The notes under the pieces were generated by a model. It was not told where the DNA came from and did no database searches. It was given only the letters and a program-made list of their open reading frames with translations. The translations under genes and the position numbers were made by a program. From IMG/VR virus record IMGVR_UViG_3300020165_000037, positions 1 to 44,740 of that record: 44,740 nt of DNA; one strand, 5' to 3'. This document shows, piece by piece, positions 1 to 44,740 of this stretch. The DNA is from a virus. The stretch's first letter is position 1. Every line of letters begins with the position of its first letter.

Positions 1-99
1 ATTAATTCTAAAAATATTGGAGTTGAAAAGCTTAATCCAGGTAATGGTAGAGTAGGAGCACAAATGAGAGTTTCACCAAGTTTATTGTTTAAAAAATAA
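1..99 (+). CDS. 3' end of an unidentified gene (partial)
   Basis: Frame 1 is open from the first base and stops with TAA at 97-99, giving the last 32 residues of a protein that ends in VSPSLLFKK. The composition (Gly, Asn, Lys) fits the neighbouring phage genes, but the fragment is too short to assign to a family. It is followed directly by a hairpin/promoter element, so it is the last gene of its transcription unit. Confidence 0.55.
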   Translation: MNSKNIGVEKLNPGNGRVGAQMRVSPSLLFKK

Positions 100-114
100 T
101 TGAAGGTAATGCAC

Positions 115-151
115 GGGAAGCTTGGCTCCCCAGGCTACCTTTCGTATATTT
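115..151 (+). promoter_or_regulatory. Composite hairpin-promoter element, copy A
   Basis: A hairpin (stem 115-121 with 125-131, one mismatch) carries TTG at 122-124 in its three-base loop. Exactly 20 bases further lies TATATT (145-150), preceded by TTTCG. Nearly the same arrangement occurs at 44507-44542, and the TTG/TATATT part recurs at 44191-44219, so the element is recurrent. The TTG and TATATTTA parts resemble the Bacteroidota -33 TTG and -7 TAnnTTTG boxes. I read it as a promoter for the gene at 187, with the hairpin possibly terminating the gene upstream. Promoter function is inferred. Confidence 0.6.
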
Positions 152-154
152 AGG

Positions 155-162
155 TATAAATA
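155..162 (+). promoter_or_regulatory. TATAAATA octamer, possible T4-type late promoter
   Basis: The sequence TATAAATA, identical to the T4 late promoter core, lies 4 bases after the TATATT of the composite element and 24 bases before the start at 187. In such an A+T-rich sequence a chance match is quite possible. Confidence 0.25.
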
Positions 163-186
163 AATAATTAATTAAATAAAGGTCAT

Positions 187-996
187 ATGTTAAATTTAGA
201 AAGTAGTAAGTTTTTAAGCAAGAAAGAGTTAAGTGAAATCGCTCCAAGTATCTTCACAATGAAACCTTCAAATGAAGTTTCAGAAAAATACACCCATATT
301 CCAACTGAGAGAGTTATTGATGATATGGAATTAATGGGTTGGAAGCCAGTTGATGCTAAAGAAGTTAAAGCAAGAACTGAAGATACAAGAGGTGTTCAAA
401 AGCATTTAGTTGTATTTAGAAATGATGATGTTGTTATTAATGGTGAAGATGGAGATACAGTTTTTCCTCAAATATTAATTACTAATTCTCATGATGGTAA
501 GAATGCTTTCCAATTTACAGCAGGATTATTTAGAATGATCTGTGAGAATGGTTTAGTTATAGCTACAGATGAATTTGCAGATTTAAAAATGCGTCATATG
601 GGTTATACATTTGAAGATTTGCAAGTACTAATTAGAGGTATGGTTGAAAAATTACCTTTAACAGTAGAAGCAATGAATAAGATGAAAGAAGTTGAATTGC
701 AAGAAGAGCAAATGTTCAATCTTGCTAAATCATTTCTAGATATTAGAGTAGAAGGTACTAACAATACTTACGATAAGCAAGCAATTGAAGACGTTTTAAA
801 TGTTCAACGTAAAAAAGATGAAGGTAATATGCTTTGGGAAGTATTTAATAGGGTACAGGAGAATATTATTGAGGGTAATTTTGAGTATAAAACCCAAGGT
901 GGAAAAGTTCGTCAAGCTCGAATTATTAAGAATTTTAAACAAGATCAGGACGTAAATAAAAAAATGTTTAGTAAAGCATTAGAATTAATAGCATAA
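187..996 (+). CDS. DUF932-like phage/plasmid protein
   Basis: This 269-residue protein has the signature of the DUF932 (phage/plasmid-related TIGR03299-like) family: a central segment around residues 110-130 with FQFTAGLFRMICENGLVIA, then a helical C-terminal half. DUF932 proteins are common on phages and plasmids and have no settled biochemical function. The ATG at 187 is the first in frame after the composite promoter at 115-151 and follows an AAAGGTCAT leader. The stop overlaps the next start by one base (TAATG), so the two genes are probably translationally coupled. Family placement is from remembered motif similarity. Confidence 0.7.
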   Translation: MLNLESSKFLSKKELSEIAPSIFTMKPSNEVSEKYTHIPTERVIDDMELMGWKPVDAKEVKARTEDTRGVQKHLVVFRNDDVVINGEDGDTVFPQILITNSHDGKNAFQFTAGLFRMICENGLVIATDEFADLKMRHMGYTFEDLQVLIRGMVEKLPLTVEAMNKMKEVELQEEQMFNLAKSFLDIRVEGTNNTYDKQAIEDVLNVQRKKDEGNMLWEVFNRVQENIIEGNFEYKTQGGKVRQARIIKNFKQDQDVNKKMFSKALELIA

Positions 997-1469
997 TGAA
1001 AAGGATAACAAAGGAAGTAGCGAAGGGGTTTATCCCCCTTCGTGAAAATTATGGAAATACTGATTTAGAATACGCTAAATATTTCACATTAACCCCCAGT
1101 GATAGGGGAGATGGATGGGAAGATATAACGTATTATACGGATAAAAAGTATGGGCTTTATGCTGATCAAGGTAAAGGTGATCAATGGGTTTATATATTAT
1201 CAAATCCCTCATTACCTAAAGAATACTTAAAAATAGGGTATACTAAATTGGAACCTGAAGTAAGGGCAGCTCAAATATCATCTGCTACTGGTGTTCCTAC
1301 ACCTTATAAAGTAGAATGGGCTTATAAATGTTTTAATGGGGAATTAGTAGAGAGAATGACTCATAATAAATTAAAAACTTTTAGAGTTAATAATAGGAAA
1401 GAATTTTTCCATATTAGTTTGGAAGAAGCAAAAGATAATATTATATTAATAGGTAATAAATTTAAATAA
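996..1469 (+). CDS. T5orf172 / GIY-YIG-type nuclease-like protein
   Basis: The 157-residue product has a GIY-YIG-like core. Residues 65-67 (VYI) stand for GIY, residues 79-81 (KIG) for YIG, and R90 lies in PEVRAAQISSATGVPTPY, the region typical of the T5orf172/MUG113 branch. The C-terminal ERMTHNKLK and REFFHISLEEA segments also fit that branch. It is probably a small DNA endonuclease, either a freestanding mobile nuclease or one used in phage DNA metabolism; substrate unknown. The start overlaps the upstream stop by one base. A strong hairpin lies inside the first codons (1021-1042). Two bases separate it from the next ORF. Confidence 0.7.
   Translation: MKRITKEVAKGFIPLRENYGNTDLEYAKYFTLTPSDRGDGWEDITYYTDKKYGLYADQGKGDQWVYILSNPSLPKEYLKIGYTKLEPEVRAAQISSATGVPTPYKVEWAYKCFNGELVERMTHNKLKTFRVNNRKEFFHISLEEAKDNIILIGNKFK
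1021..1042 (+). other. Perfect 8-bp hairpin within the 5' end of a nuclease gene
   Basis: The stem is CGAAGGGG (1021-1028) with CCCCTTCG (1035-1042) and a 6-base loop, 25 bases after the ATG at 996. GC-rich perfect stems are rare in this A+T-rich window. It could limit translation or pause RNA polymerase early in the gene; this role is inferred. Confidence 0.5.
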
Positions 1470-1470
1470 A

Positions 1471-1680
1471 ATGAAAGAATTAAAATTAACACCACAACAA
1501 ATTAAAGATAACCAAAAATCAGAATTAATTGCTGATTTAGTAGCAACCTCAACAGTAATAGATGAGGTATGGAGGTACCACCCCGAAAATCCTAATAAAA
1601 TGGATGTGGTTAAAGAATACAATATATTAAAGAAAATACAAAAAGATATTGAATTAGAATTAGAAGGATTAGAAGATTAA
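1471..1680 (+). CDS. Small helical protein of unknown function
   Basis: This 69-residue, charged, probably all-helical protein has no signal peptide or membrane segment. Its C-terminus is rich in Glu/Leu (IELELEGLED). It begins one base after the GIY-YIG gene and ends directly before a late-promoter-like motif at 1681, so it closes the first transcription unit. I do not recognise its family. Confidence 0.55.
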   Translation: MKELKLTPQQIKDNQKSELIADLVATSTVIDEVWRYHPENPNKMDVVKEYNILKKIQKDIELELEGLED

Positions 1681-1691
1681 ATATTTATAAT
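1681..1691 (+). promoter_or_regulatory. Late-promoter-like motif ATATTTATAAT
   Basis: This is one of six exact copies of ATATTTATAAY found in intergenic positions of the window. It starts right after the stop at 1680 and lies only 6 bases before the ATG at 1698. If its TATAAT part acts as a -10 box, the transcript would be almost leaderless. Probable promoter for the encoded gp55-like sigma factor (inferred). Confidence 0.55.
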
Positions 1692-1697
1692 AAAAAT

Positions 1698-1871
1698 ATG
1701 AAAGACTTTAATTCTAAAACTGTTGAAAAATATGGATTTAAAGCTCATCGTAAAGGTTTTTTTAAAGAATGGCAAGTTCTAACTTCATCTATTAGTGAAA
1801 ATCAAGATTTAAGTTTTGATGAAGCCTCAAAAGAAGCATATAAACATTTAAAATTACAAGGGAGTGAATAA
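1698..1871 (+). CDS. 57-aa phage protein of unknown function
   Basis: A short reading frame starts at ATG 1698 directly behind the late-promoter-like motif and stops at 1869-1871, giving 57 residues beginning MKDFNSKTVEKYGFKAHRKG. The Gly-Phe-Lys-Ala-His and Glu-Trp-Gln segments followed by a helix (FDEASKEAYKHLKL) look like a real compact domain. It fills an otherwise empty gap, and its stop region overlaps the next gene's GTG start, which supports coupling. Family unknown. Confidence 0.6.
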   Translation: MKDFNSKTVEKYGFKAHRKGFFKEWQVLTSSISENQDLSFDEASKEAYKHLKLQGSE

Positions 1872-2298
1872 AAATAGGATTTTTGATTTATTTAATGACT
1901 CTCCAGAGGCTAAAGAACAGGTAGAAAACCAAAAAAATTCTTTAAAGGCTTTTAAGAATAGCTCTTACCATAAATTAGGTATGTTTACTAAATTAATAGT
2001 AAACCATTTTGTATTTCATACTAAACTAGAAAAATTTTTAAAAAAAGAAGAACCTGCTTATAATGTAGAGTCTACTAGAGAGGCGTCTGAATATGTAGTA
2101 TTTAATAGAGCTTTTTATTACCTTAATCAAATAAATCCATTAGATAGAGATGTTACATTTACTGTTTTAGATTTTGATAATAAAATATTATCTGAAGCTC
2201 TAGAAAGTGCTCTTTTATATTTTGAAGAGGTAGAAGAATATGAAAAATGTGCACATATACATAAATTTCAAAAAATCTTAAAAGAAAGTAAAAGATAA
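1864..2298 (+). CDS. Conserved-looking helical protein of unknown function
   Basis: The 144-residue product is mostly helical and ends in a Glu-rich helix pair (EEVEEYEKCAHIHKF) of the kind seen in small phage regulatory or scaffold proteins. The start is GTG at 1864, inside the end of the 57-aa gene (8-base overlap). No ATG lies nearby in frame, so translation is probably coupled. It is followed by an AGGCTCCCC-type promoter region at 2300. I cannot name a function. Confidence 0.55.
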   Translation: MNKNRIFDLFNDSPEAKEQVENQKNSLKAFKNSSYHKLGMFTKLIVNHFVFHTKLEKFLKKEEPAYNVESTREASEYVVFNRAFYYLNQINPLDRDVTFTVLDFDNKILSEALESALLYFEEVEEYEKCAHIHKFQKILKESKR

Positions 2299-2299
2299 C

Positions 2300-2329
2300 T
2301 AGGCTCCCCAAAATTCCTCTCGTACATTG
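2300..2329 (+). promoter_or_regulatory. Composite-type promoter, copy C (no hairpin)
   Basis: CTCG-TACATT (2319-2328) matches the TTTCG-TAYATT core of the other copies. The triplet 20 bases upstream is TAG (2300-2302) in place of TTG, followed by GGCTCCCC as in copy A. No matching upstream stem arm is present. It lies at the head of the 129-base gap before the gene at 2428, which otherwise holds A+T-rich sequence and a TATAAT box at 2413. Confidence 0.45.
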
Positions 2330-2412
2330 TTATTACAGGTTTAGGAAATAAGGAATAAAAAGGGAATGGAAATAAAGGTAATAAAAGGTATAAGGTATAC
2401 CCCGTATCCACG

Positions 2413-2418
2413 TATAAT
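2413..2418 (+). promoter_or_regulatory. Possible late -10 box (CGTATAATAAATA context)
   Basis: TATAAT with the context ACGTATAATAAATA lies 9 bases before the ATG at 2428. The same context recurs at 26942-26955, and a related one lies at 43800. It could be a second form of the late promoter. Chance occurrence is hard to exclude at this base composition. Confidence 0.3.
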
Positions 2419-2427
2419 AAATAAGTC

Positions 2428-2628
2428 ATGAGAAATAGAAATTTAGCATTTAAAAAATTAGAAACATTAGAAGCAACTCTAACCACACTTCTTCAAATTG
2501 TAAATCGTCAGTCACCAATTGAAACCTATAAGGTTAATATTGGTAAAGCACAAGGTTTAGTAGAGGATTTAAAAGATATGGTTGAAAGAGAACCAATGTC
2601 ACCATCAGAATTAAATAAATTAAAATAA
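2428..2628 (+). CDS. Small helical protein of unknown function
   Basis: This 66-residue protein is predicted to be two helices (residues about 8-27 and 34-54), without cysteines or a membrane segment. It is the first gene after the promoter region at 2300-2420 and lies 14 bases before the HD-domain gene. The base composition and start context match the neighbours. No family recognised. Confidence 0.55.
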   Translation: MRNRNLAFKKLETLEATLTTLLQIVNRQSPIETYKVNIGKAQGLVEDLKDMVEREPMSPSELNKLK

Positions 2629-2642
2629 ATAAAATTAAGGTT

Positions 2643-3416
2643 ATGAAATTATCAGCAGAACAAATTCAAGCAAATTGGATCGAATTTAATACTAATATTG
2701 AAACATATATTACTGGGGATCGTAAACAAAAATTACTTGATTTCTACCAAAAGTATGAAGACCGTATTATCCTAATGCCAGCATCACATAAGAAAGAATA
2801 CCATTCAGCATTCCCAGGTGGGTATGTTGATCATGTTAACCGAGTGGTTAAAGCAGCATTATCAATGTCTGCTGTATGGGAAGGTTTTGGTTGTGATATG
2901 ACTACATTTACACAAGAAGAATTAGTATTTTCAGCAATTAACCATGATTTAGGTAAAATGGGAGATGAAGAACATGAATCCTATATCCCTCAGACTGATC
3001 AATGGAGAAGAGATAAATTAGGTGAAGAGTATATGCATAATAAGAAAATTGCATTTTCTGCTGTACCAGATAGAGGGTTATTTTTACTACAATCACATGA
3101 CATCAAATATACATTTAATGAAATGTTAGCTATCCAGACACATGATGGTTTATATGATTCTGCCAATGAAAAATACTTAAAATCCTTTATGCCAGAAACA
3201 AAACCTCGCACATCTTTACCATTTATTTTGCATCAAGCTGACATGATGGCGGCACGTATTGAATTTGAAATTGAATGGTTACCAAAGTTTTCTCAAAATA
3301 GCGTGGATACGCCAAAAAAGAATTATACATTAAACAGCAACATAAAATCATCCAAAACTAAAGCATTAAATACGCTATCAAGCCCAGGATTAAAAAATAT
3401 GTTGGATAATTTATGA
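2643..3416 (+). CDS. HD-domain metal-dependent phosphohydrolase
   Basis: The 257-residue protein shows the HD superfamily pattern: H64 in YVDHVNRV, the H101-D102 pair in SAINHDLGKM, a later histidine in AIQTHDGLY and an aspartate in LHQADMMAARIE. HD proteins hydrolyse phosphomono- or phosphodiesters, for example nucleotides, cyclic nucleotides or RNA ends. The substrate here is unknown; a nucleotide-pool or RNA 3'-end role would suit a phage. The C-terminal 50 residues are Ser/Asn/Lys rich and probably flexible. The start follows an AAGGTT leader shared with three other genes. The next gene overlaps it by 4 bases (ATGA). Confidence 0.8.
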   Translation: MKLSAEQIQANWIEFNTNIETYITGDRKQKLLDFYQKYEDRIILMPASHKKEYHSAFPGGYVDHVNRVVKAALSMSAVWEGFGCDMTTFTQEELVFSAINHDLGKMGDEEHESYIPQTDQWRRDKLGEEYMHNKKIAFSAVPDRGLFLLQSHDIKYTFNEMLAIQTHDGLYDSANEKYLKSFMPETKPRTSLPFILHQADMMAARIEFEIEWLPKFSQNSVDTPKKNYTLNSNIKSSKTKALNTLSSPGLKNMLDNL

Positions 3417-3688
3417 TATTAGCAGTAACAATAGGAATTTTAAGTTTATTAGTCGTTATCTTAGGATATACGACTTTTAATCTTTTAAGGAAAAATGAAA
3501 AAGCAGAAGATATTATTGTTTCCCAAGATATTTTTATTGAAAATATATCATCTCAAATAGAAAAAGCTTCTCAGCGTTTAAGTCAAATAGACATAAAAGG
3601 ATCTTTTAAAAGTGATGACGAAATAGGTTGGTTTTTTGAAGAAATTAAAATTTTACAGAACAACCTTTCGGCATTTAAATCTAAGTAA
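3413..3688 (+). CDS. One-TM protein with coiled coil, unknown function
   Basis: Residues 2-25 form a clear hydrophobic membrane helix (ILAVTIGILSLLVVILGYTT), followed by a charged coiled-coil segment. A compact C-terminal motif around residues 66-85 (KSDDEIGWFFEEIKIL) contains aromatic residues in an acidic setting. The topology is probably N-terminus anchored with a cytoplasmic tail. It is sandwiched between the HD gene and the sigma factor with overlaps on both sides (4 bases and 1 base), so it is coexpressed with the late sigma. It could be a lysis accessory or a membrane tether; I cannot decide. Confidence 0.6.
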   Translation: MILAVTIGILSLLVVILGYTTFNLLRKNEKAEDIIVSQDIFIENISSQIEKASQRLSQIDIKGSFKSDDEIGWFFEEIKILQNNLSAFKSK

Positions 3689-4395
3689 TGGCTCCAAAAA
3701 AGAGAAGACCTAAGAGTAAAAACTACTTTACTCAGGAAACAGAAGACTATATTGTTAAATATAACAATCAACCTGACTCAGAAATTAGAAGTAAGATATA
3801 TGAAACTCATATTCATTACCCTTTTTTCAAACTCACTCAGAATATAATTCATACTTTTAAATTTTATCATACTGAAGTAACTGATTTAGAACATTTACAA
3901 CATGAGATAATTACATTTTTATTATCTAAAATGCATTTATTTGATCCAACTAGAGGGGCCAAAGCATATTCTTATTTCGGTACTATAGTTAAACGTTGGT
4001 TAATATTATATAATACTAAAAATTATAAAAAGAAAATTAATAATGTAGGAGTTGAAGAATTATCTAAAGAAGGATCATCTCATATTTACAGTATGGGTGA
4101 TGACAGAATTAAAAGTGATTTAGATAAATATGTAGATATATATGTAAGTTATGTATCCGAAAATATATTTAGTCTATTCCCTAAAAAGAATGATGCACAG
4201 ATAGCAGATGCCATTTTAGAATTGTTTAGAAAACGAGAAACATTAGAAGTATTTAATAAAAAGGCACTTTACATTTACATAAGAGAAATGGTTGATGTAA
4301 AAACACCAAAGATAACTAAAATTGCTGATAAACTACATGATATATTTAAACAGCAATATTTATTTTATTTAGAAAATGGTTATACTAGATTCTAA
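3688..4395 (+). CDS. T4 gp55-like late-transcription sigma factor
   Basis: The 235-residue protein has a sigma-70 region 2-like core at about residues 70-115, including FDPTRGAKAYSYFGTIVKRW, which matches the conserved 'FxPxxGxxAxxYF' helix of gp55-type phage sigma factors. T4 gp55 is 185 aa, so this one is slightly longer. It would redirect host RNA polymerase to late promoters. The six ATATTTATAAY boxes before structural genes in this window are the likely targets (inference). The N-terminus is basic (PKKRRPKSK). Translation is coupled to the upstream gene (TAATG). A late-type box follows at 4411. Confidence 0.75.
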   Translation: MAPKKRRPKSKNYFTQETEDYIVKYNNQPDSEIRSKIYETHIHYPFFKLTQNIIHTFKFYHTEVTDLEHLQHEIITFLLSKMHLFDPTRGAKAYSYFGTIVKRWLILYNTKNYKKKINNVGVEELSKEGSSHIYSMGDDRIKSDLDKYVDIYVSYVSENIFSLFPKKNDAQIADAILELFRKRETLEVFNKKALYIYIREMVDVKTPKITKIADKLHDIFKQQYLFYLENGYTRF

Positions 4396-4410
4396 CCTCC
4401 TTTTATCTTA

Positions 4411-4421
4411 ATATTTATAAC
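4411..4421 (+). promoter_or_regulatory. Late-promoter-like motif ATATTTATAAC
   Basis: An exact copy of the 11-mer lies 9 bases before the ATG at 4431 and opens the baseplate operon. The preceding CCTCCTTTTATCTT stretch has no evident stem-loop. Confidence 0.6.
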
Positions 4422-4430
4422 CAAAATATT

Positions 4431-4787
4431 ATGGGATCATTAGATAGTGTTGTATTCGGGAAGAAGAAATTCTCTAATATCTTAGAAGAGATATACAACA
4501 ATCAAAAGAAAAAAGAAAAACAAATATCAGGTTTAATATCTGAATTAAAACCTTTAATAAACGATATTGGTGATGCAACTTTAATTGTACCTCTTATAAA
4601 AGAATATATGGATATTGGCGTTCGTAACGATGAACAATTAATTAAAATGGCTACTATAGTACAGCGTGCGCTTAATAATAGTTCTAGTGAAGATACCATG
4701 GGTATAACGGAAGAAGAAAAAGCAGAATTAATGAAAGAGTTAGATAAACTCAACGAAAACTTCGAGGAAACAAAAGATGGCAACTAA
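4431..4787 (+). CDS. Conserved phage protein at the head of the baseplate operon
   Basis: This 118-residue, soluble, helical protein begins MGSLDSVVFGKKKFSNILEE. The central part has alternating helices (LISELKPLINDIGDATLIVP) and the C-terminus is Glu/Lys rich. I have the impression of similar short proteins next to gp5-like genes in other marine-type T4-like phages, but I cannot name a function. It directly follows a late-type promoter box and overlaps the hub gene by 11 bases, which suggests a virion assembly role. Confidence 0.6.
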   Translation: MGSLDSVVFGKKKFSNILEEIYNNQKKKEKQISGLISELKPLINDIGDATLIVPLIKEYMDIGVRNDEQLIKMATIVQRALNNSSSEDTMGITEEEKAELMKELDKLNENFEETKDGN

Positions 4788-6036
4788 TTATGGTTTTACT
4801 GGTTTAAATAACAGCATATCTAAAGGTAATGATAATAATGCTATATCGACTTTATTAAGTGAAGTTGATGGAAAAGTTATAAGTGGTAGAGTAACAAATA
4901 TTATTATAAGTGATACTAGCCCTAATTTTCAACTATATGGACAGTGGGCGGGTATAGGAACTGTTGAATTTGAAAATGTAAATGAACCCAATTCGAGTGG
5001 AACAGTAAGTTTTGCAACCCCTTTATTTCCCCATTTAACAAACTACCCAGTAGTAAATGAAATATTATTAATATTCTCACTACCAGATAATACTCAAAGT
5101 GGACGTTTAAATAAATCTACTAAATATTATTATATTTCTCCTACAAGTTGTTGGAATCACCCTCACCATAATGCTGTACCTACTCCTCTCTTAACAGAGG
5201 GAGAAATAGAACCAGAAAATGATACAGATTATATCCAAAACGAGATTGGAGTATCTAAGAATACACAAACAAAGGAATTTGAACTAAACTTAAATCCACC
5301 TACTGGTGGTACCTTTGTAGAAAAAGGTAATATTCATCCTTTATTACCCTTTATGGGTGATGTAATTATGGAGGGAAGATTTGGTAATTCAATTCGTTTA
5401 GGTAATACAGCAAAAAGTGATAGTACTTTTTATCAAAATAATTGGTCTAATTCAGGTGAAAATGGCAATCCTATTACAATTATAAGAAATGGCCAACCAT
5501 CAGATACATCACCTGAAGGATTTGAACCTATAATAGAAAATATAAATAAAGATTTATCTTCTATTTATTTAACATCAAATCAAGCTATACCCATAAAAAC
5601 TGAATTTTCTGATTTTCCATCATTAAATAATAACCCAACATCTTTAAGGGAATATAATTCAAATCAAATAATATTAAATTCAGGAAGATTAGTTTTAAAT
5701 TCATCTACTGATAGTATATTTTTAACTTCTAACCAAAATGTATCTATTAATGCAGTAAAAGATATAGGATTATTTTCTAGAAATAATAATATTATTCTTC
5801 AAGGTAAGGAAGTAAGATTAGGGGAAAAAGATGCTAGTGAGTCTATTATATTAGGAGATAAATTTATGGAGGGTTTTAATAATTTACTTTTTGCAATTTC
5901 TTTACTATGTGATTCATTAACAACAGAACCTTTTTTAGGTCCTACATCTGCAACAGCATCTAATTTAAAAATTCAAGCCGATAATATGAAAAGTCAGTTA
6001 TCTCAATATTTATCTAAATCCGTAAAAAGTATATAA
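4777..6036 (+). CDS. gp5-like baseplate hub / spike protein (OB-fold)
   Basis: The 419-residue product has an N-terminal OB-like beta barrel (from about residue 30, GKVISGRVTNIIISD), and residues 194-209 carry the gp5-type signature GDVIMEGRFGNSIRLG. This is followed by GENGNPITIIRNGQ, typical of phage hub proteins. Residues about 300-350 form short beta repeats (GRLVLNS, IFLTS, VSINA, IGLFS, IILQG), like a spike beta-helix. No lysozyme domain is visible, unlike T4 gp5 (575 aa), so cell-wall cutting must lie elsewhere. It would form the central puncturing spike of the contractile tail. The stop abuts the next ATG without a gap. Confidence 0.75.
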   Translation: MATNYGFTGLNNSISKGNDNNAISTLLSEVDGKVISGRVTNIIISDTSPNFQLYGQWAGIGTVEFENVNEPNSSGTVSFATPLFPHLTNYPVVNEILLIFSLPDNTQSGRLNKSTKYYYISPTSCWNHPHHNAVPTPLLTEGEIEPENDTDYIQNEIGVSKNTQTKEFELNLNPPTGGTFVEKGNIHPLLPFMGDVIMEGRFGNSIRLGNTAKSDSTFYQNNWSNSGENGNPITIIRNGQPSDTSPEGFEPIIENINKDLSSIYLTSNQAIPIKTEFSDFPSLNNNPTSLREYNSNQIILNSGRLVLNSSTDSIFLTSNQNVSINAVKDIGLFSRNNNIILQGKEVRLGEKDASESIILGDKFMEGFNNLLFAISLLCDSLTTEPFLGPTSATASNLKIQADNMKSQLSQYLSKSVKSI

Positions 6037-7695
6037 ATGGACTTATCTTTTCTCGAAGACTTAGGAAAACAACTTCTCCAAGAACCTAAATTTGCAAAAA
6101 TATTAGGTGATATTGGTGGTAAAGAATTTTCAAAAGTATTGTCTGGGTTAATGGGTGATTTAAAAAAAGCTAAGGACTTAGCAGATTCAACACCTAAAGG
6201 ATTAGGGGAAGAAGCTAAAGATGTTTCTAAAAAGGCAATAAATGAAGCTAAAAAAACAGTAAAAGCTAAAATTGCAGAAATTAAGCAAAAAATTAAAATT
6301 CTTAAACAAAAGAATATTCCTCGTTTTGAAACCTATACAGTTAGTGGAAGAATTTATGATTCCCAAACAGCAAAACCACTTAGGGGAGTAAAAATTAAAG
6401 CAGGAATAGACTCTGCACAAATACCAGGAAGTAATGTCGAAGTAAAAGCTGGGATAAAAACACCACCTGAACTTTCTGCCCTAAATACTGATATTAAATT
6501 AGCTACAGACTTTAGATTATATGCTCCTGTTAACCCCTTAATGGTTACAAAAAACCCTACAACAGATAAAGAAGGGTATTATAGTGTAAAGGTTAAAGTT
6601 TTAGTGGTAGGAGTTGAAGATGAAAGTAACACAAGTGAAAAAAGAGAATTAACTTCAATATTGGATTTAGGTTTATCTTTTACTAAAAGTGGTTATATAC
6701 CTGCTTCAACTGCTATAATAAATTTAGATAAATCAATTAAAAGAGACATTCGAACTAAAGGAATGTTTAATATTGATGTTGCGGCACAAAAAGCTAAAGA
6801 TGAAATTAATAATACTATATATGCTGTAGGTCAAAGACTTAGCAGTATAGGTTTAGAAATAGTAGAAAAAATATTAATAGCTAGAAAAAAAAGTGTACAA
6901 AATGTTGTTAATTTACTTACACAAAAATTAATTCCTGTAATAATTAGTATTTTATTATATTTTGCAATTACTAAACCTTCACAATTAAATGATGCAGTTT
7001 GTCCTTCCCCAGAAAAATTAAAAGAAGCTATTGAAAAAAGAAATAAAATTATAAGACAAATAAACCAAGTATATACTGCTATCATAGTAAATACAGGTTT
7101 AGCAGCATTATTTATAATAATTTCCCAAGCTCTACTTTCAGTACGTGGTAGCCTTGATGGTTTAGCTTTTCCAATGTCTATAGGTACACCACCAGCTAAA
7201 GATTTTGGTGGTTTAGCTAGCTCCATAACTTATAATGTTATTGCTGCTTTACAAAGAATAGATGATTTATTAGAGGATCTAGAAAAACAAAATAAAAAAC
7301 TTAATAAACAACTTTTAATATCAATGGGTTTTCTTATAGCAGGATTAATAATTTGTAGAATTTTACTTAAGGCTATAGATGAAGGAATTAGTAAATGTGC
7401 ACAAGATCAAATAGATAGTGGTGAAATTACTCTTGTAGAGTTAAGAGAAGAAATAAGAAACCTCGATTCTGAAAATGAAGAACAAGGTTTAAATATAGGT
7501 AAAGTAAATGGATTTGAAATCACAGTAATAGAAGGAAAAAATGTAGTTGGATCAATTACTCCAAGACAAGCAATAGCTAAAAACTCAGATGGAGTTATTC
7601 AACTTAGAGGAGAACAATCATTTAGCGCTACAGATCAAGTTCTAATTAATGAACTTGCATTCTACATTAAATCAAATAATTTAAAAGCATTCTAA
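6037..7695 (+). CDS. Large baseplate/tail protein with carboxypeptidase-regulatory-like domain and hydrophobic helices
   Basis: In this 552-residue protein residues 1-95 are Lys/Glu-rich helices. Residues 100-185 look like a CarbopepD-regulatory-like beta sandwich (YTVSGRIYDSQTAKPLRGVK and TTDKEGYYSVKV). Three hydrophobic segments follow at about 299-313, 345-369 and 426-447. Its place between the spike gene and gp25 suggests a tail component. The membrane-like helices in a virion protein recall tape-measure or pilot proteins that enter the host membrane, but it is shorter than most tape measures. Function is inferred from context only. Confidence 0.6.
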   Translation: MDLSFLEDLGKQLLQEPKFAKILGDIGGKEFSKVLSGLMGDLKKAKDLADSTPKGLGEEAKDVSKKAINEAKKTVKAKIAEIKQKIKILKQKNIPRFETYTVSGRIYDSQTAKPLRGVKIKAGIDSAQIPGSNVEVKAGIKTPPELSALNTDIKLATDFRLYAPVNPLMVTKNPTTDKEGYYSVKVKVLVVGVEDESNTSEKRELTSILDLGLSFTKSGYIPASTAIINLDKSIKRDIRTKGMFNIDVAAQKAKDEINNTIYAVGQRLSSIGLEIVEKILIARKKSVQNVVNLLTQKLIPVIISILLYFAITKPSQLNDAVCPSPEKLKEAIEKRNKIIRQINQVYTAIIVNTGLAALFIIISQALLSVRGSLDGLAFPMSIGTPPAKDFGGLASSITYNVIAALQRIDDLLEDLEKQNKKLNKQLLISMGFLIAGLIICRILLKAIDEGISKCAQDQIDSGEITLVELREEIRNLDSENEEQGLNIGKVNGFEITVIEGKNVVGSITPRQAIAKNSDGVIQLRGEQSFSATDQVLINELAFYIKSNNLKAF

Positions 7696-7699
7696 TTTA

Positions 7700-7710
7700 A
7701 TATTTATAAT
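7700..7710 (+). promoter_or_regulatory. Late-promoter-like motif ATATTTATAAT
   Basis: An exact 11-mer copy lies in the 28-base gap between stop 7695 and ATG 7724. It would start the transcript for the wedge genes gp25 and gp6. Confidence 0.6.
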
Positions 7711-7723
7711 AAATCATATACGT

Positions 7724-8116
7724 ATGAAACTAAGTCAACTAAAAACAATCGTAAAGGAAGCCGTAAAAGAAGCAATCCAAGAAGAAATGAAAGATATTCT
7801 TATGGAAGCAGTACGTTCACCTAAACACACAGTTATCGAAACTAAAACAGCACCTCCATCAACGGGTATAGGAACACCTAACCCCATGAATCCTGTAATG
7901 CAAACTCCAATGCCTGAAGATAGTAGAATGGCTATGCGAGAAAATATCCAAAATGTATTAGGATCAATGATGCCAGGAGCAAATGGAACAATTAATGCAA
8001 CAACCTCTAATATTCCTATGGGTGTAACACCGGGAATGGATACAACATCCCCAAATGGTAAACTTCCAGAAGGAAGTGTAAGTATGGATCAAATAATGGG
8101 GTTAATGAAAAAATAA
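7724..8116 (+). CDS. Small virion-associated protein, unknown
   Basis: Residues 1-31 of this 130-residue protein form an amphipathic, highly charged helix (LKTIVKEAVKEAIQEEMKD), like N-termini of scaffold-type phage proteins. The rest is Pro/Met/Gly/Thr rich and low-complexity, probably unstructured. The C-terminus ends in a short helix (DQIMGLMKK). It is the first gene after a late-type promoter and 3 bases upstream of gp25, so it is probably an assembly or structural accessory. No family recognised. Confidence 0.55.
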   Translation: MKLSQLKTIVKEAVKEAIQEEMKDILMEAVRSPKHTVIETKTAPPSTGIGTPNPMNPVMQTPMPEDSRMAMRENIQNVLGSMMPGANGTINATTSNIPMGVTPGMDTTSPNGKLPEGSVSMDQIMGLMKK

Positions 8117-8119
8117 AAT

Positions 8120-8527
8120 ATGGCATATTTAGTAGGACAAATATACCCAAATGATCTAGCACCAGGTACAGCTATAGGTTTTAACCTTCCTATAGATGGA
8201 GAGGCGGTATTTACTCCTAATTTTCAAACTAGAGATGCTATTAAAGTTAATTTAATTAATTTTTTATTAACAAACCCTGGAGAAAGACCTGCAAATCCTA
8301 CCTTTGGAGGAGGTTTAAGATCTTTTATTTTTACTAAAATAGAAACAGAAAATTTAGATTATCTAAAACAAGATATTCAAGAAAAAATATTAAATAATTT
8401 TCCAAACGTATTATTAGAAGAAGTAGTAATACTCCAAAACCAGGATAAAAATGCTATTACTGTTAAAATAAATTATAGCATTCCAAATACTAACATTAAT
8501 GATGAATTAGAATTAAACTTTACTTAA
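8120..8527 (+). CDS. Baseplate wedge protein gp25 (IraD/gp25-like)
   Basis: At 135 residues the length matches T4 gp25 (132 aa). The family pattern is clear: FQTRDAIKVNLINFLLTNPG, then RPANPTFGGGLRSFIF (the conserved R-P-x-P-x-F-G-x-G-L core), then an I-x-x-x-F-P-x-V segment. gp25 sits at the inner core of the baseplate and contributes to nucleation of the tail sheath in contractile injection systems. The following gp6 gene overlaps by one base (TAATG), as expected for a baseplate wedge operon. Confidence 0.9.
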   Translation: MAYLVGQIYPNDLAPGTAIGFNLPIDGEAVFTPNFQTRDAIKVNLINFLLTNPGERPANPTFGGGLRSFIFTKIETENLDYLKQDIQEKILNNFPNVLLEEVVILQNQDKNAITVKINYSIPNTNINDELELNFT

Positions 8528-10383
8528 TGGCTACATATCAAAACCCAAATATAAATAGAAATATATCCTATACAAATAGAGGATTTACAAGCTTAAGAAG
8601 TGAATTAATTAATTTCACTCAAACTTATTTTCCTAATACCTACACAGATTTTGATGCTACATCCACTGGTATGATGTTTATGGAGCAAGCTGCTTATGTA
8701 GGTGATGTATTATCTTTTTATTTAGATTCACAAATACAAGAAACATATTTACAATTTGCTAACCAAAATAATAATTTATATGAAATGGCGTATATGTTTG
8801 GTTATAAACCTAAATTAACAGGGTTAGCAACAACTGTTATTGAATTTTATCAACAAATTCCTTCTAAACAAATAGGAAATGAATATGTCCCTGATTATGA
8901 CTATGCCCTTTTAGTACCTGAAAACACCAGTGTAAATTCTGATAGAGGGATTACTTTTACTATTGAAGACGCCGTTGATTTTACTGTTTCTAGTTCAACA
9001 GACCCAACTGAAATTTCTATAGCCCAAATAACATCAGGTGAACCTTCATATTATTTACTAAAAAAACAAAGAAATGCTTTATCTGGTGAAGTTAGATCTG
9101 TTGAAGCTAATATAGGAGCTTATCAAGCATTTCCTTCAATAATTGTAAACGACAACCAAATGGGTGGTATTATAGATGTATTTGATGGTGAGGGCAATAA
9201 ATACTCAGAAGTTAATTATTTAGCACAAGAATTAGTATTTGAAGAAACTAAAAATACAAATATAAACGATCCTAATAATTTTCAAAACGAGGGAAATGTT
9301 CCTTATATATTACAAACAAGACAAACTCCATTTAGATTTACATCTAGAGTTTTAAATCCAACACAAACCCAAATACAATTTGGGTCTGGTAACCCAAATG
9401 ATACAGCTGAATTAATAATACCAAACCCAGATAATGTTGGGTTAGGTTTAACCTTTAAAAAAGAAAAATTAACTACAGCTTATAGCCCAACTAATTTTAT
9501 TTTTACTAATACTTATGGTATAGCCCCTTCTGAAACAACAATTACAGTACAGTATCTATCGGGTGGTGGTGTAGTTTCTAATGTACCTGCAAATTCATTA
9601 ACATTTTTAAGTACAGCAGACATTAAATTCCAAAAAACTAACCTAAATTCTAATACAGCAGACTATGTAGTAAATTCTATAGCTGTAAATAACCCTAATG
9701 CTGCATCTGGGGGTAGAGGTGGAGATACAATAACTGAATTAAGAGAAAACATATTATCTAATTCTAATACTCAATTAAGAGCAGTTACTGCTGATGATTA
9801 TTTAATTAGAACTTTAAGTATGCCTGGAAAATATGGTATAGTAACTAAGGCATATGCTCAAAAACCTTTATCTAATGAAGAAGATGCTACTTTAGATTTA
9901 TATGTTTTAGGTCAAAATAATAATGGTACTTTAGCATTAACTTCTCCGAGTTTAAAACAAAATATAAAAACATATTTAAGTCATTATAGAATGATAGGAG
10001 ATAGTATTAATATAAAAGATGCTTTTATAATAAACCTAGGAGTTGAATTTCAAATAATTACTATCCCAGAAGTTAATAATAATCAAATATTAAGAACTTG
10101 TATTAGTATAATAAATAATTTTTTAAATACTACTAATAGACAAATAAACCAACCAATTATTTTATCTCAATTAGAAATAGCATTAGATAGTGTTAGTGGA
10201 GTACAAACTGTTAAAAATATAACAATAACAAATAAAAACGATATATCTCAAGGATATTCTTCATATGCGTATGATATAGATGGAGCAACACAAAATAAAG
10301 TAATTTATCCTTCAATAGATCCTATGATATTTGAAGTTAAATTTCCTAATATAGATATAAAAGGACAAGTAGTAAACTTATAA
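8527..10383 (+). CDS. Baseplate wedge protein gp6
   Basis: This 618-residue protein (T4 gp6 is 660) begins with the gp6/J-type N-terminal helical domain: SLRSELINFTQTYFPNTYTD, then STGMMFMEQAAYVGDVLSFY and QETYLQFANQNNNLYEMAY. This wording is highly typical of T4-like gp6 proteins. The C-terminal part (RAVTADDYLIRTLSMPGKYG, SGVQTVKNITI) matches the Baseplate_J-like fold. gp6 dimers form the continuous ring of the baseplate that transmits the contraction signal. It is translationally coupled to gp25. Confidence 0.88.
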   Translation: MATYQNPNINRNISYTNRGFTSLRSELINFTQTYFPNTYTDFDATSTGMMFMEQAAYVGDVLSFYLDSQIQETYLQFANQNNNLYEMAYMFGYKPKLTGLATTVIEFYQQIPSKQIGNEYVPDYDYALLVPENTSVNSDRGITFTIEDAVDFTVSSSTDPTEISIAQITSGEPSYYLLKKQRNALSGEVRSVEANIGAYQAFPSIIVNDNQMGGIIDVFDGEGNKYSEVNYLAQELVFEETKNTNINDPNNFQNEGNVPYILQTRQTPFRFTSRVLNPTQTQIQFGSGNPNDTAELIIPNPDNVGLGLTFKKEKLTTAYSPTNFIFTNTYGIAPSETTITVQYLSGGGVVSNVPANSLTFLSTADIKFQKTNLNSNTADYVVNSIAVNNPNAASGGRGGDTITELRENILSNSNTQLRAVTADDYLIRTLSMPGKYGIVTKAYAQKPLSNEEDATLDLYVLGQNNNGTLALTSPSLKQNIKTYLSHYRMIGDSINIKDAFIINLGVEFQIITIPEVNNNQILRTCISIINNFLNTTNRQINQPIILSQLEIALDSVSGVQTVKNITITNKNDISQGYSSYAYDIDGATQNKVIYPSIDPMIFEVKFPNIDIKGQVVNL

Positions 10384-10385
10384 TT

Positions 10386-11537
10386 ATGGCAGTATATAAA
10401 TTATTCCCAATCAAAGATGCAACTATATATTCTGGCTACCCCGCTATGAATACAGGTTTAGATTCCTTATTAGAAATAAATAGTGAGTATCCTATTACTT
10501 TAACTCCTACCCCAAGAGTAGCTAGAAGTTTAATTCAATTTGATCAAGCAGAAATAGATAGTGTTTTTGATACTAAAATATCTTCTTCAAACTGGTCTAG
10601 TAGTTTAAAAACCTCTATATCGGTAGCAGAAGGTATTACCCAAAACTCAACATTATATGTTTATCCTATATCTGGATCTTGGGTCAATGGTACTGGACAA
10701 TATTTAGATTCTCCCCAAACAGTTGATGGCACAAGTTGGGTATTCCAGACTTATTCTGGATCTAAAAAATGGGCAGTAGACGATATTTTACCATTTACCA
10801 CTAGTTCTTACACATCAGGTAATAGTGGTGGAGGAACATGGTTAACAGGTTCAAATAATGATAGTATAACTTCACTTGTGGGTTCACAAACTTTTAATGT
10901 AAGATCCACTAAGGATTTAAATATTGGAGTTACAGATACAATAAAATTATGGTACTCAAGTAGTAAAAATATAGCCCCAGGAACATATTTACAATATGAA
11001 AACCAAGGGTTTATATTAAAATGGGATGATAGTATTGAATTTACAGCAAATAGATCAATACAACCTATATTAAAATATTATTCTGTAGATACAAATACAA
11101 TATACCCTCCTGTTTTAGAATTAAAATGGGATGATTATTCATATGATACAACTTTAAATGAAATAACAACAACTGATTTATTTGTAGGAGTAGACCAAAA
11201 CCCCGGGATTTTTTACTCTCAAAGTTTTAATAGATTTAGATTAAACGTGCGTCCTGAATTCCCAGTTCGTACATTCCAAACAGCATCTGTATACACTACT
11301 AATTATGCTTTACCAACAGCATCTTATTATGCTATTCAAGATTTGGATACTAATGAGTTTATTGTAGATTTTGATAGTAATTTTACACAAATAAGTTGTG
11401 ACAATACTAGTAATTATTTTGATGTATATATGAATGGTTTACAACCTGAAAGATATTATAAAATATTAGTTAAAACTACAATTAATGGTAGTATAATAGT
11501 TAAAGATGAAGATTATTACTTTAAAGTGATTAATTAA
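10386..11537 (+). CDS. DNRLRE-like baseplate/tail structural protein
   Basis: The N-terminus of this 383-residue protein (DATIYSGYPAMNTGLDSLLEI, then RSLIQFD) has the spacing of DNRLRE-type beta-sandwich domains found in secreted and viral structural proteins. The remainder is beta-rich with many Ser/Thr/Tyr. The C-terminal 130 residues include a fibronectin-like turn (NGLQPERYYKILVKT). There is no signal peptide, as expected for a virion protein made in the cytoplasm. It lies 2 bases after gp6, where T4 encodes gp7/gp8, so a peripheral wedge role is plausible but not shown. Confidence 0.6.
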   Translation: MAVYKLFPIKDATIYSGYPAMNTGLDSLLEINSEYPITLTPTPRVARSLIQFDQAEIDSVFDTKISSSNWSSSLKTSISVAEGITQNSTLYVYPISGSWVNGTGQYLDSPQTVDGTSWVFQTYSGSKKWAVDDILPFTTSSYTSGNSGGGTWLTGSNNDSITSLVGSQTFNVRSTKDLNIGVTDTIKLWYSSSKNIAPGTYLQYENQGFILKWDDSIEFTANRSIQPILKYYSVDTNTIYPPVLELKWDDYSYDTTLNEITTTDLFVGVDQNPGIFYSQSFNRFRLNVRPEFPVRTFQTASVYTTNYALPTASYYAIQDLDTNEFIVDFDSNFTQISCDNTSNYFDVYMNGLQPERYYKILVKTTINGSIIVKDEDYYFKVIN

Positions 11538-11539
11538 TA

Positions 11540-12055
11540 ATGGCAAAACAAAGAATTGATTTAACAAAAGAAGTTTTTAGTAAAGCCCAATATGTAAAAA
11601 CTATAGATACTAGTTTTAGTGAATTGGGGGTTACTTCTATAGGAGAGGATTTATTAGTTCAACCTTCTGTAGAAGAATTTTTTAATCAATATAATGAACT
11701 TTTTTATGACATTCCCCCTAATGGAGAAGTAAATTCTCATGAATATTTAGTTAAAACAAGTGGTGAATATATAAATTTTGAAGATAATAGTTTAGAAATA
11801 GAAGCATTAAGAGCAGAAATTGCTAGCCTTAGATCTGATAATCTTACATTACAAATGGAAAATTTAAAAATATCTATATCAGGTAGTGCATCTCCGGAAT
11901 TGCAGGATAAATTATCTAAATTACAATCAGAATTAGAAGGAGCTCAATCTACTTTAGCTACATCAGCTGAACAACTATCCCAGGATATAGGGGATTTAGC
12001 ACCAAAAGAATTACAAGAAGATACTAGTAACGTTACAGGAATAGGATATTTTTAA
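11540..12055 (+). CDS. Coiled-coil virion protein
   Basis: The N-terminal half of this 171-residue protein is mixed. Residues about 93-145 form a heptad-like coiled coil (LEIEALRAEIASLRSDNLTL and LQDKLSKLQSELEGA). The short C-terminal tail ends VTGIGYF. It lies 2 bases downstream of the DNRLRE-like gene and 7 bases upstream of the giant structural gene, so it is probably a baseplate connector or trimerisation factor. No family recognised. Confidence 0.6.
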   Translation: MAKQRIDLTKEVFSKAQYVKTIDTSFSELGVTSIGEDLLVQPSVEEFFNQYNELFYDIPPNGEVNSHEYLVKTSGEYINFEDNSLEIEALRAEIASLRSDNLTLQMENLKISISGSASPELQDKLSKLQSELEGAQSTLATSAEQLSQDIGDLAPKELQEDTSNVTGIGYF

Positions 12056-12062
12056 ATAAAGT

Positions 12063-15000
12063 ATGGAAGAAGATAAAATAATTATACAAGCATTAAACCC
12101 TGATAATTTTGAATACCAAGAATATATTTCTAGTGATCAAGAACTAATTGCATCATCAGATTTAGATACGGTATTTAATGAAGAAACGGACTATATTGAA
12201 TTTTATGTATATGATGAAAATAATATTTTAATATATCCTTTAAATGAAACTTTAAAACTAACTAGTTATGATGTTCTTAAAGGAGATATAGTTTTAACAC
12301 CTGAATTAGACTTAAAAAATTTAGGGTATGATAATTCTATATATAGTATACTTTATTCTTTTTATAGATATAGGTTAGGTTCTAACATCAATTTAAATTA
12401 TTATATAACAGATATATCTTCTGATAGAACTGAAATTAGATTAGATAGTAATACTATTCTTAATGCTGATATAATTAATACAGTTAGAGAATTTATAAAT
12501 TATAGAGAAGAAGCTGGGTATTTTGTTGATTTTTATTTAAATTTTGGACAGAATCAAACTATTATAGCCAATAATATTAAAATAGAAGATGAGGATTCAG
12601 ATGATCCCACTATTTTAATAAAATTATATGAACCCTTACCATCTACTTTTGATATAAAATCTACTTTATGGGTAGTAGAGGAAGTTTCCACTCCTCAAAT
12701 GTATCAAGTAAAATTTCCTTTTACACCTTTTAGTGGTATTAGTCAAGATTATATTAAGGGTCCTAACTTTAATTTAAATATAACCCAACAAACGGGAGAA
12801 TCAGGACAACTTTATAATAATAATGAATTAACTAAAAGTAATGTTACTAGTTCTGCGAGACAATTACAAACTCTTTTAAATAAACAAGAGATATCTATTA
12901 ATGTAGATTATGAAAGATACTCAGATTTTATAAATTTTAGCTCAGCAACAACAAGATTAAAGAATTTTTCTTATAAATTAAATTTAATAGAAGATTATAC
13001 TAATTCTATAACTCTTTTATCGAATAATATAACAAGTGATACTCAAAATACTGTTTCTTATAAAAGATCTAAAAAAATATATGAAAATAAAATAATTGAA
13101 ATTATTAATAATTTTGACGGTTATGATTATTTTCTTTATTACAATAGTGGATCTAAATATTCCTGGCCTAAATCTAGTTCATTTCCCCCTTATGAATTAT
13201 ACCCATCGAATAGTACAGAAGCTATAAATTGGTTAGGGAGTGAAGATGAAGAAAGCATAAATTATGGAGGACAATTATTATCGGCTTCTAATTACGATAC
13301 CAATAACCAAGATTATTTGTATTATGCTATTCCTGAATATTTAAGAGATGATACCAACAATAATCAGTATATGTTGTTTGTTGATATGGTTGCTCAACAA
13401 TATGATAATACTTGGGTGTACACTAAAGATCTAAGTAATAAATATAATGCTGATAACCGTTTAAATTATGGTATTTCTAAGGATTTAGTAGCGGATGCTA
13501 TTAAAGATTTTGGTATAAAATTATATTCAAATAATTTTAATACTGATGATTTATATACTGCTTTTTTAGGAATTACACCTTCAGGTAGTGCATTTCCTTT
13601 TATTAATATGACGGGGTCAATTGGTGGTGAAATTAATACACCTACGGGGTATGAATACATAAATACTCAAATATCGGCATCTAATGATATAATGCCATTA
13701 GATGATGCTAATAAGCGTTTATATAAGCGTTTATACCATAATTTACCATATTTAATTAAAACTAAAGGTACTGTACCTGGTTTAAGGGCTTTAATCACTT
13801 CTTATGGTATCCCAGATACTATTTTAAGAATAAATGAATTCGGGGGTAAAGATAGAAATAATTCTCAAGATTGGGATTTACAACAGAGAGTATTTAATTA
13901 TAAATTTGATACTGAAGGAACGTATTTTATTTCATCTTCATTTGATCCTAATGTTAATTTAGGCAATGGGTATGATTCTCCAAAGACAGTACAATTAAGA
14001 TTTAAGGCCCCAGGAATTCCACTAGATGCTAGTGTTTCACAATCTATATACCATCTAGAAAATTCAGTGAGTGCTCTAGTATTAGAGTACACCGGAAGTG
14101 GTCTTGCTAGTGGTTCATATTCAGGTAGTATCCCAGATCCTAAAAATAAATTTGGTACTTTAAAATTTATACCTGATGTTAATTCAAACGAAAATATATC
14201 TGCTAGTTTATATTTACCTTTCTTTGATGGAGATTGGTGGTCAGTACAAACTACAGTAAATACTGATAATACAGCTTCATTATATGCAGCTAATCAAATT
14301 AATAAAAATTTAGGATTTACGGGATCAAGTATAATTACTGGTTTCGATAGTAATTATTATTTTAATGCCGAAAAAGCATTTATCCCTAAGGGGAGTAGTA
14401 ATTTAACTGTAGGAGGTAAATCATATACCTTATTTTCTGGTTCTTTACAAGAATTAAGATATTATAACACAGAAATATTACCAAATGTATTTTATGATTA
14501 TACAATGAATCCATTTTCATTTGAAGGAAATGGGGTAAATAGTGCTCCTAATGAATTAATATTTAGAGCAGATTTAGGTACTCTTTTAAATACTGGAAGT
14601 AGAATATCGGTTCATCCTAAAATAACAGGATCTGCACCTTTTATGACTTCTTCATTTATTAATAATAGTGATTTTTATATTAATTATGGTAATTTTTCAA
14701 TAAATAGAGAATATATCCACCAAGACCAAGTATTAGGTGGAATTAAAAATAGAGTAACAGATAAAATAACTACAAATGAGTTAATAATGCCCGAGGGTAA
14801 TACTTTATCTGGAATAAGATCACTTCAACAGCTTTCTTTTGAAAGTGCAAGCTATACACCTAATGTAGATTATATGGAGGTAGCTTTTTCTCCACAAGAT
14901 CAAATTAATGATGATATTAATTCTCAAATGGGTTATTTTAACTTAGGAGACTATATTGGTGACCCAAGACAAATATCAGAATCAGGATATAACTATCCTA

Positions 15001-18000
15001 ATTTAGATACTTTAAGAGATGCTTATTTTGAAAAATATATAAGTGGTTATGACCTTAATGATTTTATTAGGTTAATGAAATTTTTTGATAATTCATTATT
15101 TAAAATGATTAAAGATTTTACACCTGCTAATACAAGTTTAACATCCGGAGTAGTAATAAAACAACATTTATTAGAAAGAAATAGAGTAAGACCCCCTCAA
15201 GTATCATGGATAAATTCAGCATACTCAGGTACATTAAAACCTCAAGTAAGAGATTATAGTACAGGTTCAGGTGATACAGGGGCATATGAATTTGTTAGTG
15301 GTTCGTCTATATATAGATTTAGTGGTGGAACCGGAGGATCACTACAACAATATGCAGGATTAAATACATCACCATCTGCTTCGGCTTATGGTTTATCTAA
15401 CATTTATAGTTTAACTCAAAGTTTTTCTGAATCATTAGAAGGAAGATTAGGTAGAGAAGTAAAAATTATATTTAATCAAGATGAATTTTATAATGGAGAA
15501 TTTAGTGGGTCAGAATTTATCGCAACAACTCAGTCTTTAAGTCCTGATTGTATACCATATCATAAATCCCCAGATGCTCCTCTTAATTATTATCCACTAT
15601 TCTTTTCTGATTCTACTTCAGATATATTTTATGGTACTACTACTTTAGAATTTTGGCAAGATAATAGGAATGAACCCTTACCTGGTTATGTTTGGATATT
15701 TACACAAAGAAATCCATCAACCCAAGAATATGAAGCTACTAAAATTAAATTAGCAGCTAGAGATTATTATGGAAATGAAGTAAGAGATTATTTATTAGGG
15801 GTAGAATTTGTACAATTTATATTCCCTGAAGGGTTTAAAAAATATTTTATTGAAGGAGTAACAATTAACCCTAATTCAGCTTTATTAAATGTAGATACAC
15901 AAAGAGGTGATTATAGGTTTGTATCATCTTCAAATGGAGGCACAGAAAACTGGAGTTTAAGAGTTTCAGGTGATGTATCCTCATCAGCTAACCCTAGTGT
16001 TGCTGGGTTTGATCCAAATTCACAAAACTTTTTCCACGCACTTACAAATGTACAATTGCAAGCTATAAGATATTACAATAATGTATATAATGATGCTTTA
16101 GGTTTTTTTGATACTGGATCAATTGATTATTTAACAACAGGAATATTAGGTAACCAAGAAGCATATGATTGGGGTGTATATACAATCCCAAGAACACCAA
16201 ATGTACCTTGGATATTATCTGCTTCTATAGCATATAGTTCATCTGGTGGTAATACTGTAATTGATGATATTTCAAGTGTAGGAATTTATCATTCTGGTAG
16301 TTCTGTAACTTCAAACTTAGGAGTAACAACAATAGGAATAAATCCTTATGATCCATCTGAATCTAGAACAACAGGTAGCTTTAGATTACCTCCAATTTCA
16401 ATAAATTTAGATTCTTCATTTTTTAATACTAATATATCAAATGCTGCTTTTGGGGATCAAATACATCCTTTTAGACTACCATATACATTTTCTACTGATA
16501 CTACTTTTGGTAATAGTAACTTTAAAGAAATTGCTTTCAATAATAGTAGTATTAACTTAGCTACACGAATGTATATATCATTAACTACTAATGATGGAGA
16601 TAGTTATCTTAATAGAACTAATACATTTAATAATGCTAATAGTTTTACATTATTTAATGCTAATGATATTAACAATACTATTACAGTATCAAATGCTAGT
16701 ACGGTATTAAATGGTAGTGGCGTAATATTTGCTGATTCTGGAAATCAATGGATGATTAAAGAATTTAGTGCTGGTAACGCAGTAGGAGTTGGTAACCAAT
16801 TTACAGATCTAACCCCTATAGAATTTTTACCAAGTACTATTAATGATGCTTCTGGTCATGCTTTAATAACACAAGCTGGTACCGCATCATTTGATTATGA
16901 TTTTTCAGAGTTTACAGTAGGAGGAGTAGCAGCAAACCCTCCTAGAGCAAAAGCCGCTAACATTAATCCTCGTGAGGGAACTGGTAGCCCTATACCACCA
17001 GGATATACTAACCCTAATTTTTCAAGTATTGAAAATTATTCTTTCTTTACTACTTCTATTAGTGATGGAAAAATAAAAGCTAAAATAGATTATGCTGGTT
17101 TAAGAAATTACATATCAGATGCTGGTGGTGTACCTTCAAGTGCTGTTGTATACATGGAATATAGTGTAACAGCAACACAACATACCCCAACTCCTATAGA
17201 TGGACAACCAGGTCAACCTACAATACCATTAGCTAATAGTGTTACTGTCTTTCAAGGAGAAGAAAGCTTTGCAGGAAGTATATTATCTGGTCCTTCTGAA
17301 ATTGTTGGTTCTAGATCAACTTTTACTATCAATAATACCCCTGAAAATAAATCTAGAGGTAATATACAAAATAATGTAGGACCCCAAGCATCAGATCCTA
17401 CTAATTTAGGTAAAAGATTTTATGAACTTGGGTTTACGGGTTATGGACAAACATTTGAATATTTTATTCCATCTTTTACTTTCCAACTTTACTATCAATC
17501 AAATATTGGTGGCACAAGTGGTGGAAATACATCGGGAGCAACTGCTGTTGAGGGAGTAGGAAATTCTTCTACCACATCCCCTTCTTCTCAGCCAACAACT
17601 ATAAATTTAGGTTCTATATCACAAGGAAGTAACTCATCAAGATCTAGAATACTTTATGGACTAGCAAGAAGCATTAACCAATTAAATGGAAACTTACAAC
17701 AAAGACTATGGGTAACAGGATCACAACATAATCCAAGACAATTGATTACATCTTCATTATATGTTAAAAATGCTAATATAGACCCAGAACAAGTAATAAC
17801 TTTTCCTGATAGCCCTATAAATAATATATATAGAACAAGTTCATATATTGAAGATAGATATAGTGTTACTGGATCAGGTGCTGTCACTTTCCAATATACA
17901 GATGCTTTAACAAATAGTCTTAAATCTAAAACATTAAGTGATGAAGAAATTGTATATGTAAATGTTAGAAATGGTGGGACAACTCCAACTCAAACTTCTG

Positions 18001-21000
18001 GGGGTAGTATTTCATCTACTTTAGAAGAAAGTAATACTTTATATCCTACTATTAATACAACTGAAAGTATGTATTTTGTAGAAACATATATTACAGGTAC
18101 TAGTTATCCAAATTTGACACCAATTTTAGGAGTTTATCCAAACACACTTTTCCAACCAGGAACAAATCTAAATTACCCACAATTATTTATTACAAATTCT
18201 ATTCAAGATCCTGAAAGTGGATATAGATTTACAGGTTCATTACAAATATATAAGGGTAATGCTGATAATATTAATAGTTTGGGGGTACCAGTATTTTCTC
18301 GTGATTTTATTGTCCCTAATAGTGAATCAATTCAGGATATAGAACTTAGTGGTTCATTTATATCTAATTTTAAATATAATGATACTTTTAGAATAGCTAT
18401 TCAAGCGGATAAAAACTTAGGTTCATTCTTAGATATTACAGAATATAGTATGAGTATATTCCCTTCAGAATCTAAATTCGGTAGTATATTAGATGACCCT
18501 TCTGATTATGGTTCAGCTATATATGGAGATGATGCTTATGGAGGTAGCTCTGCAATATTAACACCAGGATATGGTAAATATTCAGTTCCAGTTTTAACAC
18601 CAACTATTGTACCTAACTTTTATTCTGATGGTGTTTTACCATTTGCTTTAGCTATAAATTGTCAACCATTAATAAATAATTTTAATCTACAAAGACAAAG
18701 TACTTACTTAATGGATGTAGATTATACTAACCAGTTAGGTACATTAATACCAGTTAATCAAGCTCAAATATTATCAGGTAGTGCTCAAAGAGCAACAGTT
18801 CCTGATTCTAATTATACACAACATACTTGGACTGATATTAGATATGATGGTTCAAAAGCACAAAGTAAATTTTTAAATGTTTGGTCACCTACGGATTTTG
18901 GAACTTATGGACAATTACCTGTAATAGAATTAAGAAATGCATATTTTGGATATTTTAGTTCTATAAAGGATCCATATCCAATAAAAAATGATGTTACTAG
19001 ATTAAATATGTCATATTTAGTAGATGGTCAATCAAATGCATTACCACCTTCATTACAAGGAGTAGCAAAAGATATTGTAGAAAAAACATTCCCTGTAGGT
19101 AAAACAACTAAATTAGCTATAGATATTAAAGCTGATGCTCAAGTTTTAGAAGAAATAAATGATGAACATAAAATAATATCTGTAGGTACTTATTTAGCTC
19201 CTGTTTTATATTCCCAAACTAGTAGTAGGGGATATTCATCAGGTATACCACTTTCAGGATCTGGACGTATTAGTCTATATGATAACCCAGATACTGGATT
19301 TACAGATTATAGTTTTGTAGCAGAAGGTACTTCATCTGCAGAAACAGGAAGAAGTGTTAGTTTTTATTCTCAACCTTCTTCTAATTATACAACAGGAAGT
19401 TATGCTGAAAAAGCTTATCTTTTAAATACAGAACCTGAGGGTGCTGTTGCTTTTGTCAGTGAATCTTTTAGATCCTCAGGTCAAGATACATCACAACAAC
19501 AATATTTATCTACTATCCAAGCAGTACCTACAACTTATATATACTCAGCGGATTATCATAGAAAAGGAAATTGGAAAAGAAAAACAAAAAGAAGAGAATA
19601 TATAGAATTTACCACTAAATTAGGTTTAGAATATACTTACGACGGTGTAACAACAAACATACCTTTTAATGCTACGGATATAAGATTAAGAGTTTGGAAA
19701 GGAAACCAACCTTATGATGCTGGTTCTGTAGTGGATAAAGTAGATTTTGTAGGATCTTCAGTTGTTACTAGAAGGTCTGGTGGTAGTTTTTGGTCAAAAT
19801 CAACATCAACAACTTCATACTCAGTTTCATCTGGACTTAAATTAGATAGAGATAATAAACTTAATATGCAAGTTGATGAAGCAATTGTTGAATCCATATT
19901 AAATTCAAGGGGACTTGGAGGTAAAGGTGTAGAAGATGGAGGAGCAATTCAAGGATTAGAATGGGTATTCTATGCTAATAGTGGAGAAAATATATATAAA
20001 AAAGATAGCTATATTCGATGGAAAGTTGAAGCAGATATATTATCTGGAAATAATAACAAAAATACAATAAACCCAGTAGGATTCCCAGGACCTAGTTTTG
20101 CATCAAAATTATCATTAATTGGGTCTAAAACACATCTTTTAGAAAATGAAAATACAGCATCTGCTCCATATTGGGTATTTGCAAATGATTTACCACCATC
20201 AGCAGTTCCATCTACAGATACTAGTACTAAATATTTATATATGTCAGCTTCATTAATAAATGAAGCGTATGGTGGTGATTTTTCACAAGGAGAATTACCT
20301 TACAACCCAGGTCCTTATATAGGATTCCCAGGTAATCAAGAACCAAAATCCTCAAAAATAGGTGAAGTAGTATCAAGTGTATTTATTCAAGAAAATGATG
20401 AAATTAGATTTGGAAATAATGAAAATTATTCTTACAAAATTGTAAAAGTTTGGGCTCCACAAGAAAATGTAATGGATGATGATATAGGTCGTGTTAAAAT
20501 TGAACTAGACAGACCATTACCTGGTAGTGATGCTACTAATGGAGGTGCTAGCGCACTTAATAAAGATTTCTTTTTACTTAGAAGATATGTACCTAATGCT
20601 AATAGTGTATTTTTAGAAATGCCTTACCCTTATTCATTATCTACGATATCAGCTTCATTTGAAGAAACCCAAACCCCTAATGGTCAATTACTTAGAAACC
20701 CTCAGGAATTATTAGGTTCGATTATAACTCAACCAACTGCTTCACCAGTAGGTTCATATACTAATGTTCCTTTATCATCAAGTGCAGGATTTAGTACACA
20801 AACAGGTGAAGGTGCTTTAGCAACTATAATAGTAAGTGGAAGTGGGGGTGATTCTGAAGGAATTATTTCGTATATTGAAATAACTAATGCTGGTTCTGGA
20901 TATTCTATAAATGATAGTTTAACTTTAGATAATAGCACTATAAATCCTAATGATGATTGTCTAATTAGATTAACACCTTTAGATATAGGTAGAACTACAA

Positions 21001-21137
21001 CTTTAGTACAGGACAACATACCAACAGAATTTACTTCTCCTGGTATAATGTTCCCCGAGTTTCCATCTGTTCAAGTAGAAACAAGTGCTTCTGTAATAAT
21101 AAATGAATTAATTAGTAAAGGAGTAATAGATAACTAA
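12063..21137 (+). CDS. Giant (3024-aa) tail/baseplate structural protein with a lectin-like domain
   Basis: This single uninterrupted reading frame encodes 3024 residues with Ser/Thr/Asn/Gly-rich beta sequence throughout. Residues about 550-596 carry LYHNLPYLIKTKGTVPGLRA...GIPDTILRINEFGG, a motif I associate with large structural proteins of T4-like phages. Residues about 612-815 look like a LamG/concanavalin-type jelly roll (alternating strands, GDWWSVQTTV, ending in a LQELRYYNTEI turn). Many GS-rich linkers separate further beta modules. No collagen repeat, transmembrane segment or signal peptide is seen. Its place after the wedge genes suggests a peripheral baseplate or host-contact role, perhaps standing in for T4 gp7/gp10. 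That role is inferred. Confidence 0.7.
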   Translation: MEEDKIIIQALNPDNFEYQEYISSDQELIASSDLDTVFNEETDYIEFYVYDENNILIYPLNETLKLTSYDVLKGDIVLTPELDLKNLGYDNSIYSILYSFYRYRLGSNINLNYYITDISSDRTEIRLDSNTILNADIINTVREFINYREEAGYFVDFYLNFGQNQTIIANNIKIEDEDSDDPTILIKLYEPLPSTFDIKSTLWVVEEVSTPQMYQVKFPFTPFSGISQDYIKGPNFNLNITQQTGESGQLYNNNELTKSNVTSSARQLQTLLNKQEISINVDYERYSDFINFSSATTRLKNFSYKLNLIEDYTNSITLLSNNITSDTQNTVSYKRSKKIYENKIIEIINNFDGYDYFLYYNSGSKYSWPKSSSFPPYELYPSNSTEAINWLGSEDEESINYGGQLLSASNYDTNNQDYLYYAIPEYLRDDTNNNQYMLFVDMVAQQYDNTWVYTKDLSNKYNADNRLNYGISKDLVADAIKDFGIKLYSNNFNTDDLYTAFLGITPSGSAFPFINMTGSIGGEINTPTGYEYINTQISASNDIMPLDDANKRLYKRLYHNLPYLIKTKGTVPGLRALITSYGIPDTILRINEFGGKDRNNSQDWDLQQRVFNYKFDTEGTYFISSSFDPNVNLGNGYDSPKTVQLRFKAPGIPLDASVSQSIYHLENSVSALVLEYTGSGLASGSYSGSIPDPKNKFGTLKFIPDVNSNENISASLYLPFFDGDWWSVQTTVNTDNTASLYAANQINKNLGFTGSSIITGFDSNYYFNAEKAFIPKGSSNLTVGGKSYTLFSGSLQELRYYNTEILPNVFYDYTMNPFSFEGNGVNSAPNELIFRADLGTLLNTGSRISVHPKITGSAPFMTSSFINNSDFYINYGNFSINREYIHQDQVLGGIKNRVTDKITTNELIMPEGNTLSGIRSLQQLSFESASYTPNVDYMEVAFSPQDQINDDINSQMGYFNLGDYIGDPRQISESGYNYPNLDTLRDAYFEKYISGYDLNDFIRLMKFFDNSLFKMIKDFTPANTSLTSGVVIKQHLLERNRVRPPQVSWINSAYSGTLKPQVRDYSTGSGDTGAYEFVSGSSIYRFSGGTGGSLQQYAGLNTSPSASAYGLSNIYSLTQSFSESLEGRLGREVKIIFNQDEFYNGEFSGSEFIATTQSLSPDCIPYHKSPDAPLNYYPLFFSDSTSDIFYGTTTLEFWQDNRNEPLPGYVWIFTQRNPSTQEYEATKIKLAARDYYGNEVRDYLLGVEFVQFIFPEGFKKYFIEGVTINPNSALLNVDTQRGDYRFVSSSNGGTENWSLRVSGDVSSSANPSVAGFDPNSQNFFHALTNVQLQAIRYYNNVYNDALGFFDTGSIDYLTTGILGNQEAYDWGVYTIPRTPNVPWILSASIAYSSSGGNTVIDDISSVGIYHSGSSVTSNLGVTTIGINPYDPSESRTTGSFRLPPISINLDSSFFNTNISNAAFGDQIHPFRLPYTFSTDTTFGNSNFKEIAFNNSSINLATRMYISLTTNDGDSYLNRTNTFNNANSFTLFNANDINNTITVSNASTVLNGSGVIFADSGNQWMIKEFSAGNAVGVGNQFTDLTPIEFLPSTINDASGHALITQAGTASFDYDFSEFTVGGVAANPPRAKAANINPREGTGSPIPPGYTNPNFSSIENYSFFTTSISDGKIKAKIDYAGLRNYISDAGGVPSSAVVYMEYSVTATQHTPTPIDGQPGQPTIPLANSVTVFQGEESFAGSILSGPSEIVGSRSTFTINNTPENKSRGNIQNNVGPQASDPTNLGKRFYELGFTGYGQTFEYFIPSFTFQLYYQSNIGGTSGGNTSGATAVEGVGNSSTTSPSSQPTTINLGSISQGSNSSRSRILYGLARSINQLNGNLQQRLWVTGSQHNPRQLITSSLYVKNANIDPEQVITFPDSPINNIYRTSSYIEDRYSVTGSGAVTFQYTDALTNSLKSKTLSDEEIVYVNVRNGGTTPTQTSGGSISSTLEESNTLYPTINTTESMYFVETYITGTSYPNLTPILGVYPNTLFQPGTNLNYPQLFITNSIQDPESGYRFTGSLQIYKGNADNINSLGVPVFSRDFIVPNSESIQDIELSGSFISNFKYNDTFRIAIQADKNLGSFLDITEYSMSIFPSESKFGSILDDPSDYGSAIYGDDAYGGSSAILTPGYGKYSVPVLTPTIVPNFYSDGVLPFALAINCQPLINNFNLQRQSTYLMDVDYTNQLGTLIPVNQAQILSGSAQRATVPDSNYTQHTWTDIRYDGSKAQSKFLNVWSPTDFGTYGQLPVIELRNAYFGYFSSIKDPYPIKNDVTRLNMSYLVDGQSNALPPSLQGVAKDIVEKTFPVGKTTKLAIDIKADAQVLEEINDEHKIISVGTYLAPVLYSQTSSRGYSSGIPLSGSGRISLYDNPDTGFTDYSFVAEGTSSAETGRSVSFYSQPSSNYTTGSYAEKAYLLNTEPEGAVAFVSESFRSSGQDTSQQQYLSTIQAVPTTYIYSADYHRKGNWKRKTKRREYIEFTTKLGLEYTYDGVTTNIPFNATDIRLRVWKGNQPYDAGSVVDKVDFVGSSVVTRRSGGSFWSKSTSTTSYSVSSGLKLDRDNKLNMQVDEAIVESILNSRGLGGKGVEDGGAIQGLEWVFYANSGENIYKKDSYIRWKVEADILSGNNNKNTINPVGFPGPSFASKLSLIGSKTHLLENENTASAPYWVFANDLPPSAVPSTDTSTKYLYMSASLINEAYGGDFSQGELPYNPGPYIGFPGNQEPKSSKIGEVVSSVFIQENDEIRFGNNENYSYKIVKVWAPQENVMDDDIGRVKIELDRPLPGSDATNGGASALNKDFFLLRRYVPNANSVFLEMPYPYSLSTISASFEETQTPNGQLLRNPQELLGSIITQPTASPVGSYTNVPLSSSAGFSTQTGEGALATIIVSGSGGDSEGIISYIEITNAGSGYSINDSLTLDNSTINPNDDCLIRLTPLDIGRTTTLVQDNIPTEFTSPGIMFPEFPSVQVETSASVIINELISKGVIDN

Positions 21138-21145
21138 AAAAATAT

Positions 21146-21156
21146 ATATTTATAAC
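21146..21156 (+). promoter_or_regulatory. Late-promoter-like motif ATATTTATAAC
   Basis: An exact 11-mer copy lies 9 bases after the giant gene and 27 bases before ATG 21184. A second TATAAAA box lies nearer the start at about 21173. Confidence 0.6.
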
Positions 21157-21183
21157 ATATAATAACAATTTATATAAAACACA

Positions 21184-21852
21184 ATGGGATATTTAAACAA
21201 TTCAGTAATAACAGTTGATGCTATTCTTACCAAAAAGGGAAGAGAGTTATTAGCTAAAAATGATGGTTCTTTTAGAATCACACAATTTGCATTAGCAGAT
21301 GATGAAATTGATTATACATTATATAATCCAACACACCCATCAGGTTCTGCATATTATGGAGAAGCAATAGAAAATATGCCTCTATTAGAAGCATTTCCAG
21401 ATGAACAACAAATGATGAAATACAAGTTAGTTACTTTACCTCGTGGTACAGCTAAACTACCAGTACTTGATTTAGGATATGCTTCAATCAATATGAAACA
21501 AGGAGCACAATTAGCAATTACACCTCAAACTTTAAATTATTTAGGAGCTCAACAAACATTTGAATCTAGTGGGTACTCAGCTACAGTTGGAGATGTTCGT
21601 TTGTTCTCACAATTTCAAGGCCAAGGTATTAATACAACAGCCGCAGCAACAGCAAATGCAACTGCTACTCAAACTATTGGAACTAATATTTCAGCAACAG
21701 TAACAGGAACACAAATTAATTTAACAGCAACTACAGTTAATACATTATTTGGTTCACAAACTCAATTAAGAACTACTTTAACAGTAATAGGATTAGATAG
21801 TGGGGCTAGATTAACTATCCCAGTAACAATAACACAAAACAGATTAACATAA
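21184..21852 (+). CDS. Phage structural protein (unknown family, 222 aa)
   Basis: The N-terminal part is well ordered and distinctive: VDAILTKKGRELLAKNDGSF, ITQFALADDEIDYTLYNP, and ENMPLLEAFPDEQQMMKYKL. The C-terminal 80 residues are Thr/Ala-rich beta sequence (TAAATANATATQTIGT), like a fibre shaft or Ig-like tail. I have seen similar N-termini in structural genes of T4-like aquatic phages but know no assigned function. It is the first gene behind a late-type promoter and is followed after 6 bases by two related virion genes. Confidence 0.6.
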   Translation: MGYLNNSVITVDAILTKKGRELLAKNDGSFRITQFALADDEIDYTLYNPTHPSGSAYYGEAIENMPLLEAFPDEQQMMKYKLVTLPRGTAKLPVLDLGYASINMKQGAQLAITPQTLNYLGAQQTFESSGYSATVGDVRLFSQFQGQGINTTAAATANATATQTIGTNISATVTGTQINLTATTVNTLFGSQTQLRTTLTVIGLDSGARLTIPVTITQNRLT

Positions 21853-21858
21853 TACAAT

Positions 21859-22920
21859 ATGGGCTTTAAAAGATTCGATCCAGAAGATTTCGTAGTAAGT
21901 GCAGATACAGTTACATCAACTGTATGGTCAGGTTTTCAACCTTCACTAAATTCCTACTTTACATCTTCAGTACAAAAAGAAGGAACATCAGGTCCTTATT
22001 ATTTAAACGTTTTCCAAACAGGGTCTGGAGTACAGGGTTCTGAAATTCAGTTTGCAATAGCATTTGGAGATGAAACAGGAAGAGGTTCAGTAGATTTTGA
22101 TACAGCAGTCCCTGGTGTATCACCCTCTAGAACAATTTATGGTCAATATAGGACTTTAGTATTGGAGGATGAAAATGCAGACTTTCCTTTTGGAATAAAC
22201 TTTACAGGAAGTTATTTTTATGCATTAAATGTTGAAAGAGCAAGATATAAGGAAAAATTATTTCCTGGTTCAATGAATTTAGTAATATCAAGTAGTAACC
22301 CTCAAATTAACTCAATTACTTTAACAGATAATTCAAATGAAGTTACCTTACCAGAGTATTTTGGTACTATGAGAGCTTATCAAGTAATTAGTGGTTCCGA
22401 TGGTACGGCATGGAATGGTAATGGATATTCATTTAGTGGTTCTTACGGTTTATTTTTACCAGACATTTCTACTATATTATTAAATGGTGCTGCTTTAGAT
22501 GATTCTTCAACCCCAGGTACAAGTGGGTTAAATGATGGATGTGGTATTGGTTTAGGAACAGTTTTAACTTCTAATACTAATGGTGATAATAATTCTAAAT
22601 TATTTAGACATATATCAGCATCATCAGGAAATACTAATGGTAAAATATTTGAATTAAACTCTCAAGAAACTATAACATCTGATTTTGTATTTGTTAGAAC
22701 TAGAAACTCAGAATTTAATTATTCTGAAAACCCAAGTTTCATATCAGGTTCAACTGGTGAAGTAATTTTCAATTATTTTATTAATAATCCTCAAACATTT
22801 CCTACTTGTGTAGGAATGTATAATGATGCTAATGAATTATTAGCAGCGGCAAAATTATCAAGACCAATATCAAAAGATTTTACAAAAGAAGCTCTTATTA
22901 GAGTCAAATTAGATTTTTAG
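21859..22920 (+). CDS. Virion structural protein, paralogue 1
   Basis: This 353-residue, beta-rich, Ser/Gly/Asn-rich protein has no membrane segment. Its last 75 residues (SEFNYSENPSFISGSTGEVI, then CVGMYNDANELLAAAKLS) match the C-terminus of the next gene product, so the two share a domain. The N-terminal GFKRFDPEDFVVSADTVTS also resembles the neighbour's KQFNSEDIIISPLEVN. It probably builds a tail-tip or fibre-base component. It starts 6 bases after the preceding gene and ends 7 bases before its paralogue. Confidence 0.6.
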   Translation: MGFKRFDPEDFVVSADTVTSTVWSGFQPSLNSYFTSSVQKEGTSGPYYLNVFQTGSGVQGSEIQFAIAFGDETGRGSVDFDTAVPGVSPSRTIYGQYRTLVLEDENADFPFGINFTGSYFYALNVERARYKEKLFPGSMNLVISSSNPQINSITLTDNSNEVTLPEYFGTMRAYQVISGSDGTAWNGNGYSFSGSYGLFLPDISTILLNGAALDDSSTPGTSGLNDGCGIGLGTVLTSNTNGDNNSKLFRHISASSGNTNGKIFELNSQETITSDFVFVRTRNSEFNYSENPSFISGSTGEVIFNYFINNPQTFPTCVGMYNDANELLAAAKLSRPISKDFTKEALIRVKLDF

Positions 22921-22927
22921 AAATGGA

Positions 22928-24007
22928 ATGGCTGCTACTAAACAATTTAACTCAGAAGATATAATAATTTCTCCATTAGAAGTAAATAAAAACTTTACTT
23001 TTTCTGGTAGTGCCGAATTAACAGGTTCTGAAGTTGGGATTGATCGTTTTTTAGGTTCTAATACTGTAGAACTCGTTACTACGGGTTACATAGATGTTAG
23101 ATTTCAATCTAGCATATACCATTCAATTAAACAACTTTATTATACTAATTATTTATCAGGTAGTAATGGTAATACATCGAATGTTAATACTGCTAGTTTT
23201 AATATAGATGGTACTGTTTCTCCACCTTTAAGTAGTTCTCAAACTTATCAACCTAGTTATTATAATTATCCTCAAACGGATTTATCCCCATATAAATATT
23301 TTCCAACAGCATCTTATACAACTTTTTTAAAAAATGCACCTGGATTATATGGAACAGCAACTTACGGAGATGCTATATATGGCTTAGTTAATAAAACTCC
23401 TAAAATAGGAGTATTATCAATACCTAAAAATTTATTTGGAGATTATATACAACCTAAATCTATAATAATAAATACAAATAGTGGAAGTTATAAAGATGAT
23501 GGAGAAGGAAGACTTATAAGATATAATAGTACTAATAATGTAGAAGTATATGTTGGTAACGTTATATACCAACATGGAATGATTATATTAACAGGAGGTA
23601 ATAGAACAACTCCTATTGGTATAGCAGGAGATGTATATGGTGATGCTGAATATGGTTCTGGATTTTATGGAGGAAGAACAGTTGGTAATAATGATATATT
23701 AAATTTTGTAACAGGTTCAAATATTGAAGTTAAATTTTCATCTTCATTTGGATTATATGAAACTCAGTATAAATGTACTATAGGAGAAAGTGAATTTAAT
23801 TTTACATTAAATCCTAGTATAATTTCATCTAGTCGTGATGGTTCTATATATAATTGGGCCACATCATCATATTTTGATCCATATGCTACTTGTGTAGGTT
23901 TATATGATAATGATAAAAATCTAGTAGCTGTAGGTAAACTTCCAAACCCCCTACCTACTTCTAGAACAACTGACACAACAATTTTGATAAACATCGATAG
24001 ACAATAG
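22928..24007 (+). CDS. Virion structural protein, paralogue 2
   Basis: The C-terminal region of this 359-residue product (SEFNFTLNPSIISSSRDGSI, then CVGLYDNDKNLVAVGKLPNP) is clearly homologous to the upstream protein. The middle differs and carries repeated Tyr-Gly-Asp/Ala modules (LYGTATYGDAIYG, DVYGDAEYGSGFYG). I chose the ATG at 22928. An ATG five bases earlier is out of frame and opens only a short peptide. It is probably a second version of the same structural element with a different central domain. Confidence 0.6.
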   Translation: MAATKQFNSEDIIISPLEVNKNFTFSGSAELTGSEVGIDRFLGSNTVELVTTGYIDVRFQSSIYHSIKQLYYTNYLSGSNGNTSNVNTASFNIDGTVSPPLSSSQTYQPSYYNYPQTDLSPYKYFPTASYTTFLKNAPGLYGTATYGDAIYGLVNKTPKIGVLSIPKNLFGDYIQPKSIIINTNSGSYKDDGEGRLIRYNSTNNVEVYVGNVIYQHGMIILTGGNRTTPIGIAGDVYGDAEYGSGFYGGRTVGNNDILNFVTGSNIEVKFSSSFGLYETQYKCTIGESEFNFTLNPSIISSSRDGSIYNWATSSYFDPYATCVGLYDNDKNLVAVGKLPNPLPTSRTTDTTILINIDRQ

Positions 24008-24015
24008 AAAATATT

Positions 24016-24026
24016 ATATTTATAAC
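24016..24026 (+). promoter_or_regulatory. Late-promoter-like motif ATATTTATAAC
   Basis: An exact 11-mer copy lies 8 bases after the stop at 24007 and 18 bases before ATG 24045. It would drive the first collagen-like fibre gene. Confidence 0.6.
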
Positions 24027-24044
24027 AAAATAAAATTTTAAATA

Positions 24045-25880
24045 ATGGCAAAACAACTAATTCTAAGCGGTATTACAACAGGAGGTACCATTGAAGCTAG
24101 TCATGTATCACAATCTGTTAATGCCTTTACGGGGCAAGATGCATACGATATAAAAGTTTCAGGTTCTTTAGTAACCTCTGGATCTTTAAAACTATCAGGT
24201 TCTTTAGAACTAACTGGGTTATATGGTAACGATAGTACAAATGATGGAAGTGTCTTAGTATTAGATCCTTCTACAAATACTGTATATGTAACAGGTTCCT
24301 ATGGAGGAGCTGGTGGAGGAGGTGGACAAGGAGTCCAAGGTGCACAAGGAACAACAGGTGCAGGAACACAAGGTATTCAAGGTGGAACAGGTATTCAAGG
24401 TGGAACTGGTGGACAAGGTACAACAGGTATTCAAGGTCCAATAGGACTTCAAGGAGTACAAGGTATTACCGGTACAGGAACACAAGGTATTCAAGGTTTA
24501 CAAGGTGGACAAGGTACAGTAGGTACAAGTATAACAGGACCTCAAGGTGTACAAGGTGGAACAGGTATACAAGGAGTACAAGGTGGCCAAGGTATTCAAG
24601 GTTTAACAGGTACAGGAACACAAGGTGTTCAAGGTACAACAGGTGGAATAGGTACACAAGGTATTCAAGGTTTACAAGGTGGACAAGGTTTAACAGGTGA
24701 TGGAACACAGGGTATTCAAGGTTTACAAGGTGGACAAGGTACAGTAGGTACAAGTATAACAGGACCTCAAGGTGTACAAGGTGGAACAGGTATACAAGGT
24801 ATTCAAGGTTTACAAGGTGGACAAGGTACTATAGGTGCGGGAACACCAGGAACACAAGGTGTACAAGGTGGAACCGGTATACAAGGTGTACAAGGTGGAC
24901 AAGGTACAACAGGTGCAGGAACACAAGGTATTCAAGGTATTCAAGGTTTAACTGGTATACAGGGAGTACAAGGTGGACAAGGTACAACAGGTGCAGGAAC
25001 ACCAGGAACACAAGGTATTCAAGGTATTCAAGGAGTACAAGGTACAGTAGGTACAAGTATAACAGGACCTCAAGGTATTCAAGGTACAACAGGTGGTGGT
25101 ACACAAGGTATTCAAGGTTTACAAGGTATTCAAGGTTTACAAGGTGGACAAGGTACTACAGGTGATGGAACACAGGGTATTCAAGGTCCAACCGGAGCTG
25201 GTGGAGGAGGAGGTGGTACACCTTATTCTCAAACTGTAAGATATAACGCTTTAAGTACCTCAAACGCTTTAATCCAAATTAAATCATCAGGAAATATATG
25301 GGGTGGTTTATCATGGTCACGTATTACTACAGCATTAACTGTTACTCATGCAAGTCATGGTTTAACAGCAGGAGATTTTGTTGTAATAAGAAATATGAGT
25401 GAAGATTATTCATATCTTGAAATACAATCTGTTACTACAAATACCTTTGTTTTGACAGTAGCCAATTCAGGTGGTTCATCAGGTACAGAGGGTGCTTATG
25501 TAGTAGCATTTAAAGCCGCTATTACAACAAATGTAACTGCAGGAGATATTGATAGTGTAACAATTACAATGCCATCAGCAGCTTTAGAAGCTAGTCAACA
25601 ATTAGAATCTATTAATATATCATCTGATGCTCAAGAAACAGTAATGGTACTTACTGTTCCAAGGGGAATAGAAAGTGGTGCCGCTGGTGCAGCAACAAGT
25701 TTAATTAATTATAATTACCCAGTTGTAAGAGGAGTTATTGGGAATAATCAACCTTCATTTGTAAACATGGCGGCTTTTATAACATCTACCAATGTTAACG
25801 CAAACAATTTTAATATATTTAATATATTAGGGAGTGATGAAGCAGTAGGAGACGCATCTACTATAAAGGTTTTATTTTAA
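24045..25880 (+). CDS. Collagen-like tail fibre protein (611 aa)
   Basis: Residues 1-88 form an N-terminal domain (MAKQLILSGITTGG, then SGSLKLSGSLELTG) probably used for virion attachment. Residues about 90-390 are nearly unbroken Gly-X-Y triplets rich in Gln, Thr, Ile and Val (GQGVQGAQGTTG and similar), with short slips such as GAGTQG. This tract should form a collagen-type triple helix, though it has little proline. Residues about 392-611 form a globular C-terminal domain likely to be a receptor-binding or trimerisation head. The tract contains an exact long duplication (225-bp offset). It is preceded by a late-type promoter box. Confidence 0.8.
   Translation: MAKQLILSGITTGGTIEASHVSQSVNAFTGQDAYDIKVSGSLVTSGSLKLSGSLELTGLYGNDSTNDGSVLVLDPSTNTVYVTGSYGGAGGGGGQGVQGAQGTTGAGTQGIQGGTGIQGGTGGQGTTGIQGPIGLQGVQGITGTGTQGIQGLQGGQGTVGTSITGPQGVQGGTGIQGVQGGQGIQGLTGTGTQGVQGTTGGIGTQGIQGLQGGQGLTGDGTQGIQGLQGGQGTVGTSITGPQGVQGGTGIQGIQGLQGGQGTIGAGTPGTQGVQGGTGIQGVQGGQGTTGAGTQGIQGIQGLTGIQGVQGGQGTTGAGTPGTQGIQGIQGVQGTVGTSITGPQGIQGTTGGGTQGIQGLQGIQGLQGGQGTTGDGTQGIQGPTGAGGGGGGTPYSQTVRYNALSTSNALIQIKSSGNIWGGLSWSRITTALTVTHASHGLTAGDFVVIRNMSEDYSYLEIQSVTTNTFVLTVANSGGSSGTEGAYVVAFKAAITTNVTAGDIDSVTITMPSAALEASQQLESINISSDAQETVMVLTVPRGIESGAAGAATSLINYNYPVVRGVIGNNQPSFVNMAAFITSTNVNANNFNIFNILGSDEAVGDASTIKVLF
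24312..25214 (+). repeat. Collagen-like Gly-X-Y coding repeat region
   Basis: Nine-base periodicity (GGT/GGA with CAA-rich triplets) runs through this stretch. A block of more than 80 bases beginning at 24486 recurs exactly from 24711, an offset of 225 bases. This indicates past unequal recombination or slippage in frame. Confidence 0.8.
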
Positions 25881-25904
25881 TTAATTTAAAAAATACATAA
25901 TTGA

Positions 25905-26939
25905 ATGGCAAATCAAGATTTATTAAAACTTGGTAGAGTAACTGCTGGTGGTGGTGGTGATTTTACAATTTTTCCTGGAGGTACAACATCAAATAGTTTT
26001 ATAAGATTTACTGGACAATTTTTTGATGGTAGTACAACTGTTACTGTTACTGCCCCCAATGCATCTTATTACGGGATAGAATATATTAGACCTGGATTTT
26101 TACTTAGAAAAACAGGACAAGGATTTACAGATAATTTAACTGAAGTAATAAGTGTTGATGTAGGAAGTAATACTATAGTGATAGCAGATGCTGCTACAGC
26201 TGATTCTACTGGAACTACAGTAGTTAGAATTAATAAAGGATTAACTTTTGTACAATCTGGTTCTTTAATAATTCCATCAGGTTACCCTACATGGAGATAT
26301 ACCTCAGTAACAGGAAGTCAAGATTCTGAATATAATACAGATTATTCTAAATGGGCGGCATTAATCCCATTAGCATTAACCAGTTCAGACTCTGCTACAG
26401 TATCATCAGTTTATGGTGTATATGATATATCAGAAATTACAGATAGAATTGGTGATGATCAATCAAGTTTTTATATCTCTGCTAGTGTAGCTTACCCAGA
26501 ACCTGCAGCATATACTCCAAGTTCAGGAGTAACAAATATAGCAATAACTGAAACAACCTTAACTTCTTCAATTGCTCCTTTATTTCATGGTGGTGATATA
26601 GGTGTATTAGAAGGATTAGGTTTTGCAGCTGGTCAAAATCAAATAGTAAAATTTATATCCCAAAATTCTGGGAGTGGTGGAGGTAGTGTAGCTACATTCC
26701 CTTTTACAGGATCAGCTCAAATAACTGGTAGTTTAGCAGTTACAGGAAGTTCAACTTTTCTTAAGGATAAAGATAGAACAGGTGATTTTTTCTTAATACA
26801 ATCTGCTAGTTTTACTGCACTAAAATCCACAGATACAAGTATAATTACTTTTGGAAATTTTACAAGTCTTCCAACAGCAGTAGATGGAGGATTTGCATAT
26901 AGTGGTAGTAATTTTTATGCAGGAATAGGAGATTCTTAA
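25905..26939 (+). CDS. Tail-fibre-like structural protein
   Basis: The N-terminus of this 344-residue beta-rich protein, MANQDLLKLGRVTAGGGG, is Gly-rich after a short lead, like the other fibre genes here. Further segments (TGSAQITGSLAVTGSSTFL) match the 'SGS-x-x-I-TGS' strands found in phage fibre shafts and in the neighbouring fibre gene. No signal peptide or catalytic motif is seen. It lies 24 bases after the collagen-like fibre and likely belongs to the same fibre complex. Confidence 0.6.
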   Translation: MANQDLLKLGRVTAGGGGDFTIFPGGTTSNSFIRFTGQFFDGSTTVTVTAPNASYYGIEYIRPGFLLRKTGQGFTDNLTEVISVDVGSNTIVIADAATADSTGTTVVRINKGLTFVQSGSLIIPSGYPTWRYTSVTGSQDSEYNTDYSKWAALIPLALTSSDSATVSSVYGVYDISEITDRIGDDQSSFYISASVAYPEPAAYTPSSGVTNIAITETTLTSSIAPLFHGGDIGVLEGLGFAAGQNQIVKFISQNSGSGGGSVATFPFTGSAQITGSLAVTGSSTFLKDKDRTGDFFLIQSASFTALKSTDTSIITFGNFTSLPTAVDGGFAYSGSNFYAGIGDS

Positions 26940-26943
26940 TACG

Positions 26944-26949
26944 TATAAT
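26944..26949 (+). promoter_or_regulatory. Possible late -10 box (ACGTATAATAAATA context)
   Basis: TATAAT in a context identical to that at 2413 lies in the 56-base gap before ATG 26996. The rest of the gap is A/T plus an AACAAACAAACAAAACAAC stretch. Support is the shared context only. Confidence 0.3.
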
Positions 26950-26995
26950 AAATAATAATAAATAATAATTAACAAACAAACAAAACAACAATTAA

Positions 26996-28645
26996 ATGGC
27001 AACATGGAAAAAAGTAATTGTATCAGGATCATCAGCAGTATTATCTAATCTTGCTCTGGATACAGCCCTACCGGTAGGATCTGGGGGTACAGGTGCATCA
27101 TCTCTGACTGACGGTGGTGTATTATTAGGTAGTGGAACTGGCGCAATTACTGCTCTAGGTCAAGCTACAAACGGTCAATTAGTAGTTGGTTCTACAGGAG
27201 CAGATCCTGTATTAGCAACTTTAACTGGTGGAGCAAATATTACAGTAACAAATTCAGCAGGTGGTATTAGTATCGCTGCAACAGGTTTAGGTTCAGGTAC
27301 AGTACAAACTGTATCAGCAACTGGAACTGAAAATGGTTTAACATTAACTTCAGATGGAGATACTGTTGATCCAGTAATCACATTAGGTGGTACTTTAGGA
27401 AATATTACTAATACTCAATTAGTAAATGATGGAATTACAATTGCTGGTCAAGATATATCTTTAGGTGGTTCAATCACTGCTGATACTATTGCAGGACAAA
27501 TCTCAGCAACAACTATTACTAATGGACAATTAGTAAATGATGGAATTACTATCGCAGGTAATGATATTTCACTAGGAGGATCAATTACAGCAGCTACAAT
27601 TTTAGCTGGAACAAATGTAGTATCAGGTTCTTCAGATGGTGTATTAAGTCAAGGAAATGGTATTACAGCATTTAGTTTCGATGGATCAGGTGATGCAACA
27701 GTAACAGTAGCAGCTGATTCAACTACTGGTGGTAATACTAAACCAGTTTCAGTTGGAGCTAATGGTGTTGGTTTCGACATCAGTACAATTGATGGATCAG
27801 GTCTTGGAGTATCAGGTGGAGAATTAATAGTAAATGTAGATGATTCATCTATTGAAGTTAATGCTGATACTTTAAGAGTAAAAGCAGGTGGTGTTACTAA
27901 CGCAATGTTAGAAAACGATGGTATTACAATTGCAGGTAATGATACTTCACTAGGAGGATCAATTACAGCAGCTACAATTTTAGGCGGAACAGGTGTATTT
28001 TCTGGATCAGCTCAAATTGGAGACTATGTAGCAAATCTTGGTTCATTAACAGGTTTAACCACAACTGGTAATTCAGGTGTAGGTTCAACTCCAACTATAG
28101 CTGTAGCTTATGGTTCAACATCTAATACAGCAGCACAAGGTAATACAGGTGTTACTTTCTTAGGAACAGCTAATGAAGTTGAATTATCAACAAATACCTT
28201 TACAACAGTAGGTGGTGGTGGTGCAGTTACTATTGGTTTACCAAATGATGTAACTATTGGAAATGATTTAACTGTAACTAATGATATGTTAGTACAGGGG
28301 GATTTAACAGTACAAGGTACAGCATCTTTCCAAAATCAACAGAATTTAGAAGTAGCGGATAGATTTATCTTAATGGCTTCTGGTTCAAACTCAACTGGAG
28401 ATGGTGGTATTGTAGTACAACAAGCAACACAAAATGTTGGTGAATTATTTGGATTTGATTTAGGAGCAACACGTTGGGCAGTAGATTCAGCGTTCAACGC
28501 TCAAAACTCATCATTTACACCAGAAGCATTTATGGCGGCAGTAGTAGAAGGAACAGGAAATGTACCTTCAGAAGCAGCAGCTAGATATGTGAAAAAAGGT
28601 AACCTATTTGTTGGAGCTAATGAAGACATCTATATTTATTCATAA
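26996..28645 (+). CDS. Tail fibre protein with internal repeats (549 aa)
   Basis: The N-terminus MATWKKVIVSGSSAVLSNL matches that of the 1792-aa fibre ([19 protein letters not shown]), a probable shared attachment module. Residues about 139-330 contain three copies of QLVNDGITIAGNDISLGGSI-type repeats. A shaft with NDLTVTNDMLVQGDLTVQGT follows, and the C-terminal region (about 450-549) contains NLEVADRFILMASGS. This last segment resembles fibre proteins of T4-like phages in which a short domain precedes the tip. Its codons look slightly richer in G/C than those of neighbours. Confidence 0.75.
   Translation: MATWKKVIVSGSSAVLSNLALDTALPVGSGGTGASSLTDGGVLLGSGTGAITALGQATNGQLVVGSTGADPVLATLTGGANITVTNSAGGISIAATGLGSGTVQTVSATGTENGLTLTSDGDTVDPVITLGGTLGNITNTQLVNDGITIAGQDISLGGSITADTIAGQISATTITNGQLVNDGITIAGNDISLGGSITAATILAGTNVVSGSSDGVLSQGNGITAFSFDGSGDATVTVAADSTTGGNTKPVSVGANGVGFDISTIDGSGLGVSGGELIVNVDDSSIEVNADTLRVKAGGVTNAMLENDGITIAGNDTSLGGSITAATILGGTGVFSGSAQIGDYVANLGSLTGLTTTGNSGVGSTPTIAVAYGSTSNTAAQGNTGVTFLGTANEVELSTNTFTTVGGGGAVTIGLPNDVTIGNDLTVTNDMLVQGDLTVQGTASFQNQQNLEVADRFILMASGSNSTGDGGIVVQQATQNVGELFGFDLGATRWAVDSAFNAQNSSFTPEAFMAAVVEGTGNVPSEAAARYVKKGNLFVGANEDIYIYS
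27412..27985 (+). repeat. Three internal repeats in the fibre gene
   Basis: Units starting near 27412, 27523 and 27898 each encode a variant of the 20-residue block QLVNDGITIAGNDISLGGSI followed by TA-x-TI. The first two are adjacent and the third is about 375 bases further on. They are characteristic beta-repeats of phage fibre shafts. Confidence 0.7.
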
Positions 28646-28665
28646 CATTAAATGGATAAATTAAA

Positions 28666-28887
28666 ATGGGTTTTAAAGCTGGAAAAACAATAATAGGAAA
28701 ACTTCCAAAAGATAAGGTGGACCCCTACAGGGGTCTACCATCTTTTTCTGATGATGACTTTTCATATTTATTTCATAAACTCCAAAATATGGAGTTTAAA
28801 GGTGCAGAAATGGAAAAAATTTATACTTTAACTTTGAAACTCCAAGAACTGTACGTATTTTATAATGATAAAAAACTGAAAAAATGA
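28666..28887 (+). CDS. Small conserved-looking protein between fibre genes
   Basis: This 73-residue protein has a basic N-terminus (GFKAGKTIIGKLPKDK) followed by two helices (DDFSYLFHKLQNMEFKGAEM and a Leu-rich C-terminal helix). Its size and location between fibre genes are those of fibre assembly chaperones, but I see no decisive motif. A strong hairpin lies in its first 75 bases (28716-28739). It overlaps the next gene by 4 bases (ATGA). Confidence 0.55.
   Translation: MGFKAGKTIIGKLPKDKVDPYRGLPSFSDDDFSYLFHKLQNMEFKGAEMEKIYTLTLKLQELYVFYNDKKLKK
28716..28739 (+). other. 10-bp hairpin inside the small fibre-cluster gene
   Basis: GGTGGACCCC (28716-28725) pairs with GGGGTCTACC (28730-28739) around a 4-base loop, with one G-U pair. 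It is the strongest stem seen within a coding region here. It begins 50 bases after the ATG. It could act as an RNA processing site, pause or attenuator (inferred). Confidence 0.5.
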
Positions 28888-29786
28888 GTAATTGGAACTT
28901 TTTTAGATTAAGAATGAATATAAATCCAACTTCTACCCCAGAGGCTTGGAGTATGGAGGATATAACCTCTGGTACTTCAGCAGATGTAACATCATTAATA
29001 AATGGTAGTACTGTAGGAGGACAAACCCAACCAATGGTTGATCCTTCAGGAACTAGAGTATATATACCTGAATTCAGTAATAAAAAAGTAAGACAACTTA
29101 GTTTATCATCGGCTAATGATTTATCTTCAACTATTTCTAATATAGGAGTCAGCTCAGCTTTTTCTTATAATTTTTCCCATTTCCAAATGTCTCGTGATGG
29201 AACAAAAGGATTTATAAAAGATTATGTTGGAAATAACATTTATCAATATAATCTATCTACTGCTTGGGATATAACAACTATGTCTACTACAGCAGCTAAT
29301 AGTATAAGTTACTCAATACCTTCTGGAAATTGGGTAGAAAGAGGGTTACATTTTAATACTGATGGTACTGAATTATATTTTATAATATCATCTTATTCAA
29401 CAACTCCTTTTGCTATAAAAGCATATAAATATGTTTTATCTACAGCGTATGATCTTAGCACAGCAGCAACTGTGGATGTTATCGATATAACAACATCAGC
29501 TGACCCTTCTGCTCCAGAATTTGGTGGAAATAGACCAAACAATATAATAATTTTTGAGAATAGTGTTCAAACTCCTTATTACTTAATATTTGGTGCAGGA
29601 GAAGCAGCGGCATATACAAATTCAGTAGCTAATACTAGTGTTATTCAAAATGGTTATACATCATATACAGGTGCTGAAAATTATCATTCATCTAATGATA
29701 ATGATAATGCGTATTATCTTGAAAGATCGGGCCCAACTAATAATTTTACTTGGACTTTGTATCAATATAATACAAACATAACATAG
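28884..29786 (+). CDS. Propeller-like virion protein (300 aa)
   Basis: The protein shows repeated blade-like units of about 50 residues: MVDPSGTRVYIPEFSNKKVR, FQMSRDGTKGFIKDYVGNNI, LHFNTDGTELYFIISSYSTT. Each is followed by a strand of the type QYNLSTAWDITT or KYVLSTAYDLST. This D-G-T-x-x-Y pattern is typical of beta-propeller repeats in phage fibre-tip and surface proteins. It may be a receptor-binding accessory. The gene overlaps the small upstream ORF by 4 bases and is followed by a late-type promoter. Confidence 0.65.
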   Translation: MSNWNFFRLRMNINPTSTPEAWSMEDITSGTSADVTSLINGSTVGGQTQPMVDPSGTRVYIPEFSNKKVRQLSLSSANDLSSTISNIGVSSAFSYNFSHFQMSRDGTKGFIKDYVGNNIYQYNLSTAWDITTMSTTAANSISYSIPSGNWVERGLHFNTDGTELYFIISSYSTTPFAIKAYKYVLSTAYDLSTAATVDVIDITTSADPSAPEFGGNRPNNIIIFENSVQTPYYLIFGAGEAAAYTNSVANTSVIQNGYTSYTGAENYHSSNDNDNAYYLERSGPTNNFTWTLYQYNTNIT

Positions 29787-29828
29787 TAAAAACATTTTAA
29801 AATATATTAAATATTCAATTATATTTAC

Positions 29829-29839
29829 ATATTTATAAC
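29829..29839 (+). promoter_or_regulatory. Late-promoter-like motif ATATTTATAAC with long leader
   Basis: An exact 11-mer copy lies 63 bases before ATG 29903. This is the longest leader of the series. The leader (29840-29902) contains an unusually G/C-rich patch (GGCCATAACGGAAGTGGGCT) and could be structured. Confidence 0.6.
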
Positions 29840-29902
29840 ATATATTATAGGCCATAACGGAAGTGGGCTCTTTGAGTAACCAACCATAATAAAAAAATTG
29901 AC

Positions 29903-32900
29903 ATGCCAAATTGGAAAAAAATAGTAGTTAGTGGATCGGATGCTAACTTAAACTCAGTCACGGTACAAGGGGATGTATCAGGTAGTATTAACTCAAATTT
30001 CTATGGAGACGAATTCATAGCCCATGGAGAAGATGCAAACTCAGGTTTTACTCTTAATTCTTTAGGTAACAAACCTCAAGTTTATTCATCTAATTCTAAA
30101 GTACAAATAGGAAATTCTGTTGATGGATCTCACATATCCCTTAATAATCCTGTAACTGGTTCTAGTGTAAACTTCACAACTAAGGTTGATACCCCAATAT
30201 TAAAAAATAATACATCATTAAATATACAAGCCCCGGGAGTTTCTATTTCTGGAGGCTCAGATTCTTTACACGAGTCTTTATTCGTACACGGTACTTTTAA
30301 CAACCCCGTAATAGGGCTAAAAGGAGCAATCTCAAGAGATTCAACAGTAAATTCTACAGGTTCAGCAGGACAAGTAATTTCCTCCACTCCTGGTGGATGG
30401 AATTGGGTAGATAAAGACTCAGGACCTCAAGGTGCTCAAGGTATTCAAGGTGTACAAGGAATACAAGGAGTTCAAGGAATTACAGGTGGACAAGGAGTTC
30501 AAGGAGTTCAAGGTATACAAGGAGGACAAGGAACTACAGGTGTTCAAGGAGTACAAGGAGGACAAGGAACTACAGGTGGACAAGGTACAACAGGTGGACA
30601 AGGAGTTCAAGGTATTCAAGGAGTACAAGGAGGTCAAGGTACCACAGGTGTTTCTACATTTGGGGCTGCTTGGAATTATTCCACATCTACAACATCAGCA
30701 GACCCAGGTTCAGGTAATTTTAGATTTAACGCTGCCGACCCTGCATCAGCATCTGAAGTTTATATCAGTAATACAGATGCAGATGGATTAGGAGTTGGTC
30801 CCATTTTAGATACACTTGTAGATTCAACTAACCCAACAGGTTCTATTTTTACATTTAGAGCTAGAGCTAACCAACAATATTTTGATAGTTTTTATGTTGT
30901 TAGTCTTACAGACAATACTACTTGGAAAGAATTAGGAATTATTCATATAGATAAAAGTGGTTGGAATAATGTAGGAAATGGAGATGAAACTTTTGGTGCT
31001 ATAGAAATTATAGGAGATTTAGGAGCACAAGGTGCAACTGGAGCACAAGGTACAACAGGTGCACAAGGAGTACAAGGAGGACAAGGAACTACAGGTGGAC
31101 AAGGTACAACAGGTGGACAAGGTACAACAGGTGGACAAGGAGTTCAAGGTATTCAAGGAGTACAAGGAGGTCAAGGTACAACAGGTGGACAAGGTACAAC
31201 AGGTGGACAAGGAGTTCAAGGTATTCAAGGAGTACAAGGAGGTCAAGGTACCACAGGTGGACAAGGAGTTCAAGGTATTCAAGGAGTACAAGGAGGTCAA
31301 GGTACCACAGGTGGACAAGGTGTACAAGGTGGACAAGGTACCACAGGAGCACTATCAATTAATTCATCTGGAGCAAATAGAATTATTACAGATGTAGATG
31401 GGGTTAATGTTACAGCAGAAGCTAATTTTACATTTGATGGTAGTACAGCATTTTTAGATGGAAATCTTCAAATTGAACAACAAACATTAACAGATGCTGC
31501 TACAGTAGTATGGAATTTAAATGATGGTTCAAACTCTAAAATAACATTAGGCGGTAATAGAACATTATCTATAACAAATGCTAATACAGGTGATACAGGA
31601 ACAATATTAGTTAAACAAGGAGTAGGAACTTCACACACTTTATCATTACCAGGAAGTTCTATTGTAATTGGAGGCGCTACATATACTACTACTACAGTTT
31701 CAGGTGGAGTAGATGTATTAGGTTTTTATTATGATGGTTTAAATTATTATTGGAGTATACCACAAATAGCAATAACAGGACCTCAAGGTGCTCAAGGTGT
31801 TCAAGGAATACAAGGTATTCAAGGTGTTCAAGGTGTACAAGGTGGACAAGGTTTACAAGGAGGACAAGGTTTAACAGGTAATGCTTCAAACGTAGTAGGA
31901 CCACAAGGTGGACAGGGTGTTCAAGGAATACAAGGAGTACAAGGAGGACAAGGTTTAACAGGTAATGCTTCAAATGTAGCAGGACCTCAAGGTGGACAAG
32001 GTACAACAGGTACTGCTTCAAATGTAGTAGGTCCACAAGGTGGACAAGGTACTACTGGAGCGAATTCAAATGTAGTAGGACCACAAGGTGGACAAGGTAC
32101 AACAGGTACGGCTTCAAATGTAGTAGGACCTCAAGGTACAAATGGAACACAAGGTACTACAGGTACACAAGGTCCAACTGGTATTCAAGGTGTTCAAGGT
32201 GGACAAGGTGTTCAAGGTATTCAAGGAGTACAAGGAGGACAAGGTACTATAGGTGGACAAGGTATACAAGGTATACAAGGTGTACAAGGTGGACAAGGAA
32301 TCCAAGGGGTTCAAGGTAATGTAGGTACACAAGGTACAACAGGTAATTTTGGTGGAGCTACTTTTGAATATAATTTTAATTCAGCTACATCAGGTGATCC
32401 AGGTAGTGGTAACTTTGGGTTAAATAATATATTGGCCCAACCTTCTTCTACAACTTTAAGAGTTGATGATGTAGATGCTAATGGTGTCAATATAGAGGCA
32501 TTCATGAGAACAATTGATGATTCAACCTCAACTATAAAAGGTCATGTTAGAGTAAGTAACAAAACAGACGCTGGTCAATTTATAATATTTACAATATCAA
32601 GCTTAACAGAAAATAATGGATACTTTACAATATCTGTAGCTGGTATAGAATCTAGTTCTAACGCACCCTTTTCAAATGGAGAAGATTGTATTCTTACATT
32701 TGCTAGAACAGGTGATGTTGGTGATACAGGCCCACAAGGTGTACAAGGAGTACAAGGTGGACAAGGTATCCAAGGAATACAAGGAGTACAAGGTGGACAA
32801 GGTACCACAGGTGGACAAGGTATTCAAGGAATACAGGGTGTTCAAGGTGGACAAGGAGTTCAAGGTGGACAAGGTTTAACAGGTATACAAGGTGGACAAG

Positions 32901-35281
32901 GTATAACAGGTGCTGCATCAAATGTAGTAGGACCTCAAGGTACAACAGGTGCTTCTTCAAATGTAGTTGGTCCACAGGGTCCTACAGGAACACAAGGTAC
33001 AACAGGTACTGCTTCAAATGTAGTAGGTCCACAAGGTCCAACAGGACCTGGATCAAATGTAGTAGGACCTCAGGGTCCAACAGGCCCAGGCTCAAACGTA
33101 GTAGGACCACAAGGTTCCACAGGACCAGGCAGTAACGTAGTAGGTCCACAAGGTGGACAAGGTACCACAGGATCAAGTAGTAATGTAGTTGGTCCACAAG
33201 GTCCAACAGGTCCAGGTAGTAACGTAGTAGGACCTCAAGGTCCAACAGGTCCAGGTAGTAATGTAGTAGGACCTCAAGGTCCAACAGGACCAGGTTCTAA
33301 TATTGTGGGTCCACAAGGTGGACAAGGTACAACAGGATCTTCTTCAAATGTAGTAGGTCCACAAGGTCCTACAGGACCAGGAAGTAATGTTGTTGGTCCT
33401 CAGGGTCCAACAGGACCTGGATCAAATGTAGTAGGACCTCAGGGTCCAACAGGCCCAGGTAGTAACGTAGTAGGTCCACAAGGTCCAACAGGACCAGGTT
33501 CAAATGTAGTAGGACCTCAAGGTCCAACAGGTACACCAGGTTCAAATAGTAATGTAGCAGGTCCACAAGGTCCTACAGGACCAGGAAGTAATGTAGTAGG
33601 CCCTCAGGGTCCTACAGGTCCTGGAAGTAATGTTGTTGGTCCACAAGGTCCAACAGGACCAGGAAGTAATGTAGTAGGTCCACAGGGTCCTACAGGAACA
33701 CCAGGTTCAAATAGTAATGTAGCAGGTCCTCAAGGTCCAACAGGTCCGGGTAGTAACGTAGTAGGACCTCAAGGTCCAACAGGCCCAGGTTCAAACGTAG
33801 TAGGTCCTCAGGGTCCTACAGGTCCTGGAAGTAATGTTGTTGGTCCACAAGGTCCAACAGGAACACCAGGTTCAAATAGTAATGTAGCAGGACCACAAGG
33901 TCCAACAGGTCCAGGCTCAAACGTCGTAGGTCCACAAGGTCCTACAGGTCCTGGAAGTAACGTGGTTGGTCCTCAGGGTCCAACAGGACCAGGTTCAAAT
34001 GTAGTAGGTCCACAAGGTCCTACAGGACCAGGTTCAAATGTAGTAGGACCTCAAGGTCCAACAGGACCAGGTAGTAACCAAGTAGGACCTCAGGGTCCAA
34101 CAGGACCAGGTTCAAATCAGGTAGGACCTCAGGGTCCAACAGGTCCTGGTTCTAATCAGGTAGGACCACAAGGTCCAACAGGTCCAGGAAGTAACCAAGT
34201 AGGTCCTCAAGGTCCAACAGGTCCTGGTTCAAATGCTGTAGGTCCTCAAGGTCCAACAGGTCCTGGTTCAAATGCTGTAGGTCCTCAGGGTCCAACAGGT
34301 CCTGGTTCAAATGCTGTAGGTCCTCAGGGTCCAACAGGTCCTGGAAGTAATACAGCTGGTCCTCAGGGTCCAACAGGACCAGGTTCAAACACTGCAGGAC
34401 CTCAAGGTCCAACAGGTCCTGGAAGTAATACAGCGGGTCCACAAGGCCCGACAGGATCAAGTTCGAATGTAGCAGGTCCTCAGGGTCCAACAGGTACACC
34501 AGGTTCAAATAGTAATGTAGCAGGACCACAAGGTCCAACAGGACCAGGTTCAAACACTGCAGGACCTCAAGGTCCAACAGGTCCAGGTAGTAATGCAGCT
34601 GGTCCACAAGGTCCAACAGGACCAGGTTCAAACACTGCAGGACCACAAGGTCCAACAGGACCAGGTTCAAACACTGCAGGACCACAAGGTCCAACAGGTC
34701 CTGGAAGTAATACAGCGGGTCCACAAGGCCCGACAGGATCAACTTTAGGTATAACTGGTAATACTAATAATAGAATAATAACAGCTACTGGTGGAACTAA
34801 TGTAAATGGTGAAGCTAATTTAACATTTGATGGAGCAGTATTATCTTTTGCAAATGCAGGAGGTATTGAATATAACCAGGATGGTATTGGTGATGAAGAT
34901 TATAGTGGTGAAATATTATATAATGAAACTAGTGGTGCTGTAAGTGTTCAAATTGGAGATCTTTTATATTTAACAACTGTTGGGACTTGGGCTTTGGCTG
35001 ATGCAGACTCAAATAGTTCTTCACAAGGTATGCTAGCAATGGCATTAGGGTCTAGTATTCCAAATGATGGAATATTAATACGTGGTTATATATGTACCGC
35101 TAACTTCCCTAATATTACAGAAGGAAAGTTAGTATATGTATCAACTTCACTTGGAGGTGTTACCGCAACCAGACCAACGGGAACAGGAGATATCGTAAGA
35201 ATAATAGGATATAGTAAAGGTACTGATAATGGAGATATGACCATTTACTTTAATCCTGATAATTCATTCGTTCAAGTATAA
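29903..35281 (+). CDS. Giant collagen-like tail fibre protein (1792 aa)
   Basis: Residues 1-172 form an N-terminal domain ([19 protein letters not shown], shared with the fibre at 26996). Four collagen-like tracts follow at about 173-250, 373-482, 623-814 and 941-1612. They are separated by globular domains at about 251-372, 483-622 and 815-940, with a C-terminal head at 1613-1792. The first and third globular domains are paralogues (DPGSGNF...N, a D-A-D/N-G segment, DDST). The second and the head share NRIIT...VN-x-EAN-x-TFDG. The last tract is built of 13-residue units [11 protein letters not shown] plus two variable residues, with more than 30 copies. The head segment [20 protein letters not shown] is typical of phage receptor-binding tips. 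It likely forms a very long trimeric fibre. Confidence 0.8.
30421..30651 (+). repeat. Collagen-like tract 1 of the giant fibre
   Basis: Gly-X-Y coding repeats are mostly GVQ, GIQ, GGQ and GTT triplets without proline after the first. The tract joins the N-terminal domain to the first globular domain. Confidence 0.75.
31021..31350 (+). repeat. Collagen-like tract 2 of the giant fibre
   Basis: Repeated blocks encode [18 protein letters not shown] with near-identical DNA. At least three copies of the block around GGACAAGGAGTTCAAGGTAT are visible, pointing to recent in-frame duplication. Confidence 0.75.
31771..32345 (+). repeat. Collagen-like tract 3 of the giant fibre
   Basis: Gly-X-Y triplets are interrupted several times by ASNVV/A or NSNVV spacers. 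This is the same spacer type that becomes regular in tract 4. Confidence 0.75.
32726..34740 (+). repeat. 39-bp tandem repeats (collagen-like tract 4)
   Basis: From about 32926 the tract consists of 39-base units encoding [11 protein letters not shown] plus two residues. The last two residues change in blocks along the array: VV, then QV (4 units), AV (3 units) and TA. A higher-order 165-base unit (one 48-base variant with three 39-base units) recurs with its ACACCAGG marker at 33533, 33698 and 33863. A segment with unusual codons (CAGCGGGTCC) is duplicated at 34431 and 34713. The array has grown by in-frame duplication. Confidence 0.85.
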
Positions 35282-35295
35282 TAAAACATTAAAAT

Positions 35296-35859
35296 ATGTA
35301 TTATTTATCACAAAGTTTAACATTTGAATCCGATAAAATTTATTTTACGGGTTCAGATGGTGTAACTCAAGAAGTAATGATGGATTGGGAACATGATATT
35401 ATGAGAGCATCAGCAGACTATGTAACCCAAAATGGTGGAGACATATTAGAAATAGGATTTGGGATGGGAATATCAGCAGGATATATTCAATCTAATTCAA
35501 TTTCTTCACATACTATAGTTGAAAATCACCCTAATATTATTTCTAAAGCACAAGAATGGGCAGTAGGAAAATCTAATGTTAGAATAGTAACAGGAAGTTG
35601 GTATGATGTGTTAGATGATTTACTTACATATGATGGTATATTTTATGATACTTATGGTGATGAACATATTCAACATTTTGAATCTTCTTTACCACAATTA
35701 GCTAAAAATCCATCTATAGCAACTTGGTGGAATATGTTACCTAATAGCGAAAGTATATTTAATTTTAGTAATATACAATACCAAGAATATAACATCAACC
35801 CACCAGAAAATTATTATTTTAACTCAAGTAAATATTATTTACCTAAAAAACAGTTTTAA
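35296..35859 (+). CDS. GAMT-like SAM-dependent N-methyltransferase
   Basis: The 187-residue protein is strikingly similar to guanidinoacetate N-methyltransferase and arginine N-methyltransferases of the RMT2 type. It has VMMDWEHDIM (residues 27-36; E32 matches the GAMT substrate-binding Glu), motif I ILEIGFGMGIS (50-60), an acidic SAM ribose site near E76, GSWYDVL (100-106) and YDGIFYDTYG (112-121; D118 matches the GAMT catalytic Asp). The end PPENYYFNSSKYYLPKK also resembles the family C-terminus. Human GAMT is 236 aa, so this is a compact form lacking much of the N-terminus. It would methylate a guanidino group, either a small molecule or a protein arginine. It lies 14 bases after the giant fibre gene. 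Confidence 0.8.
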   Translation: MYYLSQSLTFESDKIYFTGSDGVTQEVMMDWEHDIMRASADYVTQNGGDILEIGFGMGISAGYIQSNSISSHTIVENHPNIISKAQEWAVGKSNVRIVTGSWYDVLDDLLTYDGIFYDTYGDEHIQHFESSLPQLAKNPSIATWWNMLPNSESIFNFSNIQYQEYNINPPENYYFNSSKYYLPKKQF

Positions 35860-35862
35860 ATT

Positions 35863-36585
35863 ATGGCAACCACTACAATAGAAGTTGATTTACAGGGAGC
35901 AGTTTTTAAGAATTATGGTAATTTACTTGTTAATTGGTTAAATAATGTAAGAAATGCAACTACAGGTACTACTGCAACTACCTATACTACATATACCAAT
36001 GCGTATAATCCTATAGAAGCAGCATTAGTATCAGGTAGAGGAGGTTATCAAGGAAGGTGTAGTAGAACTTTTTTATTTTTTGATGTATCTTCTATAACTA
36101 GTACAGATACTATTACAGCTGCTACTCTAAAGGTAAGAGGTGGCGGGCTTTCAACTAATGCAGATACAATTGTTATTGAATCAACAGCCTGGGGAGGAAA
36201 CGGTACAACTACTAGTTTAACTACATCCGATTATTCTAATATAGATTACGACGAAGACTATTCATCAGAACTAACAACATGGGCTACTAACGCCTATAAC
36301 GACTTCACAATGAATACCGGAGCAATAAATAATATGAATACAAGTGGATACCTAAACTGTGCGGTCATAGAACATGATTATGATTATAACGGAGTTAATC
36401 CATCAGTAGGTACACAAGCTACAGCAGGTGTAAAATTTGATGACAACACTGATTTTATTAAAATTGTACTTACTCATTCTCCTACAGGATATGGTCATGA
36501 TATTATGGGTGTTGATTCTGCAGATATTGTAAAAGTAAATGGTGTTGCATCTGCTGATATTGTTAAGTTTAATGGGGTAATTTAA
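35863..36585 (+). CDS. DNRLRE-like virion protein with ADIVKxNGV tail
   Basis: In this 240-residue protein residues about 60-100 (SRTFLFFDVSSITSTDTITA, then TLKVRGGG) resemble the beta-sandwich repeats of DNRLRE domains. The C-terminus carries a duplicated short repeat (SADIVKVNGV, then SADIVKFNGV). I associate this tail type with phage fibre and decoration proteins and their tip motifs. It begins 3 bases after the methyltransferase gene, so the two may be cotranscribed. Probably a fibre tip or decoration protein; function not shown. Confidence 0.6.
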   Translation: MATTTIEVDLQGAVFKNYGNLLVNWLNNVRNATTGTTATTYTTYTNAYNPIEAALVSGRGGYQGRCSRTFLFFDVSSITSTDTITAATLKVRGGGLSTNADTIVIESTAWGGNGTTTSLTTSDYSNIDYDEDYSSELTTWATNAYNDFTMNTGAINNMNTSGYLNCAVIEHDYDYNGVNPSVGTQATAGVKFDDNTDFIKIVLTHSPTGYGHDIMGVDSADIVKVNGVASADIVKFNGVI

Positions 36586-36634
36586 TTTTTTTTTAAAATT
36601 ATTAGGTTATTTAAATATATTTTCATATATTGGT

Positions 36635-36643
36635 TATAAAATA
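36635..36643 (+). promoter_or_regulatory. Candidate late promoter (TATAAAATA) of the modification operon
   Basis: The gap 36586-36650 starts with a T-run (TTTTTTTTT) that could end transcription, although no stem precedes it. The box GTTATAAAATAAAA lies 10 bases before ATG 36651 and is close to, but not identical with, the ATATTTATAAY motif. Confidence 0.4.
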
Positions 36644-36650
36644 AAATACT

Positions 36651-37244
36651 ATGTTTTCAAGCTACAATTTTGATCAATCTGAAAATGATCCTCAAAATTA
36701 TTATTATTACTCTGAAGGATTTACTAAAGAAGAATTAGATAAAATTGATAAAGGTATATCTATTTTAAAACAAGATAAAGCTACAACTGCGGGAGATGGT
36801 GATGATTCTATTAGATCCTCTAAAATTAGATGGATTCCACAAAATGATGAATGGTGGTGGTTATATGATAAATTAGCAGGATATATTACTACTGCTAATG
36901 ATACTTTATGGAAATTTGACTTAAAATCTATCCCCGAACAAATCCAATTTACAGAATATTACGCTAAAGAAAATGGTCATTATACTTGGCATCAAGATAT
37001 TGGCCCTGGAATTTTATCTAAACGTAAAATATCAATAACAGTACAATTATCTGATCCTAGTGAATATGAGGGAGGAGATTTAGAAATGTGGGCTGGTGGT
37101 CATGAATCTAGTGTTACAACTGCTTATAAAGGAGCAGGATCAGTTTTTATATTTCCATCATATATGATGCATCGAGTTACTCCAATTACAAAAGGAGTAA
37201 GGAAATCATTTGTTTTATGGGTTGGAGGTTCACATTACAAATAA
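36651..37244 (+). CDS. 2-oxoglutarate/Fe(II)-dependent oxygenase (prolyl-4-hydroxylase-like)
   Basis: The 197-residue protein has the complete facial triad and 2OG-binding pattern. H114 and D116 lie in HYTWHQDIG, H173 in MMHRVTPITKG and R183 in GVRKSFVLWVGG. QFTEYYAKENG and QLSDPSEYEGGDL are typical of PKHD/P4H-type double-stranded beta-helix enzymes. Such enzymes hydroxylate prolyl, lysyl or asparaginyl side chains or small molecules. Next to collagen-like fibres a prolyl or other residue hydroxylase is an attractive idea, but the fibre prolines lie in the X position of G-X-Y, unlike classical collagen P4H sites. It is the first gene of a tight five-gene operon. Confidence 0.85.
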   Translation: MFSSYNFDQSENDPQNYYYYSEGFTKEELDKIDKGISILKQDKATTAGDGDDSIRSSKIRWIPQNDEWWWLYDKLAGYITTANDTLWKFDLKSIPEQIQFTEYYAKENGHYTWHQDIGPGILSKRKISITVQLSDPSEYEGGDLEMWAGGHESSVTTAYKGAGSVFIFPSYMMHRVTPITKGVRKSFVLWVGGSHYK

Positions 37245-37245
37245 T

Positions 37246-38277
37246 ATGATAACAAACTTAGCAAAATTATCCCTCGATAATGGGGGTCAAATCTCCCCTT
37301 TAATAATACCGGGCAATCTAACTGATGGTACAGGTTTATGTAATGTATCGGTTTTTATAGATGATAACGATGATATTATAGCTAATATTAGACATGTTCA
37401 TTATACATTATATCATAGTGAATTTGATCAAAAATATTGGTGTGGTTGGGGTTGTTTAGCTTATTTAAACCCTGAAGATAATGTAAAATTAATAACAGGA
37501 AATTATTTATGTAAGTTAGACCCTGAAACATTATATGTAAAAGAATTCCAACCTGTAAATACAGAAAAACATGATATTAAACCCAATTGGGAATTTGTAG
37601 GATTAGAAGATGCTAGAGTAGTAAGATGGGATAAAAAATTATACATATCAGGTGTAAGAAGAGATATTATAGATAATGGAGAGGGGAGAATGGAATTATC
37701 TGAAATAGATTGGAATAATAACCAATGTAAAGAAATAAGCAGAAATAGAATACTCCCTCCAGAATATACTTATTTAGAAAAAAATTGGATGCCTATTTTA
37801 GATATGCCATACCATTATATAAAATGGACTATGCCTTTAGAAATAGTAAAAGTTAATCTAGATACTAAAAGAACAGAATCAGTACCTATGGGTACTGTAG
37901 ATGTAGTAGATACTGAAACTATCCTTAAAAAGGAATTTATAATACCTGGAGCAAGACATCAAAGAGGAGGCTCTCAATGTATTCCTTTTCAAGGAGGTAG
38001 AATAGCTATACTACATGAATGTAACTTTTTCCTTAATGAAAATGATGCTAAAGATGCTCATTACTATCATAGATTTATCTTTTGGGATAAAGATTGGAAT
38101 GTGACAAAAATAACAGAACCTTTTAAATTTATGGAAGCTCAAGTTGAGTTTAATTGTGGTTTAGCTCAAAAAGGAGATGATTTATTAATAACTTTTGGAT
38201 ATCAAGATAATGCTGCTTATATATTACGAATGCCAATTAATTTATTAGATAAATTAGAATACGATAATATTACTTAA
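37246..38277 (+). CDS. GH130-like five-bladed beta-propeller protein
   Basis: I place the start at ATG 37246, one base after the oxygenase stop, giving 343 residues. An in-frame ATG at 37210 would overlap the oxygenase gene by 35 bases. Conserved features are a NVSVF...NIRHVHYTLY start, GLEDARV (119-125, like the GH130 ExxR site), RGGSQCIPF, IAILHECNFF, HRFIFWDKDW and EFNCGLAQKGDDLLITFGYQ. These match GH130-like propeller proteins often encoded beside TPR glycosyltransferases. GH130 members are mannoside phosphorylases or hydrolases; activity here is unproven. It likely acts on the glycan made by the neighbouring enzymes. Three bases separate it from the next gene. Confidence 0.65.
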   Translation: MITNLAKLSLDNGGQISPLIIPGNLTDGTGLCNVSVFIDDNDDIIANIRHVHYTLYHSEFDQKYWCGWGCLAYLNPEDNVKLITGNYLCKLDPETLYVKEFQPVNTEKHDIKPNWEFVGLEDARVVRWDKKLYISGVRRDIIDNGEGRMELSEIDWNNNQCKEISRNRILPPEYTYLEKNWMPILDMPYHYIKWTMPLEIVKVNLDTKRTESVPMGTVDVVDTETILKKEFIIPGARHQRGGSQCIPFQGGRIAILHECNFFLNENDAKDAHYYHRFIFWDKDWNVTKITEPFKFMEAQVEFNCGLAQKGDDLLITFGYQDNAAYILRMPINLLDKLEYDNIT

Positions 38278-38280
38278 ATT

Positions 38281-39687
38281 ATGGGAGAAAAAGAAATCCA
38301 ACCCCTATTAGAAAAATATATAAATGAACCAAGCAACCCAGAAACTAATTTTTGGTTAGCTTGGGAGTATGATAAAATAGGACAAAATGCTGCTGCCTTA
38401 TCTTATTATTTAAGATGTGCTGAATTATCGGATGATGAAGATTTAGTATATGAATGTTTATTAAAAACTTGGTTAATGATTCACCGTACAGGTAGAAGAC
38501 CTTGGTATGAACATAAACAATTATTAACTGCTATAACACAAAATCCTAAAAGACCAGAAGCATACTTCTTTTTAAGTAGAATACATAGTGAAAAAGGAGA
38601 ATGGAAAGATTGTTATTATTATGCTAGTACTGGATTAAAATTATGTGATCCAAACCCTAAACCCTTAAGAACAAATGTTGATTATCCTGGTGATTATATT
38701 TTATTATTCCAAAAAGCATATAGTAGTTGGTTTGTAGGACAAAGAGAAGAATGTAAAAGACTATGGGCACAAGTATGTAACCACCCAGACTTACAAGGAG
38801 ATTTCAAAATAAAGGCACATCAAAACTTACAAAATTTTGGTATAGACCCAAATCCTAAACAAGTAGAAAATAAAATAGATATTGTATTACAGGGTCAATA
38901 TTCTGAGTATGCCCTAGAAACTGCTAAGTATTATTTAAATTTAGATTTTGTTAATAATGTAATTATTTCCTGTTGGATGGAAGATAAATTACCATCTGTG
39001 TCTATTAATAATATACTTTTTACACAAAATATTTTACCTAAAGTTAATGGTACTGGTAATAGAAATTATCAAATTGTTTCTTCATTAGGAGGTTTAAAAC
39101 TAGTTAATACGGAATTTGCCATCAAAATGAGGAATGACCAAAGATATGATCTTAATAGTATGGAAAATATGTTTGATTTCTTCCAAAAGAATAAAGAAAG
39201 ATTAGTTACTTTTGAAGGAGATGATACAAAACCTAAAAATAGAATATTAGTAGGTGGTGCATTTGAAGGTTTTCCATTTCATCCTCGTGATCATGTTTTT
39301 TGGGGTAATACTGAAGATTTAATAGATTTATTTGATATTCCTTTAGACCCTAGAGGTATTGAAGACATAGTTAAAATGAAAAGAGAAGATTATTGGAAAT
39401 ATTATGATTGTTATATTAGAACAGAATCATATATTGGTAGTCATTATTGCTCTAAATTTAATGATAGAATTAAAAAATATTTATTAAAACCTGATCAATA
39501 TTTACATGATGGTGCTCCATATTATAATGAAGCTTTAGAATTAAGTAATGATTTATCTAAAAAGGTATTTAAATCTTTCCCAAAAGAGGGTATTGATTTA
39601 GAATGGGATAAATATAATTGGAAAAATTATCCATATGATTCACAATACAGTAAATTTAATGAAAGATGGCACGAAGACGGATATTAA
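38281..39687 (+). CDS. TPR-WavE-type glycosyltransferase
   Basis: In this 468-residue protein residues 1-150 are tetratricopeptide-like helical pairs (NFWLAWEYDKIGQNAAALSY, AYFFLSRIHSEKGEWKDCYY). Residues about 195-468 resemble the WavE glycosyltransferase family: IDIVLQGQYSEYALETAKYY, a GNRNYQIVSSLGGLKL segment, and KMRNDQRYD at about 283-291 containing the likely catalytic or metal-binding acidic site. WavE proteins act in LPS core assembly. Here it would transfer a sugar to a glycan or a virion protein. No membrane segment is seen, so it is cytosolic. Its 3' end overlaps the kinase gene. Confidence 0.75.
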   Translation: MGEKEIQPLLEKYINEPSNPETNFWLAWEYDKIGQNAAALSYYLRCAELSDDEDLVYECLLKTWLMIHRTGRRPWYEHKQLLTAITQNPKRPEAYFFLSRIHSEKGEWKDCYYYASTGLKLCDPNPKPLRTNVDYPGDYILLFQKAYSSWFVGQREECKRLWAQVCNHPDLQGDFKIKAHQNLQNFGIDPNPKQVENKIDIVLQGQYSEYALETAKYYLNLDFVNNVIISCWMEDKLPSVSINNILFTQNILPKVNGTGNRNYQIVSSLGGLKLVNTEFAIKMRNDQRYDLNSMENMFDFFQKNKERLVTFEGDDTKPKNRILVGGAFEGFPFHPRDHVFWGNTEDLIDLFDIPLDPRGIEDIVKMKREDYWKYYDCYIRTESYIGSHYCSKFNDRIKKYLLKPDQYLHDGAPYYNEALELSNDLSKKVFKSFPKEGIDLEWDKYNWKNYPYDSQYSKFNERWHEDGY

Positions 39688-40513
39688 AATAGGGTTATCT
39701 GGTTGTAAGTTAAAAATGATAGATGATAAAATTATAAGAAAATCATCTCCAACAAAGTCATTTAATCATAGATTAAACATTCAGATAAATAAACAACTCT
39801 CTTTTAATAATATTATCCAATCAGATTTTAATACTCCCCAAATTTATAATAACAATGTAGGGTATTTCGATATGGAATATATTCCTGGAGAAAGTTATTA
39901 TAATTTTTTTAATAAATGTTCTAAACAAGATTTAGATAAGCTATTAATAAAAATAAAATCTTACTTTAGTGAACTTCAAACCTATAAAAAAATATATAGT
40001 CCAAATATTTTAAAAAATAAGTTAAACAGTAAATTAAATAGTTTATATGATAATTCAAACTATAAATCATTTATCAAGTATATAATTAAAGATATAAAAA
40101 ATAATGAATTTACAAATATCCCAAAAACCTTTTGTCATGGTGATTTATCTTTAACTAATATAATTTTCTATAAAAACCGTGCTTACTTAATTGATTTTTT
40201 AGATTCATATATAGATAGCTTTATTGTGGATTTAGTTAAACTTCAACAAGATCTACATTTTAAATGGGCTTTAAATGTACATAACGGTAATCTTAGAATA
40301 CATCAAAGTTTTAATTATCTATGGGATAATATATATAAAGAATATAAAGAATATTATGATTTGGAATTTACAAAAATCATTAATATATTAAATTGGCTTA
40401 GGATAGAACCTTATTTAAAAGATAATAAACATAAGGAAGTATTAAAGTCAATTATTACTAATTTAGAACATTATGAAAAATTTAATAGTACCTATAGCAG
40501 GAAAATCAAGTAG
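39659..40513 (+). CDS. APH/choline-kinase-like small-molecule kinase
   Basis: Kinase motifs are clear: an N-terminal Gly loop (IKIGLSGCKLKMID), the catalytic Brenner motif HGDLSLTNIIF (H160, D162) and the metal-binding YLIDFLDS (D179). MEYIPGESYYNFF precedes them, as in LicA/APH proteins. The substrate is a small molecule such as a sugar, choline-like alcohol or amino alcohol. I place the start at ATG 39659 (284 aa, 29-base overlap). ATG 39635 would overlap more, and ATG 39716 would remove the Gly loop. Its partner downstream is a nucleotidyltransferase, so it probably makes the phosphorylated precursor. Confidence 0.75.
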   Translation: MKDGTKTDIKIGLSGCKLKMIDDKIIRKSSPTKSFNHRLNIQINKQLSFNNIIQSDFNTPQIYNNNVGYFDMEYIPGESYYNFFNKCSKQDLDKLLIKIKSYFSELQTYKKIYSPNILKNKLNSKLNSLYDNSNYKSFIKYIIKDIKNNEFTNIPKTFCHGDLSLTNIIFYKNRAYLIDFLDSYIDSFIVDLVKLQQDLHFKWALNVHNGNLRIHQSFNYLWDNIYKEYKEYYDLEFTKIINILNWLRIEPYLKDNKHKEVLKSIITNLEHYEKFNSTYSRKIK

Positions 40514-41531
40514 ATTTCCTAATACTAGACCGAAATGGATGCTTACTCACCCAAAAAGCAATCTTTTTATGGTTTTAGAAAGTATTAAAGGAATAAATTT
40601 AGAATTTTTTGATAATATATATTTTGTAGCACTTAAAGAACACCAAACTAAGTTTAAGTTTGAACAAGGATTTAAAGAAGAATTAACAGATTTAAATTTA
40701 TTAAATAAATCTAAAATTGTATATTTAAAAAATAATACAAAATCTCAATCCGAAACTGTTTATGAAGCAATTAAAAAAGAAAATATAGAAGGTTTTATAA
40801 TGGTTAAAGATTCTGATAATTATTTTAAATGTGAACTAACCACTACTGATAATCAAGTATGTTATTATGATTTAAATAATACAGGTAATATTAATCCTAG
40901 TAATAAAAGTTATTTAAAAATAGATGAAAATAATATTATTTCTAATATTGTAGAAAAACAAGTTATTAGCTCAACATTTTCTATAGGTGGATATTGTTTC
41001 AATTCAACATCAGATTTTATTGATAGTTTTGAAAAAATGGAGGATATTGAAGATGAATGTTATATAAGTAATATTATATTTGATTTAATATTAAAAAACA
41101 AAATATTTTATGGTAATGTCTGTAGTAATTATAAAGATTGGGGGACAATAGAAGATTGGAATAAATACAAATCCCAATATAATACTTTATTTATAGACTT
41201 AGATGGAACTTTAGTAGAAAATACATCTTATAAATTTCCTCCTTATATAGGAAATAGCAAACCTTTAGTAAATAATATTAAATGGTTACAAAAACTCCAT
41301 ACAGAAAATAAAACAGAAATAATAATTACTACTAGTAGACCTAAAAAATATTTAAATACTACTATAAAAGAATTAAAAGAAAAAGGTATTCCCTATAATG
41401 AATTAATAATGGGATTAGCACATTCTAAAAGAATTGTTATAAATGATTTTGCATCTTCAAACCCTTATCCATCTTGTGGTGCAATTAACATATCTAGAAA
41501 TATAGATAATCTTAATGATTTTACTATATAA
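40473..41531 (+). CDS. Nucleotidyltransferase-HAD phosphatase fusion
   Basis: The first about 230 residues of this 352-aa product are a sugar- or phosphocholine-type NTP transferase: IVPIAGKSSRFPNTRPKWML with R14 and K21 of the signature, KDSDNYF as the acidic metal site and DWGT late in the domain. From about residue 238 follows a HAD domain with FIDLDGTLV (D242, D244), IITTSRPKKYL (motif II) and IVINDFASSNPYPS (motif IV). The pair would activate a phosphorylated compound as CDP-, UDP- or GDP-linked donor and remove a phosphate, as in LicC- or heptose-type pathways. It overlaps the kinase gene by 41 bases. Confidence 0.8.
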   Translation: MKNLIVPIAGKSSRFPNTRPKWMLTHPKSNLFMVLESIKGINLEFFDNIYFVALKEHQTKFKFEQGFKEELTDLNLLNKSKIVYLKNNTKSQSETVYEAIKKENIEGFIMVKDSDNYFKCELTTTDNQVCYYDLNNTGNINPSNKSYLKIDENNIISNIVEKQVISSTFSIGGYCFNSTSDFIDSFEKMEDIEDECYISNIIFDLILKNKIFYGNVCSNYKDWGTIEDWNKYKSQYNTLFIDLDGTLVENTSYKFPPYIGNSKPLVNNIKWLQKLHTENKTEIIITTSRPKKYLNTTIKELKEKGIPYNELIMGLAHSKRIVINDFASSNPYPSCGAINISRNIDNLNDFTI

Positions 41532-41532
41532 T

Positions 41533-41538
41533 TATAAA
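41533..41538 (+). promoter_or_regulatory. Possible late -10 box (TATAAA)
   Basis: AATTATAAACACAAATAATAAATT fills the 22-base gap before ATG 41554. It overlaps the T4-like TATAA pattern, but support is weak because of base composition. Confidence 0.25.
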
Positions 41539-41553
41539 CACAAATAATAAATT

Positions 41554-42036
41554 ATGAGTTGGACCTATAAACAACATGAAATAGGAGATATCACTCAATT
41601 CCCAGAAAATACATTTGGATTCGTTTACATGACAACACACAAACCTTCGGGTAAGTCATATATTGGGAAGAAAGTACTATTTCATAATCAAAAGAAAAAA
41701 CTAGGCAAAAAAGAACTAGCTGCTCTTGGAGCAGTAGTTGGAAGAAAACCTTCATATAAATTAGTAGTTAAAGAATCAGATTGGCTCAAATATTATGGGT
41801 CTCAAACTGACATTAAGCAATTATTACTTGAAGGTAAAAAAGATGAATTTGAGCGTGTTATATTAAAAATGTGCCCTGATAAAAAATCAATGACATATTT
41901 TGAAGTTAAATATCAAATGCTCTATCAAGTACTAGAAAAACCAGATGAATTTTTTAATGACAATATTTTAGGTAAATTTTTTACAAAAGATCTAAAAGAT
42001 ATTGAATTTGAAGATCTCGTGTCTGATACAATATAA
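41554..42036 (+). CDS. GIY-YIG-like endonuclease
   Basis: This 160-residue protein shows FVYMTTHKPSGKSYIGKK (residues 23-40): VY stands for IY of GIY and YIG is exact, at the usual spacing. Further on, ESDWLKYYGSQTDIKQLL matches the W-x-x-Y-x-G-S helix region found in phage GIY-YIG nucleases. It is probably a phage DNA endonuclease acting in recombination, packaging or homing. It is a second GIY-YIG-type gene, distinct from that at 996. The gene closes the accessory block and precedes the replication genes. Confidence 0.7.
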   Translation: MSWTYKQHEIGDITQFPENTFGFVYMTTHKPSGKSYIGKKVLFHNQKKKLGKKELAALGAVVGRKPSYKLVVKESDWLKYYGSQTDIKQLLLEGKKDEFERVILKMCPDKKSMTYFEVKYQMLYQVLEKPDEFFNDNILGKFFTKDLKDIEFEDLVSDTI

Positions 42037-42048
42037 TTTCGTACATTA
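42019..42048 (+). promoter_or_regulatory. Composite-type promoter, copy E (weaker)
   Basis: TTTCG-TACATT (42037-42047) has the core shared by copies A to D. The triplet 20 bases upstream is GTG (42019-42021) rather than TTG. It overlaps the end of the GIY-YIG gene and lies 7 bases before ATG 42055, so it may drive the primase. Confidence 0.45.
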
Positions 42049-42054
42049 CCATTT

Positions 42055-42984
42055 ATGGTAAACCAATTATTAGTTACATTAGTAAACTCTGTAATGGGTT
42101 CAGGTAAGGCAACTGCTAGAAACAATTATGCCTATCACTGTCCTTTCTGCCACCACCATAAACCAAAAATGGAGGTTAATTTAACAGAAAATAGAGAGGG
42201 TAAAAATCCTTGGCATTGTTGGGCTTGTGATGTAAGAGGTACTACCATATATTCTTTATTTAAACAATTAAAAGCAGATGTAAGTAAATTTACTGAACTT
42301 AAATCCCTTGTTAAAACATCAAAATCAATTAAAGAGACACAAGTTGTGTCTAGTGTATCATTACCTAATGAATATATTAGCCTAAATAACGTTGATATTA
42401 GTGGTATTATGGCTAGGCACGCACTCGCGTACCTAAATAATAGACACGTGAGTAAATACGATATTATAAAGTATAATATAGGTTATTGTAAAGAGGGTTT
42501 ATATAAAAATATGATTATAATCCCTACATATGATGCAGATGGTAGATTAAATTATTTTACTGCTCGTTCATTTGAAAAAGAACCATATGTTAAATACAGA
42601 AACCCATCAGCAAGTAGAGATGTAGTACCAAATGAACATTTAATAAACTGGAATGTACCTGTTATTTTATGTGAAGGATTATTTGATGCTATTGCTATAA
42701 AAAGAAACGCAATCCCACTATTAGGGAAAAATATACAAAGTAATTTAATGAAAAAAATAGTTACTTCTGTAGTAGATAAAATTTATATTGCATTAGATAG
42801 GGATGCAATTAAACAAGCTTTAAAATTCTGTGAACGATTAATGGCAGAAGGTAAAGAAGTCTATCTTGTTGATATGCAAGATAAGGATCCAAGTGAAATG
42901 GGTTTCGAAAATTTCACTAAATTAATACAAAAAACAGTTCCACTTACCTACTACGACTTAATGGAACAAAAACTATCATTATGA
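42055..42984 (+). CDS. DNA primase (zinc finger plus Toprim)
   Basis: The 309-residue protein has an N-terminal zinc ribbon (HCPFC at 28-32 and WHCWAC at 52-57). The middle domain (YDIIKYNIGYCKEGLYKNMI) is followed by a Toprim domain: VILCEGLFDAIAI with E207 and D211, then IALDRDAI with D248 and D250. This is the DnaG/phage primase arrangement, close in size to T4 gp61 (342 aa). It would make RNA primers for lagging-strand synthesis. There is no helicase domain, so the helicase is separate. It overlaps the next gene by 4 bases (ATGA). Confidence 0.85.
   Translation: MVNQLLVTLVNSVMGSGKATARNNYAYHCPFCHHHKPKMEVNLTENREGKNPWHCWACDVRGTTIYSLFKQLKADVSKFTELKSLVKTSKSIKETQVVSSVSLPNEYISLNNVDISGIMARHALAYLNNRHVSKYDIIKYNIGYCKEGLYKNMIIIPTYDADGRLNYFTARSFEKEPYVKYRNPSASRDVVPNEHLINWNVPVILCEGLFDAIAIKRNAIPLLGKNIQSNLMKKIVTSVVDKIYIALDRDAIKQALKFCERLMAEGKEVYLVDMQDKDPSEMGFENFTKLIQKTVPLTYYDLMEQKLSL
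42335..42351 (+). other. 17-bp palindrome inside the primase gene
   Basis: AGACACAA-G-TTGTGTCT is a perfect palindrome around one central base, in the linker between zinc ribbon and Toprim domain. A second imperfect stem with several GC pairs lies at 42415-42434. Could be a protein-binding site or chance. Confidence 0.35.
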
Positions 42985-43766
42985 TAAAAAAATCTTATAA
43001 AAGATTACTCGAGATTTCAGATGATTACCAACAAGTTACAATGCCTGATTCAAGGTATTATAGACGAAATGGTAAATATTACCCATCAGTAACTCATGTT
43101 TTAAGCTCTTACCCAAAAGGTAAATATTTTGAAGACTGGCTTAAAAAAGTAGGTTATAGTGCTGAATGGATTGTTAAAAAAGCAGCTGAAGAAGGAACAT
43201 TAGTACATGAAATGATTGAAGATTGGTTAAATGGGGAAGAAATTACATTTTTATATAAAGATGGAAACCCTAAAATGCCTACTCATGTATGGCAAATGTT
43301 TCTTAGATTTGTAGATTTTTGGGAAACTTACAACCCAACATTAATAGAAGCAGAAGTACATCTATTCTCAGATGAAATACAAGTAGCAGGTACCTGTGAT
43401 TTAGTATGTGAATTAGAGATAGATGGAAAAATGGAACGTTGGATTATAGATTTTAAAACATCTAACCATTTACAAACAACATACGATTTACAAAGTGCAG
43501 TATATGCTCAATGCTATGAAGAATGCTACGGTAAAAAAATTGATCGTATAGGTGTGCTTTGGCTAAAATCTAAATCCAGAGGAGCAGATAAATCAGGTAA
43601 ACGTTTAAAAGGTAAAAATTGGGAAGTGTACGAATCACCTCGTACTCAAGAAGAAAACCTAGAGATATTTAACCATGTTAAGGCATTATTTGATATTGAA
43701 AACCCAAAACCAAAACCATATACTAATACATTTAAAACCACATCTAAAAGAAAAACTAAAAATTAA
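42981..43766 (+). CDS. PD-(D/E)XK nuclease, RecB/Cas4-like exonuclease
   Basis: The 261-residue protein carries the RecB-family motifs: H76 in TLVHEMIEDWL, D140 in QVAGTCDLVCE, D157 and K159 in IIDFKTS, and a Q-x-x-x-Y helix (DLQSAVYAQCY). These form the PDDEXK_1 active site. It would degrade or process DNA ends during phage replication or recombination. It is translationally coupled to the primase. The C-terminal tail is basic and Pro/Lys rich. Confidence 0.85.
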   Translation: MIKKSYKRLLEISDDYQQVTMPDSRYYRRNGKYYPSVTHVLSSYPKGKYFEDWLKKVGYSAEWIVKKAAEEGTLVHEMIEDWLNGEEITFLYKDGNPKMPTHVWQMFLRFVDFWETYNPTLIEAEVHLFSDEIQVAGTCDLVCELEIDGKMERWIIDFKTSNHLQTTYDLQSAVYAQCYEECYGKKIDRIGVLWLKSKSRGADKSGKRLKGKNWEVYESPRTQEENLEIFNHVKALFDIENPKPKPYTNTFKTTSKRKTKN

Positions 43767-43799
43767 ATAAAAATGGAATTTTTATAAAAAATTAATATG

Positions 43800-43805
43800 T
43801 ATAAT
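43800..43805 (+). promoter_or_regulatory. Possible late -10 box (ATGTATAATAAAAT context)
   Basis: TATAAT in a context similar to those at 2413 and 26944 lies 21 bases before ATG 43827, in an otherwise A/T-only 60-base gap. Weak support. Confidence 0.3.
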
Positions 43806-43826
43806 AAAATATAAAATTAAATAGAT

Positions 43827-44141
43827 ATGCAACATAAATGGAGAATAATTGATCTAACCCGAAACTTAAATGATGGGTTAATTACAACTGCTTCGTACCA
43901 ATGTAAAAGTAGAGTAGATGGAAGATTTGCTGTAATAGAAAAAAATGATTTTCATTTAGACAGTAAATCCCCTGATGACCCAGACTTTATAGAATATAAT
44001 AATTTAACAGAAGATACAATTTTATCATGGGTGACGGGAAGTATAGATGTTAATACAATCCAAACAAACAATTCAGCATCTTTAGCCCTTTTAATTGCTG
44101 AACACGATAGTAGAACTGAAGATACCGGATTACCTTGGTAA
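43827..44141 (+). CDS. Small conserved phage protein, unknown function
   Basis: The N-terminus of this 104-residue protein (HKWRIIDLTRNLNDGLITTA) and the later FIEYNNLTEDTILSWVTGSI resemble a small family seen in T4-like phages (DUF7936-like, from memory), with a beta-rich N-terminal half and a helical end. Function unknown. It ends 36 bases before a strong terminator and is the last gene of the replication-side unit. Confidence 0.6.
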   Translation: MQHKWRIIDLTRNLNDGLITTASYQCKSRVDGRFAVIEKNDFHLDSKSPDDPDFIEYNNLTEDTILSWVTGSIDVNTIQTNNSASLALLIAEHDSRTEDTGLPW

Positions 44142-44177
44142 TATTTATCTAATAAATAATAAAATAAATTAAAGATA

Positions 44178-44211
44178 GGCGCGTATTTATTTGGATACGC
44201 GCCTTATTTTT
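44178..44211 (+). terminator. Rho-independent terminator fused to a promoter
   Basis: GGCGCGTAT (44178-44186) pairs perfectly with ATACGCGCC (44195-44203) around an 8-base loop and is followed by TTATTTTT. This is the clearest terminator in the window and ends the unit that includes 43827. Its loop holds the TTTGG of the promoter that follows. Confidence 0.85.
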
Positions 44212-44220
44212 CGTATATTT
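44191..44220 (+). promoter_or_regulatory. Composite promoter, copy D
   Basis: TTG (44191-44193) lies in the terminator loop. Exactly 20 bases later comes TATATTTA (44214-44221), preceded by TTTTTCG. This is the same geometry as copies A and B. It would drive the gene at 44265. Confidence 0.6.
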
Positions 44221-44264
44221 ACCATGTTGAGCAGTTAAGCACAACATTTAAAAATTAAGGTTAT

Positions 44265-44495
44265 ATGATGAGTCCAGAAAGTCTTTACATTGCAGAACAA
44301 GAGTATTTTAGGTATGAAGAAATTATGAATACAAAAGAAATCCTTACAAAAGAGGAGTATGAATTTGTATTTGCTTATGATAAAGACATCAGAGAAGATA
44401 CATCTTATCTTGGAGATGGTAAGTATTTAAACCTAAGAGTTTATAGTGAACATGACCACGAAAAACGTGGAGAAGATGATGTTAACAACTGGTAA
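44265..44495 (+). CDS. Small acidic protein of unknown function
   Basis: This 76-residue, acidic protein is rich in Glu, Asp and Tyr. Two ATG codons stand in tandem (44265 and 44268); either could be used. It follows the AAGGTTAT leader shared with other genes here and lies between two composite promoters. No family recognised. Small early phage proteins of this type often take over host functions, but nothing here shows that. Confidence 0.55.
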   Translation: MMSPESLYIAEQEYFRYEEIMNTKEILTKEEYEFVFAYDKDIREDTSYLGDGKYLNLRVYSEHDHEKRGEDDVNNW

Positions 44496-44506
44496 AAATA
44501 ATACAC

Positions 44507-44543
44507 GGGAGGCTTGGCTTCCCGGGCTATCTTTCGTATATTC
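44507..44543 (+). promoter_or_regulatory. Composite hairpin-promoter element, copy B
   Basis: Stem GGGAGGC (44507-44513) with GCTTCCC (44517-44523) has one G-U pair and the loop is TTG (44514-44516). TATATT (44537-44542) lies 20 bases further on. It is almost identical to copy A (115-151), and base changes in the stem keep pairing. It would drive the gene at 44574. Confidence 0.6.
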
Positions 44544-44573
44544 ATAGGGTATTAATAATTAAAAATAAAGGTT

Positions 44574-44740
44574 ATGTCAAATTTTAGAAAAGCGATTATT
44601 GAAAATGGAAATGTTAAGTTTACTGTAAAAGGAATTACCGAGTACCGAAGAGGTGGTGAAGATAATGAGTATGGTGATTTCCCAAAGATATTTGCAGTTA
44701 ATGAAGGTGGTGATGCTATTTATGAAGATACAAATTTGTT
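44574..44740 (+). CDS. 5' part of an unidentified gene (partial)
   Basis: ATG 44574 follows the composite promoter and an AAAGGTT leader. The frame stays open to the end of the window (55 codons), encoding SNFRKAIIENGNVKFTVKGI and then a Gly/Asp/Glu-rich part. Too short to assign. Confidence 0.55.
   Translation, partial: MSNFRKAIIENGNVKFTVKGITEYRRGGEDNEYGDFPKIFAVNEGGDAIYEDTNL

Follow-up and report, generated by a model that had tools for sequence, protein, structure and literature searches.

A putative glycan-modification cassette beside collagen-like fibre genes in an uncultured phage

In the DNA of an uncultured phage (IMG/VR record IMGVR_UViG_3300020165_000037; the window analysed here is the whole stretch of 44,740 nt) five tightly packed genes follow two genes for collagen-like fibres. 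A first-pass annotation read them as one late operon, a pathway modifying glycans of the virion or of the host surface. Do the five genes form one pathway, and what would they act on? Relatives split the set into two modules, and we give about an even chance to the reading that the phage glycosylates its own fibres with the cassette that it encodes.

The five genes and their domains

All five ORFs are present, packed and in the order first described (Table 1). In the ORF listing the propeller begins with TTG 37210; the majority of aligned relatives start at or near the residue equivalent to ATG 37246, which is probably the start and therefore leaves a gap of 1 base to the oxygenase. The propeller and TPR-WavE genes are 3 bases apart, and overlaps of 53 bases (TPR-WavE/kinase) and 41 bases (kinase/NTase-HAD) complete the tight spacing already noted. 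The label of late operon was not borne out, as the promoter scan gave 66 promoter-like sites against a shuffle mean of 57.0 (sd 7.5), no clear excess. The gene order is not due to chance, since other viral contigs carry relatives in the identical contiguous order. Relatives of the 187-aa ORF between fibre and cassette sit at the equivalent position in some related loci. A 552-aa ORF, used to place the phage, gave no match.

Table 1. Features of the fibre and cassette region of the window
Feature	Position	Strand	Evidence
Collagen-like tail fibre, 611 aa	24045..25880	+	92 GXY triplets in runs of 5 or more; tail fiber PHROGs
Collagen-like fibre, 1792 aa	29903..35281	+	138 GXY triplets in runs of 5 or more
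187-aa ORF between fibre and cassette	35296..35859	+	weak methyltransferase match PF13649, E 0.04, below cut-off
240-aa ORF between fibre and cassette, no assigned function	35863..36585	+	ORF listing, domain scan
2OG/Fe(II) oxygenase, PKHD/prolyl-4-hydroxylase-like, 197 aa	36651..37244	+	PF13640, PDB 3dkq, 6iuq
GH130/GT108-like propeller, 343 aa	37246..38277	+	predicted fold, invariant motif
TPR-WavE protein, whole ORF	38281..39687	+	ORF listing
TPR domain, residues 1-192 of TPR-WavE	38281..38856	+	fold match 7yeh
WavE glycosyltransferase-like domain, residues 198-468 of TPR-WavE	38872..39687	+	PF07507
APH-fold small-molecule kinase, 292 aa	39635..40513	+	PF01636, motifs
NTase-HAD, whole ORF	40473..41531	+	ORF listing
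Nucleotidyltransferase domain, residues 1-236 of NTase-HAD	40473..41180	+	PDB 4evw, motif AGKSSRFPNTRPKW
HAD phosphatase domain, residues 237-352 of NTase-HAD	41181..41531	+	DLDGT motif; HAD models below cut-offs
SegE-like GIY-YIG protein, 3' border of variable slot	41554..42036	+	PF19835, 1e-25

The oxygenase matches 2OG-FeII_Oxy_3 in Pfam (52.3 bits, cut-off 27, E 1.1e-13) and has the iron triad HxD...H (HxD at 114-116, distal H174); its profile matches a PKHD-type hydroxylase (PDB 3dkq, 9e-7) and a prolyl 4-hydroxylase (6iuq, 0.0028). The WavE domain scores 42.4 bits against its Pfam model (cut-off 27, E 6.8e-11). The TPR domain matches chain A of 7yeh, an O-GlcNAc transferase complex (Z 15.4, rmsd 4.0, 169 aligned), tied in the ranking with other TPR chains, and TPR matches fill the fold lists for the whole protein, so that a transferase fold may lie beyond the rows listed; its C-terminal half matches WavE, with no GT41 model listed at E up to 1. 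The kinase exceeds the cut-off of the APH model (30.8 bits against 23.2, E 3.2e-7 in Pfam) and has the motifs HGDLSLTN, which fits the catalytic HGDxxxxN, and IDFLDS. The NTase-HAD profile matches 4evw, a nucleoside-diphosphate-sugar pyrophosphorylase, over the NTase part (E 1.5e-5). That part has the N-terminal glycine-rich ...S-R...P-K signature (motif AGKSSRFPNTRPKW), with no Pfam match and no Pfam, PHROGs or NCBIfam model above cut-off. The HAD part has a DxDGT motif at residue 242 and is matched by several HAD models, all under their curated cut-offs.

The propeller of the window matched no model in Pfam, PHROGs or NCBIfam, and was placed by its predicted structure (pLDDT 89.8, pTM 0.90). 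The top 21 VIA rows of the fold search (Z 23.2-20.4, rmsd 3.3-4.5, 267-284 aligned) comprise 16 proteins titled mannoside phosphorylase, mannoside synthase or GH130 (5ay9, RaMP1, at Z 23.2) and 5 putative glycosidases, which we take to be GH130 also; GH43 enzymes and the Leishmania enzymes MPT-1, MPT-2 and MPT-4 (18.4-17.7) come next, near Z 18. Teth514_1788 (9fj8) is a further GH130/GT108 example, and the best Foldseek E was 3e-8. The predicted model thus has the fold of GH130/GT108 beta-mannoside phosphorylases and mannosyltransferases, in agreement with the GH130-like propeller first described. The motif G-x-E-D-x-R (G119, E121, D122, R124), whose Asp is presumably the catalytic one, is invariant in 54/54 propeller sequences and present in four of six bacterial GH130 ORFs, the remaining two having Y-D-x-R. 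Unlike these enzymes, the propeller is paired with or fused to a TPR domain, and it shares at most 18% identity with the GH130/GT108-type fold rows listed. Pfam and PHROG models pick up few of the 54 members, and those weakly: three match Pfam GH130 (PF04041, best E 6.4e-4), the window protein not among them, and two match BMT beta-mannosyltransferases (best E 9.6e-4). By hhalign, the propeller profile showed no significant similarity to six GH130 proteins (probability 5%).

Two modules and their distribution

At least 588 stretches in the viral contig collection encode a propeller relative, of which the best 80 were kept. Among 81 distinct propellers, 80 have a TPR domain, either fused (19) or within five ORFs (61), and the one exception runs to the end of its contig. 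The further domains on the scanned TPR proteins vary from locus to locus: FkbM, radical SAM-SPASM, GT2/7/17/25, DUF6445, WavE, or none. An oxygenase is near 15/64 propeller clusters at 90% identity and 2/10 at 60%. No TPR or fibre gene is annotated next to a distant propeller relative in Actinomycetia phage DSL-LC01 (22.6% identity; tblastn match over 17%). The first-pass annotation supposed that the propeller could trim or remodel the glycan. Its fold superfamily comprises phosphorylases and mannosyltransferases and its TPR partner is near-constant; for these reasons the propeller, whose direction is putative, more likely builds than trims. A trimming glycosidase was set aside, as phosphorylases dominate the fold neighbours and transferases are among them.

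The kinase and the NTase-HAD protein have a distribution of their own. A kinase lies within 5 kb of 80 of the 82 distinct NTase-HAD genes, and 64 of the 82 have WavE or DUF7796 at up to the same distance (one relative search kept the best 80 of 113). The profile comparison of WavE with DUF7796 is suggestive only (probability 56%). Most of these genes sit in glycan islands or in loci of cellular genomes, not near collagen-like ORFs. The donor-making logic first suggested for kinase, NTase and HAD, and its link to a WavE-type transferase, recur in phages and cells. At the 81 propeller loci an NTase lies within 6 kb in 9/10 with WavE and 0/71 without WavE, a count drawn from two clusters at 60-70% identity.

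Judged by these relatives, the operon is two joined modules, and a single pathway of five genes was rejected. Module 1 is the propeller with the TPR protein, the 2OG oxygenase being optional; module 2 is the APH-type kinase with the NTase-HAD protein, a cassette of glycan loci in phages and cells. The first-pass annotation knew of no described phage system with this exact set. In a tblastn search (E 1e-3) of a collection of 50,697 phage records, none carried the two modules together; two Synechococcus phage records matched both the propeller and the TPR protein, and a single record, of a marine single-cell virus, matched the kinase and the full NTase-HAD. The set is also undescribed among the matches listed in a literature search of titles and abstract openings, mostly open-access. 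Sequence comparison indicates that the core pair of propeller and TPR protein occurs widely in phages and carries almost no annotation.

Fibres, host glycans and other substrates

The cassette's place beside fibre or collagen-like genes, from which an action on fibres had been proposed, recurs in several lineages. A collagen-like ORF lies within 3 kb of 26/40 testable propellers, against 88/404 other ORFs at the same loci and 0/50 phage NTase loci without a propeller, which are glycan islands of other phages and not matched controls. Within 7.5 kb the counts are 7/12 against 2/19 (all distance counts omit loci too short on one side, and genes sharing the same 50-100-residue stretch were counted once). 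At 60% identity, 7/10 propeller clusters have a collagen-like ORF near some member, a count that favours positives since any qualifying member suffices. In two Synechococcus phages with whole records, 95 and 7874 bases separate the propeller from the collagen-like frame closest to it; the first record has three such frames, none of them further away than 4.8 kb, and the second has one.

In the first alternative the target is a glycan of the host surface (LPS core, O-chain or capsule), which the cassette would alter in the infected cell, with LPS-type acceptors for WavE and the activated sugar. This might, for instance, keep competing phages from adsorbing or progeny from re-adsorbing; the closeness to fibres would then only mirror a host-recognition island. 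We regard this as a real possibility, though on the unlikely side. Bacterial kinase/NTase-HAD/WavE sets occur in loci resembling LPS core or capsule synthesis, such as locus L135 (Ferrimonas), whose genes were identified by eye. The pelagimyophage host recognition cluster, as described in the portion of PMC7029224 available, is likewise a hypervariable island in which sugar-modifying and tail fibre genes are intermingled, and its glycosyltransferases are read there as modifiers of host LPS; unlike our cassette, that portion mentions neither a propeller-TPR unit nor a kinase/NTase-HAD module.

The lineage of the window itself also bears on this alternative. From a primase-anchored sample (best 80 of 475 relatives; 38 examined) we counted the 29 loci with at least 6 kb upstream, merged to 23 by DNA identity; L320, although it has enough sequence, was not counted, being the second near-duplicate of the window, and the other omitted loci have under 6 kb there. 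In this sample the propeller is present in 2/23 distinct loci, one of them a near-identical copy of the window, and collagen-like ORFs in 2/2 loci with the propeller and 10/21 without; before merging the figures were 2/3 and 13/26 (p = 1). Collagen-like fibres without the cassette are thus common here and do not need it, and a general host-recognition island may account for the closeness of the two. The slot between fibre and SegE-like gene holds sulfotransferases, a carbamoyltransferase and other transferases in relatives, as well as a 291-aa ORF. Grouped post hoc as 'propeller or 291-aa ORF' against collagen, the counts are 7, 1, 5 and 10 (Fisher p 0.027). A GT9-like assignment of the 291-aa ORF, made by eye, was dropped, as the one scanned had no Pfam match.

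Against a host acceptor, the propeller-TPR pair looks phage-associated, and a phage substrate therefore fits better than a host glycan. The pair had no match in nine cellular genomes that carry the kinase/NTase-HAD module, while 5/5 virus records matched in the same search. As an independent hit, it occurs in 1/244 genomes of the phylum of Geminocystis, in a phage-like stretch with collagen-like ORFs on both sides, and in 0/247 genomes of another phylum in a search without positive control. A protein acceptor would also suit the TPR arm, and the absence of collagen-like ORFs near NTase loci without a propeller points the same way.

It is improbable that the cassette serves auxiliary metabolism, the propeller breaking down host beta-mannoside stores to mannose-1-phosphate and kinase and NTase feeding nucleotide sugar pools: the best predicted fold matches are mostly phosphorylases, but the near-constant TPR partner with its varied transferase and methyltransferase domains, and the position at fibre genes, would be left unexplained. 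DNA hypermodification is known to involve 2OG oxygenases and glycosyltransferases encoded by viruses; here the oxygenase would make a hydroxylated base for the transferases to glycosylate. This last alternative (for which Pyle 2024 may be adduced, as cited in the available part of PMC12619734) has SegE-like, primase and exonuclease genes directly after the cassette in its favour, but it is very improbable and was rejected, as the Pfam scan gave no supporting domain, the oxygenase lists only 2OG-FeII_Oxy_3 and _5 beside PKHD-type hydroxylases, with no Tet/JBP model at E up to 1, and most propeller clusters have no oxygenase nearby.

A proposed route for fibre glycosylation

If the phage glycosylates its own fibres, we infer the acceptor, the sugar, the directions of all reactions and the purpose as follows. 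The 2OG oxygenase, where present, would hydroxylate residues of the fibre or its precursor, and the propeller would add a beta-mannosyl-type sugar from GDP-mannose or mannose-1-phosphate. TPR arms of O-GlcNAc transferase hold substrates; here the arm may grip the extended fibre polypeptide and offer it to the fused catalytic domain. In the window phage this domain is WavE, which would transfer an activated sugar: the APH kinase would phosphorylate it, probably at C1, the HAD part remove another phosphate and the NTase part make the NDP-sugar. This order is the logic of the heptose nucleotide pathway. The varied fibre surface could serve adsorption specificity, stability or evasion of host binders.

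A more specific proposal is made tentatively, and we would sooner expect it to need revision than to stand: the propeller-TPR pair would form the centre of a phage fibre glycosylation not described before. A GH130/GT108-type mannosyltransferase would prime the collagen-like fibres, and swappable tailoring domains (WavE, FkbM, radical SAM, several GTs) would reach the fibre polypeptide through a TPR hub. Its nearest parallels differ in part. Mimivirus L230, a hydroxylase and glucosyltransferase, acts on the collagen-like proteins of its own virus (PMC4691112, from the part available); the window likewise combines a 2OG-type hydroxylase with glycosyltransferases, but uses other enzyme families and several genes instead of one. 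The counted GXY runs (5 or more triplets) of the 1792-aa and 611-aa fibres contain zero lysines, which excludes hydroxylysine glycosylation of the mimivirus type in these runs. O-GlcNAc transferase shares a TPR arm fused to a transferase-like domain, but this is GT41 there, and WavE and locus-dependent here. Glycans are found on mycobacteriophage particles (Freeman 2023, cited in the available part of PMC12619734), according to which they are on capsid and tail tube C-termini rather than on collagen-like fibres.

If true, the proposal would provide a prokaryotic-virus counterpart of mimivirus collagen glycosylation and of O-GlcNAc transferase, and a swappable glycan coat on receptor-binding fibres; in the window phage the swapped-in domain would have arrived together with its donor-making enzymes. 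It offers a testable role for aquatic phage glycosyltransferase genes hitherto assigned to LPS or DNA modification in the parts available of PMC7029224, PMC10202952 and PMC10611076. Given the wide occurrence of the almost unannotated core pair, sugar decoration of a phage's own fibres may be found in many phages. Should the pair act on fibres, it would be a common modular route to new receptor-binding surface chemistry with the fibre sequence unchanged, which would bear on sequence-based host range prediction, phage-phage competition and immune recognition of phages.

Gene content of the cassette and fold of the propeller

The five genes in this viral record of 44,740 bases are closely packed, as the first-pass annotation had claimed: all are encoded by the + strand, the first two junctions leaving 1 and 3 bases and the last two overlapping by 53 and 41 bases. 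Family scans detected 2OG-FeII_Oxy_3 in the oxygenase, WavE and APH over curated cut-offs, and TPR and HAD models under theirs. The HAD part carries a DxDGT motif and the NTase part was identified by its match to PDB 4evw. A match of phrog_1238 ('phosphoheptose isomerase') falls on the HAD domain, which this label probably misdescribes. The start listed for the propeller ORF, TTG 37210, is probably wrong, as its relatives open close to or exactly at the position of ATG 37246. An ORF of unassigned function is located between the fibre and the cassette, and has similarly placed relatives in several loci.

Coordinates of the features discussed (window unless another locus is named)
Feature	Location	Length or content
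Second collagen-like fibre	24045-25880	611 aa
Large collagen-like fibre	29903-35281	1792 aa
ORF between fibre and cassette	35863-36585	240 aa
2OG oxygenase	36651-37244	
Propeller	37246-38277	
TPR-WavE protein	38281-39687	
APH-type kinase	39635-40513	
NTase-HAD protein	40473-41531	
phrog_1238 match	41181-41531	HAD domain
SegE-like GIY-YIG protein	41554-42036	
Propeller-FkbM fusion	L008:10034-11797	587 aa
Distant propeller relative, phage DSL-LC01	L316:7451-8332	
DUF7796-like protein	L102:10045-10803	
Slot occupants	L330:6104-9474	carbamoyltransferase, HtrL_YibB protein
Protein between SegE and primase	L323:8498-9997	500 aa

The window propeller matched no model in Pfam, PHROG or NCBIfam scans. 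AlphaFold2, given 54 viral sequences, produced a model (pLDDT 89.8, pTM 0.90) whose best Foldseek matches were beta-1,2-mannobiose phosphorylases together with a mannoside synthase and Leishmania MPT enzymes. Among the top 21 rows of VIA-align (Z 23.2-20.4, rmsd 3.3-4.5, 267-284 aligned), the titles of 16 name a mannoside phosphorylase, a mannoside synthase or GH130, and five are putative glycosidases, which we take to be GH130; GH43 and MPT-1/2/4 score about Z 18. Pfam GH130 was matched by 3/54 members and BMT beta-mannosyltransferases by 2/54, all weakly. The motif G-x-E-D-x-R is invariant across the 54 sequences and present in four of six bacterial ORFs retrieved with the GH130 model, and a profile-profile comparison of the propeller with those six ORFs was non-significant. 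A review (PMC8950772) describes GH130 and GT108 as having a common fold and, for some members, an inverting mechanism and substrates in common, with dual transferase-phosphorylases in GT108. Because of the fold matches, the motif and this kinship, the propeller is GH130-like in its predicted fold, as first proposed, and the trimming of a glycan suggested for it becomes the less likely direction, most of its structural neighbours being phosphorylases and some transferases.

Distribution of the two modules and of collagen-like frames

The single propeller sequence recovered 31 loci and an alignment at least 588 confirmed stretches, of which the best 80 of 588 were kept. Among the matches listed, 80 of 81 distinct propellers have a TPR domain: 19 carry it as a fusion and 61 have it no more than five ORFs away. 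The remaining one is truncated by a contig end. The TPR proteins scanned carry WavE, FkbM methyltransferase, radical SAM-SPASM, GT2/7/17/25, DUF6445 or no recognised extra domain. For the window protein, the TPR part gave a good model, whose shape is like that of several TPR proteins, the O-GlcNAc transferase arm being one of them. One relative (L008) has the propeller fused to an FkbM methyltransferase domain, and equally long propellers occur in other relatives. The propeller was absent from nine cellular genomes bearing the kinase and NTase-HAD pair (module 2), in a search that matched 5/5 virus records, and from 247 genomes of one phylum in a search that had no positive control; in another phylum it was found in 1 of 244 genomes, within a phage-like stretch. 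Actinomycetia phage DSL-LC01 has a distant relative (22.6% identity), annotated as a beta-mannosyltransferase, which adjoins a methyltransferase and has no annotated TPR or fibre gene beside it.

Module 2 is present in many viral contigs (113 confirmed relatives, 77 kinase relatives) and in 19 bacterial or archaeal ones. The kinase lies within 5 kb of 80/82 distinct NTase-HAD genes, and WavE or DUF7796 within 5 kb of 64/82 (viral 56/63, cellular 8/19). DUF7796-like proteins are found near module 2 in 41 of 54 viral loci without propeller; a distant kinship of these proteins with WavE is possible (hhalign probability 56%). The next gene often encodes a protein the size of an NAD-dependent epimerase; all three scanned are epimerases, which suits an NDP-sugar product. 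In Ferrimonas (L135), module 2 and two WavE genes stand among genes that, judged by eye, resemble LPS core synthesis.

Among the 81 propeller loci, module 2 lies within 6 kb in 9/10 with WavE and 0/71 without; some contigs end early, and with at least 4 kb downstream the counts are 9/10 and 0/48. The association comes from only two propeller clusters at 60-70% identity, so independent joining events would be few. The full order, from oxygenase to NTase-HAD, occurs in 6/81 distinct propeller loci (L011, L136, L138, L139, L140 and L142), one of which, L136, is almost identical to the window; in L010 WavE is not followed by the kinase and NTase-HAD.

To be called collagen-like, an ORF needed at least 8 GXY triplets within runs of 6 or longer. 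Such an ORF lies within 3 kb of 26/40 testable propellers and, within 7.5 kb, of 7/12, against 0/50 and 2/19 phage NTase loci without propeller, which are glycan islands of other phages and not matched controls. Homologues of the propeller do occur beside fibre genes in several lineages. The 3-kb figure for other ORFs of the same propeller loci is 88/404. Seven of ten propeller clusters at 60% identity have such an ORF in some member, a counting rule that favours positives. In DSL-LC02 (168 kb), a metagenome-assembled genome according to PMC10611076, none of the three collagen-like frames is more than 4.8 kb from the propeller and the closest is 95 bases off; in the 244-kb Synechococcus phage record S-SCSM2R the sole frame is 7.9 kb away. 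Such a frame is present in 5/5 propeller pieces (21 kb, five contigs) versus 1/4 distant pieces (15 kb, four viral contigs).

The slot between the fibres and the SegE-like gene

A search anchored on the primase gave 475 relatives; among the best 80 of 475, all at least 87% identical, 29 loci with sufficient upstream sequence entered the count and were merged to 23 distinct ones. The propeller occurs in only two of these, one being the near-identical window copy, and collagen-like fibres in both and in 10 of the 21 others, a result that counts against a tie between the cassette and the fibres. In this lineage the slot is an exchange site, occupied elsewhere by sulfotransferases (L321 and L338), a carbamoyltransferase with an HtrL_YibB protein (L330) or a 291-aa ORF. 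Between SegE and primase, one locus (L323) encodes an Asp/Asn beta-hydroxylase domain joined to a flavokinase match, possibly another fibre-modifying oxygenase.

The nearest named relative by primase, among the matches listed, is Flavobacterium phage immuto (46%), and because of this our guess is a Bacteroidota host. Immuto has a tail spike gene immediately upstream of its SegE-like gene; the 25-kb stretch examined shows neither a cassette nor, among its listed ORFs, any GXY runs. The SegE-like protein of the window matches phrog_447, 'NAD synthetase' in PHROGs, and the immuto gene is named likewise, which looks like a misannotation.

Targets of the proposed glycosylation

Separate precedents exist for sugar-modifying phage genes close to fibres, for virions that bear glycans and for viruses that glycosylate collagen-like proteins. 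The first-pass annotation knew of no described phage system with this exact set, and the titles, abstract openings and passages covered in the literature described neither a propeller-TPR unit nor one joined to a donor-making module. The heptose nucleotide pathway follows a kinase, HAD phosphatase and nucleotidyltransferase logic, and by analogy the kinase, the HAD part and the NTase part would act in this order.

The most likely reading, to which we give about an even chance, is that the phage glycosylates its own fibres. The TPR arm, the near-constant propeller pairing, the varied tailoring domains and the closeness to fibres fit own-fibre decoration best. Modification of the host surface is the serious, somewhat less probable rival, and is the published reading of similar genes in PMC7029224. 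The counted GXY runs contain no lysine, which excludes for them a lysine-based glycosylation of the mimivirus type. If the fibres are decorated, threonine would be the likeliest acceptor in the large fibre, since Gln (99/138) and Thr (26/138) prevail at its Y position, or else proline in the GPQ/GPT part.
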